NCBI GenBank assembly: GCA_030653175.1
Contig: JAURZV010000088.1
Span: 1 to 55,989, forward strand
Direction of reading: 5' to 3'
Length of the DNA: 55,989 nt
Source of the DNA: Methylobacter sp.
Lineage (GTDB): Bacteria; Pseudomonadota; Gammaproteobacteria; Methylococcales; Methylomonadaceae
Position 1 is the first letter of the stretch. Each line of letters opens with the position of its first letter. Under the pieces are notes generated by a model. That model searched no databases and was not told the DNA's origin. It worked only from the letters and a program-made list of their open reading frames with translations. This document shows positions 1-55,989 of the stretch, piece by piece. Position numbers and translations under genes: made by a program.

Positions 1-56
1 AAATCAAGATTTGATTCTTGCGTCGGTTCGTAAGCAATAACCGTATTCGCTCATAA

Positions 57-207
57 CTAGGAGGCTGTCGGATTATAGCATACAAAAATTAGTAAGCCAT
101 TGAAATAATTTAATAATTATTTTTCTAATGAAAAACAATAAGAAATTAATATCATTTAAAATCAATATATTAGGTTAATGTAATTTCTAAATCCGACAGC
201 CTCCTAG
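57..207. repeat. MITE-like element with 18-bp terminal inverted repeats
   Basis: A 151-bp AT-rich non-coding stretch is bounded by the perfect inverted repeat CTAGGAGGCTGTCGGATT (57-74) and its reverse complement (190-207). The outermost four bases are the palindrome CTAG, which could be a target duplication of the YTAR kind made by IS5-group transposases. No transposase is present, so this looks like a non-autonomous derivative mobilised in trans. The family assignment is a guess. The rest of 1-301 shows nothing recognisable. Confidence 0.65.
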
Positions 208-301
208 TTTTATCAACACTCGGATCAAAAAAAGGGGGCAGATACTGTGAGGTCAATGCTGTTAACTTAAGCCAACAGTATTGCTCTTCACTTTATCCCC
301 A

Positions 302-985
302 TTACCGCTCCGATTCTTTCTTAGCAACCTTATCCCGCAAATAAACCGGCATGGCCTGTTCGACGGCAACGGCCAAGCCCTGCTCGAAACCTCGCGCGCC
401 TAAACGGGCAATAGCACCGGCTCTGGGCAGCATATCGGCTTTATAGCGACTGACGAGTCCTGACAGGCGGGCCGTCAATTCCCGGTTATAAACACTCCAG
501 CCTGAGCCGATGCCCACGCCGGTCAGATCGGGAAACTCAACCGCGTCCGCCGGAGTCACGGTTTCTTCGCCGATCAGTTCGGCATAGCCTTGGGCATCGC
601 GCCGATAAACGCCCCAGAAAATCTCCCCCATCCGCGCATCCATCGCGACAAAGGCGACATTCTCATCATTGTTATCGAAAAAATCCTGGGCTATGGCCGC
701 CAGGGTAGACACGGGGACGACCGGCAAATCGGCGCCCAAGGCGATACCCTGAATTACGCCGGTGGCGATACGTACACCGGTAAACGAGCCGGGGCCGCGA
801 CTGAACGCCAACGCATCAAGCTGTTGCGGCTTTAAGCCCGCCTCCATCATTAATGAATCGATCATCGGTAAAATCAGCTTGGTATGTTCTTTGGGAGCCA
901 GTTCATAACGTTCGAACACCTCGCCATCAATAAACAGCGCTGCCGAGCAGGCTTCGGTCGATGTTTCTACTGCCAGTAATTTCAT
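302..985 (-). CDS. tsaB: tRNA threonylcarbamoyladenosine biosynthesis protein TsaB
   Basis: TsaB is the scaffold partner of TsaD in the cytoplasmic complex (with TsaE) that transfers threonylcarbamoyl to A37 of ANN-decoding tRNAs. The 227-residue protein begins with the ASKHA-fold strand MKLLAVETST and carries the family signature RGPGSFTGVR near residues 63-72; length is normal. It lies upstream of yoaA on the same strand in reading order yoaA then tsaB, an adjacency also known in E. coli (yoaA-yeaZ). The 157-bp gap to yoaA suggests either a shared transcript or an own promoter. Nothing appears damaged. Confidence 0.95.
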   Translation of the reverse strand: MKLLAVETSTEACSAALFIDGEVFERYELAPKEHTKLILPMIDSLMMEAGLKPQQLDALAFSRGPGSFTGVRIATGVIQGIALGADLPVVPVSTLAAIAQDFFDNNDENVAFVAMDARMGEIFWGVYRRDAQGYAELIGEETVTPADAVEFPDLTGVGIGSGWSVYNRELTARLSGLVSRYKADMLPRAGAIARLGARGFEQGLAVAVEQAMPVYLRDKVAKKESER

Positions 986-1142
986 TATTCGATCTCTAAT
1001 TGGTAATTAACTTAGCGGATGCTGATTTTATGACGTTGATACGTAGGGCACGCCCTACGGGGAACAGCTGCGAGGGAACAAAACAGGTGCATCTCTAAAT
1101 TTTTATTCGCGCTCATCAGCCAAAATCCGCGTTATCCGCGTT

Positions 1143-3080
1143 CTATTTCTCTAACGTCTCTTCCTGAAAAAACGCCCGTACTTCTTCTATATCGCGGGTA
1201 CGCTTCATCGCCGGTACGCTGTCTAAAAATATCTGGCCGTATGATTTCTTTAACAATCTGGGATCGCATACCATCAATACGCCCCGATCCGTTACGTCGC
1301 GAATCAAACGGCCTATGCCCTGTCTCAACGCAATCACGGCGGTGGGCAGTTGGTATTCGAAAAACGAGTTCCGTCCCTGTTTGGTCATCGCGTCCAATCG
1401 CGCTTTTAACACTGGATCGCCGGGCGATGCGAAAGGCAGCTTGTCGATAATGACGCAGGACAAGGCCTCACCCCTGACGTCCACGCCTTCCCAAAAACTT
1501 GACGTACCCAACAATACGGCATTGCCCGCCGCTTTAAACTGCTCCAGCAACAAGGCCTTGGGACGACTGCCCTGAATCAGCAACGGAAAATCTATTTTTT
1601 TCTCCAGCAATTCAGCCGCCTGTTTGAGCGCGCGATGACTGGTAAACAGGAAAAACGCCCTGCCCTTGCTGGCCTGCAATACCGGCACCGCAAACTCGAC
1701 GATACGCGGGATGAATTCGGGATCATTGGGCTGCGGCAAGCCTTTCGGGTGATAAAACAGCGATTGGTGGGCATAATCGAAAGGACTGCCCCAACTTTCG
1801 CTGGTCGCATTGTTCAGCCCCAGGTTATTAGCGAAATGATCGAACTTGTTCGCCACACTTAAGGTCGCCGAGGTAAAAATCCACGCCGCCTGATGTTGTT
1901 GCATGAAGGAACGGAATTCCGCGGCAATATCCAGCGGCGTCCTGCTCAAGGTAAAGGTGTTTTTATAGGTTTCGTACCAGCGTATCCACTTGCCGCTGTT
2001 GTCTTCGAGGATGATTTTTAACTGTTGCACCAGTTCGTCGGCGCGTTTAAAACACGAGTCCAGGCCTTTGGTTTTGACCGATGCCAGCTCCAGTTGATCG
2101 GACAAGCGCTGTAACTGGTCTTTAACCGCAGTCAATGCTCCGGCGATTTTGGGATTGTTTTCGATGTCCTGCCAATCGCCCCGTTTAAGCTCAATGCCGA
2201 ACGCCAGCCTCAAATCCTTAACCTCATGTTCAAGGTCTTCGCAGGCGGTACGCAACGCAGGCATGTCGGTTGCGTCTTTAAAATATTCCATCAACGCGTC
2301 TTTCGTCAGATCGTTCAGCTGTTTGGCGCTGACGGTAATGCCTAAAAAATTGGAGGCGGTATCAGCCAGTTGGTGCGCCTCGTCGATAATAACCACCTCG
2401 GCATCGGGCAACAACTCGCCGAAACCGCTGTCGCGTATCGACCAGTCGGCGCACAGCAAATGATGGTTAACCACCAGAATCTCGCTTTCCTGCGCTTTTT
2501 TCCTGGCCTTGACCAGGAAGCAGTCGGCGTAATCCGGGCAATCCTGGCCCAGACAATTATCCAATGACGAAGTCGCCTGATACCAGACCGGGTCGGCTTC
2601 GGCGACTTCGGACATTTCCGAGGTGTCGCCGGTTTTGGTACGCTTCGACCAGGATTGGATTTTTGCCAGGGCAACGGCATCTTCCTTGCTAAAACCCAGC
2701 GTGGAAGTTAACGCATTTTTCAGCCGATAGGTGCATAGATAATTGCTGCGGCCTTTTAACAGCGCGGCAATAAACGGTGTTTTGATCGCCTTGCGGATCA
2801 CCGGCAAATCCTTGTTAAACAGCTGATCCTGAAGATTTTTGGTGCCGGTCGAGATAATGACTTTTTTGCCGGATAAAATGGCGGGCACCAAATAGGCAAA
2901 AGTCTTGCCGGTTCCGGTTCCGGCTTCGGCGATTAAATGCTGGTTTGCTTCGATAGCATGGGCAATCGCTTCAGCCATTTCAAGCTGGGCGGCCCGTGGC
3001 TGATAGCCTGGAATGACTTCTGCCAACCCGCCGTCACTACCGAAAAATGCTTCTAGTTCTGTCAATTGAGTCTCTTGCAC
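1143..3080 (-). CDS. yoaA: ATP-dependent DNA helicase, DinG/YoaA type (iron-sulfur, XPD-like)
   Basis: A superfamily 2 helicase of the XPD/DinG class, expected to unwind damaged or structured DNA 5'-3'; E. coli YoaA acts with the clamp-loader chi subunit at blocked forks. At 645 residues it matches YoaA (about 636) better than DinG (about 716). Walker A AGTGTGKT is near residue 53 and the DEAH box near 233. Four cysteines, C116, C176, C181 and C187, have the spacing of the XPD-type 4Fe-4S cluster. A QGIGRLIR-type motif VI is near the C-terminus. It is followed by tsaB on the same strand. Confidence 0.93.
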   Translation of the reverse strand: MQETQLTELEAFFGSDGGLAEVIPGYQPRAAQLEMAEAIAHAIEANQHLIAEAGTGTGKTFAYLVPAILSGKKVIISTGTKNLQDQLFNKDLPVIRKAIKTPFIAALLKGRSNYLCTYRLKNALTSTLGFSKEDAVALAKIQSWSKRTKTGDTSEMSEVAEADPVWYQATSSLDNCLGQDCPDYADCFLVKARKKAQESEILVVNHHLLCADWSIRDSGFGELLPDAEVVIIDEAHQLADTASNFLGITVSAKQLNDLTKDALMEYFKDATDMPALRTACEDLEHEVKDLRLAFGIELKRGDWQDIENNPKIAGALTAVKDQLQRLSDQLELASVKTKGLDSCFKRADELVQQLKIILEDNSGKWIRWYETYKNTFTLSRTPLDIAAEFRSFMQQHQAAWIFTSATLSVANKFDHFANNLGLNNATSESWGSPFDYAHQSLFYHPKGLPQPNDPEFIPRIVEFAVPVLQASKGRAFFLFTSHRALKQAAELLEKKIDFPLLIQGSRPKALLLEQFKAAGNAVLLGTSSFWEGVDVRGEALSCVIIDKLPFASPGDPVLKARLDAMTKQGRNSFFEYQLPTAVIALRQGIGRLIRDVTDRGVLMVCDPRLLKKSYGQIFLDSVPAMKRTRDIEEVRAFFQEETLEK

Positions 3081-3303
3081 TACTTTTTATTTACTATTTC
3101 AAATTCAACCGACAAATGCAGTTCATTTTTCGACTGAATTGAAAAAAGCCGACCAAGCAACAAAGATACCAGATTGAGATTTTAAAGATAGTGGCTCGGG
3201 TATCTAAATCTATACTGATCAAGTAGACCGATAATATACCCGAAAAAAAGACCCAATAGCTGTTAGAATTGAAACTTTTAAACAGTATTCTTGATGTTAA
3301 ATA

Positions 3304-4359
3304 ATGATAATCGATAGCATAACATTTCTCCCCAAATACGATGCCACTTTGGAACAAAATGCAGAATATCTTCGGCAAATACTTCCTCTCATGTCAAAGA
3401 ATAAAATTGCTGCCGATCCTCTTAACTTTGCAATTTTCTATGAATATATTATTGGTAGAAATATTCGCTTAAACAACGAACTGGATGAACTGCTTGGAAA
3501 ACAGACTGTTTTTACGTCTGAATTAAGCATTCAACTCTTTAAAAAACATATTTGCGATACTTCGATCAACTCCCTGGATAAAATAAATCACACCCTGTTA
3601 CAGCTTATTAATAAAACAAGCGAAGCCATAGACACTACGGGTGAAAAAGCCAGTGCGGCGACATTACACTTCCAGAACCAAAGTAAGAAGCTGGAAAACA
3701 ACCAAGGCCTATCTGAAATCAAAGCAGTCTTAGCCGAAATCATCGCGGAAACTCAAGATCTTGCCGAAACCAGCAAGACGCTACAAGTACAACTGGATGA
3801 AAGTAAAAAAGAAATGCAGTTGCTGCGCCAGGAACTTGCACAGGCACGAGAAACGGCGAAAACTGATGCCCTGACAGGTCTCTTTAATCGCCGGGCTTTT
3901 GATCAAAAACTGAATGAATGCATTGGAACTCATAAACAAAACAATTTTGAACTTTGCTTGCTTATTTTAGACATTGATCATTTCAAACAAGTCAATGATA
4001 CGTTTGGCCACCAAGCGGGAGATAGTGTACTCCGTTATGCCGCTAATCTGATTAAGCAACATATTGCCAAACATCATTGTGCGGCACGCTATGGTGGTGA
4101 AGAAATGGCCATCATCATGCCCAATACACCGTTTAACAAAGCCATGGAAATTGCCGAAAAAATAAGAAGTTCATTAGCCCAGCATCCTTTAAAACGTAAG
4201 AACAGCAAAGAATCGATAGGAAAGGTGACCCTTTCTATCGGTGTCTCCAGTTTTAAAATAAACGACTCGATAGAAAGCTTGATCGAGCGCGCGGACAAGG
4301 CAATGTACCAAGCTAAAGATAACGGCAGAAATCAGGTAATGGCTGAAAACTTTATCTAA
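3304..4359 (+). CDS. diguanylate cyclase with variant GGEEM active-site motif
   Basis: A soluble 351-residue protein predicted to make cyclic di-GMP. Residues 1-150 form an alpha-helical N-terminal domain found ahead of GGDEF in PleD-like cytoplasmic cyclases. A likely coiled coil spans 155-185 (QLDESKKEMQLLRQELAQAR), and the GGDEF domain spans about 187-345, with the DALTGLFNRRAF start and the metal-binding DIDHFK. The A-site reads GGEEM instead of GGEEF/GGDEF, and the RxxD inhibitory site five residues upstream is absent (KHHC). Phe is the rule at this position, so activity is likely but unproven. It is a monocistronic gene between yoaA and a membrane protein. The signal sensed is unknown. 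Confidence 0.88.
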   Translation: MIIDSITFLPKYDATLEQNAEYLRQILPLMSKNKIAADPLNFAIFYEYIIGRNIRLNNELDELLGKQTVFTSELSIQLFKKHICDTSINSLDKINHTLLQLINKTSEAIDTTGEKASAATLHFQNQSKKLENNQGLSEIKAVLAEIIAETQDLAETSKTLQVQLDESKKEMQLLRQELAQARETAKTDALTGLFNRRAFDQKLNECIGTHKQNNFELCLLILDIDHFKQVNDTFGHQAGDSVLRYAANLIKQHIAKHHCAARYGGEEMAIIMPNTPFNKAMEIAEKIRSSLAQHPLKRKNSKESIGKVTLSIGVSSFKINDSIESLIERADKAMYQAKDNGRNQVMAENFI

Positions 4360-4464
4360 GACATGAACATTTAGGGTTAGGCGTAGCATAGCCCTAAATG
4401 TGCTTCCTGATCAGTTCCGATGCTGAATGACAATATTGCACTTATGAGTTGAATCTAAGAAATT

Positions 4465-4932
4465 ATGAAAAAAACCCTGCTTTCGCTTTTAGCTATCTTC
4501 CTGATTATTGAGGAGTGGCTTTGGGATTTACTGACGGCATTTGGGCGCTCATTATCCCAATGGCTGAATCTGCAACAATTTGAACAATGGCTCAGTCAGA
4601 CGACTGCGACCATGGCTCTGGTGGCGTTTAGTATTCCGATACTGATTGTTACGCCGATCAATCTCGCGGCATTTGGATTGCTGGCAAAAGGATTGATTCT
4701 GCAAGGCATCCTGGTAGAAGTGTTGGCAAAATTACTCGGCACTTTGCTGGTAGCCAGAGTGTTTGCGCTGACCAAACCGCAGCTATTAACCTTTACCTTC
4801 CTGAGGGTCACTTACACCACCATCACTGGCTGGCTGCAATGGGCGCATGCAAAAATCACCGAAACTACCGTCTATCGCTGGGCGAAGCAATTGAAAGATA
4901 AAGCCAAGGGCAAGCCCATCAAGCGTGAATGA
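4465..4932 (+). CDS. small integral membrane protein of unknown function
   Basis: I do not recognise a characterised family. The 155-residue product has a hydrophobic N-terminal helix (residues 2-18), then a long hydrophobic stretch with two or more membrane segments between about 45 and 100, including IPILIVTPINLAAFGLLAKG. The C-terminal tail is lysine-rich (KQLKDKAKGKPIKRE) and probably cytoplasmic. The ATG is the first in frame and lies 105 bp after the cyclase stop. Codon use matches its neighbours, so it is probably a real gene. No partner is evident. Confidence 0.7.
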   Translation: MKKTLLSLLAIFLIIEEWLWDLLTAFGRSLSQWLNLQQFEQWLSQTTATMALVAFSIPILIVTPINLAAFGLLAKGLILQGILVEVLAKLLGTLLVARVFALTKPQLLTFTFLRVTYTTITGWLQWAHAKITETTVYRWAKQLKDKAKGKPIKRE

Positions 4933-5573
4933 TGGGTTTTGTATCTTGGCTTTAGTCTTAGTCCTTCAATTACTGCAATAATCCTAAAAAAATCAGTTAA
5001 CCAAAGTATTGTGAATTGAAATACCTGAATGACTTGCTTTGAGCCATGGTATTGCCGGCCAAAGTTATTCACCTAAATGGTGCGGACATTGTAGGGGCGA
5101 CCGGCCGGTCGCCCCTACGGCGGCAGCTCGGGAATATCAAATCCAACTGATTTTTAGGATAATCCGACCTGTTAATAAGGTCCCTGCCGCTACTTTAACT
5201 CCGTGGGTCAGCAAGGTCCGTAAATATTTACGCTATTTATTTAAGATTAGTTTTTCCTCCTGAATTCTAAAATAAAACCAAGGATTGGCAGGTAGATTGC
5301 GGTTAAAATCTTTCTCCTCTGCTTAACGGTACTGCAAAACCGGCTGCTAAGTGTTTCTACTAATTTAACGAGCCGCTTATTTTCTGTATCCTCCGGCTGT
5401 TGCCACCGTCACAGTTCGGGCTTTTCTTTAGGTAAAGAAAAACCCGAACACCGCATTGACTAATCATTACCACCAGCAAACCACGCGACTCCGATTAACA
5501 CACGTTGCAAAAACTATGGTACAAAGTCGCATATTACAATATGCTAATATCAACTGAATTGAGGGAAGTCCAG
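4933..5573. other. 640-bp intergenic stretch without convincing gene
   Basis: Apart from the palindrome at 5091-5118, there is a second hairpin at 5414-5449, GTTCGGGCTTTTCTTT with a 4-nt loop and a one-mismatch complement. No open frame here has protein-like composition or a ribosome-binding site. The promoter of the multicopper oxidase gene must lie in the last 100 bp. Confidence 0.6.
5091..5118. repeat. perfect 28-bp palindrome (GTAGGGGCGACCGG half site)
   Basis: GTAGGGGCGACCGG is followed directly by its reverse complement. A near-identical copy lies at 14758-14783 between rraA and trhP, so this is a dispersed REP-type repeat rather than a local regulatory site. It could fold into a strong hairpin in either transcript. 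Confidence 0.8.
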
Positions 5574-7205
5574 ATGAAAACCACGACTAATTTGCAACGC
5601 CGCAAGCTATTAAAATATACCGCAATTGGTATCGCCGGAGCGATCACTTACCCGAGCTGGGCGCAGACGGGCGGATTTGTCAGAGTCAATACGCCGTCTG
5701 CCGATTTTCTCCCTGATGTTGAAGTTGAACTGACCATGAATACGGCTGATGTAGCTATTTTAAATGGCGAAAAAACCCGCGTCTGGAAAATTACCGGCAA
5801 GGTTATAACAGGTTCTGCAGGTGTACTTGATAATAATGAAGGCACCTATCTGGCGCCCTCCCTGCGTTTTAAAAAAGGCCAGAAAGTCAGGCTGATTCTT
5901 AATAATAATTTACCGGCGCAATCGATTCTGCATTGGCATGGACTGCATGTACCCGCCAACATGGATGGCAATCCCATGTATGCGATCAATCAGGGCGAAA
6001 CCTATGTGTATGAATTTGAGATACTCAACCGGGCGGGGACCTATTTTTATCATGCCCATACCCACAGCGTCACCGCCAGACAAGTCTATTCCGGTTTGGC
6101 GGGTTTATTAATCGTTACTGATGATCAGGAACAGGCATTGAATTTACCGAGTGGCAATCTAGACGTCCCTCTGGTGATTCAGGATCGCAGTTTCGACGGT
6201 CAAAACCAACTGGTTTATTCGGCGCACATGATGCAACGCATGCAGGGCTTTCTAGGCGACCAGATCCTGGTTAACGGTCGGCCTGATTTTGTGTTGCCGG
6301 TCGCAACGCGCGCTTATCGGCTCCGGCTGGTCAATGGCTCTAATTCCCGTATTTATAAATTGGCCTGGGATGACGGCACCCCCATCACCGTAATAGGTGT
6401 TGACGGCGGTTTGCTGGCAACTCCCGAGCAACATCCTTATGTCATGCTCGCGCCGGGGGAAAGACTGGAAGCATGGATGGACTTTAGCGGACGGGCGGTA
6501 GGCACCGAACTGACCTTGCGCAGCCTTCAGTTTGATGTTGCTACGCATGGCGGCATGGGTATGATGGGCGGGGGCATGATGGGAGGACGCGGACACCGGG
6601 GTATGATGGGAGGTGGAATGATGGGAGGCGGCATGATGTCCGTCAGTACCTTGCCTTCAGGATCGGACTACCCGATCTTAAAAATCCGGGTCGCTAAAAA
6701 GGAACAAGGCGACAACACTTTGCCAAAGGCTCTAACCCCCATCACCGCATTGCAGGTCAAGAATGCTGCCAATGCGGCCAATCCCAGAACCATCGCCTTA
6801 TCCATGCAGCACATGTCTGCCCTGCTAAATGGTCGTTCTTATAAGATGAACGACGTTCAGCCGGACGAAATTATCCCGGTTAACAGCCTGCAATTAATAG
6901 AGTTCGATAATGGTTTTGACGGCGGTATGCATGGCATGATGATGAATATGCCGCATCCGATGCATTTACATGGCGAACAGTTCCAGATCGTCAAGCGGGA
7001 AGTGAATTCGCGTTCCAGCGATAGCTATGCCACCGTTTCGTCAGGGTTTATAGATGGCGGCTGGAAAGATACGGTTCTGGTGATGCCGGGCGAAAAGGTC
7101 ACGATCTTAAAACCGTTTAATGATTTTAAAGGCCTGTTCATGTACCACTGCCACAATCTGGAACACGAGGATATGGGCATGATGAGGGATTTTCTTATTA
7201 AATAA
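5574..7205 (+). CDS. Tat-exported multicopper oxidase with Met-rich insert (CueO/CopA-like)
   Basis: A periplasmic laccase-type oxidase, probably oxidising Cu(I) or another metal or organic donor with O2. The start chosen is the ATG at 5574 after GAGGGA; an upstream in-frame extension to 5505 lacks a site. The twin-arginine signal RRKLLKYTAIGIAGA with SWA cleavage is at residues 9-33. Copper ligands are complete: HWHGLHVP (about 120), HAHTH (about 160), HPMHLHGEQF (about 461) and HCHNLEHEDMGM (about 525, with the T1 Cys of HCH). A Met/Gly-rich loop (about 325-356, repeated GMMGG) resembles the Cu(I)-binding insert of CueO. No copper regulator or copB neighbour is visible. Confidence 0.92.
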   Translation: MKTTTNLQRRKLLKYTAIGIAGAITYPSWAQTGGFVRVNTPSADFLPDVEVELTMNTADVAILNGEKTRVWKITGKVITGSAGVLDNNEGTYLAPSLRFKKGQKVRLILNNNLPAQSILHWHGLHVPANMDGNPMYAINQGETYVYEFEILNRAGTYFYHAHTHSVTARQVYSGLAGLLIVTDDQEQALNLPSGNLDVPLVIQDRSFDGQNQLVYSAHMMQRMQGFLGDQILVNGRPDFVLPVATRAYRLRLVNGSNSRIYKLAWDDGTPITVIGVDGGLLATPEQHPYVMLAPGERLEAWMDFSGRAVGTELTLRSLQFDVATHGGMGMMGGGMMGGRGHRGMMGGGMMGGGMMSVSTLPSGSDYPILKIRVAKKEQGDNTLPKALTPITALQVKNAANAANPRTIALSMQHMSALLNGRSYKMNDVQPDEIIPVNSLQLIEFDNGFDGGMHGMMMNMPHPMHLHGEQFQIVKREVNSRSSDSYATVSSGFIDGGWKDTVLVMPGEKVTILKPFNDFKGLFMYHCHNLEHEDMGMMRDFLIK

Positions 7206-7317
7206 AATCCAAATCGCGCTATGGACGGCGCGTCCTTTTGTGCGGCGGGAAATAAGTTACGCGTGTTACGTAAAGGATGAATGATGAGTTTTATTCATAT
7301 CCTCATAGTTTAAAATC

Positions 7318-7863
7318 ATGCCTGATACGTCAAGACTGTTCTTTGCCTTATGGCCTGACGATGAAACCCGGCAAGCACTGGCGCGCTTGAGTCAGTCCGT
7401 CGCAGATCAAGGACTCAAATGGGTGCGGTCGCACAATCTCCATGTAACACTGGTGTTTTTGGGGTATGTTGGAGCAGAGACCGAATCATTGATTAAACAG
7501 TCCGTCGCCGATATTACTACTCAACCTTTCACATTGACCTTTGACAGCTTAAGTTACTGGAGTAAACCCAAAATTTTATGCCTGACCTGTCGGCAACCAG
7601 TACCGGAGCCGGCGATAATGATGGCATCCATGTTGCAGACCGCAGCGGCAAACTGCGGTCTGCATACTGACACCAGGCCTTATACCCCTCATATTACTCT
7701 GGCCCGGCATGTCCGGTATTTGCCGGATATAAAAATTGAGCCGATAGTCTGGCGCGCCGAAGCATTCTGCCTAATTGAATCCTGTAGTGAGCCGGATGGC
7801 GTCTGTTATAAAGTGATACAGCAATGGCCTTTTATCAAGCCAACCGTTAATCCGGATCAATGA
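7318..7863 (+). CDS. thpR: RNA 2',3'-cyclic phosphodiesterase (2H family, LigT)
   Basis: ThpR hydrolyses 2',3'-cyclic phosphate ends of RNA and can reversibly join tRNA halves in vitro. The 181-residue protein has both catalytic HxTx motifs of the 2H superfamily, HVTL at 42-45 and HITL at 125-128, and the usual MPDTSRLFFALWP beginning. Its 3' end overlaps that of xseA by 17 bp in convergent orientation, so transcription of one may affect the other. A short spacer separates it from the oxidase gene. Nothing is odd about length or composition. Confidence 0.92.
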   Translation: MPDTSRLFFALWPDDETRQALARLSQSVADQGLKWVRSHNLHVTLVFLGYVGAETESLIKQSVADITTQPFTLTFDSLSYWSKPKILCLTCRQPVPEPAIMMASMLQTAAANCGLHTDTRPYTPHITLARHVRYLPDIKIEPIVWRAEAFCLIESCSEPDGVCYKVIQQWPFIKPTVNPDQ

Positions 7864-9211
7864 CTTTAATTTGGCTGGTGAATCGGCCTTGCGCGAGGCG
7901 GGTTTGCATCATATCTCCCAACTTAAGTTGTTCGGTGGAGCGGATGATTTCCCCGGAAGACGGGTTGATTGTCATCGTATAACCCCGGTTTAACGTTGCC
8001 AGGGGACTAACCGCATGCAGGGTTTGACTGGAATTTAATAAACGCTGATTGAGCTGTTCCAACTTATGTGCGGTTGCGGAAATCAGGCGATTAGTCAAAT
8101 AGTCTTGTCGTTGTTTATGGCTGTTTATGGTTATCGCAGGATTATGTTGCCATAACTTAGCCTTTTTTGCTTCGACAATGCCGGTTATATGACGAAGCTT
8201 TGTATGCATGGCGTGATTAAGTCTAGCCTCAAGTTCATCCATGCGCCGCGCATTTCCAGCCAGCTTCTGACCGGGATGTTGCTGTTGCAGGCGCTTGGTC
8301 AGCCAGTCCAGGGTTTGCTGTTTTTGGTTCAGCTTTCGTTGCAGTTGTTGTTGCAGCCGCGATTCCAGATACATGAATCGCGACAGCCATTGCTGCTGAT
8401 CGGGGCTGGCGTGTTCTGCGGCCGCAGAAGGCGTGGCCGCGCGCAGATCGGCGACAAAATCGGCAATGGTAAAATCGGTTTCGTGCCCGATGCCTGAAAT
8501 TATCGGAATTTCGCTGTCATATATGGCTCTGGCAACGAGCTCTTCATTGAATGCCCAAAGATCTTCCAGCGACCCTCCGCCCCGTCCGAGAATGATAACG
8601 TCGCAGTGCTTATGTCGATTGGCGGTAACTATCGCCTTGGCAATTTCATGTTTTGCGTTATCGCCCTGCACGGAAACCGGGTAAATAATCACCGGTATCG
8701 CTGCAAAACGTCTTTGCAGCACGGTCAGTATGTCTCTGATAGCAGCGCCTGACGGCGAAGTAATAACGCCAATTGCTCTTGGCAGTGTAGGCAAAGCTTG
8801 TTTGTGGACGGCATCGAACAGCCCTTGTTCCGATAGTTTCAGCTTTAACGCATCAAACGCCCTGCGCAAAGCCCCATCACCGGCTTCTTCAATATGTTCG
8901 ACGATAAGCTGGTAATCTCCTCTGGGCTCGTACAGGCTGACTTGCGCCTTGACGATAACCTGCTTGCCGTTTTCCGGCTTAAACGCCAACCGGCGCTGCT
9001 GAGTACGAAACATGGCGCAACGTACCTGAGCATTAGCGTCCTTCAGCGAAAAATACATGTGTCCGGAAGCAGGGGTACTTAAATTGGATAACTCGCCTTC
9101 AACCAGAACAGACAGAAAATGTTCGGCGAGTAATTGACTGGTTTTGCGGTTAAGCTGAGTAACGGTGATAATGTTGCGTCGTATAGAAGCAGAAGTGGTG
9201 ATTATAGTCAT
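7847..9211 (-). CDS. xseA: exodeoxyribonuclease VII large subunit
   Basis: XseA is the catalytic and DNA-binding subunit of ExoVII, which degrades single-stranded DNA from both ends together with XseB. The 454-residue protein has the N-terminal OB fold (about 14-110, ITVTQLN, GELSN, GHMYFSLKD), then the conserved catalytic core with GAAIRDIL, GRGGGSLEDLWAFN and GHETDFTIADFVADLRAATPSAAAE split over about 150-275, followed by a coiled-coil stalk rich in Q, L and K. Length matches the family. The partner xseB is not in this window. Confidence 0.95.
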   Translation of the reverse strand: MTIITTSASIRRNIITVTQLNRKTSQLLAEHFLSVLVEGELSNLSTPASGHMYFSLKDANAQVRCAMFRTQQRRLAFKPENGKQVIVKAQVSLYEPRGDYQLIVEHIEEAGDGALRRAFDALKLKLSEQGLFDAVHKQALPTLPRAIGVITSPSGAAIRDILTVLQRRFAAIPVIIYPVSVQGDNAKHEIAKAIVTANRHKHCDVIILGRGGGSLEDLWAFNEELVARAIYDSEIPIISGIGHETDFTIADFVADLRAATPSAAAEHASPDQQQWLSRFMYLESRLQQQLQRKLNQKQQTLDWLTKRLQQQHPGQKLAGNARRMDELEARLNHAMHTKLRHITGIVEAKKAKLWQHNPAITINSHKQRQDYLTNRLISATAHKLEQLNQRLLNSSQTLHAVSPLATLNRGYTMTINPSSGEIIRSTEQLKLGDMMQTRLAQGRFTSQIKVIDPD

Positions 9212-9262
9212 TGCTTTGCGCGAGTTGAGAGTGAGAGTGAGTTTGTTATTAGAAGCTTACCC

Positions 9263-9994
9263 CTATCCACTCATTTTTTGTATGCTTTCTCGTTGAAGCT
9301 GATTTATATAGTGCTGGACGGTCGATTCAAATACAGGCGTTATCCGGGTAAATAAACAGCCTATTTTTTGGATTTTGAGCGCGGCAATTTTATCCGGGTT
9401 AATGATGAGCTTAGAGCAGACCTTAAAGGAGATGGTATCTTCACCTGCCCCTGAAAGTACAAGCCTGCACTTTTCTAATTGCGTACCGAGCATCAATAAG
9501 TTGGATATTTCAGTTGAGGTATTAAGTACTGAAAAACCGGTGAGACTAATGTCGTATAACATTAAATTAACGGATTCCTGATCCTCCAGCATCAACTGGC
9601 AATAGCTGTATTTTGAACGCGGTGATTTTATTCTAAAGAATTCTCTACGCTGCATCCAAAAGACTGACTCAGGAATTGGCATGGAAAACGCCGGTTCCCC
9701 ATTATAAAGAATTTGTTCCAACATGCTTCCTTTGAAAGAAACTTTAATGCCGGCAAAATCGGCTTCGAAAGTGATTCTGGTAGCCTTAAGAAGTTGCTGA
9801 TTTAAAACTTCTTTGGATCCGTAATCGAAAACTATGGAATTATTTGCCTGATCAATCTCAAGTATTGCAGTAAGGAAGAATGCTTTGCCTTCGCCAAAAC
9901 GAACGCTGAGCAGGCATTTATTCTTAATCAATATAGATAAATTGTGAACTATTTGTCTTGGATTGCGGATTGAAAAAGAGGAGGCGTCGCTCAT
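9263..9994 (-). CDS. YcgR-like c-di-GMP receptor with PilZ domain (copy A)
   Basis: The 243-residue protein has an N-terminal YcgR-type beta-barrel domain (about 1-110) and a C-terminal PilZ domain (about 115-235). The PilZ c-di-GMP binding signatures are present: RxxxR within QRREFFR and D-x-S-x-x-G as DISLTG. By family it would bind c-di-GMP and brake the flagellar motor or control another surface process. It is followed upstream by a close paralogue (copy B) and by a remnant of a third, so the gene arose by tandem duplication. No flagellar genes are in the window, so the target is open. Confidence 0.85.
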   Translation of the reverse strand: MSDASSFSIRNPRQIVHNLSILIKNKCLLSVRFGEGKAFFLTAILEIDQANNSIVFDYGSKEVLNQQLLKATRITFEADFAGIKVSFKGSMLEQILYNGEPAFSMPIPESVFWMQRREFFRIKSPRSKYSYCQLMLEDQESVNLMLYDISLTGFSVLNTSTEISNLLMLGTQLEKCRLVLSGAGEDTISFKVCSKLIINPDKIAALKIQKIGCLFTRITPVFESTVQHYINQLQRESIQKMSG

Positions 9995-10144
9995 TAATAA
10001 TGACCATGTATTTTCAGCTGATTATCGGGCAACAACAAATATGTAGTCATAAGTATTTTGCGCTGTATAAAGCGAGTGAAGGGGTTTATAAAGAGCTATT
10101 AATCTCACCCCTTGCAGTTTTTGTTGCTCTTTAATTTAAATAAA

Positions 10145-10864
10145 TCACTCTTTCTGTAAGTCTTCCCGTTGAATCTGATGCATATAGCGCTGGATAATCT
10201 CTTCGACTTGACGTGTTATCTTGTTGAACTTACAGCCTATTTTTTGAATTTTTTGTGGTTTATCAGGATTAATTATGTACTTGACGCAGATCTCAAAGGA
10301 AATCAGACCTTGACCTGCGTCTGAAAGTATAAGTTTGCTTTGCGAAATTGATGTGCCTGGAATCAGGAGATCGGAAACTTCTTTGGAAACATTAAGCATT
10401 GCAAAGCCTGTAAGACTGATGTCGTATAACTTAAGGTTAACGGGTTCCCTGTCTTCTACTATTAATTGGCAATAACTGGATTTTGAAAGCGGAGATTTTA
10501 CCCTGTAGTACTCTCTGCGTTGCATCCAGTAAAGCGATTTAGGAATAGGCATACTGAATGCCGTGTCCTTCTTATGAGTAATTTTTTTCAGCGCAGCACC
10601 AGTGAAAGAAACTTTAATGCCATTATAATCAGCATCGAATGTGACCTTGCCCGCATTAAGGATGCGTTGATTCAAATCTTCTTTGGGCCCGTAATCTAAA
10701 ATAACCGAATTATCCCCTTCATTAACACTGAGCAACGTGGTGATATAGGACTCATTATTTGTTCCAAAACGAGCGCTGAGCAAACATTTATTTTTAACTA
10801 ATAATGATAAATGATTGATTATTTGCTTTGGATTTTGGACTGAAAAAGAAGATATGTCGCTCAT
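10145..10864 (-). CDS. YcgR-like c-di-GMP receptor with PilZ domain (copy B)
   Basis: A 239-residue paralogue of the adjacent copy A, alike over its whole length (for instance FSMPIPKSLYWMQRREYYR against the equivalent stretch in A). Both PilZ signatures, RxxxR (RREYYR) and DISLTG, are kept. The N-terminal YcgR barrel is more diverged than the PilZ core. It is read first, then copy A after 150 bp. The two genes may respond to the same c-di-GMP pool at different affinities; this is inference. The cyclases at 3304 and 33096 could supply the ligand. Confidence 0.85.
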   Translation of the reverse strand: MSDISSFSVQNPKQIINHLSLLVKNKCLLSARFGTNNESYITTLLSVNEGDNSVILDYGPKEDLNQRILNAGKVTFDADYNGIKVSFTGAALKKITHKKDTAFSMPIPKSLYWMQRREYYRVKSPLSKSSYCQLIVEDREPVNLKLYDISLTGFAMLNVSKEVSDLLIPGTSISQSKLILSDAGQGLISFEICVKYIINPDKPQKIQKIGCKFNKITRQVEEIIQRYMHQIQREDLQKE

Positions 10865-10925
10865 TAATATGTGTTAGTTATTGATTATTTTGCATTAAAT
10901 GCGAAGCATTATGTATTACGCAAAA

Positions 10926-11055
10926 ACTCAGTCCTCCTGTAAGGCCTCTTGTTAAATCTGCTGCATATATGCTGAATGGCTTTGTTCAGATGCGAACGCT
11001 ATCGGATGAGTTGGCAGTTTATCCTCTGATTTTTCTTGGGTTTACCGGTGAAGGC
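10926..11055 (-). pseudogene. remnant of a third YcgR/PilZ copy
   Basis: The plus-strand sequence aligns with the 3' ends of the two neighbouring ycgR-like genes. Read on the minus strand it gives AYMQQI, a stop codon, then QEALQED and a stop, against RYMHQIQREDLQKE in copy B. The resemblance continues to about 11055 at DNA level and then ends. Only the last 40 or so codons survive, with an in-frame stop, so this is a decayed tandem copy. Confidence 0.65.
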
Positions 11056-11137
11056 TCATCTAAAGTGTTTTTAAATGCTGCTAAGTTTAGTATATTGTAG
11101 AATATTTGGTATCCAAGCACAAAGAAAAGGGGTGTTC

Positions 11138-11458
11138 GTGGCGTGGTTTCTTTTATTTTCTGCGGGATTTGCAGAAATAGTATTCGCTTTAAGTCTTAAA
11201 TACAATCAAGGCTTTACCAAGCTGTGGCCCAGCATCATAACGATGCTGTCAGGTGGCGTAAGTTTTTATTTGTTGATACTGGCAATTAAAACCCTGCCGC
11301 TGGGAACCGCGTATGCCGTTTGGACCGGCATGGGCGCAGTCGGTGTAGCCGTGTTAGGCATCATTTTATTTAAAGAATCTGCCGACTGGCATCGCTTGAT
11401 GTCAATTACGCTGGTAATTGCCGGAATTATCGGCCTTAAATTAACCGACAGCGCTTAA
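11138..11458 (+). CDS. sugE: SMR-family exporter of the Gdx/SugE (guanidinium) type
   Basis: A small four-helix membrane antiporter that works as a dual-topology dimer. The GTG at 11138 is chosen because it follows AAAAGGGG at good spacing and gives a 106-residue protein that begins VAWFLLFSAGFAEIVFA, matching the SugE beginning and its essential membrane Glu (residue 13). An in-frame ATG further upstream (11075) would add a non-homologous leader. The GTAYAVWTGMGAVG segment and LKYNQGF favour the guanidinium-exporting Gdx subtype over EmrE-like drug exporters. No guanidine riboswitch was recognised upstream. tusB starts 2 bp after its stop, so the three genes form an operon. Confidence 0.88.
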   Translation: MAWFLLFSAGFAEIVFALSLKYNQGFTKLWPSIITMLSGGVSFYLLILAIKTLPLGTAYAVWTGMGAVGVAVLGIILFKESADWHRLMSITLVIAGIIGLKLTDSA

Positions 11459-11459
11459 C

Positions 11460-11750
11460 GTGTTGCACCTTATTTTTCAATCACCGATTGAGGCTGCCAT
11501 TTTAGAGCGTATTGATTCAGGGGATGTTGTGGTGTTTCTTGAAAATGCAGTTCTGCGGGTATTACAAAATAGCAGCATAAACGATACGTTAACGCGGCAG
11601 CTAGACAGCAATCGCCTTTGTGTGTTGTCGGATGACATTGCAATACGCGGAATTACCCTTGATGAGCTGGTTAAAGGACTGGAGGTGATAGATTATGCCG
11701 AACTGGTGGAATTGACGGTTAATAACCCGGTCATTCAATCATGGACTTGA
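11460..11750 (+). CDS. tusB: sulfurtransferase complex subunit TusB/DsrH
   Basis: A 96-residue DsrH/TusB-family protein. In the TusBCD hexamer it helps relay persulfide sulfur from TusA to TusE for 2-thiouridine at tRNA position 34; in sulfur oxidisers DsrEFH does a similar job. The GTG start at 11460 lies 2 bp after the exporter gene and translation is probably coupled. MLHLIFQSP and the ISGDVVVFLENAV-like strand are typical. The usual partners tusC and tusD are missing from this operon. The overlap with tusE is 10 bp. Confidence 0.85.
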   Translation: MLHLIFQSPIEAAILERIDSGDVVVFLENAVLRVLQNSSINDTLTRQLDSNRLCVLSDDIAIRGITLDELVKGLEVIDYAELVELTVNNPVIQSWT

Positions 11751-12073
11751 TGGATCCTGCGTTGCATCTGGAAATAACCGAACAGGGTTTTTTGATAAAT
11801 CCCGCAGACTGGAATGAAGATGTCGCGCAGCGGCTGGCCGCGTCAAACAATATTGAGCTGAGCGATGATCATTGGGAAATTATTTTATTTATTCGGCGTT
11901 ATTATCAGCAATTTAAACATTTGCCCAATGCGCGGGTTTTTACTAAAGCGATTGCCAAGGAATTGGGCGATACAAAAGGCAACAGTCGTTATTTGCACAA
12001 ATTATTTCCCGAAGGCCCTTTAAAATACGCCTGCAAGCTGGCCGGCTTGCCTAAACCGCCCACCTGTTTGTAG
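11741..12073 (+). CDS. tusE: TusE/DsrC family sulfur carrier with two C-terminal cysteines
   Basis: A 110-residue sulfur-trafficking protein. The C-terminal arm YACKLAGLPKPPTCL carries the penultimate Cys109 common to all TusE/DsrC proteins, and also Cys98 eleven residues earlier. That second cysteine is a mark of true DsrC proteins, which form a trisulfide, whereas E. coli TusE lacks it. The core WEIILFIRRYYQQF and GNSRYLHKLFP are conserved. With tusB just upstream but no tusCD or dsrAB, the protein could serve tRNA thiolation or another sulfur relay. I rate the family certain and the exact role open. Confidence 0.88.
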   Translation: MDLMDPALHLEITEQGFLINPADWNEDVAQRLAASNNIELSDDHWEIILFIRRYYQQFKHLPNARVFTKAIAKELGDTKGNSRYLHKLFPEGPLKYACKLAGLPKPPTCL

Positions 12074-12137
12074 CAATATTATTACGCTAATCTATACACA
12101 TCAACTTAAGCAGATTGATTAATTCACCACGAACGAC

Positions 12138-12225
12138 TGCACGGATGCAGGAGGTAGAGCAACGCATGGAGCGGTTGCCGAGACACGAAGGACACGAAGA
12201 AATAAAACTTCGTGTCCTTCGTGGT
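12138..12225. repeat. composite dispersed repeat with ACGAAGGACACGAAG hairpin
   Basis: The left part (ATGCAGGAGGTAGAGCA) recurs at 22538-22553 and, inverted, near 45540. The right part is a long hairpin in which ACACGAAGGACACGAAG (12183-12199) pairs with the complement ending at 12225. The same hairpin family appears at 16404-16490, 30205-30269, 45657-45722 and 48454-48515. It sits between the convergent tusE and hslR genes and may double as a terminator. Confidence 0.75.
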
Positions 12226-12269
12226 GATAGGCTTTAAGTTGATGCTTATGGAAATATTGTAACGCTCCC

Positions 12270-12662
12270 CTACCTTTGCTTAAACTGGTGAATCAGACGC
12301 CTTTCTTTTTTGTTCGGCTTATGATCCTTGCCGCTAAAATCAAATAATTCCCGCTGTTCACGGTTTTGAATGATTTGCTTTTCGCGTTTGGCAAGGCTTT
12401 CAGCGCTTTCCTCATAGAGCAAAACCGCTTCTTTAGCCGAGCGCCGTTGACCATTAATGGCGGCAATCGTGATGTCCCACCGATAATTATCTTTGCTGAT
12501 GGAAAGCATGGCGCCGACTTTGACTTCTTTTCCGGGTTTGGTGCGCTGGTCGTTAACATGAACCTTCCCGCCTGAAATAGCCTCAGCAGCCAATTTGCGC
12601 GTTTTAAAAAAACGCGCAGTCCATAACCATTTATCCAGACGGATAACTTCCAGTTCAGGCAT
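12270..12662 (-). CDS. hslR: S4-domain RNA-binding heat-shock protein Hsp15
   Basis: Hsp15 binds stalled 50S subunits carrying peptidyl-tRNA and helps recycle them. The 130-residue protein opens with the S4 RNA-binding domain (IRLDKWLWTARFFKTRKLAAEAI, here split as residues 7-29) and GGKVHVN, and ends in a basic tail (KPNKKERRLIHQFKQR). The length agrees with E. coli HslR (133). The start ATG lies directly after the stop of the rhodanese gene, so the two are co-transcribed and probably translationally coupled. Confidence 0.92.
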   Translation of the reverse strand: MPELEVIRLDKWLWTARFFKTRKLAAEAISGGKVHVNDQRTKPGKEVKVGAMLSISKDNYRWDITIAAINGQRRSAKEAVLLYEESAESLAKREKQIIQNREQRELFDFSGKDHKPNKKERRLIHQFKQR

Positions 12663-13028
12663 TTAGACTACTTCATTGCCGCTTTCAGTCCATGCCTTAA
12701 ATCCGCCGGCCATACTGACGGCATTGTTGAATCCCATTTTATTTAATACCTCTGTTGCCAAGGCGGAGCGACCACCCGATTGGCAATAAACGATGATGTG
12801 GGCGTCTTGTTTATCCTGAAAGTCAGGATGCGAGCCTATCTTGAATTCCAATACGCCGCGAGGTATGTTGAACGCTCCCGGCAAATGACCTGCGGCATAT
12901 TCGGCAGGTTCTCTGACATCAAGGATGAGGCTTGTTTCCCGGGAATTTTTTGCGGCATCAATATCAATTTCAATAATATTTTGTTTGGCTTGAGCGACAA
13001 GATCCATTGCAGTAAGTGTCATAATCAT
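12663..13028 (-). CDS. rhodanese-like sulfurtransferase domain protein
   Basis: A single-domain, cytoplasmic rhodanese of 121 residues. The active-site loop is CQSGGR with Cys82, after the LDVREPAEYAAGHLPGA strand-turn typical of the fold. It could transfer sulfane sulfur to cyanide or a thiol acceptor; the substrate cannot be told from sequence. A second ATG at 13022 would shorten it by two residues. hslR begins with no gap after its stop. Confidence 0.88.
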   Translation of the reverse strand: MIMTLTAMDLVAQAKQNIIEIDIDAAKNSRETSLILDVREPAEYAAGHLPGAFNIPRGVLEFKIGSHPDFQDKQDAHIIVYCQSGGRSALATEVLNKMGFNNAVSMAGGFKAWTESGNEVV

Positions 13029-13226
13029 CTTTAGGAAAAATAAATGAATGGTAGCAATAAGTTAGGAGCCGATTTTTATAGATTTATTTCCCGGCCGCCA
13101 TTATTGACGTTAAGGTTGATTTTACAGCCATGCCTATTTTAGATAAAAACGATAGTTTTTGTCTTTATTTTAATCCGGACGCGGCAGGATCAGCGATCAA
13201 TATAGGGTATGCGGAAAAGAAGAGTC

Positions 13227-13253
13227 GGGGCGGTCACTTAAAGTAGCCGCCCC
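13227..13253 (-). terminator. probable intrinsic terminator hairpin after ispH
   Basis: GGGGCGG and CCGCCCC flank a loop that holds a smaller inverted TCACTTAAAGTA, 14-40 bp beyond the ispH stop. Downstream on the minus strand the sequence is only moderately T-rich (CTCTTCTTTT), so this may instead be a generic stabilising hairpin. Confidence 0.5.
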
Positions 13254-13266
13254 GTAGCGGAAAATG

Positions 13267-14214
13267 TTAGTTGATGTGTTTTTTTAACTCTCTAGGCAAA
13301 GAAAACACTACTTTTTCTTCTATGCCTTGAATCTCAACAGCCGATTGTCCGCCCCATTGTTTTAACTGATCGATAACTTCCTGAACCAGGACTTCCGGCG
13401 CGGAGGCTCCTGCGGTAACGCCGACCACGGCAACGCCCTCAAACCAGTTCTGCTGCATATCTTTCGCGGTATCAATCAGGTAAGCCTGTTTACCGAGCTG
13501 CTCGGCAATTTCGCGCAAACGGTTGGAGTTGGAACTGTTGGGCGAACCGACCACAAGGATAATATCAGCCGTTTTGGCCAACTCATAAACCGCGTCCTGC
13601 CGGTTTTGTGTGGCGTAGCAGATGTCGTCTTTTTTCTGTTCCTGTATGGCTTTAAAGCGCGCTCTTAAGGCATCGACCATAATCTTGGTATCGGTCATCG
13701 ATAAGGTAGTTTGCGTGACATAAGCCAGATTATCGGGATTTTTTACCGCCAGATTTTTAACGTCTTCCGGGGTTTCTACCAGATAAATGCCGCCATTATC
13801 GGTGCATCTTTCATATTGCCCCATTGTACCTTCAACTTCCGGGTGTCCTGCGTGACCGATCAGGATAACTTCACGATCCTCTTTGGCATGCTTGGCAACT
13901 TGCAAATGAACCTTGGTGACCAGCGGACAGGTAGCGTCAAAAACCGTTAAATTACGTTCTTTAGCTTCCTGCTGTACTTGTTTGGAAACGCCGTGAGCGC
14001 TGAAGATCAGATAAGAGCCGACCGGCACGTCGGTTAAATCTTCAATAAAAATTGCGCCTTTTTCTTTAAGCCCATCGACAACGGTACGGTTATGTACAAC
14101 TTCGTGACGAACATAAATAGGCGCGCCGAAAGCCTGGAGGGCTTGATCAACGATTTCGATAGCCCGGTCTACACCGGCACAGAATCCGCGGGGGTTAGCG
14201 AGTACAATTTGCAT
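13267..14214 (-). CDS. ispH: 4-hydroxy-3-methylbut-2-enyl diphosphate reductase
   Basis: IspH performs the last step of the MEP isoprenoid pathway, reducing HMBPP to IPP and DMAPP with a 4Fe-4S cluster. The 315-residue protein has the three cluster cysteines in context: C12 in [12 protein letters not shown]96-97 in DATCPLV and C197-198 in [10 protein letters not shown]. Substrate-binding [19 protein letters not shown] and [10 protein letters not shown] are also present. It is read toward the hairpin at 13227. The gap to rraA is only 36 bp, so rraA-ispH is probably one operon. Confidence 0.97.
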
Positions 14215-14250
14215 ATCTTGACTTCTTTACTAGGTTAATTTGAAGTTATT

Positions 14251-14736
14251 CTAACTCAACATTGTTTCTGATACGATAATTCCATCGGCATCAGCATATA
14301 AAAAATAATTTTGTTTGAAATTGACACCGGCGAAAGTGACCAATAAGTCGCGGTCGCCATGGTCTTTTTTATGGCTTTTTAAGGGATGCGCATGCAAAGC
14401 ACGTATCCCGATCGGGAGTTGATTGATGATTGCAGAATCGCGGATGCAGCCATGAATAACAATGCCCTGCCAGCCATTGGCGATGGCAAGCCGTGCCAGA
14501 TCCTTGCCCAGCAGAGCACAACGATGGGAACCTCCGCCGTCAACAACCAACACCCTGTTTTCAACTTTCTCTTCCAGCACTGTTCTGACCAAAACGTTGT
14601 CCTCAAAAACTTTTACCGTAGTGATTTGGCCGCAAAAGCTTGGGTGACCGCCATAAGGTTTGAGCAGCGGCTCGGCAATCTGGAAATGGTCGCCCTCTGA
14701 ATGGGCATCGCAAAGATCGGCGGTAGTAAATGTCAT
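14251..14736 (-). CDS. rraA: RraA-family protein (regulator of ribonuclease E activity A)
   Basis: RraA binds RNase E and dampens mRNA decay; some family members are instead HMG/CHA aldolases. The ATG at 14736 gives 161 residues beginning MTFTTADLCDAHSEGDHFQIAEP, matching E. coli RraA length and start; an in-frame extension to 14811 runs through a palindromic repeat and is rejected. The conserved GGGSHRCALLGKDLARLA and GWQGIVIHGCIRDS blocks are intact. The RraA form, not the aldolase form, is favoured by the tight length and the DAHSEG start. A promoter probably lies in the 50 bp before it. Confidence 0.9.
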   Translation of the reverse strand: MTFTTADLCDAHSEGDHFQIAEPLLKPYGGHPSFCGQITTVKVFEDNVLVRTVLEEKVENRVLVVDGGGSHRCALLGKDLARLAIANGWQGIVIHGCIRDSAIINQLPIGIRALHAHPLKSHKKDHGDRDLLVTFAGVNFKQNYFLYADADGIIVSETMLS

Positions 14737-14757
14737 GATTGAAGTCTCACAGGTGTA

Positions 14758-14783
14758 TGTAGGGGCGACCGGCTGGTCGCCCA
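14758..14783. repeat. copy of the GTAGGGGCGACCGG palindrome
   Basis: Same palindrome as at 5091-5118 with one changed base and a shorter right arm. It lies between trhP, whose stop begins at 14786, and the rraA start. Confidence 0.7.
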
Positions 14784-14785
14784 TT

Positions 14786-16126
14786 TTAGGTATAACGCGC
14801 CAGCAAGCCATTAGTGCTGTGGGTTTCCGGAATCGGTATTTTCACTTCATAGCCGCCGCCCGACGCTTCTTCCATTTCTTGTCCGTACATGCCTTCCATG
14901 CGCTCGACGATAATATCCTGATTGCCTTCCGGCAGTATCAATTCCAGCTTGTCGCCGACCGAAAACTTGTTTTTGACATCAACGGTTGCAAGGCCGGTTT
15001 CCTGGTCATAACTCCTGATTTCGCCGCAAAATTGCTGCTGATGGCTTTTGGAATAACCGGTTATATAGTTTTGCTGTTCATGGGTATGGTGGCGCTGATA
15101 AAAACCGTCGGTATAACCCCGATTGGCCAGGTTTTCCAAAACGCCGATCAGTTCAGGCTGAAATGCACGGCCCGCCAACGCATCGTCAATCGCCTGGCGG
15201 TAAGTTTGCGCGGTACGCGCCACATAATAATGCGACTTGGTGCGGCCCTCGATTTTAAGACTGTCCACCCCGATTTCGACCAGACGCTGCACATGCTCAA
15301 TGGCTCTTAAGTCTTTCGAGTTCATGATGTAGGTGCCGTTTTCATCTTCCATGACCGGCAGCAATTCACCTTTACGGCCCTCTTCTTCCAGAAAATACAC
15401 CTTGTCCGCCAACGGATGTCTTTCCGCGCCGCCGCAGCTGGCGTTGCTGATGTCGGACATGGACAGCGCGCCGCCATCCAGCACGTAATCGCCCTCGGCA
15501 TTTTCATGCGCAGGCAGCGTGTCGTATTTCCAGCGGCAGGAGTTGGTGCAAGCGCCCTGATTAGGATCGCGGTGGTTGAAGTAGCCTGATAACAAACAGC
15601 GGCCGGAATAAGCGATGCATAACGCGCCGTGGACAAACACTTCAAGTTCCGTATCGGGGCAACGCTGACGAATTTCTTCAATTTCATCCAGCGACAGTTC
15701 TCGGGACAAAATAACCCGCTCAGCGCCCATGCTTTTCCAGAAATTTACCGATGCATAGTTGACGGTATTGGCCTGCACCGACAGATGTATCGGCATGTCC
15801 GGCCACGCTTCCCGCGTCATCATAATCAAACCCGGATCAGCCATAATCAATGCGTCCGGCTTCATAGCGATAACCGGGGTAATATCTTTAATAAAGGTTT
15901 TAACCTTGGTATTGTGCGGAATCACATTGGTCGCCAGAAAAAACTTTTTGCCTAACTGATGAGCTTCCGCTATGCCTTTGGCCAGATTGTCTTCAAGAAA
16001 ATCATTGTTACGCACCCGCAGGCTATAACGCGGCAGTCCTGCATAAACGGCATCCGCGCCGAATGCAAAAGCATAGCGCATGTTTTTAAGGGTTCCTGCC
16101 GGAGAAAGTAATTCGACTTGTTTCAT
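14786..16126 (-). CDS. trhP: tRNA 5-hydroxyuridine synthase TrhP (peptidase U32 family, YegQ)
   Basis: TrhP uses prephenate to hydroxylate U34 of tRNAs, the first step to cmo5U or mcmo5U. The 446-residue protein starts MKQVELLSPAGTLKNM and carries the U32 signature VFVHGALCIAYSGRCLLS (about 163-181) followed by CTNSC, which together supply the conserved cysteines thought to bind an Fe-S cluster. A C-terminal beta-barrel domain starts near 350. Length agrees with E. coli YegQ (453). It is read toward rraA, with a palindromic repeat between. Confidence 0.92.
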   Translation of the reverse strand: MKQVELLSPAGTLKNMRYAFAFGADAVYAGLPRYSLRVRNNDFLEDNLAKGIAEAHQLGKKFFLATNVIPHNTKVKTFIKDITPVIAMKPDALIMADPGLIMMTREAWPDMPIHLSVQANTVNYASVNFWKSMGAERVILSRELSLDEIEEIRQRCPDTELEVFVHGALCIAYSGRCLLSGYFNHRDPNQGACTNSCRWKYDTLPAHENAEGDYVLDGGALSMSDISNASCGGAERHPLADKVYFLEEEGRKGELLPVMEDENGTYIMNSKDLRAIEHVQRLVEIGVDSLKIEGRTKSHYYVARTAQTYRQAIDDALAGRAFQPELIGVLENLANRGYTDGFYQRHHTHEQQNYITGYSKSHQQQFCGEIRSYDQETGLATVDVKNKFSVGDKLELILPEGNQDIIVERMEGMYGQEMEEASGGGYEVKIPIPETHSTNGLLARYT

Positions 16127-16202
16127 GTTGAAGTATGTAAATGATCTATGTAGGGGTATTCTATCGTAACCGGCTTATGCAAGCCAAAAATGGGAGGATC
16201 GA

Positions 16203-16337
16203 ATGTGGATAGTCTTATTTATAGTCGCGGTGCTGTTTGTTTTGGGCGGCGCGTTAATTCTGTTGCGGTCGGCCAAAATACCGAAAATTCCCGATAATGT
16301 AAAAGCGCAGCCTTATGAGGAAGATGATGATTGGTAA
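16203..16337 (+). CDS. 44-residue single-pass membrane peptide, DUF2897-like
   Basis: ATG at 16203 sits 6 bp after the strong site GGGAGG (16192-16197). The peptide has a short hydrophobic helix (residues 2-21), then RSAKIPKIP and an acidic end YEEDDDW. This architecture, a membrane anchor with a Lys/Pro linker just inside, resembles the small DUF2897 proteins of gammaproteobacteria; I give this from memory and with caution. The good ribosome-binding site and clean amphipathic layout argue for a real gene. No role is known. Confidence 0.7.
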   Translation: MWIVLFIVAVLFVLGGALILLRSAKIPKIPDNVKAQPYEEDDDW

Positions 16338-16403
16338 GAATCGATGTTAAGGTGATTACCCGAGAAAGAAAACCCCATCAAGGATCTGATCCGCAGAAAA
16401 AAA

Positions 16404-16490
16404 GGTCCAAGAAAGACACGAAAAGCACGAACAATCCTATAACACAATTTTTAGACTGTTTTTTTCGTGTCTTTCGTGCTTTTCGTGGAC
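16404..16490. repeat. ACGAAAAGCACGAA-type hairpin repeat
   Basis: GTCCAAGAAAGACACGAAAA at the left pairs imperfectly with the complement ending GTGGAC at 16490. It belongs to the same dispersed family as 12183-12225. It lies between the DUF2897-like gene and the convergent dtd. Confidence 0.7.
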
Positions 16491-16519
16491 GAACTGGTTT
16501 TTCTAGGGTCATCCGTGTG

Positions 16520-16975
16520 CTATTTTTCTGACGGCTGCTGAGTCCTCAGGGTAAAAGTAACCGGCCCGTTATTGATCAGCGAAACCTGCATGTCGGCTCC
16601 AAACCGGCCGAATTCAACATTGGAGTAAATTTGCTTTGCCAACTGTTGCAGATAGTCGAACAGTTCCTTGCCTTTTTCCGGCGGCGCAGCAGAAATAAAA
16701 CTGGGCCGATTACCTTTTTGGGTATCCGCCGCCAGCGTAAATTGCGGGATCAGCAACAATCCGCCGTTAATATCCCTCAAACTCAGATTCATACGGTCAT
16801 CGCTATCGGCAAAAATTCGATAGTTGAGGATACGTTCCAACAGACGTTGGGCATCTTTTTCGGTGTCCGCCTTTTCTACCGCAACCAGCGCCATAATGCC
16901 GATGTCGATTTTGCCGATGTCCTGATTATTGACAGTGACTTTAGCAGTGGTTACGCGCTGGATAATGGTGATCAT
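16520..16975 (-). CDS. dtd: D-aminoacyl-tRNA deacylase
   Basis: Dtd removes D-amino acids and glycine wrongly attached to tRNA. The 151-residue protein has both active-site motifs: the Gly-cisPro element NGPVTF near residue 135 and the QFTLAADTQKG block near residue 78. In the second the usual Ser of SQFTL is Pro (IPQFTL), an uncommon change near the oxyanion site that deserves note. Length is normal (145-150). Its start overlaps the stop of the preceding cyclotransferase-like gene by 4 bp, so the two are coupled. Confidence 0.93.
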   Translation of the reverse strand: MITIIQRVTTAKVTVNNQDIGKIDIGIMALVAVEKADTEKDAQRLLERILNYRIFADSDDRMNLSLRDINGGLLLIPQFTLAADTQKGNRPSFISAAPPEKGKELFDYLQQLAKQIYSNVEFGRFGADMQVSLINNGPVTFTLRTQQPSEK

Positions 16976-17376
16976 AGGGGTTTCTGGATGAAATTTGCCG
17001 GCTTAATCAGCTCCAGGCCTTTCGTGGGATGATTGTAGACATAAACCCACGCCATAACGGTGCGCCCGTTTTTAAGCAATACAGCCTGCTTCCGGCGACT
17101 ATATTCGTTGGGCTCAGGGAACTCGGCCCCGAACTCTTCATATTGATCGAGAAGGGGAAGCACGGCATCAGCTTGATGCAGCAAATAGACTTCACCCTGC
17201 ACTGCATCATTGGGATCATCAGAAGGAACTGCGCCTGGGTAATAGTCGATTTTATAAAGCCTGCCTTGATAGGTGGCGTCACTCACAAACCCGCCATGTT
17301 TCGCCAACAGTTGCTGCATTTCGCTGTTCGCATAGCGCCTGAGCGTTCCGTAAACAAAAATATAGTCGGGATTCAT
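16972..17376 (-). CDS. gamma-glutamylcyclotransferase-fold protein (YtfP/AIG2-like)
   Basis: The 134-residue protein begins MNPDYIFVYGTLRR, the YGTL substrate loop of the BtrG/GGCT fold, and has the conserved Glu in QYEEFG (about residue 80). The ATG at 17376 is preferred; an upstream in-frame start at 17409 lies inside an inverted-repeat element. Members act on gamma-glutamyl amines, but for many YtfP-like proteins the substrate is unknown, so I do not name one. It is the first gene of a coupled pair with dtd. Confidence 0.82.
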   Translation of the reverse strand: MNPDYIFVYGTLRRYANSEMQQLLAKHGGFVSDATYQGRLYKIDYYPGAVPSDDPNDAVQGEVYLLHQADAVLPLLDQYEEFGAEFPEPNEYSRRKQAVLLKNGRTVMAWVYVYNHPTKGLELIKPANFIQKPL

Positions 17377-17397
17377 GATGCGTCTGACTTCGCTAGT

Positions 17398-17550
17398 TCC
17401 CAAGCTCAAGAGCCTGTGAAAGTATTGTAAAAAACCAGCTTAAATATTTTTCTTGTTTTTTAAGTTATTGATTTTTATCTGAGCGCTGGAGTACAAACCT
17501 AGGTTTGTACTCCAAATGTTTAATACTTTCACAGTCTCTCAAGCTTGGGA
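17398..17550. repeat. MITE-like element with 29-bp imperfect inverted repeats
   Basis: The ends 17398-17426 and 17522-17550 are reverse complements at 26 of 29 positions (core CTGTGAAAGTATT). Between them lies an AT-rich stretch and a perfect small palindrome around GGAGTACAAACC (about 17484-17509). No coding capacity exists. The ends recall TIRs of DDE transposons, and the element sits directly upstream of the cyclotransferase-like gene, where it could supply or break a promoter. Confidence 0.65.
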
Positions 17551-17640
17551 ATTCGGTCTGGAAGCTCCAGCTTCCCGTTTCGCGAAGCTGGAGCTTCGCC
17601 TTTGAGGTTCCCAATCTGGAGATTGGGAACCAGCGCAAAC
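17551..17640. repeat. nested hairpins between MITE and pfp
   Basis: GAAGCTCCAGCTTC-type and GTTCCCAATCTGGAGATTGGGAAC-type palindromes follow each other, ending 7 bp before the pfp stop. A related GAAGCTGGAGC motif occurs near 30280. They would form a strong stem after pfp and may act in termination. Confidence 0.55.
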
Positions 17641-17646
17641 TAAATT

Positions 17647-18876
17647 TTAGTGCCCAACCTCTACCTTAGCCCCCTTAGTCTGACCGATTTCAGCCAAAGT
17701 CTTATTAAACCAGTCTGTATCCAGGTCAAAAGGCTTGCCGCCCTTAATACGAGGAAACTCAATCGCACGCAGCACAAAACCTTGATCGTCATCATGGCCG
17801 ATAACACCCGACTCACGACGGAAAGCACACTCAACGGCAAGATCGGCACAAGACTTGATCAGGCGAATGTCTTCAACATTGGCCGCAGAAGCACGGGCAA
17901 AGTAACCTGATTTTTGCACCAGGGTTTTTTCCGCGCCAATCATTTCTGCAAACTGGTCGCCGAACCATTTACCAGGATTAACCGCATCCAGCTTGACGTG
18001 ACCGAACGCATCGCGCGGCACTTCCTGTCCCTTGGCTTGCATTTCGGCAACGATGGACTCAACGCCCGCGCCTTCCGAGACGAAGATATTAACGCAATCC
18101 ACTTTATCCATCACCGCACGAAGACGCTTCGCTTCGGCCGCAAGATCGATAGTCATTTCAGGGATAAAAACGCCATGCACTTCATAAGTGGCGCGATCCA
18201 AACCCAGCTCCGGCAACCATTCGGCGCGATCCAGCAGCTTGCGGTATTCCACAGCGGTCGCAGCAGTCAGCCAGCCGCAACTGCGTCCCATCACTTCATG
18301 GACAATCAGCATGCGCGGGTTGGAATTGTTTTCGGCAACCACGTTCCAGAAGTAACGCGCACCCTGCTCGGCAGCCGTCCATGCACCTAGCGATTGTTTG
18401 ATAGGAAACACGTCATTATCGACGGTTTTGGGCAGTCCGATAACGGTAAGGCCGTAGTCGTTTTTCGCAAGGAAAGCGGCAAGATCGGCAGCGGCGGTAT
18501 TGGTATCGTCACCGCCGATCGTGTGCAGAATATCCACGCCGTCTTTGACCAGTTGGTCAGCGGCAACTTTCTGCGGATCCTGACCTTCCTGAACCAATCC
18601 GCGTTTAATGCAATCTTTAACGTTGGTCAGCTTGACGCGACTGTTGCCGATCACCGAGCCGCCAAAGCGATGCAAAAGACCCGCTTTTTCGCGGATGGCC
18701 GGAGTGACGGTATAAAAATCGCCCAGCAGCAGACCTTTATAACCGCTACGGTAGCAGATGATTTCAATCGTAGGATCGATTTCAGTGTAACGCTCGATAA
18801 GGCTGCCGATGGCTGAGTTCAGGCAAGGGGCCAAGCCGCCCGCGGTGAGAATTGCGACTTTTTTAGGTTTGTTCAT
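17647..18876 (-). CDS. pfp: pyrophosphate-dependent 6-phosphofructokinase
   Basis: PPi-PFK reversibly interconverts fructose 6-phosphate and fructose 1,6-bisphosphate with PPi; in methanotrophs it replaces ATP-PFK and can also act on sedoheptulose phosphates. The ATG at 18876 gives 409 residues (MNKPKKVAILTAGGLAPCLN). GGDDTN near residue 115 has the Asp that marks PPi rather than ATP specificity. PKTVDND (catalytic Asp) and MGRSCGW follow. The next gene upstream, fbp, acts on the same pair of sugars. A 249-bp repeat-bearing spacer separates them. Confidence 0.95.
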   Translation of the reverse strand: MNKPKKVAILTAGGLAPCLNSAIGSLIERYTEIDPTIEIICYRSGYKGLLLGDFYTVTPAIREKAGLLHRFGGSVIGNSRVKLTNVKDCIKRGLVQEGQDPQKVAADQLVKDGVDILHTIGGDDTNTAAADLAAFLAKNDYGLTVIGLPKTVDNDVFPIKQSLGAWTAAEQGARYFWNVVAENNSNPRMLIVHEVMGRSCGWLTAATAVEYRKLLDRAEWLPELGLDRATYEVHGVFIPEMTIDLAAEAKRLRAVMDKVDCVNIFVSEGAGVESIVAEMQAKGQEVPRDAFGHVKLDAVNPGKWFGDQFAEMIGAEKTLVQKSGYFARASAANVEDIRLIKSCADLAVECAFRRESGVIGHDDDQGFVLRAIEFPRIKGGKPFDLDTDWFNKTLAEIGQTKGAKVEVGH

Positions 18877-18933
18877 GGGAAAACTCAAAGGGTGAAGTTA
18901 AAAAAGCAAAATTTTATCATATAAGGGCGGCTG

Positions 18934-19101
18934 TTTTTTAGTCTTTCGCACCGTTCTCACGCTCTCCGGCGTGAGAACGGTGTAACGACCAAAGCAAGCT
19001 TTGGACTCCAAAAACCACTGCTACCGGAGTACATAGCTTGCCTTGTAATCTAAGCGGCAACTCAGCGAAGGTGCGTAGCGAACCATTTTTTAGTCTTTCG
19101 C
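18934..19101. repeat. hairpin element flanked by 16-bp direct repeats
   Basis: TTTTTTAGTCTTTCGC occurs at 18934-18949 and again at 19086-19101. Between them is a hairpin (CCGTTCTCACGC, 18951-18962, with its complement at 18969-18980) and further GC-rich repeat sequence. Direct repeats around a repeat block suggest insertion with duplication of the target, or slippage. It fills the spacer between fbp and pfp. Confidence 0.6.
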
Positions 19102-19124
19102 CTTGAGCCTTTCCCCTGCTTAAA

Positions 19125-20129
19125 TCAACCTTCCAAATGATACCCGACAATCCGCTCAACCTCGTTTTTCGACCCCAAAATAACCGGAATCCGCTGATGC
19201 AGGCCTTTGGGCTTGATGTCGAGGATGCGCTCACGTCCGGTAGAACAAGCCCCACCCGCTTGCTCGATAATAAAAGCCATCGGATTGGCCTCGTACATAA
19301 TGCGAAGCTTTCCGGCTCTTGACGGATCACGCAAATCATACGGATACAAAAAAACTCCGCCGCGCGTGAGTATCCGGTAAACCTCTGCAACCATGGACGC
19401 GACCCAGCGCATATTAAAATCCTTTTCGCGCGAACCTTCCGTACCCTGCAAACATTCCTCAATGTAACGCTGTACGGGGGGCTCCCAAAAACGCTGATTT
19501 GACATATTGATCGCAAATTCATTGGTATCATTGGGAATCGTCATGTTGGGATGAGTCAGGATAAATTCGCCTATATCCTGATCCAGTGTAAAGCCGTTAA
19601 CACCCTGCCCTGTTGTTAAAACCATCATGGTTGACGGGCCGTAAAGCACAAAACCCGCGCAAACCTGCTCGGAGCCCTTACGCAAAAAATCCTCCAGAGC
19701 CGGTTCCACACCTTCGCAGCAACGCAGAATGGAGAATATGGTGCCTACCGCCAGGTTGACATCAATGTTTGAAGAACCGTCCAACGGATCGAACAATGCC
19801 AGATACTTGCCTTTTGGATACTGCGAAGGAATGCTGATGATGTCGTCGATTTCTTCCGATGCCATACCGGCCAAATGCCCGGTCCAGTTCAGCGCATCCA
19901 CCATAATGTCATTGGTAATAATGTCCAGTTTCTTCTGCACCTCGCCCTGTACATTCTCGGAATCGGCACTACCCAGCACCCCAATCAGATTGCCTCGATT
20001 AACCAGATGTGAGATTTTTTTGCACGCTGTAACTACATCGTTCAGCAATGAAGTAAACGCTCCCGATACGCCCGGCAACTCGCGCTGCTGTTCAATAATA
20101 AACTGGGTCAAAGTAACATGCTTGGTCAT
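19125..20129 (-). CDS. fbp: fructose-1,6-bisphosphatase class I
   Basis: Hydrolyses fructose 1,6-bisphosphate to fructose 6-phosphate, for gluconeogenesis and for regenerating the ribulose monophosphate acceptor in C1 assimilation. The 334-residue protein has the metal site [14 protein letters not shown] (about 113-126), GVFLYP and the C-terminal [16 protein letters not shown] block. It has normal length for class I. Together with the downstream pfp it suggests that flux at this node can go either way. It is divergent from arfB across a 350-bp spacer. Confidence 0.96.
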
Positions 20130-20477
20130 TCTTTATCGCTCCGATGATGTGTTGTCTTTTTCAAAAAATACATTTAATAATTACAGTCAGCTTCTGTGTA
20201 CGCGAGGTTCCGCATCAATGGCGCCTTGTCGGACGAGAAGACTGTCTGCGCATAGCTTACAAGCCAATAACATATTGTAAATCATAAAGGGCGGTATTGA
20301 TGCCGCTAATATGGATGTTATTGCCTTCGCATCCCTTCTCGAAATAAGATCACCGACCGGTTAATGCCGCTACAGCCGCAGCATAACGATCCGCTAAGTC
20401 AAAAAGTAAATAACGTATAATCGACAAAACAGCTTTATCGGTTAGCGTCTCCCAATTAACAAAAGAGCTTGATATCA
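20130..20477. other. divergent spacer between fbp and arfB
   Basis: No convincing gene. AACGTATAATCG near 20420 looks like a sigma-70 -10 element for arfB, about 50 bp ahead of its start. A 28-codon minus-strand frame at about 20186-20270 has no family likeness or ribosome site and is not called. Confidence 0.4.
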
Positions 20478-20894
20478 ATGTTGCAAATATCCAATCAGGT
20501 CAGCATCCCGGACAGTGAGATTGAAGTTCATGCGATTCGTGCGCAGGGCGCCGGCGGGCAGAATGTCAATAAAGTTTCATCCGCCGTTCATTTGCGATTT
20601 GATATCAACGCGTCCTCATTACCCGAGTTTTATAAAGAAAAACTGTTGGCTTTAAATGACCAGCGCATTTCAAAAGAGGGGATGATTATCATCAAGGCGC
20701 AGCAGTATCGCTCCCAGGAAAAAAACAAAGAAGATGCCTTGAATCGGCTACAGGCATTAATTCAAAGCGTGGCTGTCACTCACAAAAAGCGTAAAGCCAC
20801 CAAGCCGACCAAAGGATCAAAGCTAAGGCGCCTGGATAGTAAAACCAAACAAGGCAGGCTAAAAGCATTGAGAGGGAATATTAATTTCAATTAA
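20478..20894 (+). CDS. arfB: alternative ribosome-rescue factor / peptidyl-tRNA hydrolase ArfB
   Basis: ArfB rescues ribosomes stalled on non-stop mRNA by hydrolysing the peptidyl-tRNA. The ATG at 20478 gives 138 residues. The GGQ catalytic loop is seen in RAQGAGGQNVNKV (about 24-36). The C-terminal tail is strongly basic (KKRKATKPTKGSKLRRLDSKTKQGRLKAL), which in the family inserts into the empty mRNA channel. An upstream TTG in frame would add only three residues. No operon partner is evident; the next gene starts 35 bp later. Confidence 0.93.
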   Translation: MLQISNQVSIPDSEIEVHAIRAQGAGGQNVNKVSSAVHLRFDINASSLPEFYKEKLLALNDQRISKEGMIIIKAQQYRSQEKNKEDALNRLQALIQSVAVTHKKRKATKPTKGSKLRRLDSKTKQGRLKALRGNINFN

Positions 20895-20929
20895 CCTCAT
20901 CACGCATCAATACATTCGGAAAAATAACT

Positions 20930-21409
20930 ATGTTGGTTTTGCAAATAGTCATCAAGCAGTGGGATAAAAGCCAAAGAACAGCAGCTCATGTTTTGGAGCG
21001 CGCTAATATTCCAGACCGATACTCCATCATTTTTCCACCGGCTCTTTATGATTTCAATAAGCAATGTGTAATAGATCAGCATGGCGATGACATACAAGGC
21101 GGGCGCTTAAAATATGCGCAGTTGGCGGACGGAAAAATCAAATTTGATCGATTTCAACTGAGTTTAGAGGATAAAGTTATTGAATATTTTGGCGCAACTC
21201 AGTCCGATACAGCGCCTAGAGCAATCGGGGCTCTGAATGATCAATGGGTACAATGCAAATACACAAATAGATATAGCATCTTCGAGAGCGGCTTTTATTA
21301 TTGGCTGTATGAGGAAGTGACTTTAAACGCTGTTTGTATCCGTGAGTTTAACGAAAACTTTTTTATGGATACTGAGCCTGCGCTTGTTTTTGAAGACTTC
21401 AATAATTAG
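20930..21409 (+). CDS. hypothetical cytoplasmic protein, unknown family
   Basis: I do not recognise this 159-residue protein. It has no signal peptide or membrane segment and mixes charged and aromatic residues evenly (for example SIFESGFYYWLYEEVTLNAV). The start follows the arfB stop by 35 bp on the same strand, so it may share its transcript. There are two isolated cysteines and no metal motif. Composition is compatible with a real folded protein. A horizontally acquired orphan is possible. Confidence 0.65.
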   Translation: MLVLQIVIKQWDKSQRTAAHVLERANIPDRYSIIFPPALYDFNKQCVIDQHGDDIQGGRLKYAQLADGKIKFDRFQLSLEDKVIEYFGATQSDTAPRAIGALNDQWVQCKYTNRYSIFESGFYYWLYEEVTLNAVCIREFNENFFMDTEPALVFEDFNN

Positions 21410-21554
21410 GAGACCGACATCTATTTAAATTAAGTAGATGCCATTTGATTTTAAAGCCGATTTTTGATTAAGCTAGGTGCAGTTTGCGGGCTCATTGTAT
21501 AATTCAACGCAATGTTTTTTACTGACCTCCTAAACCTAAAGGATTGATTAAAAT

Positions 21555-22295
21555 ATGCTTCCAGAAAAACGCTTGACTCGTCGTCGTGGAATTTATTTGT
21601 TACCTAATTTATTTACCACGGGAGCCCTGTTTTCCGGTTTCTATGCGATTACTTCGGCAATGGGGGGGCGTTACGAAACCGCTGTTATCGCTATTTTTGT
21701 AGCGATGATTCTGGACGGCCTGGATGGCCGGGTGGCTAGGTTGACTAATACGCAGAGCGAATTCGGTGCTCAGTACGACAGTCTTTCGGACATGGTTTCA
21801 TTCGGCGCTGCACCCGCCTTGGTCATGTATTTATGGGCATTTTCCAGCATGGGTAGATTAGGTCTGTTTGCCGCATTTGTCCATACGGCGGGAGGTGCAT
21901 TAAGACTTGCACGTTTTAACACCCAGCTTGCAACGGCCGATAAGAATTATTTTCAGGGGCTCCCCAGTCCTGCCGCCGCGGCTATTCTTGCCGGATTCAT
22001 CTGGATTTGCCTGGAGTATAAATACGACATTGAGCTATTCAAGTATTTTGCACTTGTCTTGACAATCAGCACCGGCTTGCTGATGGTGAGTAATTTCCGC
22101 TATTCCAGTTTCAAAAAAATCGACTTAAAAGGCAAAGTGCCTTTTATTGTCGCCATTGCCGTGATGCTGGGTATCGCTTTTGTGATGGCGCAGCCGCAAA
22201 CGATGTTGTTCCTATTGTTTTTAGGTTACGCAATTTCAGGTCCGGTTATTACTCTGGTCATGCGCAGACGCAGGTTGCAGGGACGTAAATCGTAA
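21555..22295 (+). CDS. pssA: CDP-diacylglycerol-serine O-phosphatidyltransferase
   Basis: Makes phosphatidylserine, the precursor of phosphatidylethanolamine, at the inner membrane. The 246-residue protein is of the multi-pass subclass. The CDP-alcohol phosphotransferase signature D-G-x2-A-R-x8-G-x3-D-x3-D is complete at residues 57-79 (DGRVAR, then G71, D75, D79). About six hydrophobic segments follow. pssA lies upstream of leuA, an arrangement also seen in other proteobacteria near the ilv genes; ilv genes are not in view here. Confidence 0.94.
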   Translation: MLPEKRLTRRRGIYLLPNLFTTGALFSGFYAITSAMGGRYETAVIAIFVAMILDGLDGRVARLTNTQSEFGAQYDSLSDMVSFGAAPALVMYLWAFSSMGRLGLFAAFVHTAGGALRLARFNTQLATADKNYFQGLPSPAAAAILAGFIWICLEYKYDIELFKYFALVLTISTGLLMVSNFRYSSFKKIDLKGKVPFIVAIAVMLGIAFVMAQPQTMLFLLFLGYAISGPVITLVMRRRRLQGRKS

Positions 22296-22524
22296 AATCT
22301 GCTTGAGGCCGCACAGCCATTGGCGTATAGTCACAACCATGTTTATTCAAATCAACCATGCATTTCAAAACCCTCTTTCCGGCGCAATGTTTGCCGAAAC
22401 AGGCTTGTGTGCATGGCTATGCCCGCCTTTAAGATTCCTGCCCTGACGGGCACATATCTTTTTCTATATTAATGATTTAATCCCCTATATCCGTGTATCA
22501 ACGTAACAGTTGATAACCTTTCAT

Positions 22525-22618
22525 CGACTGCATGGATGCAGGAGGTAGAGCACCAACAGTAGGCGCTCTAGGCGATGCAGGAGCTATTGCCGGGACGATG
22601 CAGGGAACAATTGCCGAG
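22525..22618. repeat. dispersed repeat (CATGGATGCAGGAGGTAGAG family)
   Basis: About 60 bp of this block recur inverted at 45497-45567, and parts at 12138 and 48515. It lies in the leader of leuA and reads open in the leuA frame, which would mislead gene callers into a 33-residue extension. Confidence 0.75.
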
Positions 22619-22630
22619 AATGGAGTTTTT

Positions 22631-24175
22631 ATGAAAGATAAGTTAATAATATTCGACACTACCTTGCGCGATGGCGAGCAAAGCCCCGGCGCATCAATGA
22701 CACGCGACGAAAAAGTCAGAATTGCCAAGGCCTTGGAACGTTTAAAGGTCGATGTGATCGAGGCCGGTTTTCCTGCGGCCAGTCCCGGCGATTTTGAAGC
22801 CGTTCAGGCGGTAGCCAAGGCCGTAAAAGACAGTGTGGTATGCGGATTGGCAAGAGCCCTGAACAAGGATATAGACCATGCAGGCGAGGCTCTTAAAGGC
22901 GCTAACCGGTCGCGGATTCATACCTTTATCGCAACCTCGCCGATACATATGCAAATGAAATTGCAGATGCAGCCGGAACAGGTCATCGAATATGCGGTCA
23001 AAGCAGTCAAACGCGCACGGCAATATACCGATGATGTCGAATTTTCCCCGGAAGATGCCGGACGCTCGGAAGAAGACTTTTTATGCAGGATTCTTGAGGC
23101 GGTTATTGACGCCGGCGCAACAACGCTCAACATTCCGGATACCGTAGGTTACAGTGTTCCACAGCAATTTGGCGCGACTATTGGGAACCTGATCCGGCGC
23201 ATTCCCAATTCGGACAAAGCGATTTTTTCCGTGCATTGCCACAATGATTTGGGCCTTGCGGTCGCCAATTCCTTGTCGGCGGTCATGAACGGCGCACGGC
23301 AGGTTGAATGCACGATTAACGGCTTGGGCGAGCGCGCCGGTAACGCGTCGCTGGAAGAAGTGGTGATGGCGGTGCGCACCCGCAAGGATGTGTTTAGCTG
23401 CCAAACCGGCATCGACACCCGCGAAATTTTGACTTGCTCAAAACTGGTATCGTCTATCACCGGTTTTCCTGTGCAACCTAATAAGGCCATCGTCGGCGCC
23501 AATGCTTTCGCCCATGAAGCGGGCATCCACCAGGACGGCGTATTGAAAAGCCGCGAGACTTACGAAATCATGCGCGCTGAAGATGTGGGCTGGACGGCTA
23601 ACCGGATGGTATTGGGCAAGCATTCGGGCCGAAATGCGTTTAAAAGCCGCATTACCGAATTGGGCTTTGAGTTCGGCTCGGAAGCAGAGTTGAACGAGGC
23701 TTTTGCCCGCTTTAAGCAGTTGGCCGATAAAAAGCATGAAATCTTTGATGAAGATTTGCAGACATTGATCTCGGAAGCCGGTTTTGAGGCGGAAGACGAG
23801 CATGTCAAACTGATCGCCCTGAAAGTGTGTTCGGAAACCGGCGAAATACCCAACGCAACCGTTACGCTACGGGTGGACAATAAAGAGGTCACCGGCAATT
23901 CTGATGGCGGCGGCGCTGTCGATGCCAGTCTAAAAGCCATCGAAAAACTGGTGCAAACCAACGCCACATTGGAGCTTTATTCGGTTAACAGCATCACCAA
24001 CGGCACCGATGCCCAGGGCGAAGTGACTATCCGTCTTGAAAAAGCGGGCCGGATCGTTAACGGCTTGGGCGCTGATACCGACATTGTTATCGCTTCAGCC
24101 AAGGCTTATATCAATGCCGTGAATAAGCTGCATAGCCCTGATCAACGCCGGCATCCTCAAAAAGGGGATGTTTGA
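22631..24175 (+). CDS. leuA: 2-isopropylmalate synthase
   Basis: Condenses acetyl-CoA with 2-oxoisovalerate in the first committed step of leucine synthesis. The ATG at 22631, after TGGAG, gives 514 residues starting [20 protein letters not shown]. The catalytic TIM barrel has the Arg-Asp and the metal-binding [13 protein letters not shown] (about residue 200), and the C-terminal LeuA dimer domain for leucine feedback spans about 390-510. The 335-bp upstream spacer holds a dispersed repeat and shows no leucine-rich leader peptide, so attenuation is not supported. Confidence 0.95.
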
Positions 24176-24259
24176 TTAAGGTGAACGGCGCAAGGTTCAA
24201 GGCAAAAGATTCATCGCTCCCACGTTCCGGCGCGGGAACAATAAGTAGTCGAGTCGATT

Positions 24260-24940
24260 TTGGATAACGCAACACGCCTGCAATACCTCGAAGCTATGGG
24301 CATTGATGTTTGGGTGCCTAGAGCTTTTGCCGATCGTCAGCAAGCTACAGCACCCGACGCTGTAGCTGACAGCGCTCAACCTGAACCGCTCGACAGCTGG
24401 GAAGCGTTGCAAGCTGAAGTCGCCCCATGCACTAAATGCGATTTGTGTAAAACACGTACTCAAACCGTTTTCGGCTCGGGCAATAAAAACGCCGACTGGA
24501 TGATTATCGGTGAAGCGCCCGGGCAAAGCGAAGATCAGCAAGGCTTGCCTTTCGTCGGCAAGGCGGGTCTGCTGTTAACTGAAATGCTACGAGCCATAGG
24601 CCTTGATCGGGAAGAAGTCTTTATAGCTAATATTGTAAAATGCCGCCCTCCCGCTAACCGCGACCCCAAGCCCATCGAGATCGAAACCTGCAAACCTTAC
24701 CTGCTGCGACAAATGGCATTGCTCAAACCAAAAATCATCGTAGTTTTAGGGCGTGTTGCCGCACAGGCGTTGCTCAACACCGATGAGCCGATCAGCAAAC
24801 TGAGAGGAAAAATACACGCTTTAAATGATACGCCGGTTGTTGTAGTCTATCACCCGGCGTACTTGTTAAGATCAATGCTGGACAAGCGCAAAGCCTGGGC
24901 GGATTTAAAACTCGCGCTGCAAACATACAAAACATTATAG
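24260..24940 (+). CDS. uracil-DNA glycosylase family 4 (Fe-S type)
   Basis: Removes uracil from DNA. The TTG at 24260 is preferred because the encoded DNATRLQYLEAMGIDVW is a conserved beginning in this family and no ATG precedes it. Cys57, Cys60, Cys128 and Cys144 have the spacing of the family 4 4Fe-4S cluster. Motif A is GEAPGQSEDQQGLPFVGKAG (about 84-103), and HPAYLLR near residue 197 is motif B. A poorly conserved linker (about 20-50) follows the N-terminal helix. It runs into rimI within 8 bp, so the two are an operon. Confidence 0.9.
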   Translation: MDNATRLQYLEAMGIDVWVPRAFADRQQATAPDAVADSAQPEPLDSWEALQAEVAPCTKCDLCKTRTQTVFGSGNKNADWMIIGEAPGQSEDQQGLPFVGKAGLLLTEMLRAIGLDREEVFIANIVKCRPPANRDPKPIEIETCKPYLLRQMALLKPKIIVVLGRVAAQALLNTDEPISKLRGKIHALNDTPVVVVYHPAYLLRSMLDKRKAWADLKLALQTYKTL

Positions 24941-24947
24941 GTTGATC

Positions 24948-25490
24948 ATGTTGGGAATGATGTTAGATAAAATAAAAGAATTTGTGGTTTATGACGCCGA
25001 TAGAGAATTCTACGCCAAATTATTTCCTGACTCGGTAGGCAGAAAAGATTTAATGCGTTTGAGAAAAATGAGAAGTTCCGATTTACCCGGAATTATGGCG
25101 ATTGAAAGGGCAAGCTATCAATTTCCCTGGGAGGAAGACATATTCAGAGATTGCTTTAGAGCCAACTATAGTTGCTGGGTCTGCGAAGAGCAGGATACCG
25201 TGCTGGGATACAGCATACTCTCCATGGCTGTAGGCGAGGCTCATGTTTTAAATATTTGTGTAGCGCCGGCCGAACAGGGACAAGGGATAGGTCGTAAAAT
25301 GCTGGAAAACCTTGTCGAACTAGCCCGAGGTCGGGCAGAAACCATGTTTCTGGAAGTCAGGCCGTCCAATACCGTTGCCATCGCCCTTTATGAGGACATG
25401 GGGTTCAACGAAATCGGCATCAGGAAAGGTTATTATCAGTCTGAAAACGGCCGCGAAGATGCCATCATGCTGGCGAAGCAAATTTTTTAA
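24948..25490 (+). CDS. rimI: GNAT acetyltransferase RimI (ribosomal protein S18 alanine type)
   Basis: RimI N-acetylates the N-terminal alanine of ribosomal protein S18. The acetyl-CoA loop is EQGQGIGRKML, and NTVAIALYEDMGF and IRKGYY mark the RimI subgroup. The 180-residue product has an extra N-terminal segment of about 35 residues before the GNAT core (start of core RKMRSSDLPGIM), longer than E. coli RimI (148). Several starts are possible; the ATG at 24948 is chosen by spacing from AGGTTG. It is co-transcribed with the glycosylase. Confidence 0.85.
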   Translation: MLGMMLDKIKEFVVYDADREFYAKLFPDSVGRKDLMRLRKMRSSDLPGIMAIERASYQFPWEEDIFRDCFRANYSCWVCEEQDTVLGYSILSMAVGEAHVLNICVAPAEQGQGIGRKMLENLVELARGRAETMFLEVRPSNTVAIALYEDMGFNEIGIRKGYYQSENGREDAIMLAKQIF

Positions 25491-25507
25491 CGCTGTCGGC
25501 TATTTGC

Positions 25508-25561
25508 CGCATAGCAGGAGCGCAAGCTTTGCTTGCCGGCAGGCGAAGCCTGCACTCCTGT
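25508..25561. repeat. GCAAGCTTTGCTTGCC / GGCGAAGCCTGC hairpin repeat
   Basis: A double hairpin (GGAGCGCAAGCTTTGCTTGC then GCAGGCGAAGCCTGCACTCC). The same core is found inside the MITEs at 32196-32431 and 42554-42739. It lies between the convergent rimI and suhB genes. Confidence 0.7.
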
Positions 25562-25637
25562 AATGTCTATCAGTGTTAATCAGTCAAATCCGCGTCGCCT
25601 ACTTTTGGCATCTGCGTTCCATTTTTCTAATCAACAA

Positions 25638-26432
25638 TTATTTCAAATTATCGGTCACATGCGGCTCTATAAGCTGGTACATGATTTGATGCATTTTGGG
25701 ACTTGCGGCGATGACGTTGCCCGACTCCAGATACTTATCATTAAAAGAAAAATCGGTAACCACACCGCCCGCTTCCTTTACCAATAAAAGACCTGCGGCC
25801 ATATCCCACTCCATTAGGCCTATTTCCCAAAAACCATCCAATCGACCGGCAGCCAAGTAGGCCAGATCAAGCGCCGCAGCGCCCGCACGGCGGATCCCCG
25901 CAGAATCGGTCGCTAATGCGCGGAACATGCCCAAGTAAGCATCCATGTGCAGGTCGGTTTTAAACGGAAAGCCGGTGCCGATTAATGCACCTTTTAAGCT
26001 GGTTTGATTGGTCACCCGAAGACGGCGACTGTTTAGCATGGCTCCGCCGCCGCGTTTGGCGGTAAATAATTCATCGCGTAACGGGTCATAAACAACGCCG
26101 ACTTCAATCCTGCCTTTGTGTTTTAAGGCAATGGAAACGGCATATTGCGGAAAACCGTGCAGAAAGTTGGTAGTGCCGTCCAGCGGGTCGATAACCCAGA
26201 CAAAATCGTTACCCGCATGCGTGCCGCTTTCTTCTGCCAGGATGCTGTGATCAGGATAGGCAGCCTTGATAATGTTGATGATTTCCCGCTCGGCCATACG
26301 ATCAACCTCGCTGGCATAATCGTTTTTACCTTTTTGGTCGACCTTTAGGTGACCGATATTATCGGATGAGCGGAGTATCAAGTCGCCGGCGCTTCTTGCG
26401 GCACGGACGGCAGTATTTAACATGGGTTGCAT
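25638..26432 (-). CDS. suhB: inositol-1-monophosphatase family protein SuhB
   Basis: A Mg-dependent, Li-sensitive phosphatase; in enterobacteria SuhB also joins the rRNA antitermination complex. The 264-residue form starts at the ATG at 26432 (MQPMLNTAVRAARSAG). Motifs are AEESG (about 69), DPLDGTTNF (about 84-92) and WDMAAGLLLVKEAGG (about 212-226). An upstream in-frame extension to 26480 would run into the divergent promoter region with trmJ and is rejected. suhB divergent from trmJ is a common gammaproteobacterial layout. Confidence 0.93.
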   Translation of the reverse strand: MQPMLNTAVRAARSAGDLILRSSDNIGHLKVDQKGKNDYASEVDRMAEREIINIIKAAYPDHSILAEESGTHAGNDFVWVIDPLDGTTNFLHGFPQYAVSIALKHKGRIEVGVVYDPLRDELFTAKRGGGAMLNSRRLRVTNQTSLKGALIGTGFPFKTDLHMDAYLGMFRALATDSAGIRRAGAAALDLAYLAAGRLDGFWEIGLMEWDMAAGLLLVKEAGGVVTDFSFNDKYLESGNVIAASPKMHQIMYQLIEPHVTDNLK

Positions 26433-26525
26433 AAGCGGATTTAGATTTATATAAGCACAGAAAATGCCATAGGATACCAAATCTTTTGCTAAACTTAGGC
26501 TCTTTTTTTAACTAAGGACAAGGCA

Positions 26526-27266
26526 TTGCTGTCTACTATAAAAATTGTGCTGGTCGAAACAACGCATCCGGGGAATATAGGTGCCGTTGCCCGCGCGATG
26601 AAAAACATGAAGATGAACAATCTCTGGCTGGTTGCGCCTAAAATATTCCCCAGCGCCGACGCCACTTCCAGAGCCTCCGGCGCTGATGACGTGTTGGCGG
26701 GCGCAACCGTTTGCCAGACTTTGCAAGAGGCCATTGCCGATTGCCATTTGGTGATTGGCGCCAGCGCCCGTGGCCGAACCATCAGCTGGCCGCAAATGAC
26801 GCCCAGGGAATGTGCTGAAAAAGTGTTGATTAACGAACCGGGCAATAGAGTAGCTATCGTTTTTGGCCGGGAAAATTCGGGCTTAAAAAACCACGAACTG
26901 GATCTGTGTCACTTTTTGCTGCGTATCCCGTGTAACAGCGAATACAGCTCCTTAAATATTGCCGCCGCGGTACAAGTTGTTTGTTATGAATTATTCGTGG
27001 CATCCGGACTGGCCGCACAAGAAGAAATTGTTGTCGGCGATAAAGGTGAAGAGCCTTTGGCTACGGCAACGCAAATGGAGTCTTTCTACACTCATCTTGC
27101 CGAAGCGTTAACCGATATAGGCTTTATGCACCCGGCCAAATCAAAATCCATCATGCGGCGTTTGCGCCGGATTTATAACCGGGTACAACTGGACACCAAG
27201 GAACTGGACATACTCCGGGGCATCTTAAGGATGTCTCAAGGTCACAAGAGGAATAACGATGCTTAA
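26526..27266 (+). CDS. trmJ: tRNA (cytidine/uridine-2'-O)-methyltransferase TrmJ
   Basis: TrmJ 2'-O-methylates position 32 of tRNA with AdoMet. The 246-residue SPOUT enzyme has [18 protein letters not shown] (about 9-26) and the knot motifs [14 protein letters not shown] and [15 protein letters not shown]. The TTG start at 26526 fits the alignment; AAGGAC lies 9 bp upstream. It overlaps cysE by 8 bp, and the order trmJ-cysE-iscR is a standard gene string. Confidence 0.94.
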
Positions 27267-28023
27267 CCGACTAAAAGAAGATATTGCCTGCGTCTTTGAC
27301 CGGGATCCGGCTGCGCAATCGGTCTTTGAAGTAATTACCACCTACCCCGGATTTCACGCGGTTTTAATTCATCGACTCAGCCATTTTTTCTGGTTAGCCG
27401 GATTCAGATGGCCGGCCCGATTTATTGCCCATATCAGCCGCTGGCTGACCGGGATTGAAATTCACCCCGGCGCAGTCATAGGCAGGCGTTTTTTTATTGA
27501 TCACGGCATGGGGGTAGTGATCGGCGAAACCGCCGTTATCGGCGACGACTGCACCTTGTATCATGGCGTAACCTTGGGCGGAACCAGCTGGGATAAAGGC
27601 AAGCGTCACCCGACCTTGCATAACGGCGTGGTGATTGGTGCCGGGGCAAAAGTCTTAGGGCCTATTGATATAGGTGAAAACGCCCGAGTGGGCTCAAACT
27701 CGGTGGTCTTAAAGCCGGTTCCGGCGGGCGCAACCGTCGTTGGCATTCCCGCTCATATCGTCGACCCTAGTAGCAGAGCCGCCGCCGAGCGTGACAAGAT
27801 TGCCTATAAAATGGGTTTCCATGCCTACGGCGCGACAACCGACATGCCCGATCCAGTCGCTTACGCCATTAACCACATGCTGGATCATATTCATGCCATG
27901 GATAGACAGATAGAAACCATGCAAAAAGCACTCAATGATGCCGGTATAAAATACACGGAATCTCCCATCTCTAAATTGGACGGCTGCGAAATTGAGGACG
28001 GCTATGGAAAAGGTGAACGGTAA
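27259..28023 (+). CDS. cysE: serine O-acetyltransferase
   Basis: CysE makes O-acetylserine for cysteine synthesis, which here can feed the cysteine desulfurase two genes downstream. The 254-residue protein has the N-terminal helical domain, then the left-handed beta-helix of hexapeptide repeats ([18 protein letters not shown], about 71-88) with catalytic His in GMGVVIGE and [10 protein letters not shown]. The C-terminal tail that would bind CysK does not end in Ile (it ends GER), so coupling to CysK is uncertain. It starts inside trmJ. Confidence 0.94.
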
Positions 28024-28116
28024 AAAGGCAAAAATGGTTTCAAAGTGACTTGTATCCAGGTATCCCTATGGAGAGCGGCAACCTCATTTGGGAAATACCT
28101 GTGCTCACCAAGGGTA

Positions 28117-28150
28117 TAATAGTTGACTATTTTGCTGGGTTAAGTATAGT
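28117..28150 (+). promoter_or_regulatory. iscR promoter with IscR-like type 1 operator
   Basis: The run containing ATAGTTGACT followed by an A/T-rich centre and GGTTAAGTAT fits the type 1 IscR site pattern and includes a TTGACT -35-like box, with TATAGT as a weak -10. It ends 37 bp before the iscR start. This supports autoregulation by cluster-loaded IscR. The match is by eye. Confidence 0.5.
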
Positions 28151-28186
28151 AACAATATCTTAACGGTATTTATAGAGGATACTATT

Positions 28187-28660
28187 GTGCGCTTAACAAC
28201 TAAAGGCCGCTATGCGGTTACTGCAATGCTGGACTTGGCTTTCCACAGTCAAATCAAGCCGGTAACCCTGACTGACATTGCGGCTCGTCAAACCATTTCC
28301 CTGTCTTATCTGGAACAACTATTTGCCCGTTTACGTCGGGCAGGTATGGTAAAAGGCGTGCGCGGGCCTGGCGGCGGTTACAAACTGTGTCGCAAAACCA
28401 GTGATATTAATATTGCTGATATTATCGCTGCCGTCAATGAACCGCTTGATTCAACCAAATGCGGCGGAGAAGCCAATTGCCAGAAGGATCAGGCCTGTTT
28501 AACCCATGATTTGTGGATGGGATTGAGCGAACAGATTAAAGATTATTTGAAGAGTATTTCTTTGGCCGACCTGTTAGAAAAAAACCAGGTTCAAGAGGTT
28601 GCCATAAGACAGCATCATGATGCACAGCAAACTATTGAAATTTACCGCCATCAAGACTGA
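28187..28660 (+). CDS. iscR: Fe-S cluster assembly transcription factor IscR
   Basis: Rrf2-family repressor with a 2Fe-2S cluster that senses cluster demand. The GTG at 28187 follows AGAGGA. The 157-residue protein starts MRLTTKGRYAVTAMLDLA (winged helix), and C92, C98 and C104 sit exactly where E. coli IscR binds its cluster (H107 also present). It heads iscR-desulfurase-iscA. IscU, HscBA and ferredoxin genes do not follow, which is unusual for an isc operon. Confidence 0.95.
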   Translation: MRLTTKGRYAVTAMLDLAFHSQIKPVTLTDIAARQTISLSYLEQLFARLRRAGMVKGVRGPGGGYKLCRKTSDINIADIIAAVNEPLDSTKCGGEANCQKDQACLTHDLWMGLSEQIKDYLKSISLADLLEKNQVQEVAIRQHHDAQQTIEIYRHQD

Positions 28661-28723
28661 TGCCTGCGCCGTGCCGGCTCCCGGCTGGCTTGCGGCATAC
28701 ACACCATCCCTGGCGATATCTGA

Positions 28724-29833
28724 ATGATCTATTTTGATCATAATGCGACCACGCCGATAGATGATCGCGTTCTGGACGCGATGCTGCCTTTCCTGAAAAC
28801 ATTCTACGGCAATCCTTCCAGCTTATATCGTCACGGCAGAATCGCCGGCAGCGCCATAGATGCAGCTCGTGAGCAACTTTCGGCACTGCTTGGCGTTCAG
28901 CCCGGGCAAATTATTTTTACCAGCGGCGGCACGGAAGCCAATAATCTGGCGTTGGCGACACTAACCCCTCAGGCCGGACTCGCTGTTTCAGCTATTGAGC
29001 ATCCCTCGGTTATTGAGCCCGCTTTGCACTTAAAAAGTCTGGGACATGAGCTTACCCTGCTCAATGTCGATACAAACGGCCTGATCACACAGGCTGCTAT
29101 CGACGAGGTTATTCGGCTAAAGCCCGGCCTGGTTTCGATCATGCTGGCCAACAATGAAACCGGCGTGGTGCAAAATATCGCTCACTATGCCGAGCAGTTA
29201 AGAGCGCACGGCATCAGGGTTCATACCGACGCCGTGCAGGCGCTGGGCAAAATCCCCGTAGATTTTAACCGCCTCGGCGCGCATTTGGTGTCGTTGTCCA
29301 GCCATAAAATCTACGGACCTAAAGGCTGCGGCGCACTGGTATTTGAAAAATCCGTGGAGATAAAACCTGTCTTGCTGGGCGGAGGACAGGAACAAGGATT
29401 CAGGGCCGGAACTGAAAATGTCGCCGCCATCGTCGGTTTTGGCAAAGCAGCGGAACTTGCCAAAACCGAACTTGCCGAACGCCATACATACCTGCTAAAA
29501 CTTAGAAAATTGTTGGAGCATGGCCTAAGCGCTATCCCCGGCCTGACTATTTTTGCCGAGCAGGCGGAACGGCTACCCAATACCGTCCAAATGGGTATCG
29601 ACGGCGTTGATGGCGAAATGCTGCTGATGCAGCTGGATCAAAAAAACATCGCCGTTTCCAGCGGTTCAGCCTGTGCCAGCGGCCTGAGAGAACCCAGTCC
29701 GGTTTTGGTAGCCATGGGTGTTGAATCTGCCCAGGCAAAAAGTGCAATCCGCATCAGTTTGGGAAAAGCCAACACCGAAGCTGAAATTTTTGAATTTATT
29801 AAACAATTAAAATCCTTAAGCGTAAAAGGATAA
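28724..29833 (+). CDS. cysteine desulfurase (NifS/IscS family)
   Basis: A PLP enzyme that takes sulfur from cysteine for Fe-S clusters and thio-modifications. The 369-residue protein has PLP Lys195 in SSHKIYGPKG and active Cys317 in SSGSACASG, on a long class I type loop. It is shorter than E. coli IscS (404) and lacks the C-terminal extension that binds IscU, resembling NifS-like forms. It may donate to the TusB/TusE-type relay or to the A-type carrier next to it. It lies between iscR and iscA with short gaps, in one operon. Confidence 0.92.
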   Translation: MIYFDHNATTPIDDRVLDAMLPFLKTFYGNPSSLYRHGRIAGSAIDAAREQLSALLGVQPGQIIFTSGGTEANNLALATLTPQAGLAVSAIEHPSVIEPALHLKSLGHELTLLNVDTNGLITQAAIDEVIRLKPGLVSIMLANNETGVVQNIAHYAEQLRAHGIRVHTDAVQALGKIPVDFNRLGAHLVSLSSHKIYGPKGCGALVFEKSVEIKPVLLGGGQEQGFRAGTENVAAIVGFGKAAELAKTELAERHTYLLKLRKLLEHGLSAIPGLTIFAEQAERLPNTVQMGIDGVDGEMLLMQLDQKNIAVSSGSACASGLREPSPVLVAMGVESAQAKSAIRISLGKANTEAEIFEFIKQLKSLSVKG

Positions 29834-29843
29834 AGAGGTCATT

Positions 29844-30167
29844 ATGTCTGTCTCATTAACTGAAAGTGCCGCTCGGCAAATTAAAAAGCAACTCGAAAAA
29901 CGCGGCAAAGGCCTGGGTTTAAAACTGGGCGTAAAACAATCCGGCTGCTCGGGTTATGCTTATACGATTGATTACGCCGACACGCTGAATGAAGACGATG
30001 CCGTGTTTGAAAATTTCGACGTAAAAGTCATCGTTGCCGCAAACGACCTGGAATTTGTGGACGGTATAGAACTGGATTATCGCAGAGAAGGCATTAACGA
30101 AGCCTTCCAGTTCAACAACCCGAACGTAAAAGGCACCTGCGGCTGTGGCGAGAGCTTTTCTGTTTGA
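29844..30167 (+). CDS. iscA: A-type iron-sulfur carrier protein
   Basis: A 107-residue IscA-type carrier for Fe-S maturation. The three ligand cysteines are C35 (SGCSGYAY), C99 and C101 (GTCGCGESF). It begins MSVSLTESAARQIKKQL, typical of IscA. It starts 10 bp after the desulfurase and ends the operon, before the hairpin repeat and convergent rsmA. Confidence 0.93.
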   Translation: MSVSLTESAARQIKKQLEKRGKGLGLKLGVKQSGCSGYAYTIDYADTLNEDDAVFENFDVKVIVAANDLEFVDGIELDYRREGINEAFQFNNPNVKGTCGCGESFSV

Positions 30168-30204
30168 TCAGGACTGATATTACGCCATAGTTAAAGAATT
30201 TTTA

Positions 30205-30269
30205 CCACGAAGAACACGGAGGACACGAAGAAAAGCATAAAACTTCGTGTCCTCCGTGTTCTTCGTGGT
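30205..30269. repeat. ACGAAGAACACGGAGGACACG hairpin repeat
   Basis: A near-perfect long hairpin whose arms (30205-30230 and 30243-30269) spell the CACGAAGAACACGGAGG repeat type. It lies between convergent iscA and rsmA, where it can serve as a two-way terminator. Confidence 0.75.
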
Positions 30270-30354
30270 TGCGCTGGTTCCCAAGCTCCAGCTTCGCGAG
30301 ACTGGAAGCCAGAGCCTTCAGAACCGAATCCCCAAGGTGGTGATAAAAAACCGG

Positions 30355-31134
30355 TTACTCCTGCAACAAATTGCTCAAACTCGCAAACTCGGCCAGCGAT
30401 ATGCTTTCGGCCCTCAGTGTCGGGTCTATGCCCAATGCGACAATATCTTCCTCGGCAATCAGTTTTTTTAACGAATTACGCAACGTTTTTCGCCGCTGCG
30501 AAAACGCCTGAGTGACAACCCGATTAAGCTTGGCCATATCATTAACCGCAACGGGTGGCTGTATATGCGGCACCAGCCTGACGATAGCCGACATCACTTG
30601 GGGGGCAGGATCAAAGCTTTCCGGCGGCACATCGAATAGCAGCTCGGTTGCGCAATAATATTGCATCATGACGCTAAGCCTGCCGTATTTTTTACTGCCT
30701 GGGGCCGCGCAAATCCGGTCAACCACTTCTTTTTGCAGCATGAAATGCATGTCTTCAATGCAATAGGCGTTATCCAGCAGATGAAACATCAACGGCGTTG
30801 AAATGTTATAGGGAAGATTGCCGATGATACGCAGTTTTTTGTCCCGGTCCGCCAGCGATGAGAAATCGAACCGTAACGCATCCGCGCTGTGAATTTGCAG
30901 GTTAGGGTATTGCTTGAATTTCTCCCTGAGCAAAGCCACCAGATCCCGGTCAAGTTCAACCACATCCAGACGCACTTTTTCGTTTAACAAAGGCTCGGTC
31001 AAGGCGCCCTGCCCCGGCCCAATCTCAACCCAGTGTTGATCAGGCTTAGCCTGAATACTGGAGATAATGTTGTAAATAATATTGTGGTCATGAAGAAAAT
31101 TCTGACCGAAGCGCTTGCGCGGAGTATGTGCCAT
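30355..31134 (-). CDS. rsmA: 16S rRNA (A1518/A1519) dimethyltransferase RsmA
   Basis: RsmA (KsgA) dimethylates two adenines of helix 45 late in 30S assembly. The 259-residue protein starts MAHTPRKRFGQNFLHD and carries the AdoMet motif EIGPGQGALTEPLL (about 37-50) and the catalytic NLPYNIS (about 109-115). The start lies 1 bp downstream of the pdxA stop, so the two are coupled as pdxA-rsmA, a common gammaproteobacterial order. Confidence 0.96.
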   Translation of the reverse strand: MAHTPRKRFGQNFLHDHNIIYNIISSIQAKPDQHWVEIGPGQGALTEPLLNEKVRLDVVELDRDLVALLREKFKQYPNLQIHSADALRFDFSSLADRDKKLRIIGNLPYNISTPLMFHLLDNAYCIEDMHFMLQKEVVDRICAAPGSKKYGRLSVMMQYYCATELLFDVPPESFDPAPQVMSAIVRLVPHIQPPVAVNDMAKLNRVVTQAFSQRRKTLRNSLKKLIAEEDIVALGIDPTLRAESISLAEFASLSNLLQE

Positions 31135-31135
31135 T

Positions 31136-32125
31136 TTATTGTGTAGCCATTGTTAATGCGGTTTGCAATGCGAATTGCAGGCTGCCTAAATCGGCCTTGC
31201 CGCTGCCGGCAAGATCCAAAGCCGTACCGTGGTCAACCGAAGTGCGAATAACCGGCAGCCCCAGCGTGATATTGACGGCCCGCCCAAAGCCCATATGTTT
31301 AAGTACCGGCAAGCCCTGATCATGATACATCGCCAATACCGCATCCGCTGTAGCCAGATACTTGTCGGTAAACAGCGTATCGGCCGGTAACGGCCCGTGC
31401 AGATTCAAGCCCTGTTTGCGAAAGGTATCAAGTACCGGCTCAATAATATCGATTTCTTCCCTACCCAGATGGCCGTTTTCTCCGGCATGAGGATTAAGCC
31501 CGCACACCAGTATTTTCGGATGAGTTATGCCAAAGCGCGAGCGCAGCTCTTGATTCAGGATCCGAATCACCGTACGTAACCGGGTATGAGTAATGGCCTG
31601 ACTGACTTCCGACAGCGGCAGATGCGTAGTCGCCAGCGCCACCCGCAAGCCTGGCGTTGCCAGCATCATCACCGGATACCCGCCGGTAATGCCTGCAATA
31701 AATTCGGTATGACCGCTAAAAGGCAAGCCCGCATCATTGATAACGCTTTTATGGACGGGCCCGGTGACCATCGCATCAAAAATCGCGTCCATACAGCCTT
31801 TGGTCGCCTTAGTGATGGTTTTTAACACATAGCGACTATTGGCCGGATTCAATTGTCCGCACTGAACCGACTCTGCCAGTTCCACAGGTAATACCGTCAA
31901 GCGTCCGGCAGTCTGGGCGATAGCAGGCATAGCACTGTCAAAGTCTTTTATCTGGAGCGGGAGACCTAATTGCTTGGCGCGTTCTTCCAGTAATTGCGGG
32001 CTGGCTATAACGATGATTTCGCAGGGCAAATCCTGCTGGGCAAGCTGAATGCAAAGATCGGGACCTATGCCTGCGGGTTCTCCGGGTGTTAATGCAATAC
32101 GTGGTACGGGTGGCCTGGTTGTCAT
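31136..32125 (-). CDS. pdxA: 4-hydroxythreonine-4-phosphate dehydrogenase
   Basis: PdxA oxidises 4-phosphohydroxythreonine in pyridoxal phosphate synthesis, using NAD and a divalent metal. The 329-residue protein has [14 protein letters not shown] at the N-terminus, [11 protein letters not shown] and GHTEF (about 130-145), and the metal His of [10 protein letters not shown] (about 275). Length is standard. It heads the pdxA-rsmA pair; its product PLP is needed by the nearby desulfurase, though linkage is probably coincidental. Confidence 0.96.
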
Positions 32126-32195
32126 CTGTGAACTGAGATAAAAAAGACTGATTTTACAGCATAACTACCGGGATTATTTTAAAAAAATACTGATT

Positions 32196-32431
32196 TACAG
32201 TGTTTTCAAATTCAGTTAATTACTAAAATAGCCGCTATGCCTATTGAAACTATGGCATGACGGGAGCGGAAGCTTTGCCTACATGGATGCAGGTAAGGGG
32301 CGAGAGCAGGAGCGGAAGCTTTGCTTGCCAATGCAGGCGAAGCCTGCACTCCAGCGACAATGTTGTTTTTATTACTTAATGGTGACATAGCTTTTAATAG
32401 TTACTAACTAATCAAAATTGAAACCGCTGTA
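32196..32431. repeat. TA-flanked MITE-like element, copy 1
   Basis: A 236-bp element that begins TACAGTGTTTTCAAATT and ends AATTGAAACCGCTGTA, so its ends are imperfect inverted repeats with TA at both borders, as for IS630/Tc1-type insertions. A second copy is at 42554-42739 in the same orientation. This copy has about 50 extra bases made of another repeat (ACATGGATGCAGGT) near its centre. No coding content. Confidence 0.75.
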
Positions 32432-32777
32432 AAAGATAATGACTATAGATAGACTGATGAAAGAAACTATCTATGGACTCAACCTCCCCTATAAACATCA
32501 AAGCCTATGCTGTAAAAAACCCGAACCCATCGTTCGCAGAGAACATCAACTAACCGCCGTTTGACTGACTCACAGGCATTGCAGCAAGCTCAGGCAAGCA
32601 AGTGACGAGGCAAAGTCAACCCTGCTACCTTCGTAGACCAAAAATGAAAAAGAACACAGTTTGGGAATGATGTAACCGCCACAAAGCAGTTCGGCATCAA
32701 AGCTTTGACGGAAAAAACTCAGCAGCAATTTACGGTGGATTGTTTTTATATCGGCAGTGAAAATCCTGCCGGTGGGA
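32432..32777. other. spacer between MITE copy 1 and tRNA-Asp
   Basis: No convincing gene. A frame starting at 32458 soon stops, and longer frames read through the tRNA and are artefacts. The stretch could hold decayed sequence; I cannot identify it. Confidence 0.4.
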
Positions 32778-32854
32778 TGGCGGAGCGGACGGGGCTCGAA
32801 CCCGCGACCACCGGCGTGACAGGCCGGTATTCTAACCAACTGAACTACCGCTCC
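32778..32854 (-). tRNA. tRNA-Asp (anticodon GTC)
   Basis: Read on the minus strand it starts GGAGCGGTAGTTCAG and ends GGTTCGAGCCCCGTCCGCTC-CG-CCA. The 77-nt cloverleaf is complete: acceptor GGAGCGG with CCGCTCC, discriminator G, an encoded CCA, D arm, anticodon stem ACCGGC with GTC in CTGTCAC, and TTCGAG T loop. It is close to E. coli tRNA-Asp. No integrated element abuts it. Confidence 0.97.
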
Positions 32855-33095
32855 GCAGTTCGAGCGGCGTATTCTAAAGCATCACATCGCTCTGTCAAGA
32901 ATAAAGACTCGACACACTGACCTTGCGACTTTCTTTTATGCCGCAACACAGGCAGCTCAAAAATAGACTAAGCTTTATATTAACGGTAATGTATAACGAA
33001 ACATTCAATGCGCATATTAAATCGAGACAAAGAAGATTATATAAGGCGCGACTCCCGTCTTATTTCCCATCTTGAAAACTAACCCAACTCAAGCA

Positions 33096-35018
33096 ATGCA
33101 TTATTTAATTTCCTTGTTTTTTTTCATTTTTTTAAATGTTGCTGCGGCAGATGGTTTTGGCGACATAGTTTCGACCAAAAATAAACCTGATCCCGTAGTG
33201 CAGCTGACATCTAAAGAACGGGCGTGGTTAGCGAATCATAAGAAGATCCGAATTGCTTTTGACGGTTCATTGCCACCTTACAGCTTCATCAATGATTCGG
33301 GACAGCTTGAAGGCATTGCCATCGAAGTCATGAATATTCTGAGCAAGCGGCTGGGCATTAAATTTGAAACTTATCCCAATACTAGCTGGAACAAACTATA
33401 CGAAGCAGCGTTTGCGCGTAAAGTTGATGTAGTCGCTACAATGGTCAATCGACCGGATCGGAAACAGTGGTTTATCTTCACACAACCCTATCTGATAAAA
33501 TCCTTGGTTATCATGACCAAAAGGGATAACGTCACAATTAAAAATCGCTCCGATCTTAAGGGAAAAAGGGTCGCGATGGTTAAGGGTTACCAATTTGTCG
33601 ACCGGGTTATTAAAGAATTGCCTTCAGTCACGCCCTATTTTGTGAACTCTATGCTGGACGGGTTAAAGACAGTTAGCACAGAAAAGGCCGATGCAACCAT
33701 TACTTTTATGGCCACAGCCAGTTATCTGCAAACAAAATATCTTCTGACTGATCTAAAAATTGCAGCCTTCTATGATCTCAATAGCGCCAATAAAAGCATT
33801 AATGAAAGTATCGCTGTACGTAAGGACTGGCCGATTCTGGCAGACATTTTACAAAAAGCGCTGGTTACCATAAGCGAAGAAGAAATGCAGAATATCCACG
33901 CTAAATGGGTTCCCAGCATTAAACCCTCAATTGACTACGAACTGATTCGAAAAATTGTAGCTGTTTTCATAAGTGTATTGGTCTTGTTACTACTATGGAT
34001 TGCCCGGGTTCGTAGACAAAACAAGAAAATCCAACTGTCAAAAACCGAAGTCCAGACCACCAATAAAATCCTGCAAGCATTGAAAAGCGACCTTGAACAT
34101 CTGGTCTTAAAGCGCACCGCCGAGCTGAATTCCAGCGAACATAAATTCCGTAGTCTGGTTGAAAATCTGCGTAATGAATACTTTTTTTATCAGCGCGATT
34201 GCAAAGGTACATTCACTTATATCAGCCCCTCAATAACTAACATACTCGGATACACTGTGGATGAATTTATGACTCATTACCATGAATATCTTACCGATAA
34301 TCCGATAAACCTTAAAATTGATGAGTATAGCCAAAGCATACACAATTCGCCTTACCAGTTAGAAATATACAATGCACAAAAAGATATCCATTGGCTTGAA
34401 GTGACAGACACCCCTGTTTATGACGAATATAACAAATATATAGGCGTTGACGGCATTGTGCATGACATCACCTTACGCAAACAAGCTGATGATCGCTTAA
34501 TCTGGCTATCTTATTACGATGAGTTAACCGGTCTGGCTAATCGCAGGTTATTTGCCGATCAGCTTCAACAAGTCATCAGTATGGCGCATCGCACCAACGA
34601 GTCGGTTTCACTTTTTTACCTGGACCTGGATCGCTTCAAGTTTGTCAACGACAGTATGGGACACTCTGTTGGTGACGAGGTACTAAAAGAAACAGCCCTA
34701 AGAATTTCCTCCACTCTGCGCGATTCCGATATAGCTGCGCGCCTTGGCGGCGATGAATTCGCTCTATTATTACCGGAAACCGATGCTAATGGAGCGTCGC
34801 CGGTTGCCGAAAAAATCCTGAAAAAATTACGGGAACCTTATATTTTTGATGAGTTGGAATTTACTCTGGGCGGCAGTATCGGCATTGCAGTTTACCCTCA
34901 AGATACCGGTAGTAGCGAAGCCCTGGTTCATTTTGCCGATATGGCAATGTATCATGCAAAACAGGGAAAGCTTGGGGTTTCTTTCTATTCCGAAAGCATG
35001 CAGCAAAAAACACAATAG
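33096..35018 (+). CDS. transmembrane diguanylate cyclase with periplasmic SBP_bac_3 sensor and PAS domain
   Basis: Signal-sensing c-di-GMP synthase of about 640 residues. After a signal segment (HYLISLFFFIFLNVAAA) comes a solute-binding SBP_bac_3 domain (about 35-265) like amino-acid binders, one membrane helix (about 275-295), a coiled coil, a PAS domain (about 340-465) and a GGDEF domain (about 475-635). The active site is canonical, ARLGGDEF, and the product-inhibition site RDSD lies five residues before it. No EAL domain follows. The ATG at 33096 is preferred; a TTG at 33072 would add 8 residues. The ligand is unknown. Confidence 0.92.
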   Translation: MHYLISLFFFIFLNVAAADGFGDIVSTKNKPDPVVQLTSKERAWLANHKKIRIAFDGSLPPYSFINDSGQLEGIAIEVMNILSKRLGIKFETYPNTSWNKLYEAAFARKVDVVATMVNRPDRKQWFIFTQPYLIKSLVIMTKRDNVTIKNRSDLKGKRVAMVKGYQFVDRVIKELPSVTPYFVNSMLDGLKTVSTEKADATITFMATASYLQTKYLLTDLKIAAFYDLNSANKSINESIAVRKDWPILADILQKALVTISEEEMQNIHAKWVPSIKPSIDYELIRKIVAVFISVLVLLLLWIARVRRQNKKIQLSKTEVQTTNKILQALKSDLEHLVLKRTAELNSSEHKFRSLVENLRNEYFFYQRDCKGTFTYISPSITNILGYTVDEFMTHYHEYLTDNPINLKIDEYSQSIHNSPYQLEIYNAQKDIHWLEVTDTPVYDEYNKYIGVDGIVHDITLRKQADDRLIWLSYYDELTGLANRRLFADQLQQVISMAHRTNESVSLFYLDLDRFKFVNDSMGHSVGDEVLKETALRISSTLRDSDIAARLGGDEFALLLPETDANGASPVAEKILKKLREPYIFDELEFTLGGSIGIAVYPQDTGSSEALVHFADMAMYHAKQGKLGVSFYSESMQQKTQ

Positions 35019-35190
35019 GATAATAAACGAACAACAAAGTCAGGTTCGTGATTGATGGGCTTCATACCACCACAGCCAATAAATCAAGAGTCATTGGTGG
35101 ATAACTTTAGACGGCAAACCTGGTTAGACTCAATAACCCACGCCCTGCTCTTCATGTCGACATTCACTTTGTCCGGTTATTGCCAAAACT

Positions 35191-35285
35191 TCAATAACTA
35201 ACCCGAATGCCTAACTCAGCACTGTACGCTTGTAATCGGTATAGCCTAATTTCATGCGCAATTTTCTGCCTGAGACCTCGGCTTC
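35191..35285 (-). pseudogene. remnant of a ZnuD-like TonB receptor
   Basis: On the minus strand one frame reads GRKLRMKLGYTDYK, matching VRMKLGYTDYK of the znuD gene at 42741, and another ends in AYSAELGIRVSY and stop, matching its C-terminus AEIGIRISY. About 1 kb between these two parts is missing, and they are out of frame. It lies 10 bp after the third COG0523 gene, so the operon once ended with a TonB receptor. It is not functional. Confidence 0.7.
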
Positions 35286-35294
35286 TACTAACGA

Positions 35295-36272
35295 TTAACT
35301 ACGCAATTGCGTCATCAGATCTTCAGCTAAGCTTTTTACCTCACCCTGGGTAATAATAACCAGTCGTCCAATGCCGTCATCAGAAGTTCTTACTGGCAGC
35401 CGCATTGCAGGATAAAGCCTTCCGGCTGATCCTTGCACCAGTAATGGTCGGTTTTGCTCAGGCGTGTAAACCATGCCTTTTAAGCGGACCAGCTGTTTGG
35501 GATAGTGAGCAATCAGGTATTCCAACACTTTTTGTAACCGTTCCCACGGTAGTGGATGCTCAAGTTGCAAGGTGATGCTGCTAAAGCCATGATCGGGTAA
35601 ATCGGGCAGTTCGGTATCACGCAGTCGCCTGAATTTTTTCGGAAAGTTGAGTAGTGCGTTGGGGTCAAGCGCACCTTGCACAGCGGTCAGTCGCGTTGCG
35701 GCGGGGGCGAGAGTCAGCAAACGTGCTTCCAGTTTTGCAATCGCTTGAGCTGTTGCCAAGTCGGTTTGCGTCATTACGACCGTGTCTGCCCAGGCGATTT
35801 GCGCCTGCGCTTCAGGAAAGTAGTCAAAATGATCTTCATCCATGATTGCGGAAACGGTAGTAATAACGCCTTGTAAGCTATAACGCGCAGCTAGCCAACG
35901 TTCCCTTAACAAAATATCCAGCACGGGTTCCGGATTGGCAACGCCGCTGGTTTCGATGATCACCCGCTCGAAAGATTTGTTCCCGGAATCCCAAGCCATG
36001 CGTAGGTTTTTAAGCAAGGGCGTTAACGAACCGCGTACCTGACAGCACAAACAACCACCGACTAAGGTTGATAAAGGTACTTTATGCTCGCGCAGTAATT
36101 GTTGGTCAATCGGGGTAGTGCCAAACTCGTTAATAATGACCGCCGATTTGGGCGCATGACTCAATAAACGATTCAGCAAAGTGGTTTTTCCGCTGCCCAA
36201 AAACCCGCTGATAATGAACACAGGTATGCGTTCAATGACTTTAGAGGATGGGGATAAGCTGTAATGGTTCAT
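35295..36272 (-). CDS. COG0523 (CobW/YeiR-type) metallochaperone GTPase, third copy
   Basis: A G3E-family GTPase expected to hand over zinc or a related metal. The 325-residue protein has Walker A GFLGSGKTT (about 21-29), the metal-binding CLCC (about 75-78) of the CxCC type, TQTD in place of the NKxD base-recognition motif, and a C-terminal CobW domain from about 220. It starts 17 bp after the FhcA-like gene and is the last intact gene of the Zur operon. Its probable client, by neighbourhood, is that enzyme; this is inference. Confidence 0.88.
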   Translation of the reverse strand: MNHYSLSPSSKVIERIPVFIISGFLGSGKTTLLNRLLSHAPKSAVIINEFGTTPIDQQLLREHKVPLSTLVGGCLCCQVRGSLTPLLKNLRMAWDSGNKSFERVIIETSGVANPEPVLDILLRERWLAARYSLQGVITTVSAIMDEDHFDYFPEAQAQIAWADTVVMTQTDLATAQAIAKLEARLLTLAPAATRLTAVQGALDPNALLNFPKKFRRLRDTELPDLPDHGFSSITLQLEHPLPWERLQKVLEYLIAHYPKQLVRLKGMVYTPEQNRPLLVQGSAGRLYPAMRLPVRTSDDGIGRLVIITQGEVKSLAEDLMTQLRS

Positions 36273-36288
36273 GGTTTATTTATAGGGG

Positions 36289-37968
36289 TTATTTTAAGCT
36301 CGCGCTTGGCGCAAGATAAGCTTGTCCGCAATCATGACTGACAAACCGTTCACTATCGGCCTGCCTGAAACTAACATCTTCCACCTTGAAATTATCCAGG
36401 CTCAGATTATAAAAGCGGTCGTAGTAGGCCTGTATATCGCGTTTGATTTGGGGGTCAAACTGCGCCTGTATCGTTTGTGTGCTGCCATTGCGGCGTTGCT
36501 GTACGACACCCTTCTTGACGACCAGTTCGCCGTTCTTGAACAGCAAATCAACATCAGTAAACATGGCTTCCTTGTCGGCTTGCTCGCTGTAGACGGCAAT
36601 ATCGGCAATGCCGCCGGGCATTAAATGCCCGCGATCATGCAGCCCCAATAGTCGCGCGGCGGCGGTGCGGGTCATGGTGGCGATTTCGTACAGGGTAAAT
36701 TGTTTTTTCAAGTCTTTTAGCAAGCTCATGGCAACGGCTTCCTGATTTAGCCTGGCCATGCACTCCAGACGAAAATCGGCATCCATCAGCAACCGGATCA
36801 AATACGGATAGCGCGTAAACGGCCCGCCATTGGGATGATCGGTGGTAAAAAACAAGCGCCACGGGTCTTCGGCCAATAAGAAAATTTCCAGGCCAATCAG
36901 CCATTGCAGGCTATTCACAAAACTTTTTTCCTGATAACGGTACGGCACCGCGCCGCCACTGCCTTCACATTCGGCATCCCAGACCACCCATTTGTTGGGT
37001 GAGGCATTGCTACGGCGACTGTACTGGGCAATCACGTCGCCGGAAATGGTCACGGTCTGGCCAAAAATCACCTGGCCGACATCCATGGTGATGTTGCGAT
37101 GTTTGTTAAAGCCATCAATCAATTTCGCCGCCGCCGATGAAAAGCCTCGGACGCCTTCCGCTCCATAACCATAAAACTGGATATGCGCCAGATGCATGGG
37201 CAAGCCTTGCGCGGCCTCCATGGTGGCGATGGCGGTATCGACATTGCCGGGAATACCTAAGTTATTGCAATGTACATGTACCGGATGCGGCAATTGAATT
37301 TCACAGGCGGCGCGTTGCAGGGTTTGCAAAATGTGCCGTGAACTCACCCCGTAATCCGGCACGACATCATCCAGATCGAAACTGCGCGCATTCGATTTGA
37401 AGGCATTGGCGCCGCCGGCATTAATCACCTTTAAACCGAGACAGCGGGTTGCATGTAAGGTCCAGGCGACATAATCGTTGATCTGGTTTTGGCTGGCCTT
37501 GGCGCGCATCAGGCGCAGTAAAAAATCATCGTTACCCAGTATGGCAAGACCAGCGGTGTCAATAATCGGAATATCAGCCATTTGTAAATGCGCATCCAGA
37601 GCGTTACAGGGTAATACCGCAGGTTCAACCACGGTCGTGTAACCCATCCTTGCATAGCGATAGCCGGTTTCTGTGGTTGACCAGTGCGCGGTACTGAAAG
37701 CGTGGCCCAACTTTCGGGCCATGCTGTTGCGGTGTTGTTCAGGTAACAACAAACGCGCGGTATTGACGTTGCCACCGGCAATGTGGCTATGAATATCAAT
37801 CGCTCCCGCCATAACGACTTTGCCGGAGACATCATAATCAGCCGTAATCGTTTCGCCTGAATCGGGCGTAGAGATAATCACACCATCACGGAACCACAGA
37901 TCTTGAACTGTGCCATTCAAACCTTGGGCGGGATCAAAAACCCGCCCGCCTGTTAAGCGCGTTAGCAT
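36289..37968 (-). CDS. fhcA: FhcA-like formylmethanofuran dehydrogenase/hydrolase subunit A (amidohydrolase)
   Basis: A 559-residue amidohydrolase closely like FwdA/FhcA, the subunit that hydrolyses formyl-methanofuran (or formyl-MYFR) to formate in H4MPT-linked C1 oxidation. Binuclear metal-site residues are all present: H60 and H62 (DIHSHIAGG), Lys180 (GLKVINAGG, probably carboxylated), H231/H233 (VHVHCN), H259/H262 and D377 (TTDHPNGGPF). The ATG at 37968 overlaps the upstream cobW gene by 7 bp. fhcB, fhcC and fhcD are not here, so this is a solitary copy in a zinc-starvation operon. Either it replaces the main FhcA under zinc limitation or it has taken a new substrate. Confidence 0.88.
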   Translation of the reverse strand: MLTRLTGGRVFDPAQGLNGTVQDLWFRDGVIISTPDSGETITADYDVSGKVVMAGAIDIHSHIAGGNVNTARLLLPEQHRNSMARKLGHAFSTAHWSTTETGYRYARMGYTTVVEPAVLPCNALDAHLQMADIPIIDTAGLAILGNDDFLLRLMRAKASQNQINDYVAWTLHATRCLGLKVINAGGANAFKSNARSFDLDDVVPDYGVSSRHILQTLQRAACEIQLPHPVHVHCNNLGIPGNVDTAIATMEAAQGLPMHLAHIQFYGYGAEGVRGFSSAAAKLIDGFNKHRNITMDVGQVIFGQTVTISGDVIAQYSRRSNASPNKWVVWDAECEGSGGAVPYRYQEKSFVNSLQWLIGLEIFLLAEDPWRLFFTTDHPNGGPFTRYPYLIRLLMDADFRLECMARLNQEAVAMSLLKDLKKQFTLYEIATMTRTAAARLLGLHDRGHLMPGGIADIAVYSEQADKEAMFTDVDLLFKNGELVVKKGVVQQRRNGSTQTIQAQFDPQIKRDIQAYYDRFYNLSLDNFKVEDVSFRQADSERFVSHDCGQAYLAPSASLK

Positions 37969-38957
37969 GTCAGTACCCTGCAACCGTCTAAAGCCTCATG
38001 GATGGCCTGCTTGGGCAGGTTGCGCCCGATAAAGACCAACACCGACAGTCGGATTTCATCGATTGCCCAAGGCACGCCAATACTGTCTGCCAGTAGCATG
38101 TGTACGCCCTGATAAATAATCTTGCGATCGCAGCCTGCGATATGGACAATGCCTTTATAGCGCAATAAATCGTTACCATAATCCCTGACCATCACGTCCA
38201 TAAAGGCGATAATTTTGGCGGCATCCATTGCCCTATCAGTACGATAAACAAAAGAAGTGATACCGGCGTCATGTTCATGACTGACGTCGTCCAGAAAATC
38301 GGGCTCAATGTCCAGAATGGCGTTGAGACTAAAACCGCGTATATCGAGAATTTCACTGATGTCGGTTTCACCAAAATGAACATGAGCGATAGGCGCACGG
38401 GCATTGATACCGCGTAAGCGTGCTTCCAGTTCCGTCGCTTCTGCGGATGTTATCAAATCCGTTTTGGATAATAACAAACGATCGGCAAAGCCAACCTGTT
38501 CTTCCGCCTCATGGTTATCATCAAGTTGTTTGAGGGCATGTTTGGCATCGACGACGGTAATAATCGCATCCAGCAAATAATACTCACCAATATCCCGTTC
38601 CACAAAAAACGTTTGCGCGACGGGAGCGGGGTCTGCAAGGCCGGTCGTTTCAATAATGACCCGTTCAAAATGCAGCGATCCGTTCTCGCGTTTTTCGGCC
38701 AAATCGCCCAAAATGCGCACCAGATCACCGCGCACGGTGCAACAAATGCAGCCATTGTTCATTTCAACGATTTGCTCTTCGCCCTGAATGAGCAGGTCAC
38801 TATCAATACCCTCTTCGCCGAATTCATTTTCAATGACGGCAATACGATGACCATGTTCTTCAGACAGGATACGGTTTAACAGCGTAGTTTTTCCTGCGCC
38901 TAAAAAACCGGTCAAAATGGTGACGGGGACGGGTGTGGAGCGGTTAGAATCAGGCAT
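37962..38957 (-). CDS. COG0523 (CobW/YjiA-type) metallochaperone GTPase, second copy
   Basis: A 331-residue G3E GTPase. Walker [10 protein letters not shown] (about 16-24), metal-binding CICC (about 71-74) after EMNNG, the SKTD base motif (about 160) and a C-terminal CobW domain with SFVYRTDRAMDA are seen. It is distinct in sequence from the first and third copies, so the three are not recent duplicates. It is translationally coupled to the FhcA-like gene, which suggests it loads or services that metalloenzyme. A duplicate of its first 100 bp lies 300 bp upstream. Confidence 0.9.
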   Translation of the reverse strand: MPDSNRSTPVPVTILTGFLGAGKTTLLNRILSEEHGHRIAVIENEFGEEGIDSDLLIQGEEQIVEMNNGCICCTVRGDLVRILGDLAEKRENGSLHFERVIIETTGLADPAPVAQTFFVERDIGEYYLLDAIITVVDAKHALKQLDDNHEAEEQVGFADRLLLSKTDLITSAEATELEARLRGINARAPIAHVHFGETDISEILDIRGFSLNAILDIEPDFLDDVSHEHDAGITSFVYRTDRAMDAAKIIAFMDVMVRDYGNDLLRYKGIVHIAGCDRKIIYQGVHMLLADSIGVPWAIDEIRLSVLVFIGRNLPKQAIHEALDGCRVLTC

Positions 38958-38990
38958 GGGATCTCCAGGGATATGAGTTATAAATAATTA

Positions 38991-39137
38991 TTATTTGGCA
39001 ATAAATCGTGTGTCGATTACCTCGACCCGGTTGCCGCGCACGGCGTTGTAAAAACAACTGCGTCGTCCGGTGTGGCACGCCGGGCCGAGCTGGTCGACCA
39101 GCAGCAACAGGGCGTCGCCGTCGCAATCGAGCCTCAT
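38991..39137 (-). pseudogene. hisI: C-terminal fragment of phosphoribosyl-AMP cyclohydrolase (HisI)
   Basis: The frame reads [19 protein letters not shown] then [13 protein letters not shown] to a stop at 38991. This is the zinc-binding C-terminal half of HisI with its three cysteines (DCDGD, ACHTG, SCFYN). The N-terminal half, which carries the rest of the active site, is replaced by a hairpin repeat and a copy of a cobW 5' end. HisI is a known Zur-controlled paralogue in other bacteria, so a zinc-sparing hisI probably stood here before the deletion. Confidence 0.75.
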
Positions 39138-39235
39138 GCCGGACGGGGTTTGCAACCCCGTTCGATACGTTTGACGGATGAAAAGATTGCAATAGTTATT
39201 TAAACGTTTGAGACGGGGTTGCAAACCCCGTCCCG
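39138..39235. repeat. GACGGGGTTTGCAACCCCGT hairpin repeat inside hisI
   Basis: Two palindromic arms, 39142-39161 and 39212-39231, face each other with an AT-rich spacer. Related CGGGGGTTGCAACCCCCG hairpins occur near 45835 and 45915. Insertion or recombination at this repeat likely removed the front of hisI. Confidence 0.7.
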
Positions 39236-39240
39236 CTTGG

Positions 39241-39346
39241 AATGTGCCTCAGACAAGATACGGTTTAACAGCGTGGTTTTTCCTGCGCCTAAAAAACCGG
39301 TCAAAATGGTCACGGGGACGGGTGTGGAGCGGTTAGAATCAGGCAT
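39241..39346 (-). pseudogene. duplicated 5' end of the second cobW gene
   Basis: These bases match 38851-38957 almost perfectly, covering the start codon and about 33 codons (to the Walker A and just past it), and then break off into the hairpin. It carries the same start context GGCATGG-complement but no following gene body. It marks a partial duplication in the operon. Confidence 0.85.
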
Positions 39347-39392
39347 GGATTTATCCTATCGGTTATAAAAAAATGAATACTGCGTAACAAAC

Positions 39393-40070
39393 TCAACCAA
39401 AATCCAGCGTCAACAACAAACGTTTGGGTGAGTTGTGCGTTAACTGCGGCGAGCGATGCACTGCGCCATGTTGCTCATTACCTTCCCAGCATGATCCTTT
39501 AAGTAGACCAATTGCATAAGCCGGTATGGTTTGGATGGCATCGGCATCCATAATCAAGCCTGAGAGTTCATCATTTGAGCCGCCAGAACCCGTACCCAGT
39601 TTACGTCGGTCGACATAAGCATCTTCCAGCCACTCGGTGCCAACATCTCCGTAGGTGCAAACCATGCGGCAGGTCACCGAGTCGACATGAAATTTTGGAC
39701 ACATGGCATGATCCAAAGTGCGCAACCGCAAACCGACACGCTTTAACTCGAATAAATCACAATAAAGCGCTGTTAAACCGGCTACATCTTTGCAAAATGC
39801 GCGATAACCCGGTAAATGCCCTGTTTGAGGTAACAAGCTAAAGAAATTGAACGATGCAAAATCAATGCTTTCAACAAAACTGATTTGATTTGGGAGTCTT
39901 AACAAATGCCCAACAAAGCGTTCCAGCTCGTTATCAACTTGACGCTCTACCACGCAAAGATTGATGACGGGTTGATAAATCTGGGCTAAATCGGCCAAGT
40001 TATTAGAATGATAAGCGCGGGAAACCGGCGTTATTAAATGTTGTGCGGTAGCAACCATGACGGCCCTCAT
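39393..40070 (-). CDS. DUF1826 domain protein
   Basis: A 225-residue cytoplasmic protein that I assign to DUF1826, whose genes are often found beside COG0523 zinc GTPases and ZIP/Zur genes. Seen features: a helical N-terminal half (ISFVESIDFASFNFFSL), then CPKFHVDSVTCRMVCTYGDVGTEWL (about 143-167, here with H, C, C) that looks like a metal-binding cupin-like core, and WEGNEQHGAVHRSP near the end. The HxD plus later H pattern hints at a 2-His-carboxylate site; function is unknown. Its start overlaps the ZIP stop by 4 bp. Confidence 0.82.
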   Translation of the reverse strand: MRAVMVATAQHLITPVSRAYHSNNLADLAQIYQPVINLCVVERQVDNELERFVGHLLRLPNQISFVESIDFASFNFFSLLPQTGHLPGYRAFCKDVAGLTALYCDLFELKRVGLRLRTLDHAMCPKFHVDSVTCRMVCTYGDVGTEWLEDAYVDRRKLGTGSGGSNDELSGLIMDADAIQTIPAYAIGLLKGSCWEGNEQHGAVHRSPQLTHNSPKRLLLTLDFG

Positions 40071-40852
40071 TGACTCAGTAAAGTGTGTTCCAGGATGATG
40101 ATTGATTGCATAAAGCCAATGCCTAAGCCAAAGATAATGGTTTGTCCCACCAAATTGGCTATCGTGGAATGTTCATGCAACGCCGGGATCATGTCGGTCG
40201 CGGCAATATAGATAAAGCCACCCGCAGCAATCGGCAATAAAAATACCAGCGAAGATTCCGCCACTTGACTGAAAAACAGGGCAAAGACTGCGCCGATGAC
40301 AACAGTCAGCGAACAGTAAAAGTTGTAGAGTACCGCTTTAGCGGGTGAGTATCCTCCATAAACCAGCGCGCCGACATCGCCGATTTCTTGCGGAATTTCG
40401 TGGGCAATAATCGCCAGTGTTGTGGTAAATCCCAGCACGGGATCCACCCAAAAACTGCCGCCTATCAAAATGCCATCGACAAAATTATGCACGGCATCAC
40501 CCATTAAATTCATCTTGGCAATCGGGCGAATATCATTTTGTTGGCTGGGCAGATTAATGTGATGGTCATGGCGCCAGCGCACCAGTTTTTCCAGCACGAA
40601 AAACAAAAACATCCCCAATAAAGCCATTAAACACACCATGGAAATTGACCCCTGACGCTGAACTGCATCAGGAATCAGGTGAATAAAAGCATCCCCCAAC
40701 AACACACCCACCGCCAAGGCAACCAGATAAGGAATGAGGCGCTTAAGACGTTCCGGCTCAATCCAGAGCGCAAACATGCCGCTCATTGAGGTAAGACTGA
40801 CTAAAAAGCTCGCGCCGATAGCACCTGCGTAAGTTTCAAAGGTTAGATTCAT
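40067..40852 (-). CDS. ZIP-family zinc/metal uptake transporter
   Basis: An inner-membrane metal importer of 261 residues with about eight helices. The transport site motifs of ZIP proteins are in helices 4 and 5: GDAVHNFVDG (about 124) and AHEIPQEIGD (about 155). A short His segment (RHDHH) precedes helix 4. It is coupled to DUF1826 (4-bp overlap) and follows a broken ZIP copy. In the Zur operon it would bring zinc across the inner membrane after ZnuD passes the outer one; no ZnuABC genes are in view. Confidence 0.9.
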   Translation of the reverse strand: MNLTFETYAGAIGASFLVSLTSMSGMFALWIEPERLKRLIPYLVALAVGVLLGDAFIHLIPDAVQRQGSISMVCLMALLGMFLFFVLEKLVRWRHDHHINLPSQQNDIRPIAKMNLMGDAVHNFVDGILIGGSFWVDPVLGFTTTLAIIAHEIPQEIGDVGALVYGGYSPAKAVLYNFYCSLTVVIGAVFALFFSQVAESSLVFLLPIAAGGFIYIAATDMIPALHEHSTIANLVGQTIIFGLGIGFMQSIIILEHTLLSQ

Positions 40853-41080
40853 AGCTTTTCATTACTAATAAAGTTTTGGGGCACATAAAAATTATGGCGT
40901 GAGCTATAAATGAAGCCGGCAATGGCATTTGGAATCTGATGCACTAAAGCATCCGCCAATAACACGCCAACCACTAAAACGATTAAATTCGAAGCAATAC
41001 GTTTTAAACGTTTGCCCTTAATCCGGAGCGATAACACACCCAAGCTACACACAAGACTGCTCCAAGCGTATGGATAGTGT
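40849..41080 (-). pseudogene. internally deleted ZIP transporter copy
   Basis: The frame GVLSLRIKGKRLKRIASNLI then VLVVGVLLADALVHQIPNAI matches helix 1-2 of the intact ZIP protein next door; the sequence then jumps to AGFIYSSRHNF, which matches the AGGFIYIAATDMIP helix near its C-terminus. About 150 codons with the metal site are missing. A decayed tandem copy between zigA and the intact gene. Confidence 0.75.
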
Positions 41081-41082
41081 GA

Positions 41083-42291
41083 TCAAGCGCGTTCATCATC
41101 AAGCCATGCAGGGAAGTTATCCCGGTAGGTTTTCCAACCTTCTTTACCGGCAGATAACTCAGCATCACTCAACAAACACTGGTCCAATTCCCGGCGCGCT
41201 TTATCAGCATTGATGTTTTGACCGATAAAGACCAGTTCTTGCCGACAGTCGCCAAAAGGTGCTTGCCAATTGGCGCGAATATCCGACACATGCTCTTCCG
41301 GCCATTCAGATTCAGGCACCGACGCCCACCAACGACCGGCACAGCCATGTTGCATGGTACCGCCTGCTTGCGACCAGTTGCCCACCCATTCAGGCCGGGA
41401 CGCCAGCCAGAAAAAGCCTTTGGAACGTAACAAGGTGCCGTTGTTCCAATCCTCACGATGCAAATAATCATAAAAACGCTCAGGATGAAACGGCTTGCGA
41501 GCTGCGTAAACAAAACTGGCGATGCCGTATTCTTCGGTTTCCGGGGTATGGCTGCCGCGCATTTCTTGTAACCAACCGGGCGCTTGTTCGGCTTGTTCAA
41601 AATTAAAGCGGCCGGTATTTAGGATTTTTTGGAGAGGCACCTGCCCCATCACCATCGGGATGATTTCGGCATCGCGATTTAGGGATTTAAGAATGGCGAC
41701 TAAATTGGCCAGCTCATCGACGCATATCAAATCGGCTTTTGAAACCAGAATAACGTTGCTGAACTCAATTTGTTCCACCAGCAAATCCGCGATGTTACGT
41801 TCATCATCTTCACCGAGCTCGGCATTAATATCTTTTAGCGATTGAGCTTCCAAATAATCAACCATGAAATTGACCGCATCGACCACTGTCACCATCGTGT
41901 CTAGTTTGGAAATATCCGACAAACTGACGCCGTCTTCATCCCTAAAGGTAAAGGTTTCGGCAATCGGCATGGGTTCTGCGATACCGGTGGATTCAATCAA
42001 CAGATAATCAAAACGACCTTCTTTGGCCAATTGCCCAACTTCCACCAATAAGTCTTCACGCAATGTGCAGCAAATACAGCCATTGCTCATTTCCACGAGT
42101 TTTTCTTCTGCGCGATTAAGGGTGACCTCGTTTTTAACGAGCGCTGCGTCAATGTTGATTTCACTCATGTCGTTGACGATCACGGCTATTTTTAAGCCCT
42201 CGCGGTTGGCGAGAATGTGATTGAGCAGCGTGGTTTTGCCTGCGCCTAAAAAACCCGACAGAACGGTGACTGGTAGTTGTTTGGTTTGCAT
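41083..42291 (-). CDS. zigA: ZigA-type COG0523 zinc metallochaperone GTPase, first copy
   Basis: A 402-residue G3E GTPase, the long form typical of Zur-controlled ZigA/YciC. Walker [10 protein letters not shown] (about 12-20), CICC (about 73-76), SKAD base motif (about 185), and a C-terminal CobW domain with [12 protein letters not shown] and [15 protein letters not shown] (about 285-327), which mark this subgroup. It is the first gene of the operon and a palindrome of Zur-box type lies 34 bp before its start. Known relatives deliver zinc to client enzymes when zinc is scarce. Confidence 0.93.
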
Positions 42292-42325
42292 ATTGTGTGT
42301 GTTAAAGAAGATTGATCAATTTATG

Positions 42326-42342
42326 ATGTTATAACATAACAT
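42326..42342. promoter_or_regulatory. Zur box ahead of the zigA operon
   Basis: ATGTTAT-AAC-ATAACAT is a perfect 7-bp inverted repeat with a 3-bp centre. It matches the gammaproteobacterial Zur consensus and the other two sites in this window, and would overlap the promoter of the eight-gene operon. Confidence 0.88.
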
Positions 42343-42399
42343 TTTATACCAAGTAACGTGCATGAAATAAAATTACCCATGAAATGTTGTGTAGCGTGT

Positions 42400-42510
42400 A
42401 TAGGGGCGGATTTATCCGCCCAGGGCGAATGACAAATCTGCCTGGAGCAGATTTGCATTTACCCGAAGGGTGCATGGCAGGGATAGCCATGCATGAATTC
42501 GCCCCTACAA
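42400..42510. repeat. TAGGGGCGGAT...ATTCGCCCCTA repeat
   Basis: Inverted outer arms TAGGGGCG and CGCCCCTA enclose smaller palindromes (TCTGCCTGGAGCAGA, GCATGGCAGGGATAGCCATGC). It belongs with the GTAGGGGCGACCGG palindrome family. It lies between the operon promoter and MITE copy 2. Confidence 0.6.
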
Positions 42511-42553
42511 ATACTCAAGTTTTTCTTGGCTCTCTACAAAGTGATTGCTCTAT

Positions 42554-42739
42554 TACAGCGTTTTCAAATTCAGTTAATTACTAAAATAACCACTATGCCT
42601 ATTGAAACTATGGTGTGACGGGAGTGCAAGCTTTGCTTGCCAATGCAGGCGAAGCCTGCACTCCAGCGACAATGTTGTTTTATTACTTAATGGTGACATA
42701 GCCTTTTAATAGTTACTAATCAAAATTGAAACCGCTGTA
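42554..42739. repeat. TA-flanked MITE-like element, copy 2
   Basis: A 186-bp copy of the element at 32196-32431, same orientation, with TACAGCGTTTTCAAATT and AATTGAAACCGCTGTA ends. Its centre is the GCAAGCTTTGCTTGCC / GGCGAAGCCTGC double hairpin. It ends 1 bp before the znuD stop codon, so it abuts that gene without breaking it. Confidence 0.78.
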
Positions 42740-42740
42740 A

Positions 42741-44813
42741 TTAGTAACTAATCCGAATACCTATCTCCGCGCTACGCCCTGGTTCCGGGGCAAAATTACG
42801 CAGATAGGAAGTCGAGTTGCGGATATTTTCGTTGAGCATGTTCTTGCCTTTTGCAAACAGCAGCATTTCCGAATCGCCAAAGCTCGCCACGCGGTATTGC
42901 GCGCCCAGATTAAGCAGCAGATAAGACGGGGTGCTGGTCTCATTTTCGCCTGCATAATTCTGCGCTTCGCCACGGGTCAACCGCACATTGCCTGACCAGT
43001 CGTTTTTTTCGTAACTCAGTTGTGATCCATAGCGCAACGGAGGCATACGGGGGACGTTGCCGCCCTGCTCAAACCTGCCACGGGTGTAGTCGCCGAATAA
43101 GGTCAGATCGACCGCGCCGTAACGGTTTTGCATCAGCGGGAACACGGTTTGGGCTTCAAAGCCTTTGAAGGTAGCGGCGGTTTGTTGGGTGTTCAGCAAG
43201 GGAAAGCACTCATCGCAATCAATATCGGGGCTTTGAAAACTGCCATCTGCCGCATTAAATAATTCGCCGGAAGAACGCTGCTGGTAAATATAATCACTGA
43301 CCCAATTATGGAACAGGTTAATGTCCGCAGTCATCCAGGCTGCGTTAAAGCGATAACCCAGGTCGAGGTTATTGGAAAACTCTTTGCCTAAGTTCGCATC
43401 GCCTTTTTCATAACTGCGCGTCGCATGATGAAAACCATCGGTAAATAATTCCTGTATTTGCGGTGCACGTTGTGAATGGGTGTAACCCAAGCTCATCTGG
43501 TGCCGGTCGTTAATCGCCCATAATGCAGAAGCGGAGCCGCTCAGCGGTACATACGAAACGCTTGCCAAACCTTCTGGATCAATGCCATTCCACTCAGCGC
43601 GCGCCCCCAACTCATAAGTCATTGCGCCTTTTTCAAGCGACTCAACTGCAAAAAAACCATAAGAATTAATATCGGATTTAGGCACAATTTTGCCTTCTTC
43701 CCCTAAACCCACAAATTGGCTGTTGACGGATTGAAAACCAGTCACGCCTTTGAGGGCGCCGATGGGCTGATGCTCAAGTTCCAGTCGGCTTTCAAACGAT
43801 TCATTGAGGAACGTGGTACCTGCAACGCCGCCATTCATTTCAACATGTTTATAGTCGGTATAACCCAATTTCATGCGCACTTCTTCGGCAAAGGCAAACG
43901 GTTTGTTCAGTTGGCCTTTAAGGTCGTATTTGGTTTGTGTCAAATCAACGGATATTGGCGCTTCGCCATGACCGTCCGGCGGAATCCCGTAACTTTTTTC
44001 CAGGCTATTAATCGCCGCACCGACCAAACCGGCGTCGCCAATCATGGATAAACCGACTGAACCACCGCGCGAACGGGCCTGGGTATTGGCAATAAAATCT
44101 TGCGAGTTTTGCAACTCGCCAACTGGCAGGCTGTTAAAACTGGGGTCATGGCGTCGCACTGCGTCTTCATCTATCGCCGTACCGCCAATAGAAGTATTGC
44201 CTTGATCGCGATAAAAACCATCGACATGATAGGCAAAACCGTTTTTACCACCTTCCAGTTTAAGCGCGCTGGAGGTTTCATTGGTGGCTGAATCATAACG
44301 TTGCTCACCTGCGCCGCCGATGATTTTGTCCGGAACCTGTTCTGGAATGCGGTTATCGATGACATTGACAATACCGCCGATCGCGCCGTTGCCGTAAAGC
44401 AGCGTCGATGGCCCGCGCAACACCTCTACCCGTTCGGCGATAATCGGGTCAACACCGGTCGCGTGATCCGGGCTTAAAGAAGAAGCATCATTATTGCCCA
44501 AACTGTTCTGCATGACCCGCACCCTGGGCCCCGACTGCCCGCGAATCACGGGCGTCCCTACGCCGGCGCCAAACGATTGATTGGTTATGCCAAGCTCGTT
44601 TTGCAGGGTATCGCCTATGGTCTGACCCACGTTAGTACGGAGCTTATCGCCTGACAATACCGTTACCGGCTTGGCCGATTTTGCAGTGGCGTGCTTGATG
44701 CCCGTGCTAATGACGACTATATCTTCCAGTTTTTGGATTTTATTGTCAGCAGCATGGGCATTGGTTCCTATTGCACCTGTTGATAAGAAAATAATGGCGA
44801 GTTTTTTATTCAT
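42741..44813 (-). CDS. znuD: ZnuD-like TonB-dependent outer-membrane zinc receptor
   Basis: A 690-residue outer-membrane barrel that would import zinc or a zinc complex with TonB energy. The ATG at 44813 is chosen: the in-frame start at 44861 lies inside the Zur box. Signal peptide residues 1-22 (AHA), a TonB box near IVVISTG, the plug (VIRGQSGPRVRVM, VEVLRGPSTLLYGNGAIGGIVNV, about 60-150) and a barrel ending GIRISY. A DCDECF cluster lies in an outer loop. It sits between zur and the zigA operon with its own Zur box. Confidence 0.9.
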   Translation of the reverse strand: MNKKLAIIFLSTGAIGTNAHAADNKIQKLEDIVVISTGIKHATAKSAKPVTVLSGDKLRTNVGQTIGDTLQNELGITNQSFGAGVGTPVIRGQSGPRVRVMQNSLGNNDASSLSPDHATGVDPIIAERVEVLRGPSTLLYGNGAIGGIVNVIDNRIPEQVPDKIIGGAGEQRYDSATNETSSALKLEGGKNGFAYHVDGFYRDQGNTSIGGTAIDEDAVRRHDPSFNSLPVGELQNSQDFIANTQARSRGGSVGLSMIGDAGLVGAAINSLEKSYGIPPDGHGEAPISVDLTQTKYDLKGQLNKPFAFAEEVRMKLGYTDYKHVEMNGGVAGTTFLNESFESRLELEHQPIGALKGVTGFQSVNSQFVGLGEEGKIVPKSDINSYGFFAVESLEKGAMTYELGARAEWNGIDPEGLASVSYVPLSGSASALWAINDRHQMSLGYTHSQRAPQIQELFTDGFHHATRSYEKGDANLGKEFSNNLDLGYRFNAAWMTADINLFHNWVSDYIYQQRSSGELFNAADGSFQSPDIDCDECFPLLNTQQTAATFKGFEAQTVFPLMQNRYGAVDLTLFGDYTRGRFEQGGNVPRMPPLRYGSQLSYEKNDWSGNVRLTRGEAQNYAGENETSTPSYLLLNLGAQYRVASFGDSEMLLFAKGKNMLNENIRNSTSYLRNFAPEPGRSAEIGIRISY

Positions 44814-44844
44814 CGTTTTAACCGTATTGTTTGAATAATAAGAA

Positions 44845-44861
44845 ATGTTATAACGTAACAT
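44845..44861. promoter_or_regulatory. Zur box ahead of znuD
   Basis: ATGTTAT-AAC-GTAACAT, one mismatch from a perfect inverted repeat, 31 bp before the znuD start. Its position agrees with repression by zinc-loaded Zur. Confidence 0.85.
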
Positions 44862-44895
44862 CCGATAGAACTTCTGCTTGGAAAAAATAACCGCA

Positions 44896-45411
44896 TCAGC
44901 TTTGCTCGCTGCTCATGGTCTGCGCGCATTTTGCACATATGCCATGAATCTCGATGGCTTTGCTGTGCACAATGAAATCCGCCTGCCTGATTTCCCGCGA
45001 CAGCGCCCGCATGACTTCCGGGGCTGATCGTTCTTCCACTTCCTGACAGTTATTGCAGATCAGCAATAACTGTTCATGCTGATGCCCCGAGCAATTGCAA
45101 CCGACAAATGCATTGAGGCTTTCCACCCGATGGATCAGGCCCTGTTCGATCAAAAAATCCAGTGCGCGGTAAATCGTCGCGGGTTTTGCGGCATTTTGCA
45201 GGGGCTTGATGCGATCCAGCAGATCATAAGCTTTGACGGCCTTGTGGCTGTCCCAGATCAGTTCCAGCACTTGATGGCGTATCGGCGTTAATTGCACGCC
45301 GCGCACCACGCACAATTGCGCGGCGGTGTCTAAGGCCTCGCTGACGCATTTTTTATGATCGTGTCCTGAAGGATGAGGATGGTTGTGGCTTGCTTCGGCA
45401 GGTGTGTTCAT
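44896..45411 (-). CDS. zur: zinc uptake regulator Zur (Fur family)
   Basis: Zinc-sensing repressor of 171 residues. A His-rich N-terminal tail (NHPHPSGHDHKKC) precedes the winged-helix DNA-binding domain (about 35-95, TPIRHQVLELIW and PATIYRALDFLIEQGLIHRVES split). Structural-zinc cysteines are CNNC (about 118) and CAKC (about 161). ORF order zur then znuD, with a palindromic site ahead of zur, supports autoregulation. Being Fur-family, it could bind another metal, but the surrounding genes identify zinc. Confidence 0.94.
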   Translation of the reverse strand: MNTPAEASHNHPHPSGHDHKKCVSEALDTAAQLCVVRGVQLTPIRHQVLELIWDSHKAVKAYDLLDRIKPLQNAAKPATIYRALDFLIEQGLIHRVESLNAFVGCNCSGHQHEQLLLICNNCQEVEERSAPEVMRALSREIRQADFIVHSKAIEIHGICAKCAQTMSSEQS

Positions 45412-45432
45412 TGCAAAGACCGCTTATCTGAA

Positions 45433-45459
45433 ATCGAATGTTATATTATAACATTCGAT
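45433..45459. promoter_or_regulatory. Zur box ahead of zur (perfect 27-bp palindrome)
   Basis: ATCGAATGTTATA, one central T, then the exact complement. The inner ATGTTAT-ATT-ATAACAT equals the site type at 42326 and 44845. It lies 22 bp upstream of the zur start codon and suggests autorepression. Confidence 0.9.
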
Positions 45460-45496
45460 GAGATTTGGCAATTTTGCACGTTGTATGGTGGGCGAC

Positions 45497-45990
45497 CTCG
45501 GCAACTGCTCCATGCGTCGCCTAAAGCGCCTACTGTTGGTGCTCTACCTCCTGCATAATCCACATGGATGTGGTGAATGCAGATATTGCAGGAGCAAATA
45601 TCTGTCCATACAAGTCGTGCCGGATCGCCACTACAGAGCCAGGCATTAGGTTTTCACCACGAAGGACACGAAGATCACGAAGAAAAGAACTTAAACCTTC
45701 GTGGTCTTCGTGTCCTTCGTGGTAAATATTCCTTATTTGCTATGTCTCGTTCCCACGCGCTGCGTGGGAACGCAGTCAAGGCGCGCTGCGCCGCGAGCCG
45801 CGGTCAACGCGCCGAAATGCTTCCAGCTGGGCGGGGGTTGCAACCCCCGCCCCTAACGTTTCCCAATATCTAAGCAAAGTGGAGACACTTAACCAACTCA
45901 AAACGTTTCGGACGGGGCAACATGCCCCGTCCAGCTTGTATTGTCGAAGCATAGTATTTATACATGTTGCCTTAAACCTTCGTGCTCTTC
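45497..45990. repeat. stack of dispersed repeats between zur and rimO
   Basis: From left to right: an inverted copy of the CATGGATGCAGGAGGTAGAG repeat (45497-45567); the ACGAAGGACACGAAG hairpin (45657-45722); CGTTCCCACGCGCTGCGTGGGAACG (45749-45773, shown here in part); a GCGGGGGTTGCAACCCCCGC palindrome (about 45829-45848); and GGACGGGGCAACATGCCCCGTCC type (about 45912). No gene is supported. The long run of unrelated repeats indicates nested insertion or accretion. Confidence 0.7.
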
Positions 45991-46035
45991 GTGGTGAGTT
46001 AAAAATTAATTATCCACCAGCTGTTGGCAACTGCC

Positions 46036-47346
46036 CTAAACCAACCGCCCCCACAAATCGTATTCGTCCGCTTCTTCCAGCTCGACGTCGACGAAGTCGC
46101 CGACTTTCAGGTGTGTCGCGCCGTCAATAAACACCTGGCCGTCGATTTCCGGCGCATCGGCTTTGCTTCTTGCAACCGCGCCTTCTTCAACCACTTCATC
46201 GATCAGCACGGTTTCGATTCGGCCTACCCGCTGCTGCAAACGCGCCGCGCTGATTTCTGCCTGATGCGCCATAAACCGCGCCAAGCGTTCCTGTTTGACT
46301 TGTTCCGGTATCTGATCGGGCAACTCATTGGCGACCGCGCCTTTTACCGGCGAATAGGCAAAGCAGCCGACCCTGTCCATTTGCGCCTCGCTCATAAAGT
46401 CCAGCAACTGTTCAAACTCCTGCTCGGTTTCGCCGGGAAAGCCGACGATAAACGTGCTGCGCAAAGTTATGTCAGGACAGATTTCCCGCCATGCTTTAAT
46501 GCGTTCCAGGTTATTCTCGCCGGCAGCCGGACGCTTCATTAATTTAAGGATGCGGCTGTTAGCGTGTTGAAACGGTATGTCCAGATAAGGCAGGATTTTG
46601 CCCTCGGCCATTAACGGGATCACTTCATCCACATGCGGATACGGGTAAACGTAATGCATCCTGACCCAAATACCCAAGTCGCCCAACGCCTCGGCTAAAT
46701 CATAAAAGCGGGTTTTAACCGAACGGCCTTTCCAGTCCCGGCTTTGATACTTCAAATCCAGACCGTAGGCGCTGGTATCCTGCGAAACTACGAGCAATTC
46801 CTTTACTCCGGCATTGGCCAAACGTTCGGCTTCCAGCATCACCTCATCAACCGGCCTGCTGACCAGATCGCCGCGCATCGAAGGGATGATGCAGAAAGTG
46901 CAGCGATGATTGCAGCCTTCTGAAATCTTCAAATAGGCATAATGCCGTGGCGTCAGCTTGATGCCTTGCGGCGGCACCAGGCTGATAAACGGATCATGCG
47001 GCGGCGGCAAATGCTCATGCACAGCAGCCACAACTTCTTCCAGAGCATGTGCGCCGGTCACTTTCAAGACTTGCGGATGACGCTCCCGGATTTCGGCTTC
47101 TCTGGAACCCAAACAGCCGGTAACGATAACCTTGCCGTTTTGAGCCAGCGCTTCGCCGATGCTGTCCAATGATTCTTCCACCGCCGCATCGATAAAACCG
47201 CAGGTATTAACCACGACCAGATCGGCGTCCTGATAAGTCGGCGAAATGGTGTAACCCTCTGAGCGAAGCTTGGTTAAAATTCTTTCGCTATCGACCAGGG
47301 CTTTGGGGCAACCCAAACTAATAAAACCAATTTGTGGGGCAGTCAT
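46036..47346 (-). CDS. rimO: ribosomal protein S12 methylthiotransferase RimO
   Basis: A radical AdoMet enzyme that adds SCH3 to Asp88 of ribosomal protein S12. The 436-residue protein has the N-terminal UPF0004 domain with three cysteines ([28 protein letters not shown]), the radical motif CNHRCTFC (about 146-153), and a C-terminal TRAM domain (about 370-436, GQVFIDG). It is complete and has ordinary length. It is monocistronic between repeat stacks. Confidence 0.96.
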
Positions 47347-47415
47347 TTAAATCTCAGCTAGTGTTAAAGCGCGTTAGTTTATAGCAGTGGCTGCTCAAAT
47401 AGAATGATTTTTCGT

Positions 47416-47550
47416 AACTGCTCAGTAGTTAGAAAAATGGAACGCGGATGACGCTGATAATTAAGATTAAATAAGATTTTTCTTGAATTATCTGTGTCCA
47501 TCATATTCATCTGCGTCATCTGCGTTCTATTTTTTTAACTGTTGAATAGT
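47416..47550. repeat. inverted-repeat element AACGCGGATGACGCTGAT type
   Basis: Arms 47416-47458 and 47509-47550 are imperfect complements (AACGCGGATGACGCTGAT against AACGCAGATGACGCAGAT). A short fragment of the same repeat (CCGCGTTATCCGCGTTCTAT) lies at 1123-1146 after yoaA. Its right end touches the stop of the thermonuclease gene. Confidence 0.65.
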
Positions 47551-48386
47551 TAGGGATTTTCCTTAATCGCACTCGGATGCCGAATTAACATCGACAAATG
47601 TCCCTTGCTTTTATTCAGCCAGCCGCGCACTTCGATAGTTTTGCCCAAATAATCATTAACATCGGGGAATAAATCCAGCCATTTGCTCTCGATACGCGCC
47701 TCAAATCCAGCCCCTTCGGCTGCGCCCGGGACAGGCGAAAACTCCAGGTAAATCGACTTTCGTGTCGAACGGATATTAATCACCTTCCCAACCAGACGCG
47801 TCCAGCCCTGATGTCCGTCTTCGGTAAGACTGCCGACCGGTATTGCGGCATATTCAGGCCGCCCCCAAATACCGAGCTTGGCTTGTTCTGCCTGATCCTG
47901 AGCCTTAACCAACTCATTGACATAGTGCAGCTCGAGCGGATAGATACTGACTGCCGCCAAACCCGCTGCAACCAGCTGTAGGTTAATATGCTCTTTTTTT
48001 TCGGTAAACAAATGCGCCAACGTTCTGTCGTATTTATCGGTTTTTTCCGCACCTACTTCCAAGCGGACTTTAGTGTTTTTCAGCTTGTCGATCAACCAGC
48101 GTTTGGCCTCGTCTCCGCCCGCATCGGCCTGTTTATCCCTGTGCTGAACCTCCGGGGTATTGATGCCCAAAAACCGGACTTTACGCCCATCCTCCAACAC
48201 CACGGTATCGCCGTCATAAACCGTCTTGACCCTATAAAAATCATAGCCCGGTTTTATATCGACTATTTTTGCGTCAACAACCGGGCGATCGGAAAAATGC
48301 TTGCTGCCGTTCGCATCCTGCCATTCGTAGATTTCCGCGTTAACCCAACCGGACAAACATAATAATAAAACCAGTAAAATCCTCAT
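47550..48386 (-). CDS. secreted DUF4124-thermonuclease (SNase) protein
   Basis: A 278-residue exported protein. Residues 1-17 are a signal peptide (LLVLLLCLSGWVNA), 18-45 a DUF4124-like segment (EIYEWQDANGSKHFSDRP), and about 50-175 a staphylococcal nuclease domain with YDGDTVVL, LGINTPEV, and the catalytic KYDRTLAHLF. The last 80 residues (WTRLVGKVINIRSTRKSIYLEF) look like an additional OB-like domain. It would degrade nucleic acids in the periplasm or outside. It is read toward a repeat and rimO. Confidence 0.88.
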   Translation of the reverse strand: MRILLVLLLCLSGWVNAEIYEWQDANGSKHFSDRPVVDAKIVDIKPGYDFYRVKTVYDGDTVVLEDGRKVRFLGINTPEVQHRDKQADAGGDEAKRWLIDKLKNTKVRLEVGAEKTDKYDRTLAHLFTEKKEHINLQLVAAGLAAVSIYPLELHYVNELVKAQDQAEQAKLGIWGRPEYAAIPVGSLTEDGHQGWTRLVGKVINIRSTRKSIYLEFSPVPGAAEGAGFEARIESKWLDLFPDVNDYLGKTIEVRGWLNKSKGHLSMLIRHPSAIKENP

Positions 48387-48453
48387 GCCCTGCCCTCATC
48401 TTTATACTCAAGTGTGTTCAAGTTCGTCATTTTGGCATCAATTTAAGATATAT

Positions 48454-48515
48454 CACCACGAAGACACGAAGAACACGAAGTTTTTACTGAGCTTTTCTTC
48501 GTGAACTTCGTGTCT
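48454..48515. repeat. ACGAAGACACGAAGAACACGAAG hairpin repeat
   Basis: Arms around CACGAAGACACGAAG and CTTCGTG-AACTTCGTGTC pair. The flanking CTCGGCAACCGCTCCCTGCG is a piece of the other composite repeat at 12138. A REP-like CCCTCACCCTAGCCC unit follows at 48612-48653. Confidence 0.7.
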
Positions 48516-48699
48516 CGGCAACCGCTCCCTGCGTTGCTCTAAGTAGGTGTTCATAAGTTTCTTAACATTATTGGTATAGTTGCCGAAGCTGGTAAAGCGA
48601 CATTTGAAATGCCCTCACCCTAGCCCTTTCCCGAGGGGAGAGGGGACTTTGTTGCTTTACCAACTTCGGACCCTATATTTAAAGCCATTCGGCCAGTTA

Positions 48700-49006
48700 G
48701 ATTGTTCACCTTCCGATCTCGTTCCCGCCATGCGTTCCCCCTTTGCTTCATGGATGGAGCGTTTCGCTATCGAAAGCCCAGAATCCATTGCCGACACTGA
48801 AACGGATCAAGATCCCATGATGGCGTACTGACTGCCAAGGAAAATACTCATGAGCACGATCGACTACAGGAAATACATGGCGTCAAAAATATTGCTATCG
48901 TAAAGAGCAAGTTTCCTGAAATGCGGGCCATAGAAACGCTGGAGTACATGAGAGCCGGGTATCCAGTCATCTCTACCAGGCCTATCTTCAACGAGATGAC
49001 TACGCC
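48700..49006 (+). pseudogene. degenerate RecB-like nuclease remnant (TM0106-type, tentative)
   Basis: Three frames taken in order read SPSDLVPAMRSPFASWMERF, then THEHDRLQEIHGVKNIAIVK and EMRAIETLEYMRAGYPVI, then YQAYLQRDDYA. These are consistent with the N-terminal nuclease part of RecB-like TM0106-family proteins, recognised from memory. At least two frameshifts and a lost C-terminal part show that it is dead. It abuts a truncated phnF. Confidence 0.5.
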
Positions 49007-49110
49007 TTGATACCATGGAGCAAACGGAGTCCTGTCTAATGCTTTGCTCAAGCAAAATCCCGATACGTCAATGCGCCTACTAACCTTGACATTGGGCGCT
49101 CTGTCGACTG

Positions 49111-49644
49111 GTGGAACGGGTGCATAGCAAAGGCGTTTTTGTGCTGGATGCGCCGGTCGATTATGCGATTGGCAAGCATAACCGTTTTACCGAAAACCTG
49201 GAAGCGTTGGGCAAAACCAGTGATTCCCGGTTGTTGAGAAAGCTTGAAATCAAGGCGAAAGGCAATGTGGCAAAGATGCTGCAAATTGAGGAAGGCGATG
49301 CCGTGTTATGGCTGGAGACTTTGCGTAAAGTTGACGACAAACCATTTTGCCTGATTTCTCATTATCTGCCCATAGCCAGATTGGGGGATGTTATCAAGGA
49401 GTATCAAAGTGGTTCGCTGCACACTTTTTTCAAAGAAATGGGTCTTAATCCGGTCAGGCTGGGCAGCACGGTTAGCGCCACCTTGCCATTGGATGAAGAC
49501 GGCCTGTTGCTGGCAATGCCTCGGCATTTGCCGGTGCTGCGGGTGAAAACCGTTAATGTTGATGTTAAAACACAAAAACCGATTGAGTATTCATTGGCGC
49601 GATTTAGAGCGGATCGCGCGCAAATCTCAATCAATATCGAGTAA
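49111..49644 (+). pseudogene. phnF: phnF-like GntR regulator lacking its DNA-binding domain
   Basis: Only the last wing (ERVHSKGVFVL) and the complete UTRA effector domain (about residues 18-178) remain; the GntR winged helix that would bind DNA is gone, replaced upstream by nuclease remnant sequence. UTRA features include EEGDAVLWLETLRKVDDKPF and PIEYSLARFRADRAQI. The intact part has no frameshift, so it may still be translated from GTG at 49111, but it could not act as a DNA-binding repressor alone. It lies 25 bp before phnD. Confidence 0.82.
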
Positions 49645-49668
49645 CTCTTTTAACTTAAGGAAAATGAC

Positions 49669-50540
49669 ATGAAATTCAAACAATTAAAATTCATTGCCGC
49701 CGTGCTGATCCTATCGGGCATGCAAACAATCGCCGCAGCCAAAGGTTTGGTCATGGGGCTGATACCCGCTGAAAATAACGAGGAGATGATTCAGAAATTT
49801 GAGCCGATGCGCCAATATCTAGAAGCGAAAACCGGCGAACCTGTCAAGGTCTTCACCGCCACCGACTATGCAGGTGTCATCGAAGGCATGAAAAAAGGGC
49901 GGGTCGATATTGCCCCTGGTTTGGGCCGCTGTCTTATGTGCTGGCTGAAAAAGAAGCCAATGCCGAAGCGTTTGCCGTGGGTGTACGTTCAGATACCGGA
50001 TTGTCTACCTACCGTTCCTTATTTGTGGTGCCGGAAGGTTCCGAGGTTAAGACTATCGCCGACCTGAAAGGCAAAAGCGTTGCCTTTGTTGATCCAGCCT
50101 CAACATCAGGCGGCTTGATACCGACTTATTTGGTTAAACAAGCCACTGGGCAGATGCCTAAACAATTTTTCGGCGAATTTACCTATGCAGGCTCACATGA
50201 TGCTGCCGAAATGGCTGTTAAAAACAAATCCGTTGATGCGGCCGCCGACAACGACATCACTTACGAAAAAATGCTGAAAAAAGGCCTGATTACCAAAGAA
50301 TCCAACCGGGTGTTGCTGTATTCCGATCCGCTGCCCGGTTCACCGATGGCTTATCGCAAAGATTTGCCGGAAGCCACCAAAGCCAAAATTCGCGATGCTG
50401 TTCTCAATGCTCATAACGATATAAAAGTCACCGGTTATGGCGAATTAACCAAATATGACCCTGTTACGGCAGCCGACTATCAAAAAATACGCGATTTGGT
50501 CAGCGAATTGGGATTACTCCGCGAAGACATGTTGAAGTAA
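49669..50540 (+). pseudogene. phnD: phosphonate ABC transporter binding protein, frameshifted
   Basis: Periplasmic phosphonate-binding protein, broken. The first frame gives a signal peptide (MKFKQLKFIAAVLILSGMQ, AAA) and the start of the domain to KKGRVDIA; then two extra C in the run at 49913-49916 shift the frame. Removing them restores a VDIA-WFGPLSYVLAEKEAN reading that continues to the stop at 50540. The rest of the coding region, including the STSGGLIPTY and AADNDITYEKML parts, is intact. Without a binding protein, the uptake system cannot work unless the shift is corrected. Confidence 0.85.
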
Positions 50541-50542
50541 CC

Positions 50543-50591
50543 TGTAGGAGCGGCTTTAGCCGCGATTATCGGGGCTAAAGCCGCTCCTACA
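50543..50591. repeat. 19-bp perfect inverted repeat between phnD and phnC
   Basis: TGTAGGAGCGGCTTTAGCC (50543-50561) pairs with its complement (50573-50591). GGGAGCGGCTTTAGCCGCG also occurs at 55760 and 55957. A REP-type hairpin that may set transcript ends within the operon. Confidence 0.8.
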
Positions 50592-50629
50592 ATTGCGATA
50601 AACTCACGTTCACCCAAAGGAAACCCGTT

Positions 50630-51409
50630 ATGGCTTACATTTCTCTAAGAGCAGTGCATAAAACCTACCCCAATGGTTATTGCGCACTGAAAAACATCAA
50701 TCTGGACATTGAAGCCGGGCAATTTATTGCCGTACTGGGGCCTAGCGGCGCCGGTAAATCGACTTTACTCAGAGCGATGAATGCCCTTGATCCGGCCACA
50801 CAAGGCGAGATTAGCATTGATGGCGTTACCCTGAACAAAAAAAACTACCGCAAAATACGCGCCCATATCGGCATGGTGTTCCAACAGTTTAATCTGGTCG
50901 ATCGCTTGAACGTGATGACCAATGTGTTGGTCGGTCGTTTGGCGGAACGCAGCTGGCTGAGCAGTTTGTTTTACCTGTTTCCAAAAACGGATTATCAGAT
51001 CACCGAAGCAGCGTTACGGGAAGTCGATTTGCTCGACAAGGCCTGGAGCCGCGCCGACAAATTGTCCGGCGGGCAACAGCAACGGGTGGGCATTGCCCGT
51101 GCGCTGGCGCAACAACCCAAACTGATTCTGGCCGATGAGCCGATTGCCAGTCTTGATCCCAAAGCCAGCGAAGAAGTCCTGACACTGCTGCGAAAAATTT
51201 GCAGCGAAAAAGGCATTACCGTCATTATCAACCTGCATCAGGTCGAATATGCCAAACAATACGCCGACCGTATCATCGCCTTGAATGCGGGCTGGCTGGT
51301 ATTTGACGGCAGTCCCGAACAATTAACGGCGGCCAAGCAGGCTGAAATTTACGGCACCACATACGAGGAGACAAGTCATGAACCCGAGCTGGTATTGGCC
51401 CACACCTAA
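50630..51409 (+). CDS. phnC: phosphonate ABC transporter ATP-binding protein
   Basis: The ATPase that drives phosphonate import. The 259-residue protein has Walker A GPSGAGKST (about 37-45), signature LSGGQQQRVGIARAL (about 145-159), Walker B LILADEP and the switch His in NLHQVEYA. Length and composition are normal. The GGAAACC stretch precedes the ATG. The permease gene starts inside its last 32 bp. It is intact but in an operon whose binding protein and second permease are broken. Confidence 0.92.
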   Translation: MAYISLRAVHKTYPNGYCALKNINLDIEAGQFIAVLGPSGAGKSTLLRAMNALDPATQGEISIDGVTLNKKNYRKIRAHIGMVFQQFNLVDRLNVMTNVLVGRLAERSWLSSLFYLFPKTDYQITEAALREVDLLDKAWSRADKLSGGQQQRVGIARALAQQPKLILADEPIASLDPKASEEVLTLLRKICSEKGITVIINLHQVEYAKQYADRIIALNAGWLVFDGSPEQLTAAKQAEIYGTTYEETSHEPELVLAHT

Positions 51410-52193
51410 CGGCAAACCACCGCTTACTGCGGTATTGAGTGTTGTACTGCCGGTTGCGGTGCTGGTATTGACGGCATCTACGGTGGATATGTCGACTAAC
51501 AAAATGTTGTATGCCTTACCGCGTATGCTGGATTTTACCCGGCATTTATGGGTCATGCCCGATTGGCAGTATTTGCCGCAATTGGGCGAAAAAATGCTGG
51601 AAACCGTGGAAATGACCTTATTGGCGACCGCGCTTGCGGTGGTGTTATCCATGCCGTTGGGCATTTTGGCGGCGAAAAACGCCAGCCCTCACCCCTGGAT
51701 TTTTCGCATCACCCGCGATCTGCTCAGTTTTATTCGCGCCCTGCCGGAACTGGTGTGGGCGCTGGTGTTTGTCTCTGCATTGGGACTGGGGCCGCTGCCG
51801 GGGATCATGGCGTTATCGCTGGTCACCGTGGGTTTTATGGGCAAATTTATCGCCGAAAGCATAGAAGTGGTCGACTTCAAAGCCGTTGAAGGGCTTGAAT
51901 CGACCGGCTGCAATAAATTCCAGAGCATTTTGTACGCGATGCTGCCGCAGGCGGTGCCGGATTTTATCGGTTCGCTGCTGTACATCCTCGATCACAATTT
52001 ACGCGCGGCGTCCATCCTGGGCCTGGTCGGCGCGGGCGGTATCGGTTACGACATGGTGATGTCTATGCGTCTGTTCAATTACGAGCGCATCGGCATGATC
52101 GCTTTATCCATTTATGTGCTGGTCACGCTATTGGACAGGCTGTCCGATGTGTTTCGGCAAAAAGCGATCGGAGGCAACCTCAATGTCCACTAA
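51378..52193 (+). CDS. phnE: phosphonate ABC transporter permease PhnE (first)
   Basis: A 271-residue inner-membrane permease with about six helices. The cytoplasmic EAA loop is in GFMGKFIAESIEVVDFKAVE (about 155-174), and ALGLGPLPGIMALSL precedes it. It is intact and overlaps phnC by 32 bp. phnE2 begins 11 bp before its stop, so the permease pair is co-translated. Confidence 0.92.
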   Translation: MNPSWYWPTPNGKPPLTAVLSVVLPVAVLVLTASTVDMSTNKMLYALPRMLDFTRHLWVMPDWQYLPQLGEKMLETVEMTLLATALAVVLSMPLGILAAKNASPHPWIFRITRDLLSFIRALPELVWALVFVSALGLGPLPGIMALSLVTVGFMGKFIAESIEVVDFKAVEGLESTGCNKFQSILYAMLPQAVPDFIGSLLYILDHNLRAASILGLVGAGGIGYDMVMSMRLFNYERIGMIALSIYVLVTLLDRLSDVFRQKAIGGNLNVH

Positions 52194-52810
52194 TATCTTG
52201 CCGCCCAAGCCGAAAAATTTATTTCCGGTCTGGCTATCGGTTGCGCTGGCTCTACTCTGGTTTATCGTCTGGGATTTAGGGGTCGATTTTAAAGACCTGT
52301 TGTACGGTGTTGAAGACATGACGGAATATTTTAGCCGTTACGGCACGCCTAATTTTTCAAACATATCTAGTTATCTATACCTTATGGTGCAAACCTTGGT
52401 GACTGCGTTTTGGGGCACGACGCTCGCATTCATCATTGCCGCAACCGTGGCGCCCTATGCGGCACGCCCGCTAACACCTAACGCCGTCACCTATCGATTT
52501 GCCAGAGAATTGCTCAATTTCATGCGGGCCATGCCCGATTTGCTGCTGGCGCTGATCTTCGTCAGTTCAATGGGACTGGGGCCGCTGCCGGGCGTGTTGG
52601 CGCTGTCCATACATACGGCAGGATTTCTCGGAAAATTTTTTGCAGAAAACATGGAGCGAGTACCGGCGGGTAAATACGAAGCATTGTCGGCGGTCGGCGC
52701 CGGTTTTACCCAAAAAATCGTGTTTGCCGCCTGGCCGTCCATGCTCAGAGAGTCGGTAGGTAACATTTTGTACATCTTCGACCGCAACGTGCGCATGGCG
52801 GCAATATGCG
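52183..52810 (+). pseudogene. phnE: second phosphonate permease, truncated at its C-terminus
   Basis: Starts at ATG 52183 after GGAGG. About 208 residues are normal, with GPLPGVLALSIHTAGFLGKF and the EAA loop, up to IFDRNVRMAAI. There the sequence changes into the tail of phnI, and the frame hits a stop at 52839. About 50 residues with the last helix are lost. Its partner PhnE1 is whole. The junction marks a deletion that also removed phnG and phnH. Confidence 0.85.
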
Positions 52811-53243
52811 CGGCTACGGCGATGTGCATCCGACCGTAGCGGAACTGCGGGTGGGTTATCTACCGGTCATGCTGCCGCATCCGATTACCGGTGAGCTGAC
52901 CGAAGCCGGCGAAGTGTTGATGACCGAATGCGAAGTCGTGGCAACGTATCAGGGTGACGATAACAAAGCCGCACCGACCTTTACCCTGGGTTATGGCGCT
53001 TGTTTCGGACACAACGAGGTCAAGGCGATTTCTATGGCGATTCTGGACAGGGCTTTGCAAAAAGGCATGAAAGACGGCCCGGAAAATCCCTCCGAAGACC
53101 CTGAATTTGTGTTGCTGCATGTGGACGGCATCGACTCGATGGGCTTTGCCTCGCACTACAAAATGCCGCATTACGTTACCTTTCAGTCGGATATGGACAG
53201 GCTGAGAACCACCCAGCAAAAACAGGAGGCCAATCATGAGTAA
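52811..53243 (+). pseudogene. phnI: C-terminal fragment of phnI
   Basis: From the deletion joint on, the frame reads RGYGDVHPTVAELRVGYLP and continues through EVKAISMAILDRALQ and HVDGIDSMGFASHYKMPHY to the stop at 53243, the last 40% of PhnI (about 355 residues in E. coli). The nucleosidase-like front is absent. An ATG at 52806 could start a protein, but not a working PhnI. Confidence 0.88.
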
Positions 53244-54093
53244 CGGAATCAATTTCGCCTTTCTGGACGAATACGCTAAACGCGAGATACGGCGCAGTGT
53301 CTTAAAAGCCATCTGTATTCCCGGCTACCAGGTGCCGTATTCATCCCGGGAAATGCCGATGGGACGGGGTTTCGGCACCGGCGGCCTGCAATTGACCTTG
53401 GCCTTGATCGGCGCGAACGATACCTTGAAAGTCATCGACCAAGGCTCGGACGATTCGGTGAATGCGGTGAATTTGCGCAAATTTATTGAAATGACCTGCC
53501 CCGGCATCGATACCACCACGCGCTTGCAGGAAGCCACGCTGATTCAATCGCGCCACCGGATACCCGAGCAAGCACTGCGCGCCGATCAGATTTTAGTGCT
53601 GCAAGTGCCTTATCCCGATGCGTTGGTGATTGTCGAACCCAGCGAGGACAAGCGCAAGGTCATGCACGGCGAGGCCGATTATTCGCGGCTGTTGGTCAAG
53701 CTGTACGAGGACATCGTCAAATTCGATGAGATCACCATTTCGCACCGTTACCCGACCAGGATCAACGGCCATTACATCATCGATCCATCGCCGATTCCTC
53801 GCTATGACGTACCCAAGCTGCACAACTCCAACGCGTTGATTCTGTTCGGTGCGGGCCGTGAGAAAAAAATCTACGCAGTACCGCCGCATTGCCCCGCCGA
53901 GCCGCTGGCGTTCGATGACGTGCCGTTCCGCATCGAGGATTTTACCGATAACCACGGCGAACGCAGAGCCTGCAAACTGTGCGGCTCACAAGAGAGTTTT
54001 CTGGATGAGTTTATCGATGAACAAGGTGAGAGGGTTTATCAATGTTCCGACAGCGATTATTGCGAACAGCAGCAGGAGTTAGCGCATGGATAA
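53236..54093 (+). CDS. phnJ: carbon-phosphorus lyase catalytic subunit PhnJ
   Basis: PhnJ is the radical AdoMet enzyme that cleaves the C-P bond of ribosyl-phosphonates, releasing an alkane (methane from methylphosphonate). The 285-residue protein is complete: GYQVPYSSREMPMG near residue 30 (holding the Gly for the glycyl radical), and four cluster cysteines C246, C249, C270 and C276 (CKLCG, then CSDSDYC). Its start overlaps phnI by 8 bp. PhnG, PhnH and most of PhnI, needed for the complex, are missing. Confidence 0.93.
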   Translation: MSNGINFAFLDEYAKREIRRSVLKAICIPGYQVPYSSREMPMGRGFGTGGLQLTLALIGANDTLKVIDQGSDDSVNAVNLRKFIEMTCPGIDTTTRLQEATLIQSRHRIPEQALRADQILVLQVPYPDALVIVEPSEDKRKVMHGEADYSRLLVKLYEDIVKFDEITISHRYPTRINGHYIIDPSPIPRYDVPKLHNSNALILFGAGREKKIYAVPPHCPAEPLAFDDVPFRIEDFTDNHGERRACKLCGSQESFLDEFIDEQGERVYQCSDSDYCEQQQELAHG

Positions 54094-54914
54094 GATTCTG
54101 GAAGTAAAGGGCTTGTCGCAAGTTTACGGGCCGGGCTGCAATTTATGTTTCACCAGCACCGGCCCCGAGTTTGAGACCAATATCTGCCCGCATTGCGGCA
54201 GCATTGTCGCGCTGCATGATTTGAGCTTTGATCTTTATAAAGGAGAAATCCTGGGAATCATGGGCGAGTCCGGCAGCGGCAAATCGACGGCGGTCAAGTG
54301 CCTGTATTTCGATCAAATGCCTTACAGCGGCAGCGCTATTTTTTTTGATGAAACCGGGCAAAAGCCTTTATTCAAGCTCAATCCCGCGCAACGCCGGAGC
54401 CTGCGCAACCATCGTTTCGGCATGGTCTATCAAAATCCCAATCTGGGCCTTAATTTCGACATATCGGCGGGCGGCAATATTGCCGAACGGCTGTTGATGA
54501 GTCAGGTGATGAATTACAGCGAAATCCGCGCCCGCCCGTGAATTATTGGCGCGCACCGAGGTGCTGACCGAACGCATGGACGAGCTGCCGAAAAACTTTT
54601 CCGGCGGCATGCAACAACGGGTGCAAATCGCCAAGGCGCTGGCGACACGGCCGCCTTTGTTGTTTCTGGATGAGGTCACCACCGGTCTGGATTTATCGGT
54701 GCAGGCGAAAATTCTGGATTTGATTCTGGAAATTCAGTCAGAACTGAATACCGCAATGATTGTGGTTACGCATGATCTGGGCGTGATCCGGCTTTTGGCC
54801 GGGCGCACATTGGTGATGAAATACGGGCGCGTGATTGAAAGGGGACTGACCGACCAGATTCTGGAAGACCCACAGCATGCCTACACCCAACAACTGGTCG
54901 CTTCGGCGCTATAA
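54086..54914 (+). pseudogene. phnK: C-P lyase ATP-binding subunit PhnK, frameshifted
   Basis: A first frame runs from ATG 54086 through the cysteine segment (GCNLCFTSTGPEFETNICPH) and Walker A ESGSGKST to about 54537. One extra C in CGCCCGCCCGTG shifts it into a stop at 54539. The next frame continues ELLARTEVLTERMDELPKNF, signature SGGMQQRVQIAKAL and Walker B LLFLDEVTTGLD to 54914. Removing one base gives a PhnK of usual length, about 276 residues. Confidence 0.87.
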
Positions 54915-54925
54915 GGAGCTGAACT

Positions 54926-55630
54926 ATGACTAACAAACCGTTATTAAGCGTCGAGAACCTGTCCAAGACTTTTTTTCTGCATGAGCAAAACAAAATTATC
55001 CCATCGTCATCACAGGTCAATCTCACTGTATATTCAGGCAAGCTGACCGCGTTAATCGGCCCTACCGGCGCGGGTAAGTCTTCGGTGTTAAAAAGTATTT
55101 ATCGCACCTATCTACCCAGCAGCGGACGGCTGTTATATGAAACGGCGGCGGGTGGAATCCTGGATTTGGCGCTGGCCTTGGAGCACCAAATTCTGGAATT
55201 GCGGCGTGAGGAAATCGGCTTCGTCACCCAGTTTTTACACACCTTGCCACGGCAAAAAACACTGGATGTCGTGGCGATGCCTTTATATCGGCAAGGCGTT
55301 GATAAACAGGAAGGGCGGGCGCGGGCGGCTGAATTACTGGCGGAACTGAATATCCCCGAACGCTTATGGGAAGTGCCGCCCGCAACTTTTTCCGGCGGCG
55401 AGAAGCAGCGGGTGAATCTGGCGCGCGGCCTGATTGCCTCACCACGCTTATTGCTGTTGGATGAACCCACCGCCAGTCTGGACGCCCAAACCACCGACCG
55501 CGTGGTATCGCTGATTCAACGCAAAAAGCAACAAGGCGTCGGCATGTTGGCGATTTTTCACCATGCCGATCTGGTTAAGCGCATGGCGGATGAGGTTGTT
55601 GTATTAAGCGTTCCAGAAACGGGCGCTTAG
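54926..55630 (+). CDS. phnL: phosphonate C-P lyase subunit PhnL (ABC-type ATPase)
   Basis: A 234-residue ATPase-fold subunit of the C-P lyase system. Walker A GPTGAGKSS (about 46-54), signature FSGGEKQRVNLARGL (about 154-168) and Walker B LLLLDEPTASLD. AAGGAG stands 7 bp before the ATG. It is intact. The following DNA duplicates its last 45 bp. phnM, phnN and phnO are not present downstream within the window. Confidence 0.9.
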   Translation: MTNKPLLSVENLSKTFFLHEQNKIIPSSSQVNLTVYSGKLTALIGPTGAGKSSVLKSIYRTYLPSSGRLLYETAAGGILDLALALEHQILELRREEIGFVTQFLHTLPRQKTLDVVAMPLYRQGVDKQEGRARAAELLAELNIPERLWEVPPATFSGGEKQRVNLARGLIASPRLLLLDEPTASLDAQTTDRVVSLIQRKKQQGVGMLAIFHHADLVKRMADEVVVLSVPETGA

Positions 55631-55989
55631 TCACTGCCATTAAACCAACATGGAGTACAAGGCTAGCCTTGTACTAACCGCACTTTACTGCAAGGCCAGC
55701 CTTGCACTCCAGCCGCTGGAGATTGCAATCATTAACTTAATGGCAGTGAGGTGCTTAGTGGGAGCGGCTTTAGCCGCGAAGAACGGATGAGGTTGTTGAA
55801 TTAAGCGTTCCAGAAGCGGGCGCTTAGTCACTGCCATTAAGCCAACAGGGAGTACAAGGCTAGCCTTGTACTAACCGCACTTTACTGCAAGGCCAGCCTT
55901 GCACTCCAGTCGCTGGAGATTGCAATCATTAACTTAATGGCAGTGATGTGCTTAGTGGGAGCGGCTTTAGCCGCGTTCTTCGCGGCTAA
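55587..55989. repeat. 197-bp tandem duplication including phnL 3' end
   Basis: The block from GATGAGGTTGTTG (55587) through the element below recurs from 55784, displaced by 197 bp, with few changes. Each unit contains an inverted-repeat element, TCACTGCCATTAA to TTAATGGCAGTGA, at 55631-55749 and 55828-55946. Inside are GTACAAGGCTAGCCTTGTAC and GCAAGGCCAGCCTTGC palindromes. The second copy of the phnL end is headless. The window ends inside the last repeat. Confidence 0.85.

Follow-up and report, generated by a model that had tools for sequence, protein, structure and literature searches.

Genes at the fhcA2 locus

The window, a stretch of 55,989 nucleotides from a Methylobacter genome, carries fhcA2, a second gene for subunit A of the formyltransferase/hydrolase complex, whose membership of a zinc gene cluster is well supported by the predicted functions of its neighbours (Table 1). 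COGb overlaps fhcA2 by 7 nt and COGc lies 16 nt downstream; an earlier note on this DNA was right about the overlap, while the 17 bp it gave for the second gene is one too many. Both COGb and COGc contain the CobW N- and C-terminal domains (PF02492 and PF07683) and, as read from the translations, a CxCC sequence (GCICC and GCLCC, respectively), which we take to be the motif of COG0523 G3E GTPases. The Zur model PRK11639 is the best NCBIfam model for the Fur-family regulator, though the score is under its cutoff, and the protein is probably Zur, judged by context only. The hisI2 remnant is the sole other zinc-enzyme paralogue in the cluster.

Table 1. Features of the zinc gene cluster around fhcA2
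Feature	Position	Strand	Evidence
COG0523/G3E GTPase COGc	35295..36272	-	CobW domains; distribution
fhcA2, zinc-cluster FhcA paralogue (formyltransferase/hydrolase complex subunit A), 559 aa	36289..37968	-	TIGR03121, 6s6y match
COG0523/G3E GTPase COGb, candidate FhcA2 metallochaperone	37962..38957	-	CobW domains; co-occurrence with fhcA2
hisI2 remnant (phosphoribosyl-AMP cyclohydrolase paralogue)	39024..39152	-	tblastn 74% over HisI2 residues 86-128
Duplicated 5' fragment of COGb	39224..39346	-	tblastn 88% over residues 1-41
DUF1826 protein	39393..40070	-	PF08856; near 48/54 Methylococcales fhcA2 copies
ZIP-family metal transporter	40067..40852	-	PF02535
ZigA-type zinc metallochaperone GTPase	41083..42291	-	NF038288 664.6 bits, cutoff 600
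Zur-type palindrome before zigA	42326..42342		exact ATGTTAT-AAC-ATAACAT; kept before zigA in relatives
ZnuD-like TonB-dependent receptor	42741..44861	-	PF00593/PF07715; NF038289 411.6 bits, below cutoff 950
Zur-type site, one mismatch, at annotated start of ZnuD-like gene	44846..44860		site scan
Fur-family regulator, probably Zur	44896..45411	-	PF01475; PRK11639 132.5 bits, below cutoff 167
Zur-type palindrome before zur-like gene	45439..45453		perfect match

FhcA2 is a conserved FhcA with an intact metal site

The ORF containing fhcA2 spans 36289-37983 (minus strand), and its probable start codon, the ATG at 37968, yields a protein that opens MLTRL. In a profile search FhcA2 scored 664.9 bits against TIGR03121, above the curated cutoff of 392.75. 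Its top solved relative is the FhcA of Methylorubrum extorquens (6s6y, E 3.6e-152), and a fold search with the predicted model, whose confidence is moderate (mean pLDDT 69), returned only the expected fold, in agreement; identity as an FhcA-family protein is well supported by these matches. Omega values of 0.04-0.16, in the pairs for which they were computable, indicate that fhcA2 is under purifying selection.

The residues H60, H62, K180, H231, H233 and D377, assigned to the binuclear metal site by FwdA/FhcA structures, are all present in FhcA2 together with H262. None of the seven varies across an alignment of 117 FhcA sequences; the conservation counts exclude the extended ORFs L127_8023 and L098_4254. 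The profile score, the structural match and the invariant ligands show an intact FhcA and bear out the FwdA/FhcA-type amidohydrolase with complete metal residues described in the earlier note. PyrC2, HemB2 and DksA2 are zinc-independent replacements that lack zinc ligands. As FhcA2 retains every metal ligand, it is not a replacement that dispenses with the zinc site, and since the ligands are the same as in canonical FhcA there is no sequence sign of zinc independence.

Conservation extends beyond the metal site. FhcA2 retained 83 of the 90 columns conserved in the canonical groups, the same share as gammaproteobacterial FhcA1 when that group was left out in turn (80 of 87). The fixed differences from canonical FhcA, at position 138 and between 314 and 337, include K138 to T, R314 to A and a new arginine at 318. 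Both K138 and R314 are near-fixed in the canonical groups of gamma- and alphaproteobacteria, and T138 is also found in Sedimenticola-type copies, each the sole FhcA matched in its genome. The arginine at 318 may substitute for the lost R314, and the fixed substitutions could reflect a changed partner or substrate.

A quick tree of FhcA (SH-aLRT support only, midpoint root, only identical proteins merged) places the zinc-linked Methylococcales copies in their own clade, the arrangement on which the earlier note had sought evidence. FhcA2 sits in another region of the tree than methanotroph FhcA1, and its active-site motifs are typical of alphaproteobacterial FhcA; position and motifs together rule out that it arose by recent duplication of the resident FhcA. 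As to a possible single origin of all zinc-linked copies, the Methylococcales and Methylophaga sets group together with support of only 58, and L131 and the Methylophilaceae copy are set apart on long branches. The proposal of a zinc-starvation copy of a one-carbon subunit thus holds in so far as there is a second, zinc-linked FhcA, but not in the sense of a recent copy of the resident one. That all metal ligands are invariant would suit an ordinary zinc FhcA, special only in being controlled by Zur and having first call on zinc, with metal and partner unchanged. We consider this rather unlikely, as a long-diverged protein with fixed group-specific substitutions that branches separately in the tree is more than a second dose of one gene.

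Canonical FhcA and its partners are encoded elsewhere

The canonical fhcA of the source genome lies in an fhcBADC operon (G000:C64) apart from the zinc cluster and is 52% identical to fhcA2. This second fhcA, in the kind of cluster anticipated by the earlier note, rules out fhcA2 as the only copy in the genome. Elsewhere the source genome encodes a single FhcD and a single full-length FhcB; the zinc cluster in the window contains no gene for FhcB, FhcC or FhcD. FhcB and FhcD are present in all 31 genomes examined. FhcD is single in 30 of these, each of which also has one full-length FhcB locus, and the exception (G048) has two of each.

The separation of fhcA2 from genes for FhcBCD is also what would be expected if FhcA2, stand-alone or otherwise partnered, had left the Fhc complex and hydrolysed a different amide or formyl compound. 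The loss of two basic residues that are near-fixed in canonical groups, K138 and R314, points the same way, as do two fhcA2 copies (L092 and L096) that lie outside zinc clusters in unrelated neighbourhoods. Such a change of substrate is nevertheless improbable: FhcA2 keeps canonical columns at the share of a canonical clade, FhcB and FhcD accompany it in every genome examined, threonine at 138 also occurs where the FhcA is the only one matched, and the new basic residue at 318 may stand in for R314. FhcD was detected in three of five HIMB59-like genomes, which therefore give no clear support for a stand-alone role of FhcA.

Zinc linkage is widespread among relatives

In a sample of 151 Methylococcales genomes, 36 have fhcA2. 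A further contig scan covered the best 80 of at least 518 candidates. Its carriers include Methylotuvimicrobium buryatense 5G, Methylomonas sp. LW13, Methylobacter tundripaludum and Methylophaga species, a distribution that rules out a gene limited to the source strain. At least two zinc-cluster genes lie within 7 kb of 51 of the 54 distinct Methylococcales FhcA2 copies, compared with no zinc-cluster gene within that distance of any of 40 FhcA copies in fhc clusters; FhcA ORFs shorter than 480 aa, and hence broken copies, were excluded from this set. The scan of relatives extends the zinc linkage seen at this locus across Methylococcales. The paralogues FolE2, HisI2, ThrS2 or QueD2, classic members of Zur regulons, occur near 31 of the 54 loci. 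Zinc-cluster copies also occur in a Methylophilaceae MAG and in Methylophaga, where the accompanying gene set differs, and elsewhere a hisI2-fhcA2 pair is headed by Zur-type sites.

The gene is broken or shortened in four genomes (G013, G109, G041 and G052), where assembly error is possible. Repeated loss or decay of this kind might be expected of a passenger carried along in the zinc cluster with no zinc-related role. We regard that explanation as very improbable, however, in view of the linkage retained in 51 of 54 copies, its recurrence in Methylophaga, the Methylophilaceae MAG and the hisI2-fhcA2 pair, and the low omega of fhcA2.

Zur-type sites and predicted control

The source genome (4.0 Mb in 109 contigs) contains two perfect matches to the 15-nt core of the Zur-type site, both in the zinc cluster of fhcA2. 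Allowing up to one mismatch there is no genome-wide enrichment (11 sites versus 14 for the reversed control), and clustering is thus a property of the perfect sites and not of those with up to one mismatch. The palindrome at 42326 is exact, as previously described. It heads the zigA run, however, and lies ~3.4 kb upstream of COGb-fhcA2, with zigA, ZIP and DUF1826, three genes in all, and gaps of 230 and 435 bp between. The 435-bp gap directly precedes COGb and contains a promoter-like match (38987-39016), although such matches are no commoner there than in shuffles. Gap and match together suggest that fhcA2 may be only in part under Zur control.

A Zur-type site with at most one mismatch precedes zigA in 34 of 53 stretches from relatives, a count that includes doubles as some genomes occur twice, from two collections (shuffle mean 0.1). 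Several stretches that lack the zigA-side site have one before ZnuD or zur instead. With these sites, and the classic Zur-regulated paralogues in many of the clusters, the predicted Zur link reaches beyond the source strain. Outside Methylococcales the evidence for Zur is thinner: at up to one mismatch no Zur-type site heads the fhcA2 cluster in the Methylophaga stretches or in that of the Methylophilaceae MAG, while five Methylophaga loci (L114-L118) have a site beyond fhcA2, in front of the genes that follow.

COGb is the closer candidate partner

In 121 genomes of the family, COGb is present in 27 of 29 with fhcA2 and in 7 of 92 without it (p 3e-18, kinship ignored). A COG0523 gene directly precedes fhcA2 in eight Methylophaga-type loci and in one Methylophilaceae MAG. 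COGb nevertheless persists in three genomes (L184, L186 and L187) that have no fhcA2 between COGb and COGc, and COGc is common where fhcA2 is absent, which rules it out as a dedicated partner. On this distribution COGb is predicted to be a tighter partner of FhcA2 than COGc, yet not an exclusive one; the view that fhcA2 has COG0523 genes of its own does not hold strictly.

A proposed role in zinc starvation

In methanotrophs, as in other methylotrophs, formate is generated by the formyltransferase/hydrolase complex, of which FhcA is the metal-dependent hydrolase subunit. We infer, with a probability of roughly 0.57, that FhcA2 is a zinc-starvation isoform, derepressed through Zur, that replaces FhcA in the complex with FhcBCD and obtains its metal with the help of the adjacent COG0523 protein. 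When zinc falls, Zur would leave its palindromes and zigA, ZIP, DUF1826, COGb, fhcA2 and COGc would be made. COGb, translated just before FhcA2, could help to load its binuclear site, either with the little zinc available or with another metal in its place. The loaded FhcA2 would then stand in for FhcA alongside FhcC and the single-copy FhcB and FhcD, and the resulting complex would keep formaldehyde oxidation running. Derepression, subunit exchange, choice of metal and chaperoning are all inferred. A bolder version, in which zinc-starved methanotrophs rebuild the complex with FhcA2 loaded by COG0523 with a non-zinc metal such as cobalt, iron or manganese, is tentative and on balance doubtful; were it correct, methane and methanol oxidation would be uncoupled from zinc supply.

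The observation in the earlier note is confirmed and its interpretation partly supported: a second FhcA in a predicted Zur-controlled cluster suggests a spare part of one-carbon metabolism for zinc scarcity. Methanotrophs adjust the methane and methanol steps to the availability of copper and lanthanides. If the proposal is true, they would likewise ready the formaldehyde-to-formate steps for a lack of zinc, and the zinc-starvation response would have one-carbon oxidation as a named target. FhcA2 is, in addition, a specific candidate client of a COG0523 chaperone that can be studied in named strains. Among the literature matches listed, a listing that is complete for formylmethanofuran with Zur, no title or abstract opening describes a Zur-linked FhcA.

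Comparison with known systems

FhcA2 resembles the FhcA of the M. extorquens FhcABCD complex (6s6y) in fold, length, metal site and most conserved columns, but differs in being encoded alone in a zinc cluster and in its group-specific substitutions. In Cupriavidus metallidurans, CobW2 and CobW3 are COG0523 GTPases of zinc starvation in a host that can swap some zinc for cobalt (PMC11340326); in contrast to what is proposed for COGb, the portion of that source drawn on here mentions no FhcA client for either. The corresponding portion of Haas et al. 2009 (PMC2770081) names HisI, PyrC, Cam, HemB, CysRS, ThrRS, amidase, QueD and DksA as zinc-enzyme paralogues associated with COG0523, families among which FhcA does not appear. 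FolE2 is a further paralogue of this kind. PyrC2, the Zur-regulated dihydroorotase, shares with FhcA2 the amidohydrolase fold and a place in the Zur regulon (predicted in the case of FhcA2). The zinc residues of the PyrC paralogue are not conserved, according to Haas et al. (PMC2770081), whereas FhcA2 keeps all of them. Like the known Zur-regulated paralogues, FhcA2 duplicates a metal-site enzyme and is encoded in a cluster with Zur-type sites, COG0523 genes, DUF1826 and an outer membrane receptor, and in many relatives it shares its cluster with FolE2, HisI2, ThrS2 or QueD2. Unlike the biosynthetic and translation enzymes among those paralogues, FhcA is a subunit of a multi-protein complex of energy metabolism.

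The zinc cluster and its second FhcA

On the minus strand, from 45411 downwards, lie genes for a Fur-family protein, a ZnuD-like receptor, ZigA, a ZIP transporter, a DUF1826 protein, a COG0523 GTPase (COGb), the FhcA paralogue (FhcA2) and a further COG0523 GTPase (COGc). Zur is the best model for the Fur-family protein, with a score under that model's cutoff, and ZigA reaches 664.6 bits against the ZigA model (cutoff 600). FhcA2 is full length (559 amino acids, ATG at 37968), scores 664.9 bits against TIGR03121 (cutoff 392.75) and has the FhcA of the Methylorubrum FhcABCD complex as its closest solved structure (E 3.6e-152). The fhcA2 gene overlaps COGb by 7 nt and is separated from COGc by 16 nt. 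Between DUF1826 and COGb, a 435-bp gap contains the decayed remains of hisI2, indicating that the cluster probably once carried hisI2 at this position, as well as a duplicate of the 5' part of COGb. Because this gap and a promoter-like match within it precede COGb, the COGb-fhcA2 transcript may have sources besides read-through from the Zur-type site, although such matches are no commoner there than in shuffled sequence.

Features of the fhcA2 cluster and of related loci
Feature	Location	Strand
COGc	window 35295-36272	-
fhcA2	window 36289-37968	-
COGb	window 37962-38957	-
DUF1826-COGb gap	window 38958-39392	-
Zur-type palindrome before zigA	window 42326-42342 (core at 42327)	
Palindromic sequence upstream of the zigA-side site	window 42400-42505	
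One-mismatch Zur-type site by ZnuD	window 44846	
Zur-type core before the zur-like gene	window 45439	
Full-length FhcB, window's genome (G000:C64)	L003:4622-5983	
FhcA2-type gene, Ca. Methylobacter titanis (= L092 gene)	L171:8717-10375	
FhcA2-type gene (= L096 gene)	L172:1034-2695	
hisI2-fhcA2, gammaproteobacterium	L131:8312-10668	

The palindrome before zigA is perfect, as the earlier note had it. In 4,003,426 bases the core, TGTTATNNNATAACA, has two exact matches, and a one-mismatch site lies by ZnuD. At up to one mismatch there is no genome-wide enrichment (11 sites versus 14 when the pattern is reversed); the case for these sites therefore rests on the perfect matches and on conservation. 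Of 53 stretches from relatives, some genomes being included twice, 34 have a site before zigA that matches with no more than one mismatch, whereas 50 shuffling rounds gave 0.1 on average; several loci without it have a site before ZnuD or zur instead. Close to the zigA-side site, on its upstream side, lies a palindromic stretch, a 21-base piece of which occurs once in the window.

FhcA2 and its predicted Fhc partners

A second fhcA, for which the earlier note had proposed a search, is present on another contig of the same genome in a canonical fhcB-fhcA-fhcD-fhcC run, its product (FhcA1) being 52% identical to FhcA2. Among 31 genomes with a second FhcA (25 of the Methylomonadaceae and 6 others), 30 have a single FhcD and one full-length FhcB locus; most FhcB matches are split into two pieces per locus, as the query carries an insertion. 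It follows that FhcA2 is without its own FhcB or FhcD in these 30 genomes. The remaining genome, G048, has two of each. The sole full-length FhcB in the window's genome contains a 34-residue in-frame insertion (about residues 227-262), similar to stretches at seven other places in that genome; at the same position a relative of the genus (L061) has a shorter insertion and three other relatives have none. A third FhcA type, about 40% identical, occurs beside FhcB, FhcC and FhcD genes at L066, L067, L068 and L169, and L066 and L169 also have the usual type close by.

Distribution and context

The observation of an FhcA-type gene among COG0523 genes with a Zur-type palindrome stands and is general. 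Matches of at least 985 bits to an FhcA2 model are found in 36 of 151 Methylococcales genomes (next match, 766). FhcA2-type matches occur in 28 of 121 Methylomonadaceae genomes, including one with an internal stop (G013), and G109 has additional fragments. Named carriers, from 80 loci kept of at least 518 candidates, include Methylobacter tundripaludum, Methylotuvimicrobium buryatense 5G, Methylomonas sp. LW13, Methylococcus capsulatus Texas, Crenothrix D3 and Methylocaldum. Four family genomes have fhcA2 in disrupted or shortened form, which would fit a gene needed under certain conditions but also one of little importance. FhcA2 of L180 (G139, another family of the order), whose stretch also has repeated ORFs, is nearly identical to that of L051 (G043, the window's family), with branch lengths of about 0.002, which may stem from a recent transfer, contamination or misassembly.

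Two or more zinc-cluster genes lie within 7 kb of 51 of the 54 distinct Methylococcales FhcA2 proteins (at least 480 residues); the 40 FhcA copies beside FhcD have none at all. Neighbours were identified by BLAST against the genes of the window and relatives' FolE2, HisI2, ThrS2 and QueD2. They include DUF1826 (48), ZIP (40), COGb (39), ZigA (38) and COGc (34); FolE2, HisI2, ThrS2 or QueD2, with family assignment checked on one example each, are near 31 copies. Among the three exceptional loci, a one-mismatch Zur-type site precedes a ZIP gene at L103; L092 and L096 lack such a site and are not in a zinc context. The L092 gene is flanked by a class-III aminotransferase gene on one side and by BioD-like, Mur-ligase and ABC/HlyD/OEP export genes on the other, zinc genes being absent, and the L096 gene is near genes for a PAPS-reductase-domain protein, DUF6671 and a sulfate permease.

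COGb is encoded by 27 of 29 genomes with fhcA2 versus 7 of 92 without (p 3e-18, uncorrected for kinship). Among the seven, L185 and L188 keep fhcA2 remnants, in L184, L186 and L187 fhcA2 is missing from between COGb and COGc, the L189 stretch ends at a contig edge and L190 has no neighbouring fhcA2. A natural guess is that FhcA2 is a client of COGb. Work in Cupriavidus on COG0523 proteins and the use of cobalt under zinc starvation (PMC11340326) makes a metal other than zinc in FhcA2 thinkable.

Beyond Methylococcales, all six Methylophaga-type genomes searched have two FhcA copies. The canonical copy is in an fhc cluster in all four fetched, and the second follows a COG0523 gene, its cluster also including DUF1826 and a Fur-family gene; L117, the sole such locus scanned in detail, also encodes the zinc-uptake protein ZrgA, a TonB receptor and ABC proteins. 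A Methylophilaceae MAG cluster comprises hisI2, a weak queD2 match, a 67% COGb homologue, fhcA2, a dksA-like gene, zigA and DUF1826. No site with up to one mismatch heads the cluster in the fetched Methylophaga or Methylophilaceae stretches, so it is gene content that points to Zur control there; L114-L118 (Methylophaga) have one Zur-type site after fhcA2. In a gammaproteobacterium with two full fhc clusters elsewhere, perfect Zur-type sites precede hisI2, with fhcA2 next, a minimal version of the arrangement. L125-L130 (Sedimenticola, Thiohalocapsa and others) have FhcB-FhcA pairs with no FhcD or FhcC recognised adjacent, FhcD lying elsewhere in all five genomes tested (L128 left out); near the L129 pair lies a furan-phosphate-synthase-like gene.

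Phylogeny and active site

In a tree of 119 FhcA proteins (quick search, SH-aLRT without bootstrap, midpoint root) a clade of the kind that the earlier note had raised unites the Methylococcales zinc copies with the three exceptions (54 rows, SH-aLRT 97). It sits in a 92-row set (support 99) together with alphaproteobacterial fhc copies, Methylophaga zinc copies and others; 23 canonical copies, mostly gammaproteobacterial, form a separate set (support 94). Since FhcA2 falls in the 92-row set, the methanotroph's own FhcA is not its near parent. The Methylococcales and Methylophaga zinc copies may have a single origin, their grouping having a support of 58, and they share fixed residues.

The binuclear metal site is complete, all seven residues being invariant. 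FhcA2 retains 83 of 90 columns conserved in the canonical groups and the Methylophaga set 81 of 90; in a leave-one-out comparison of the same type gammaproteobacterial FhcA1 keeps 80 of 87 and alphaproteobacterial copies 90 of 105. Among the pairs that allowed the calculation, omega was 0.04-0.16 (FhcA2) and 0.03-0.07 (FhcA1). Fixed changes argue against FhcA2 being simply equivalent, notably K138T, R314A accompanied by a new R318, and several others in the stretch 314-337; T138 also occurs in Sedimenticola-type copies, the sole FhcA matched in their genomes. These features suggest that the chemistry is unchanged and that the partner, the coenzyme contact or the metal has shifted somewhat.

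The best reading of the sequence data is that FhcA2 is a predicted Zur-controlled FhcA isoform that would keep the Fhc complex going in zinc shortage. No earlier description of a Zur-linked FhcA was among the matches listed in literature searches. The passages of Haas et al. 2009 (PMC2770081) on zinc-enzyme paralogues name nine such families besides FolE2, FhcA being absent among those named there. FolE2, HisI2, ThrS2 and QueD2 are a hallmark of Zur-controlled zinc-enzyme paralogues, and with FhcA2 a central one-carbon enzyme would join this known kind of zinc-starvation response.
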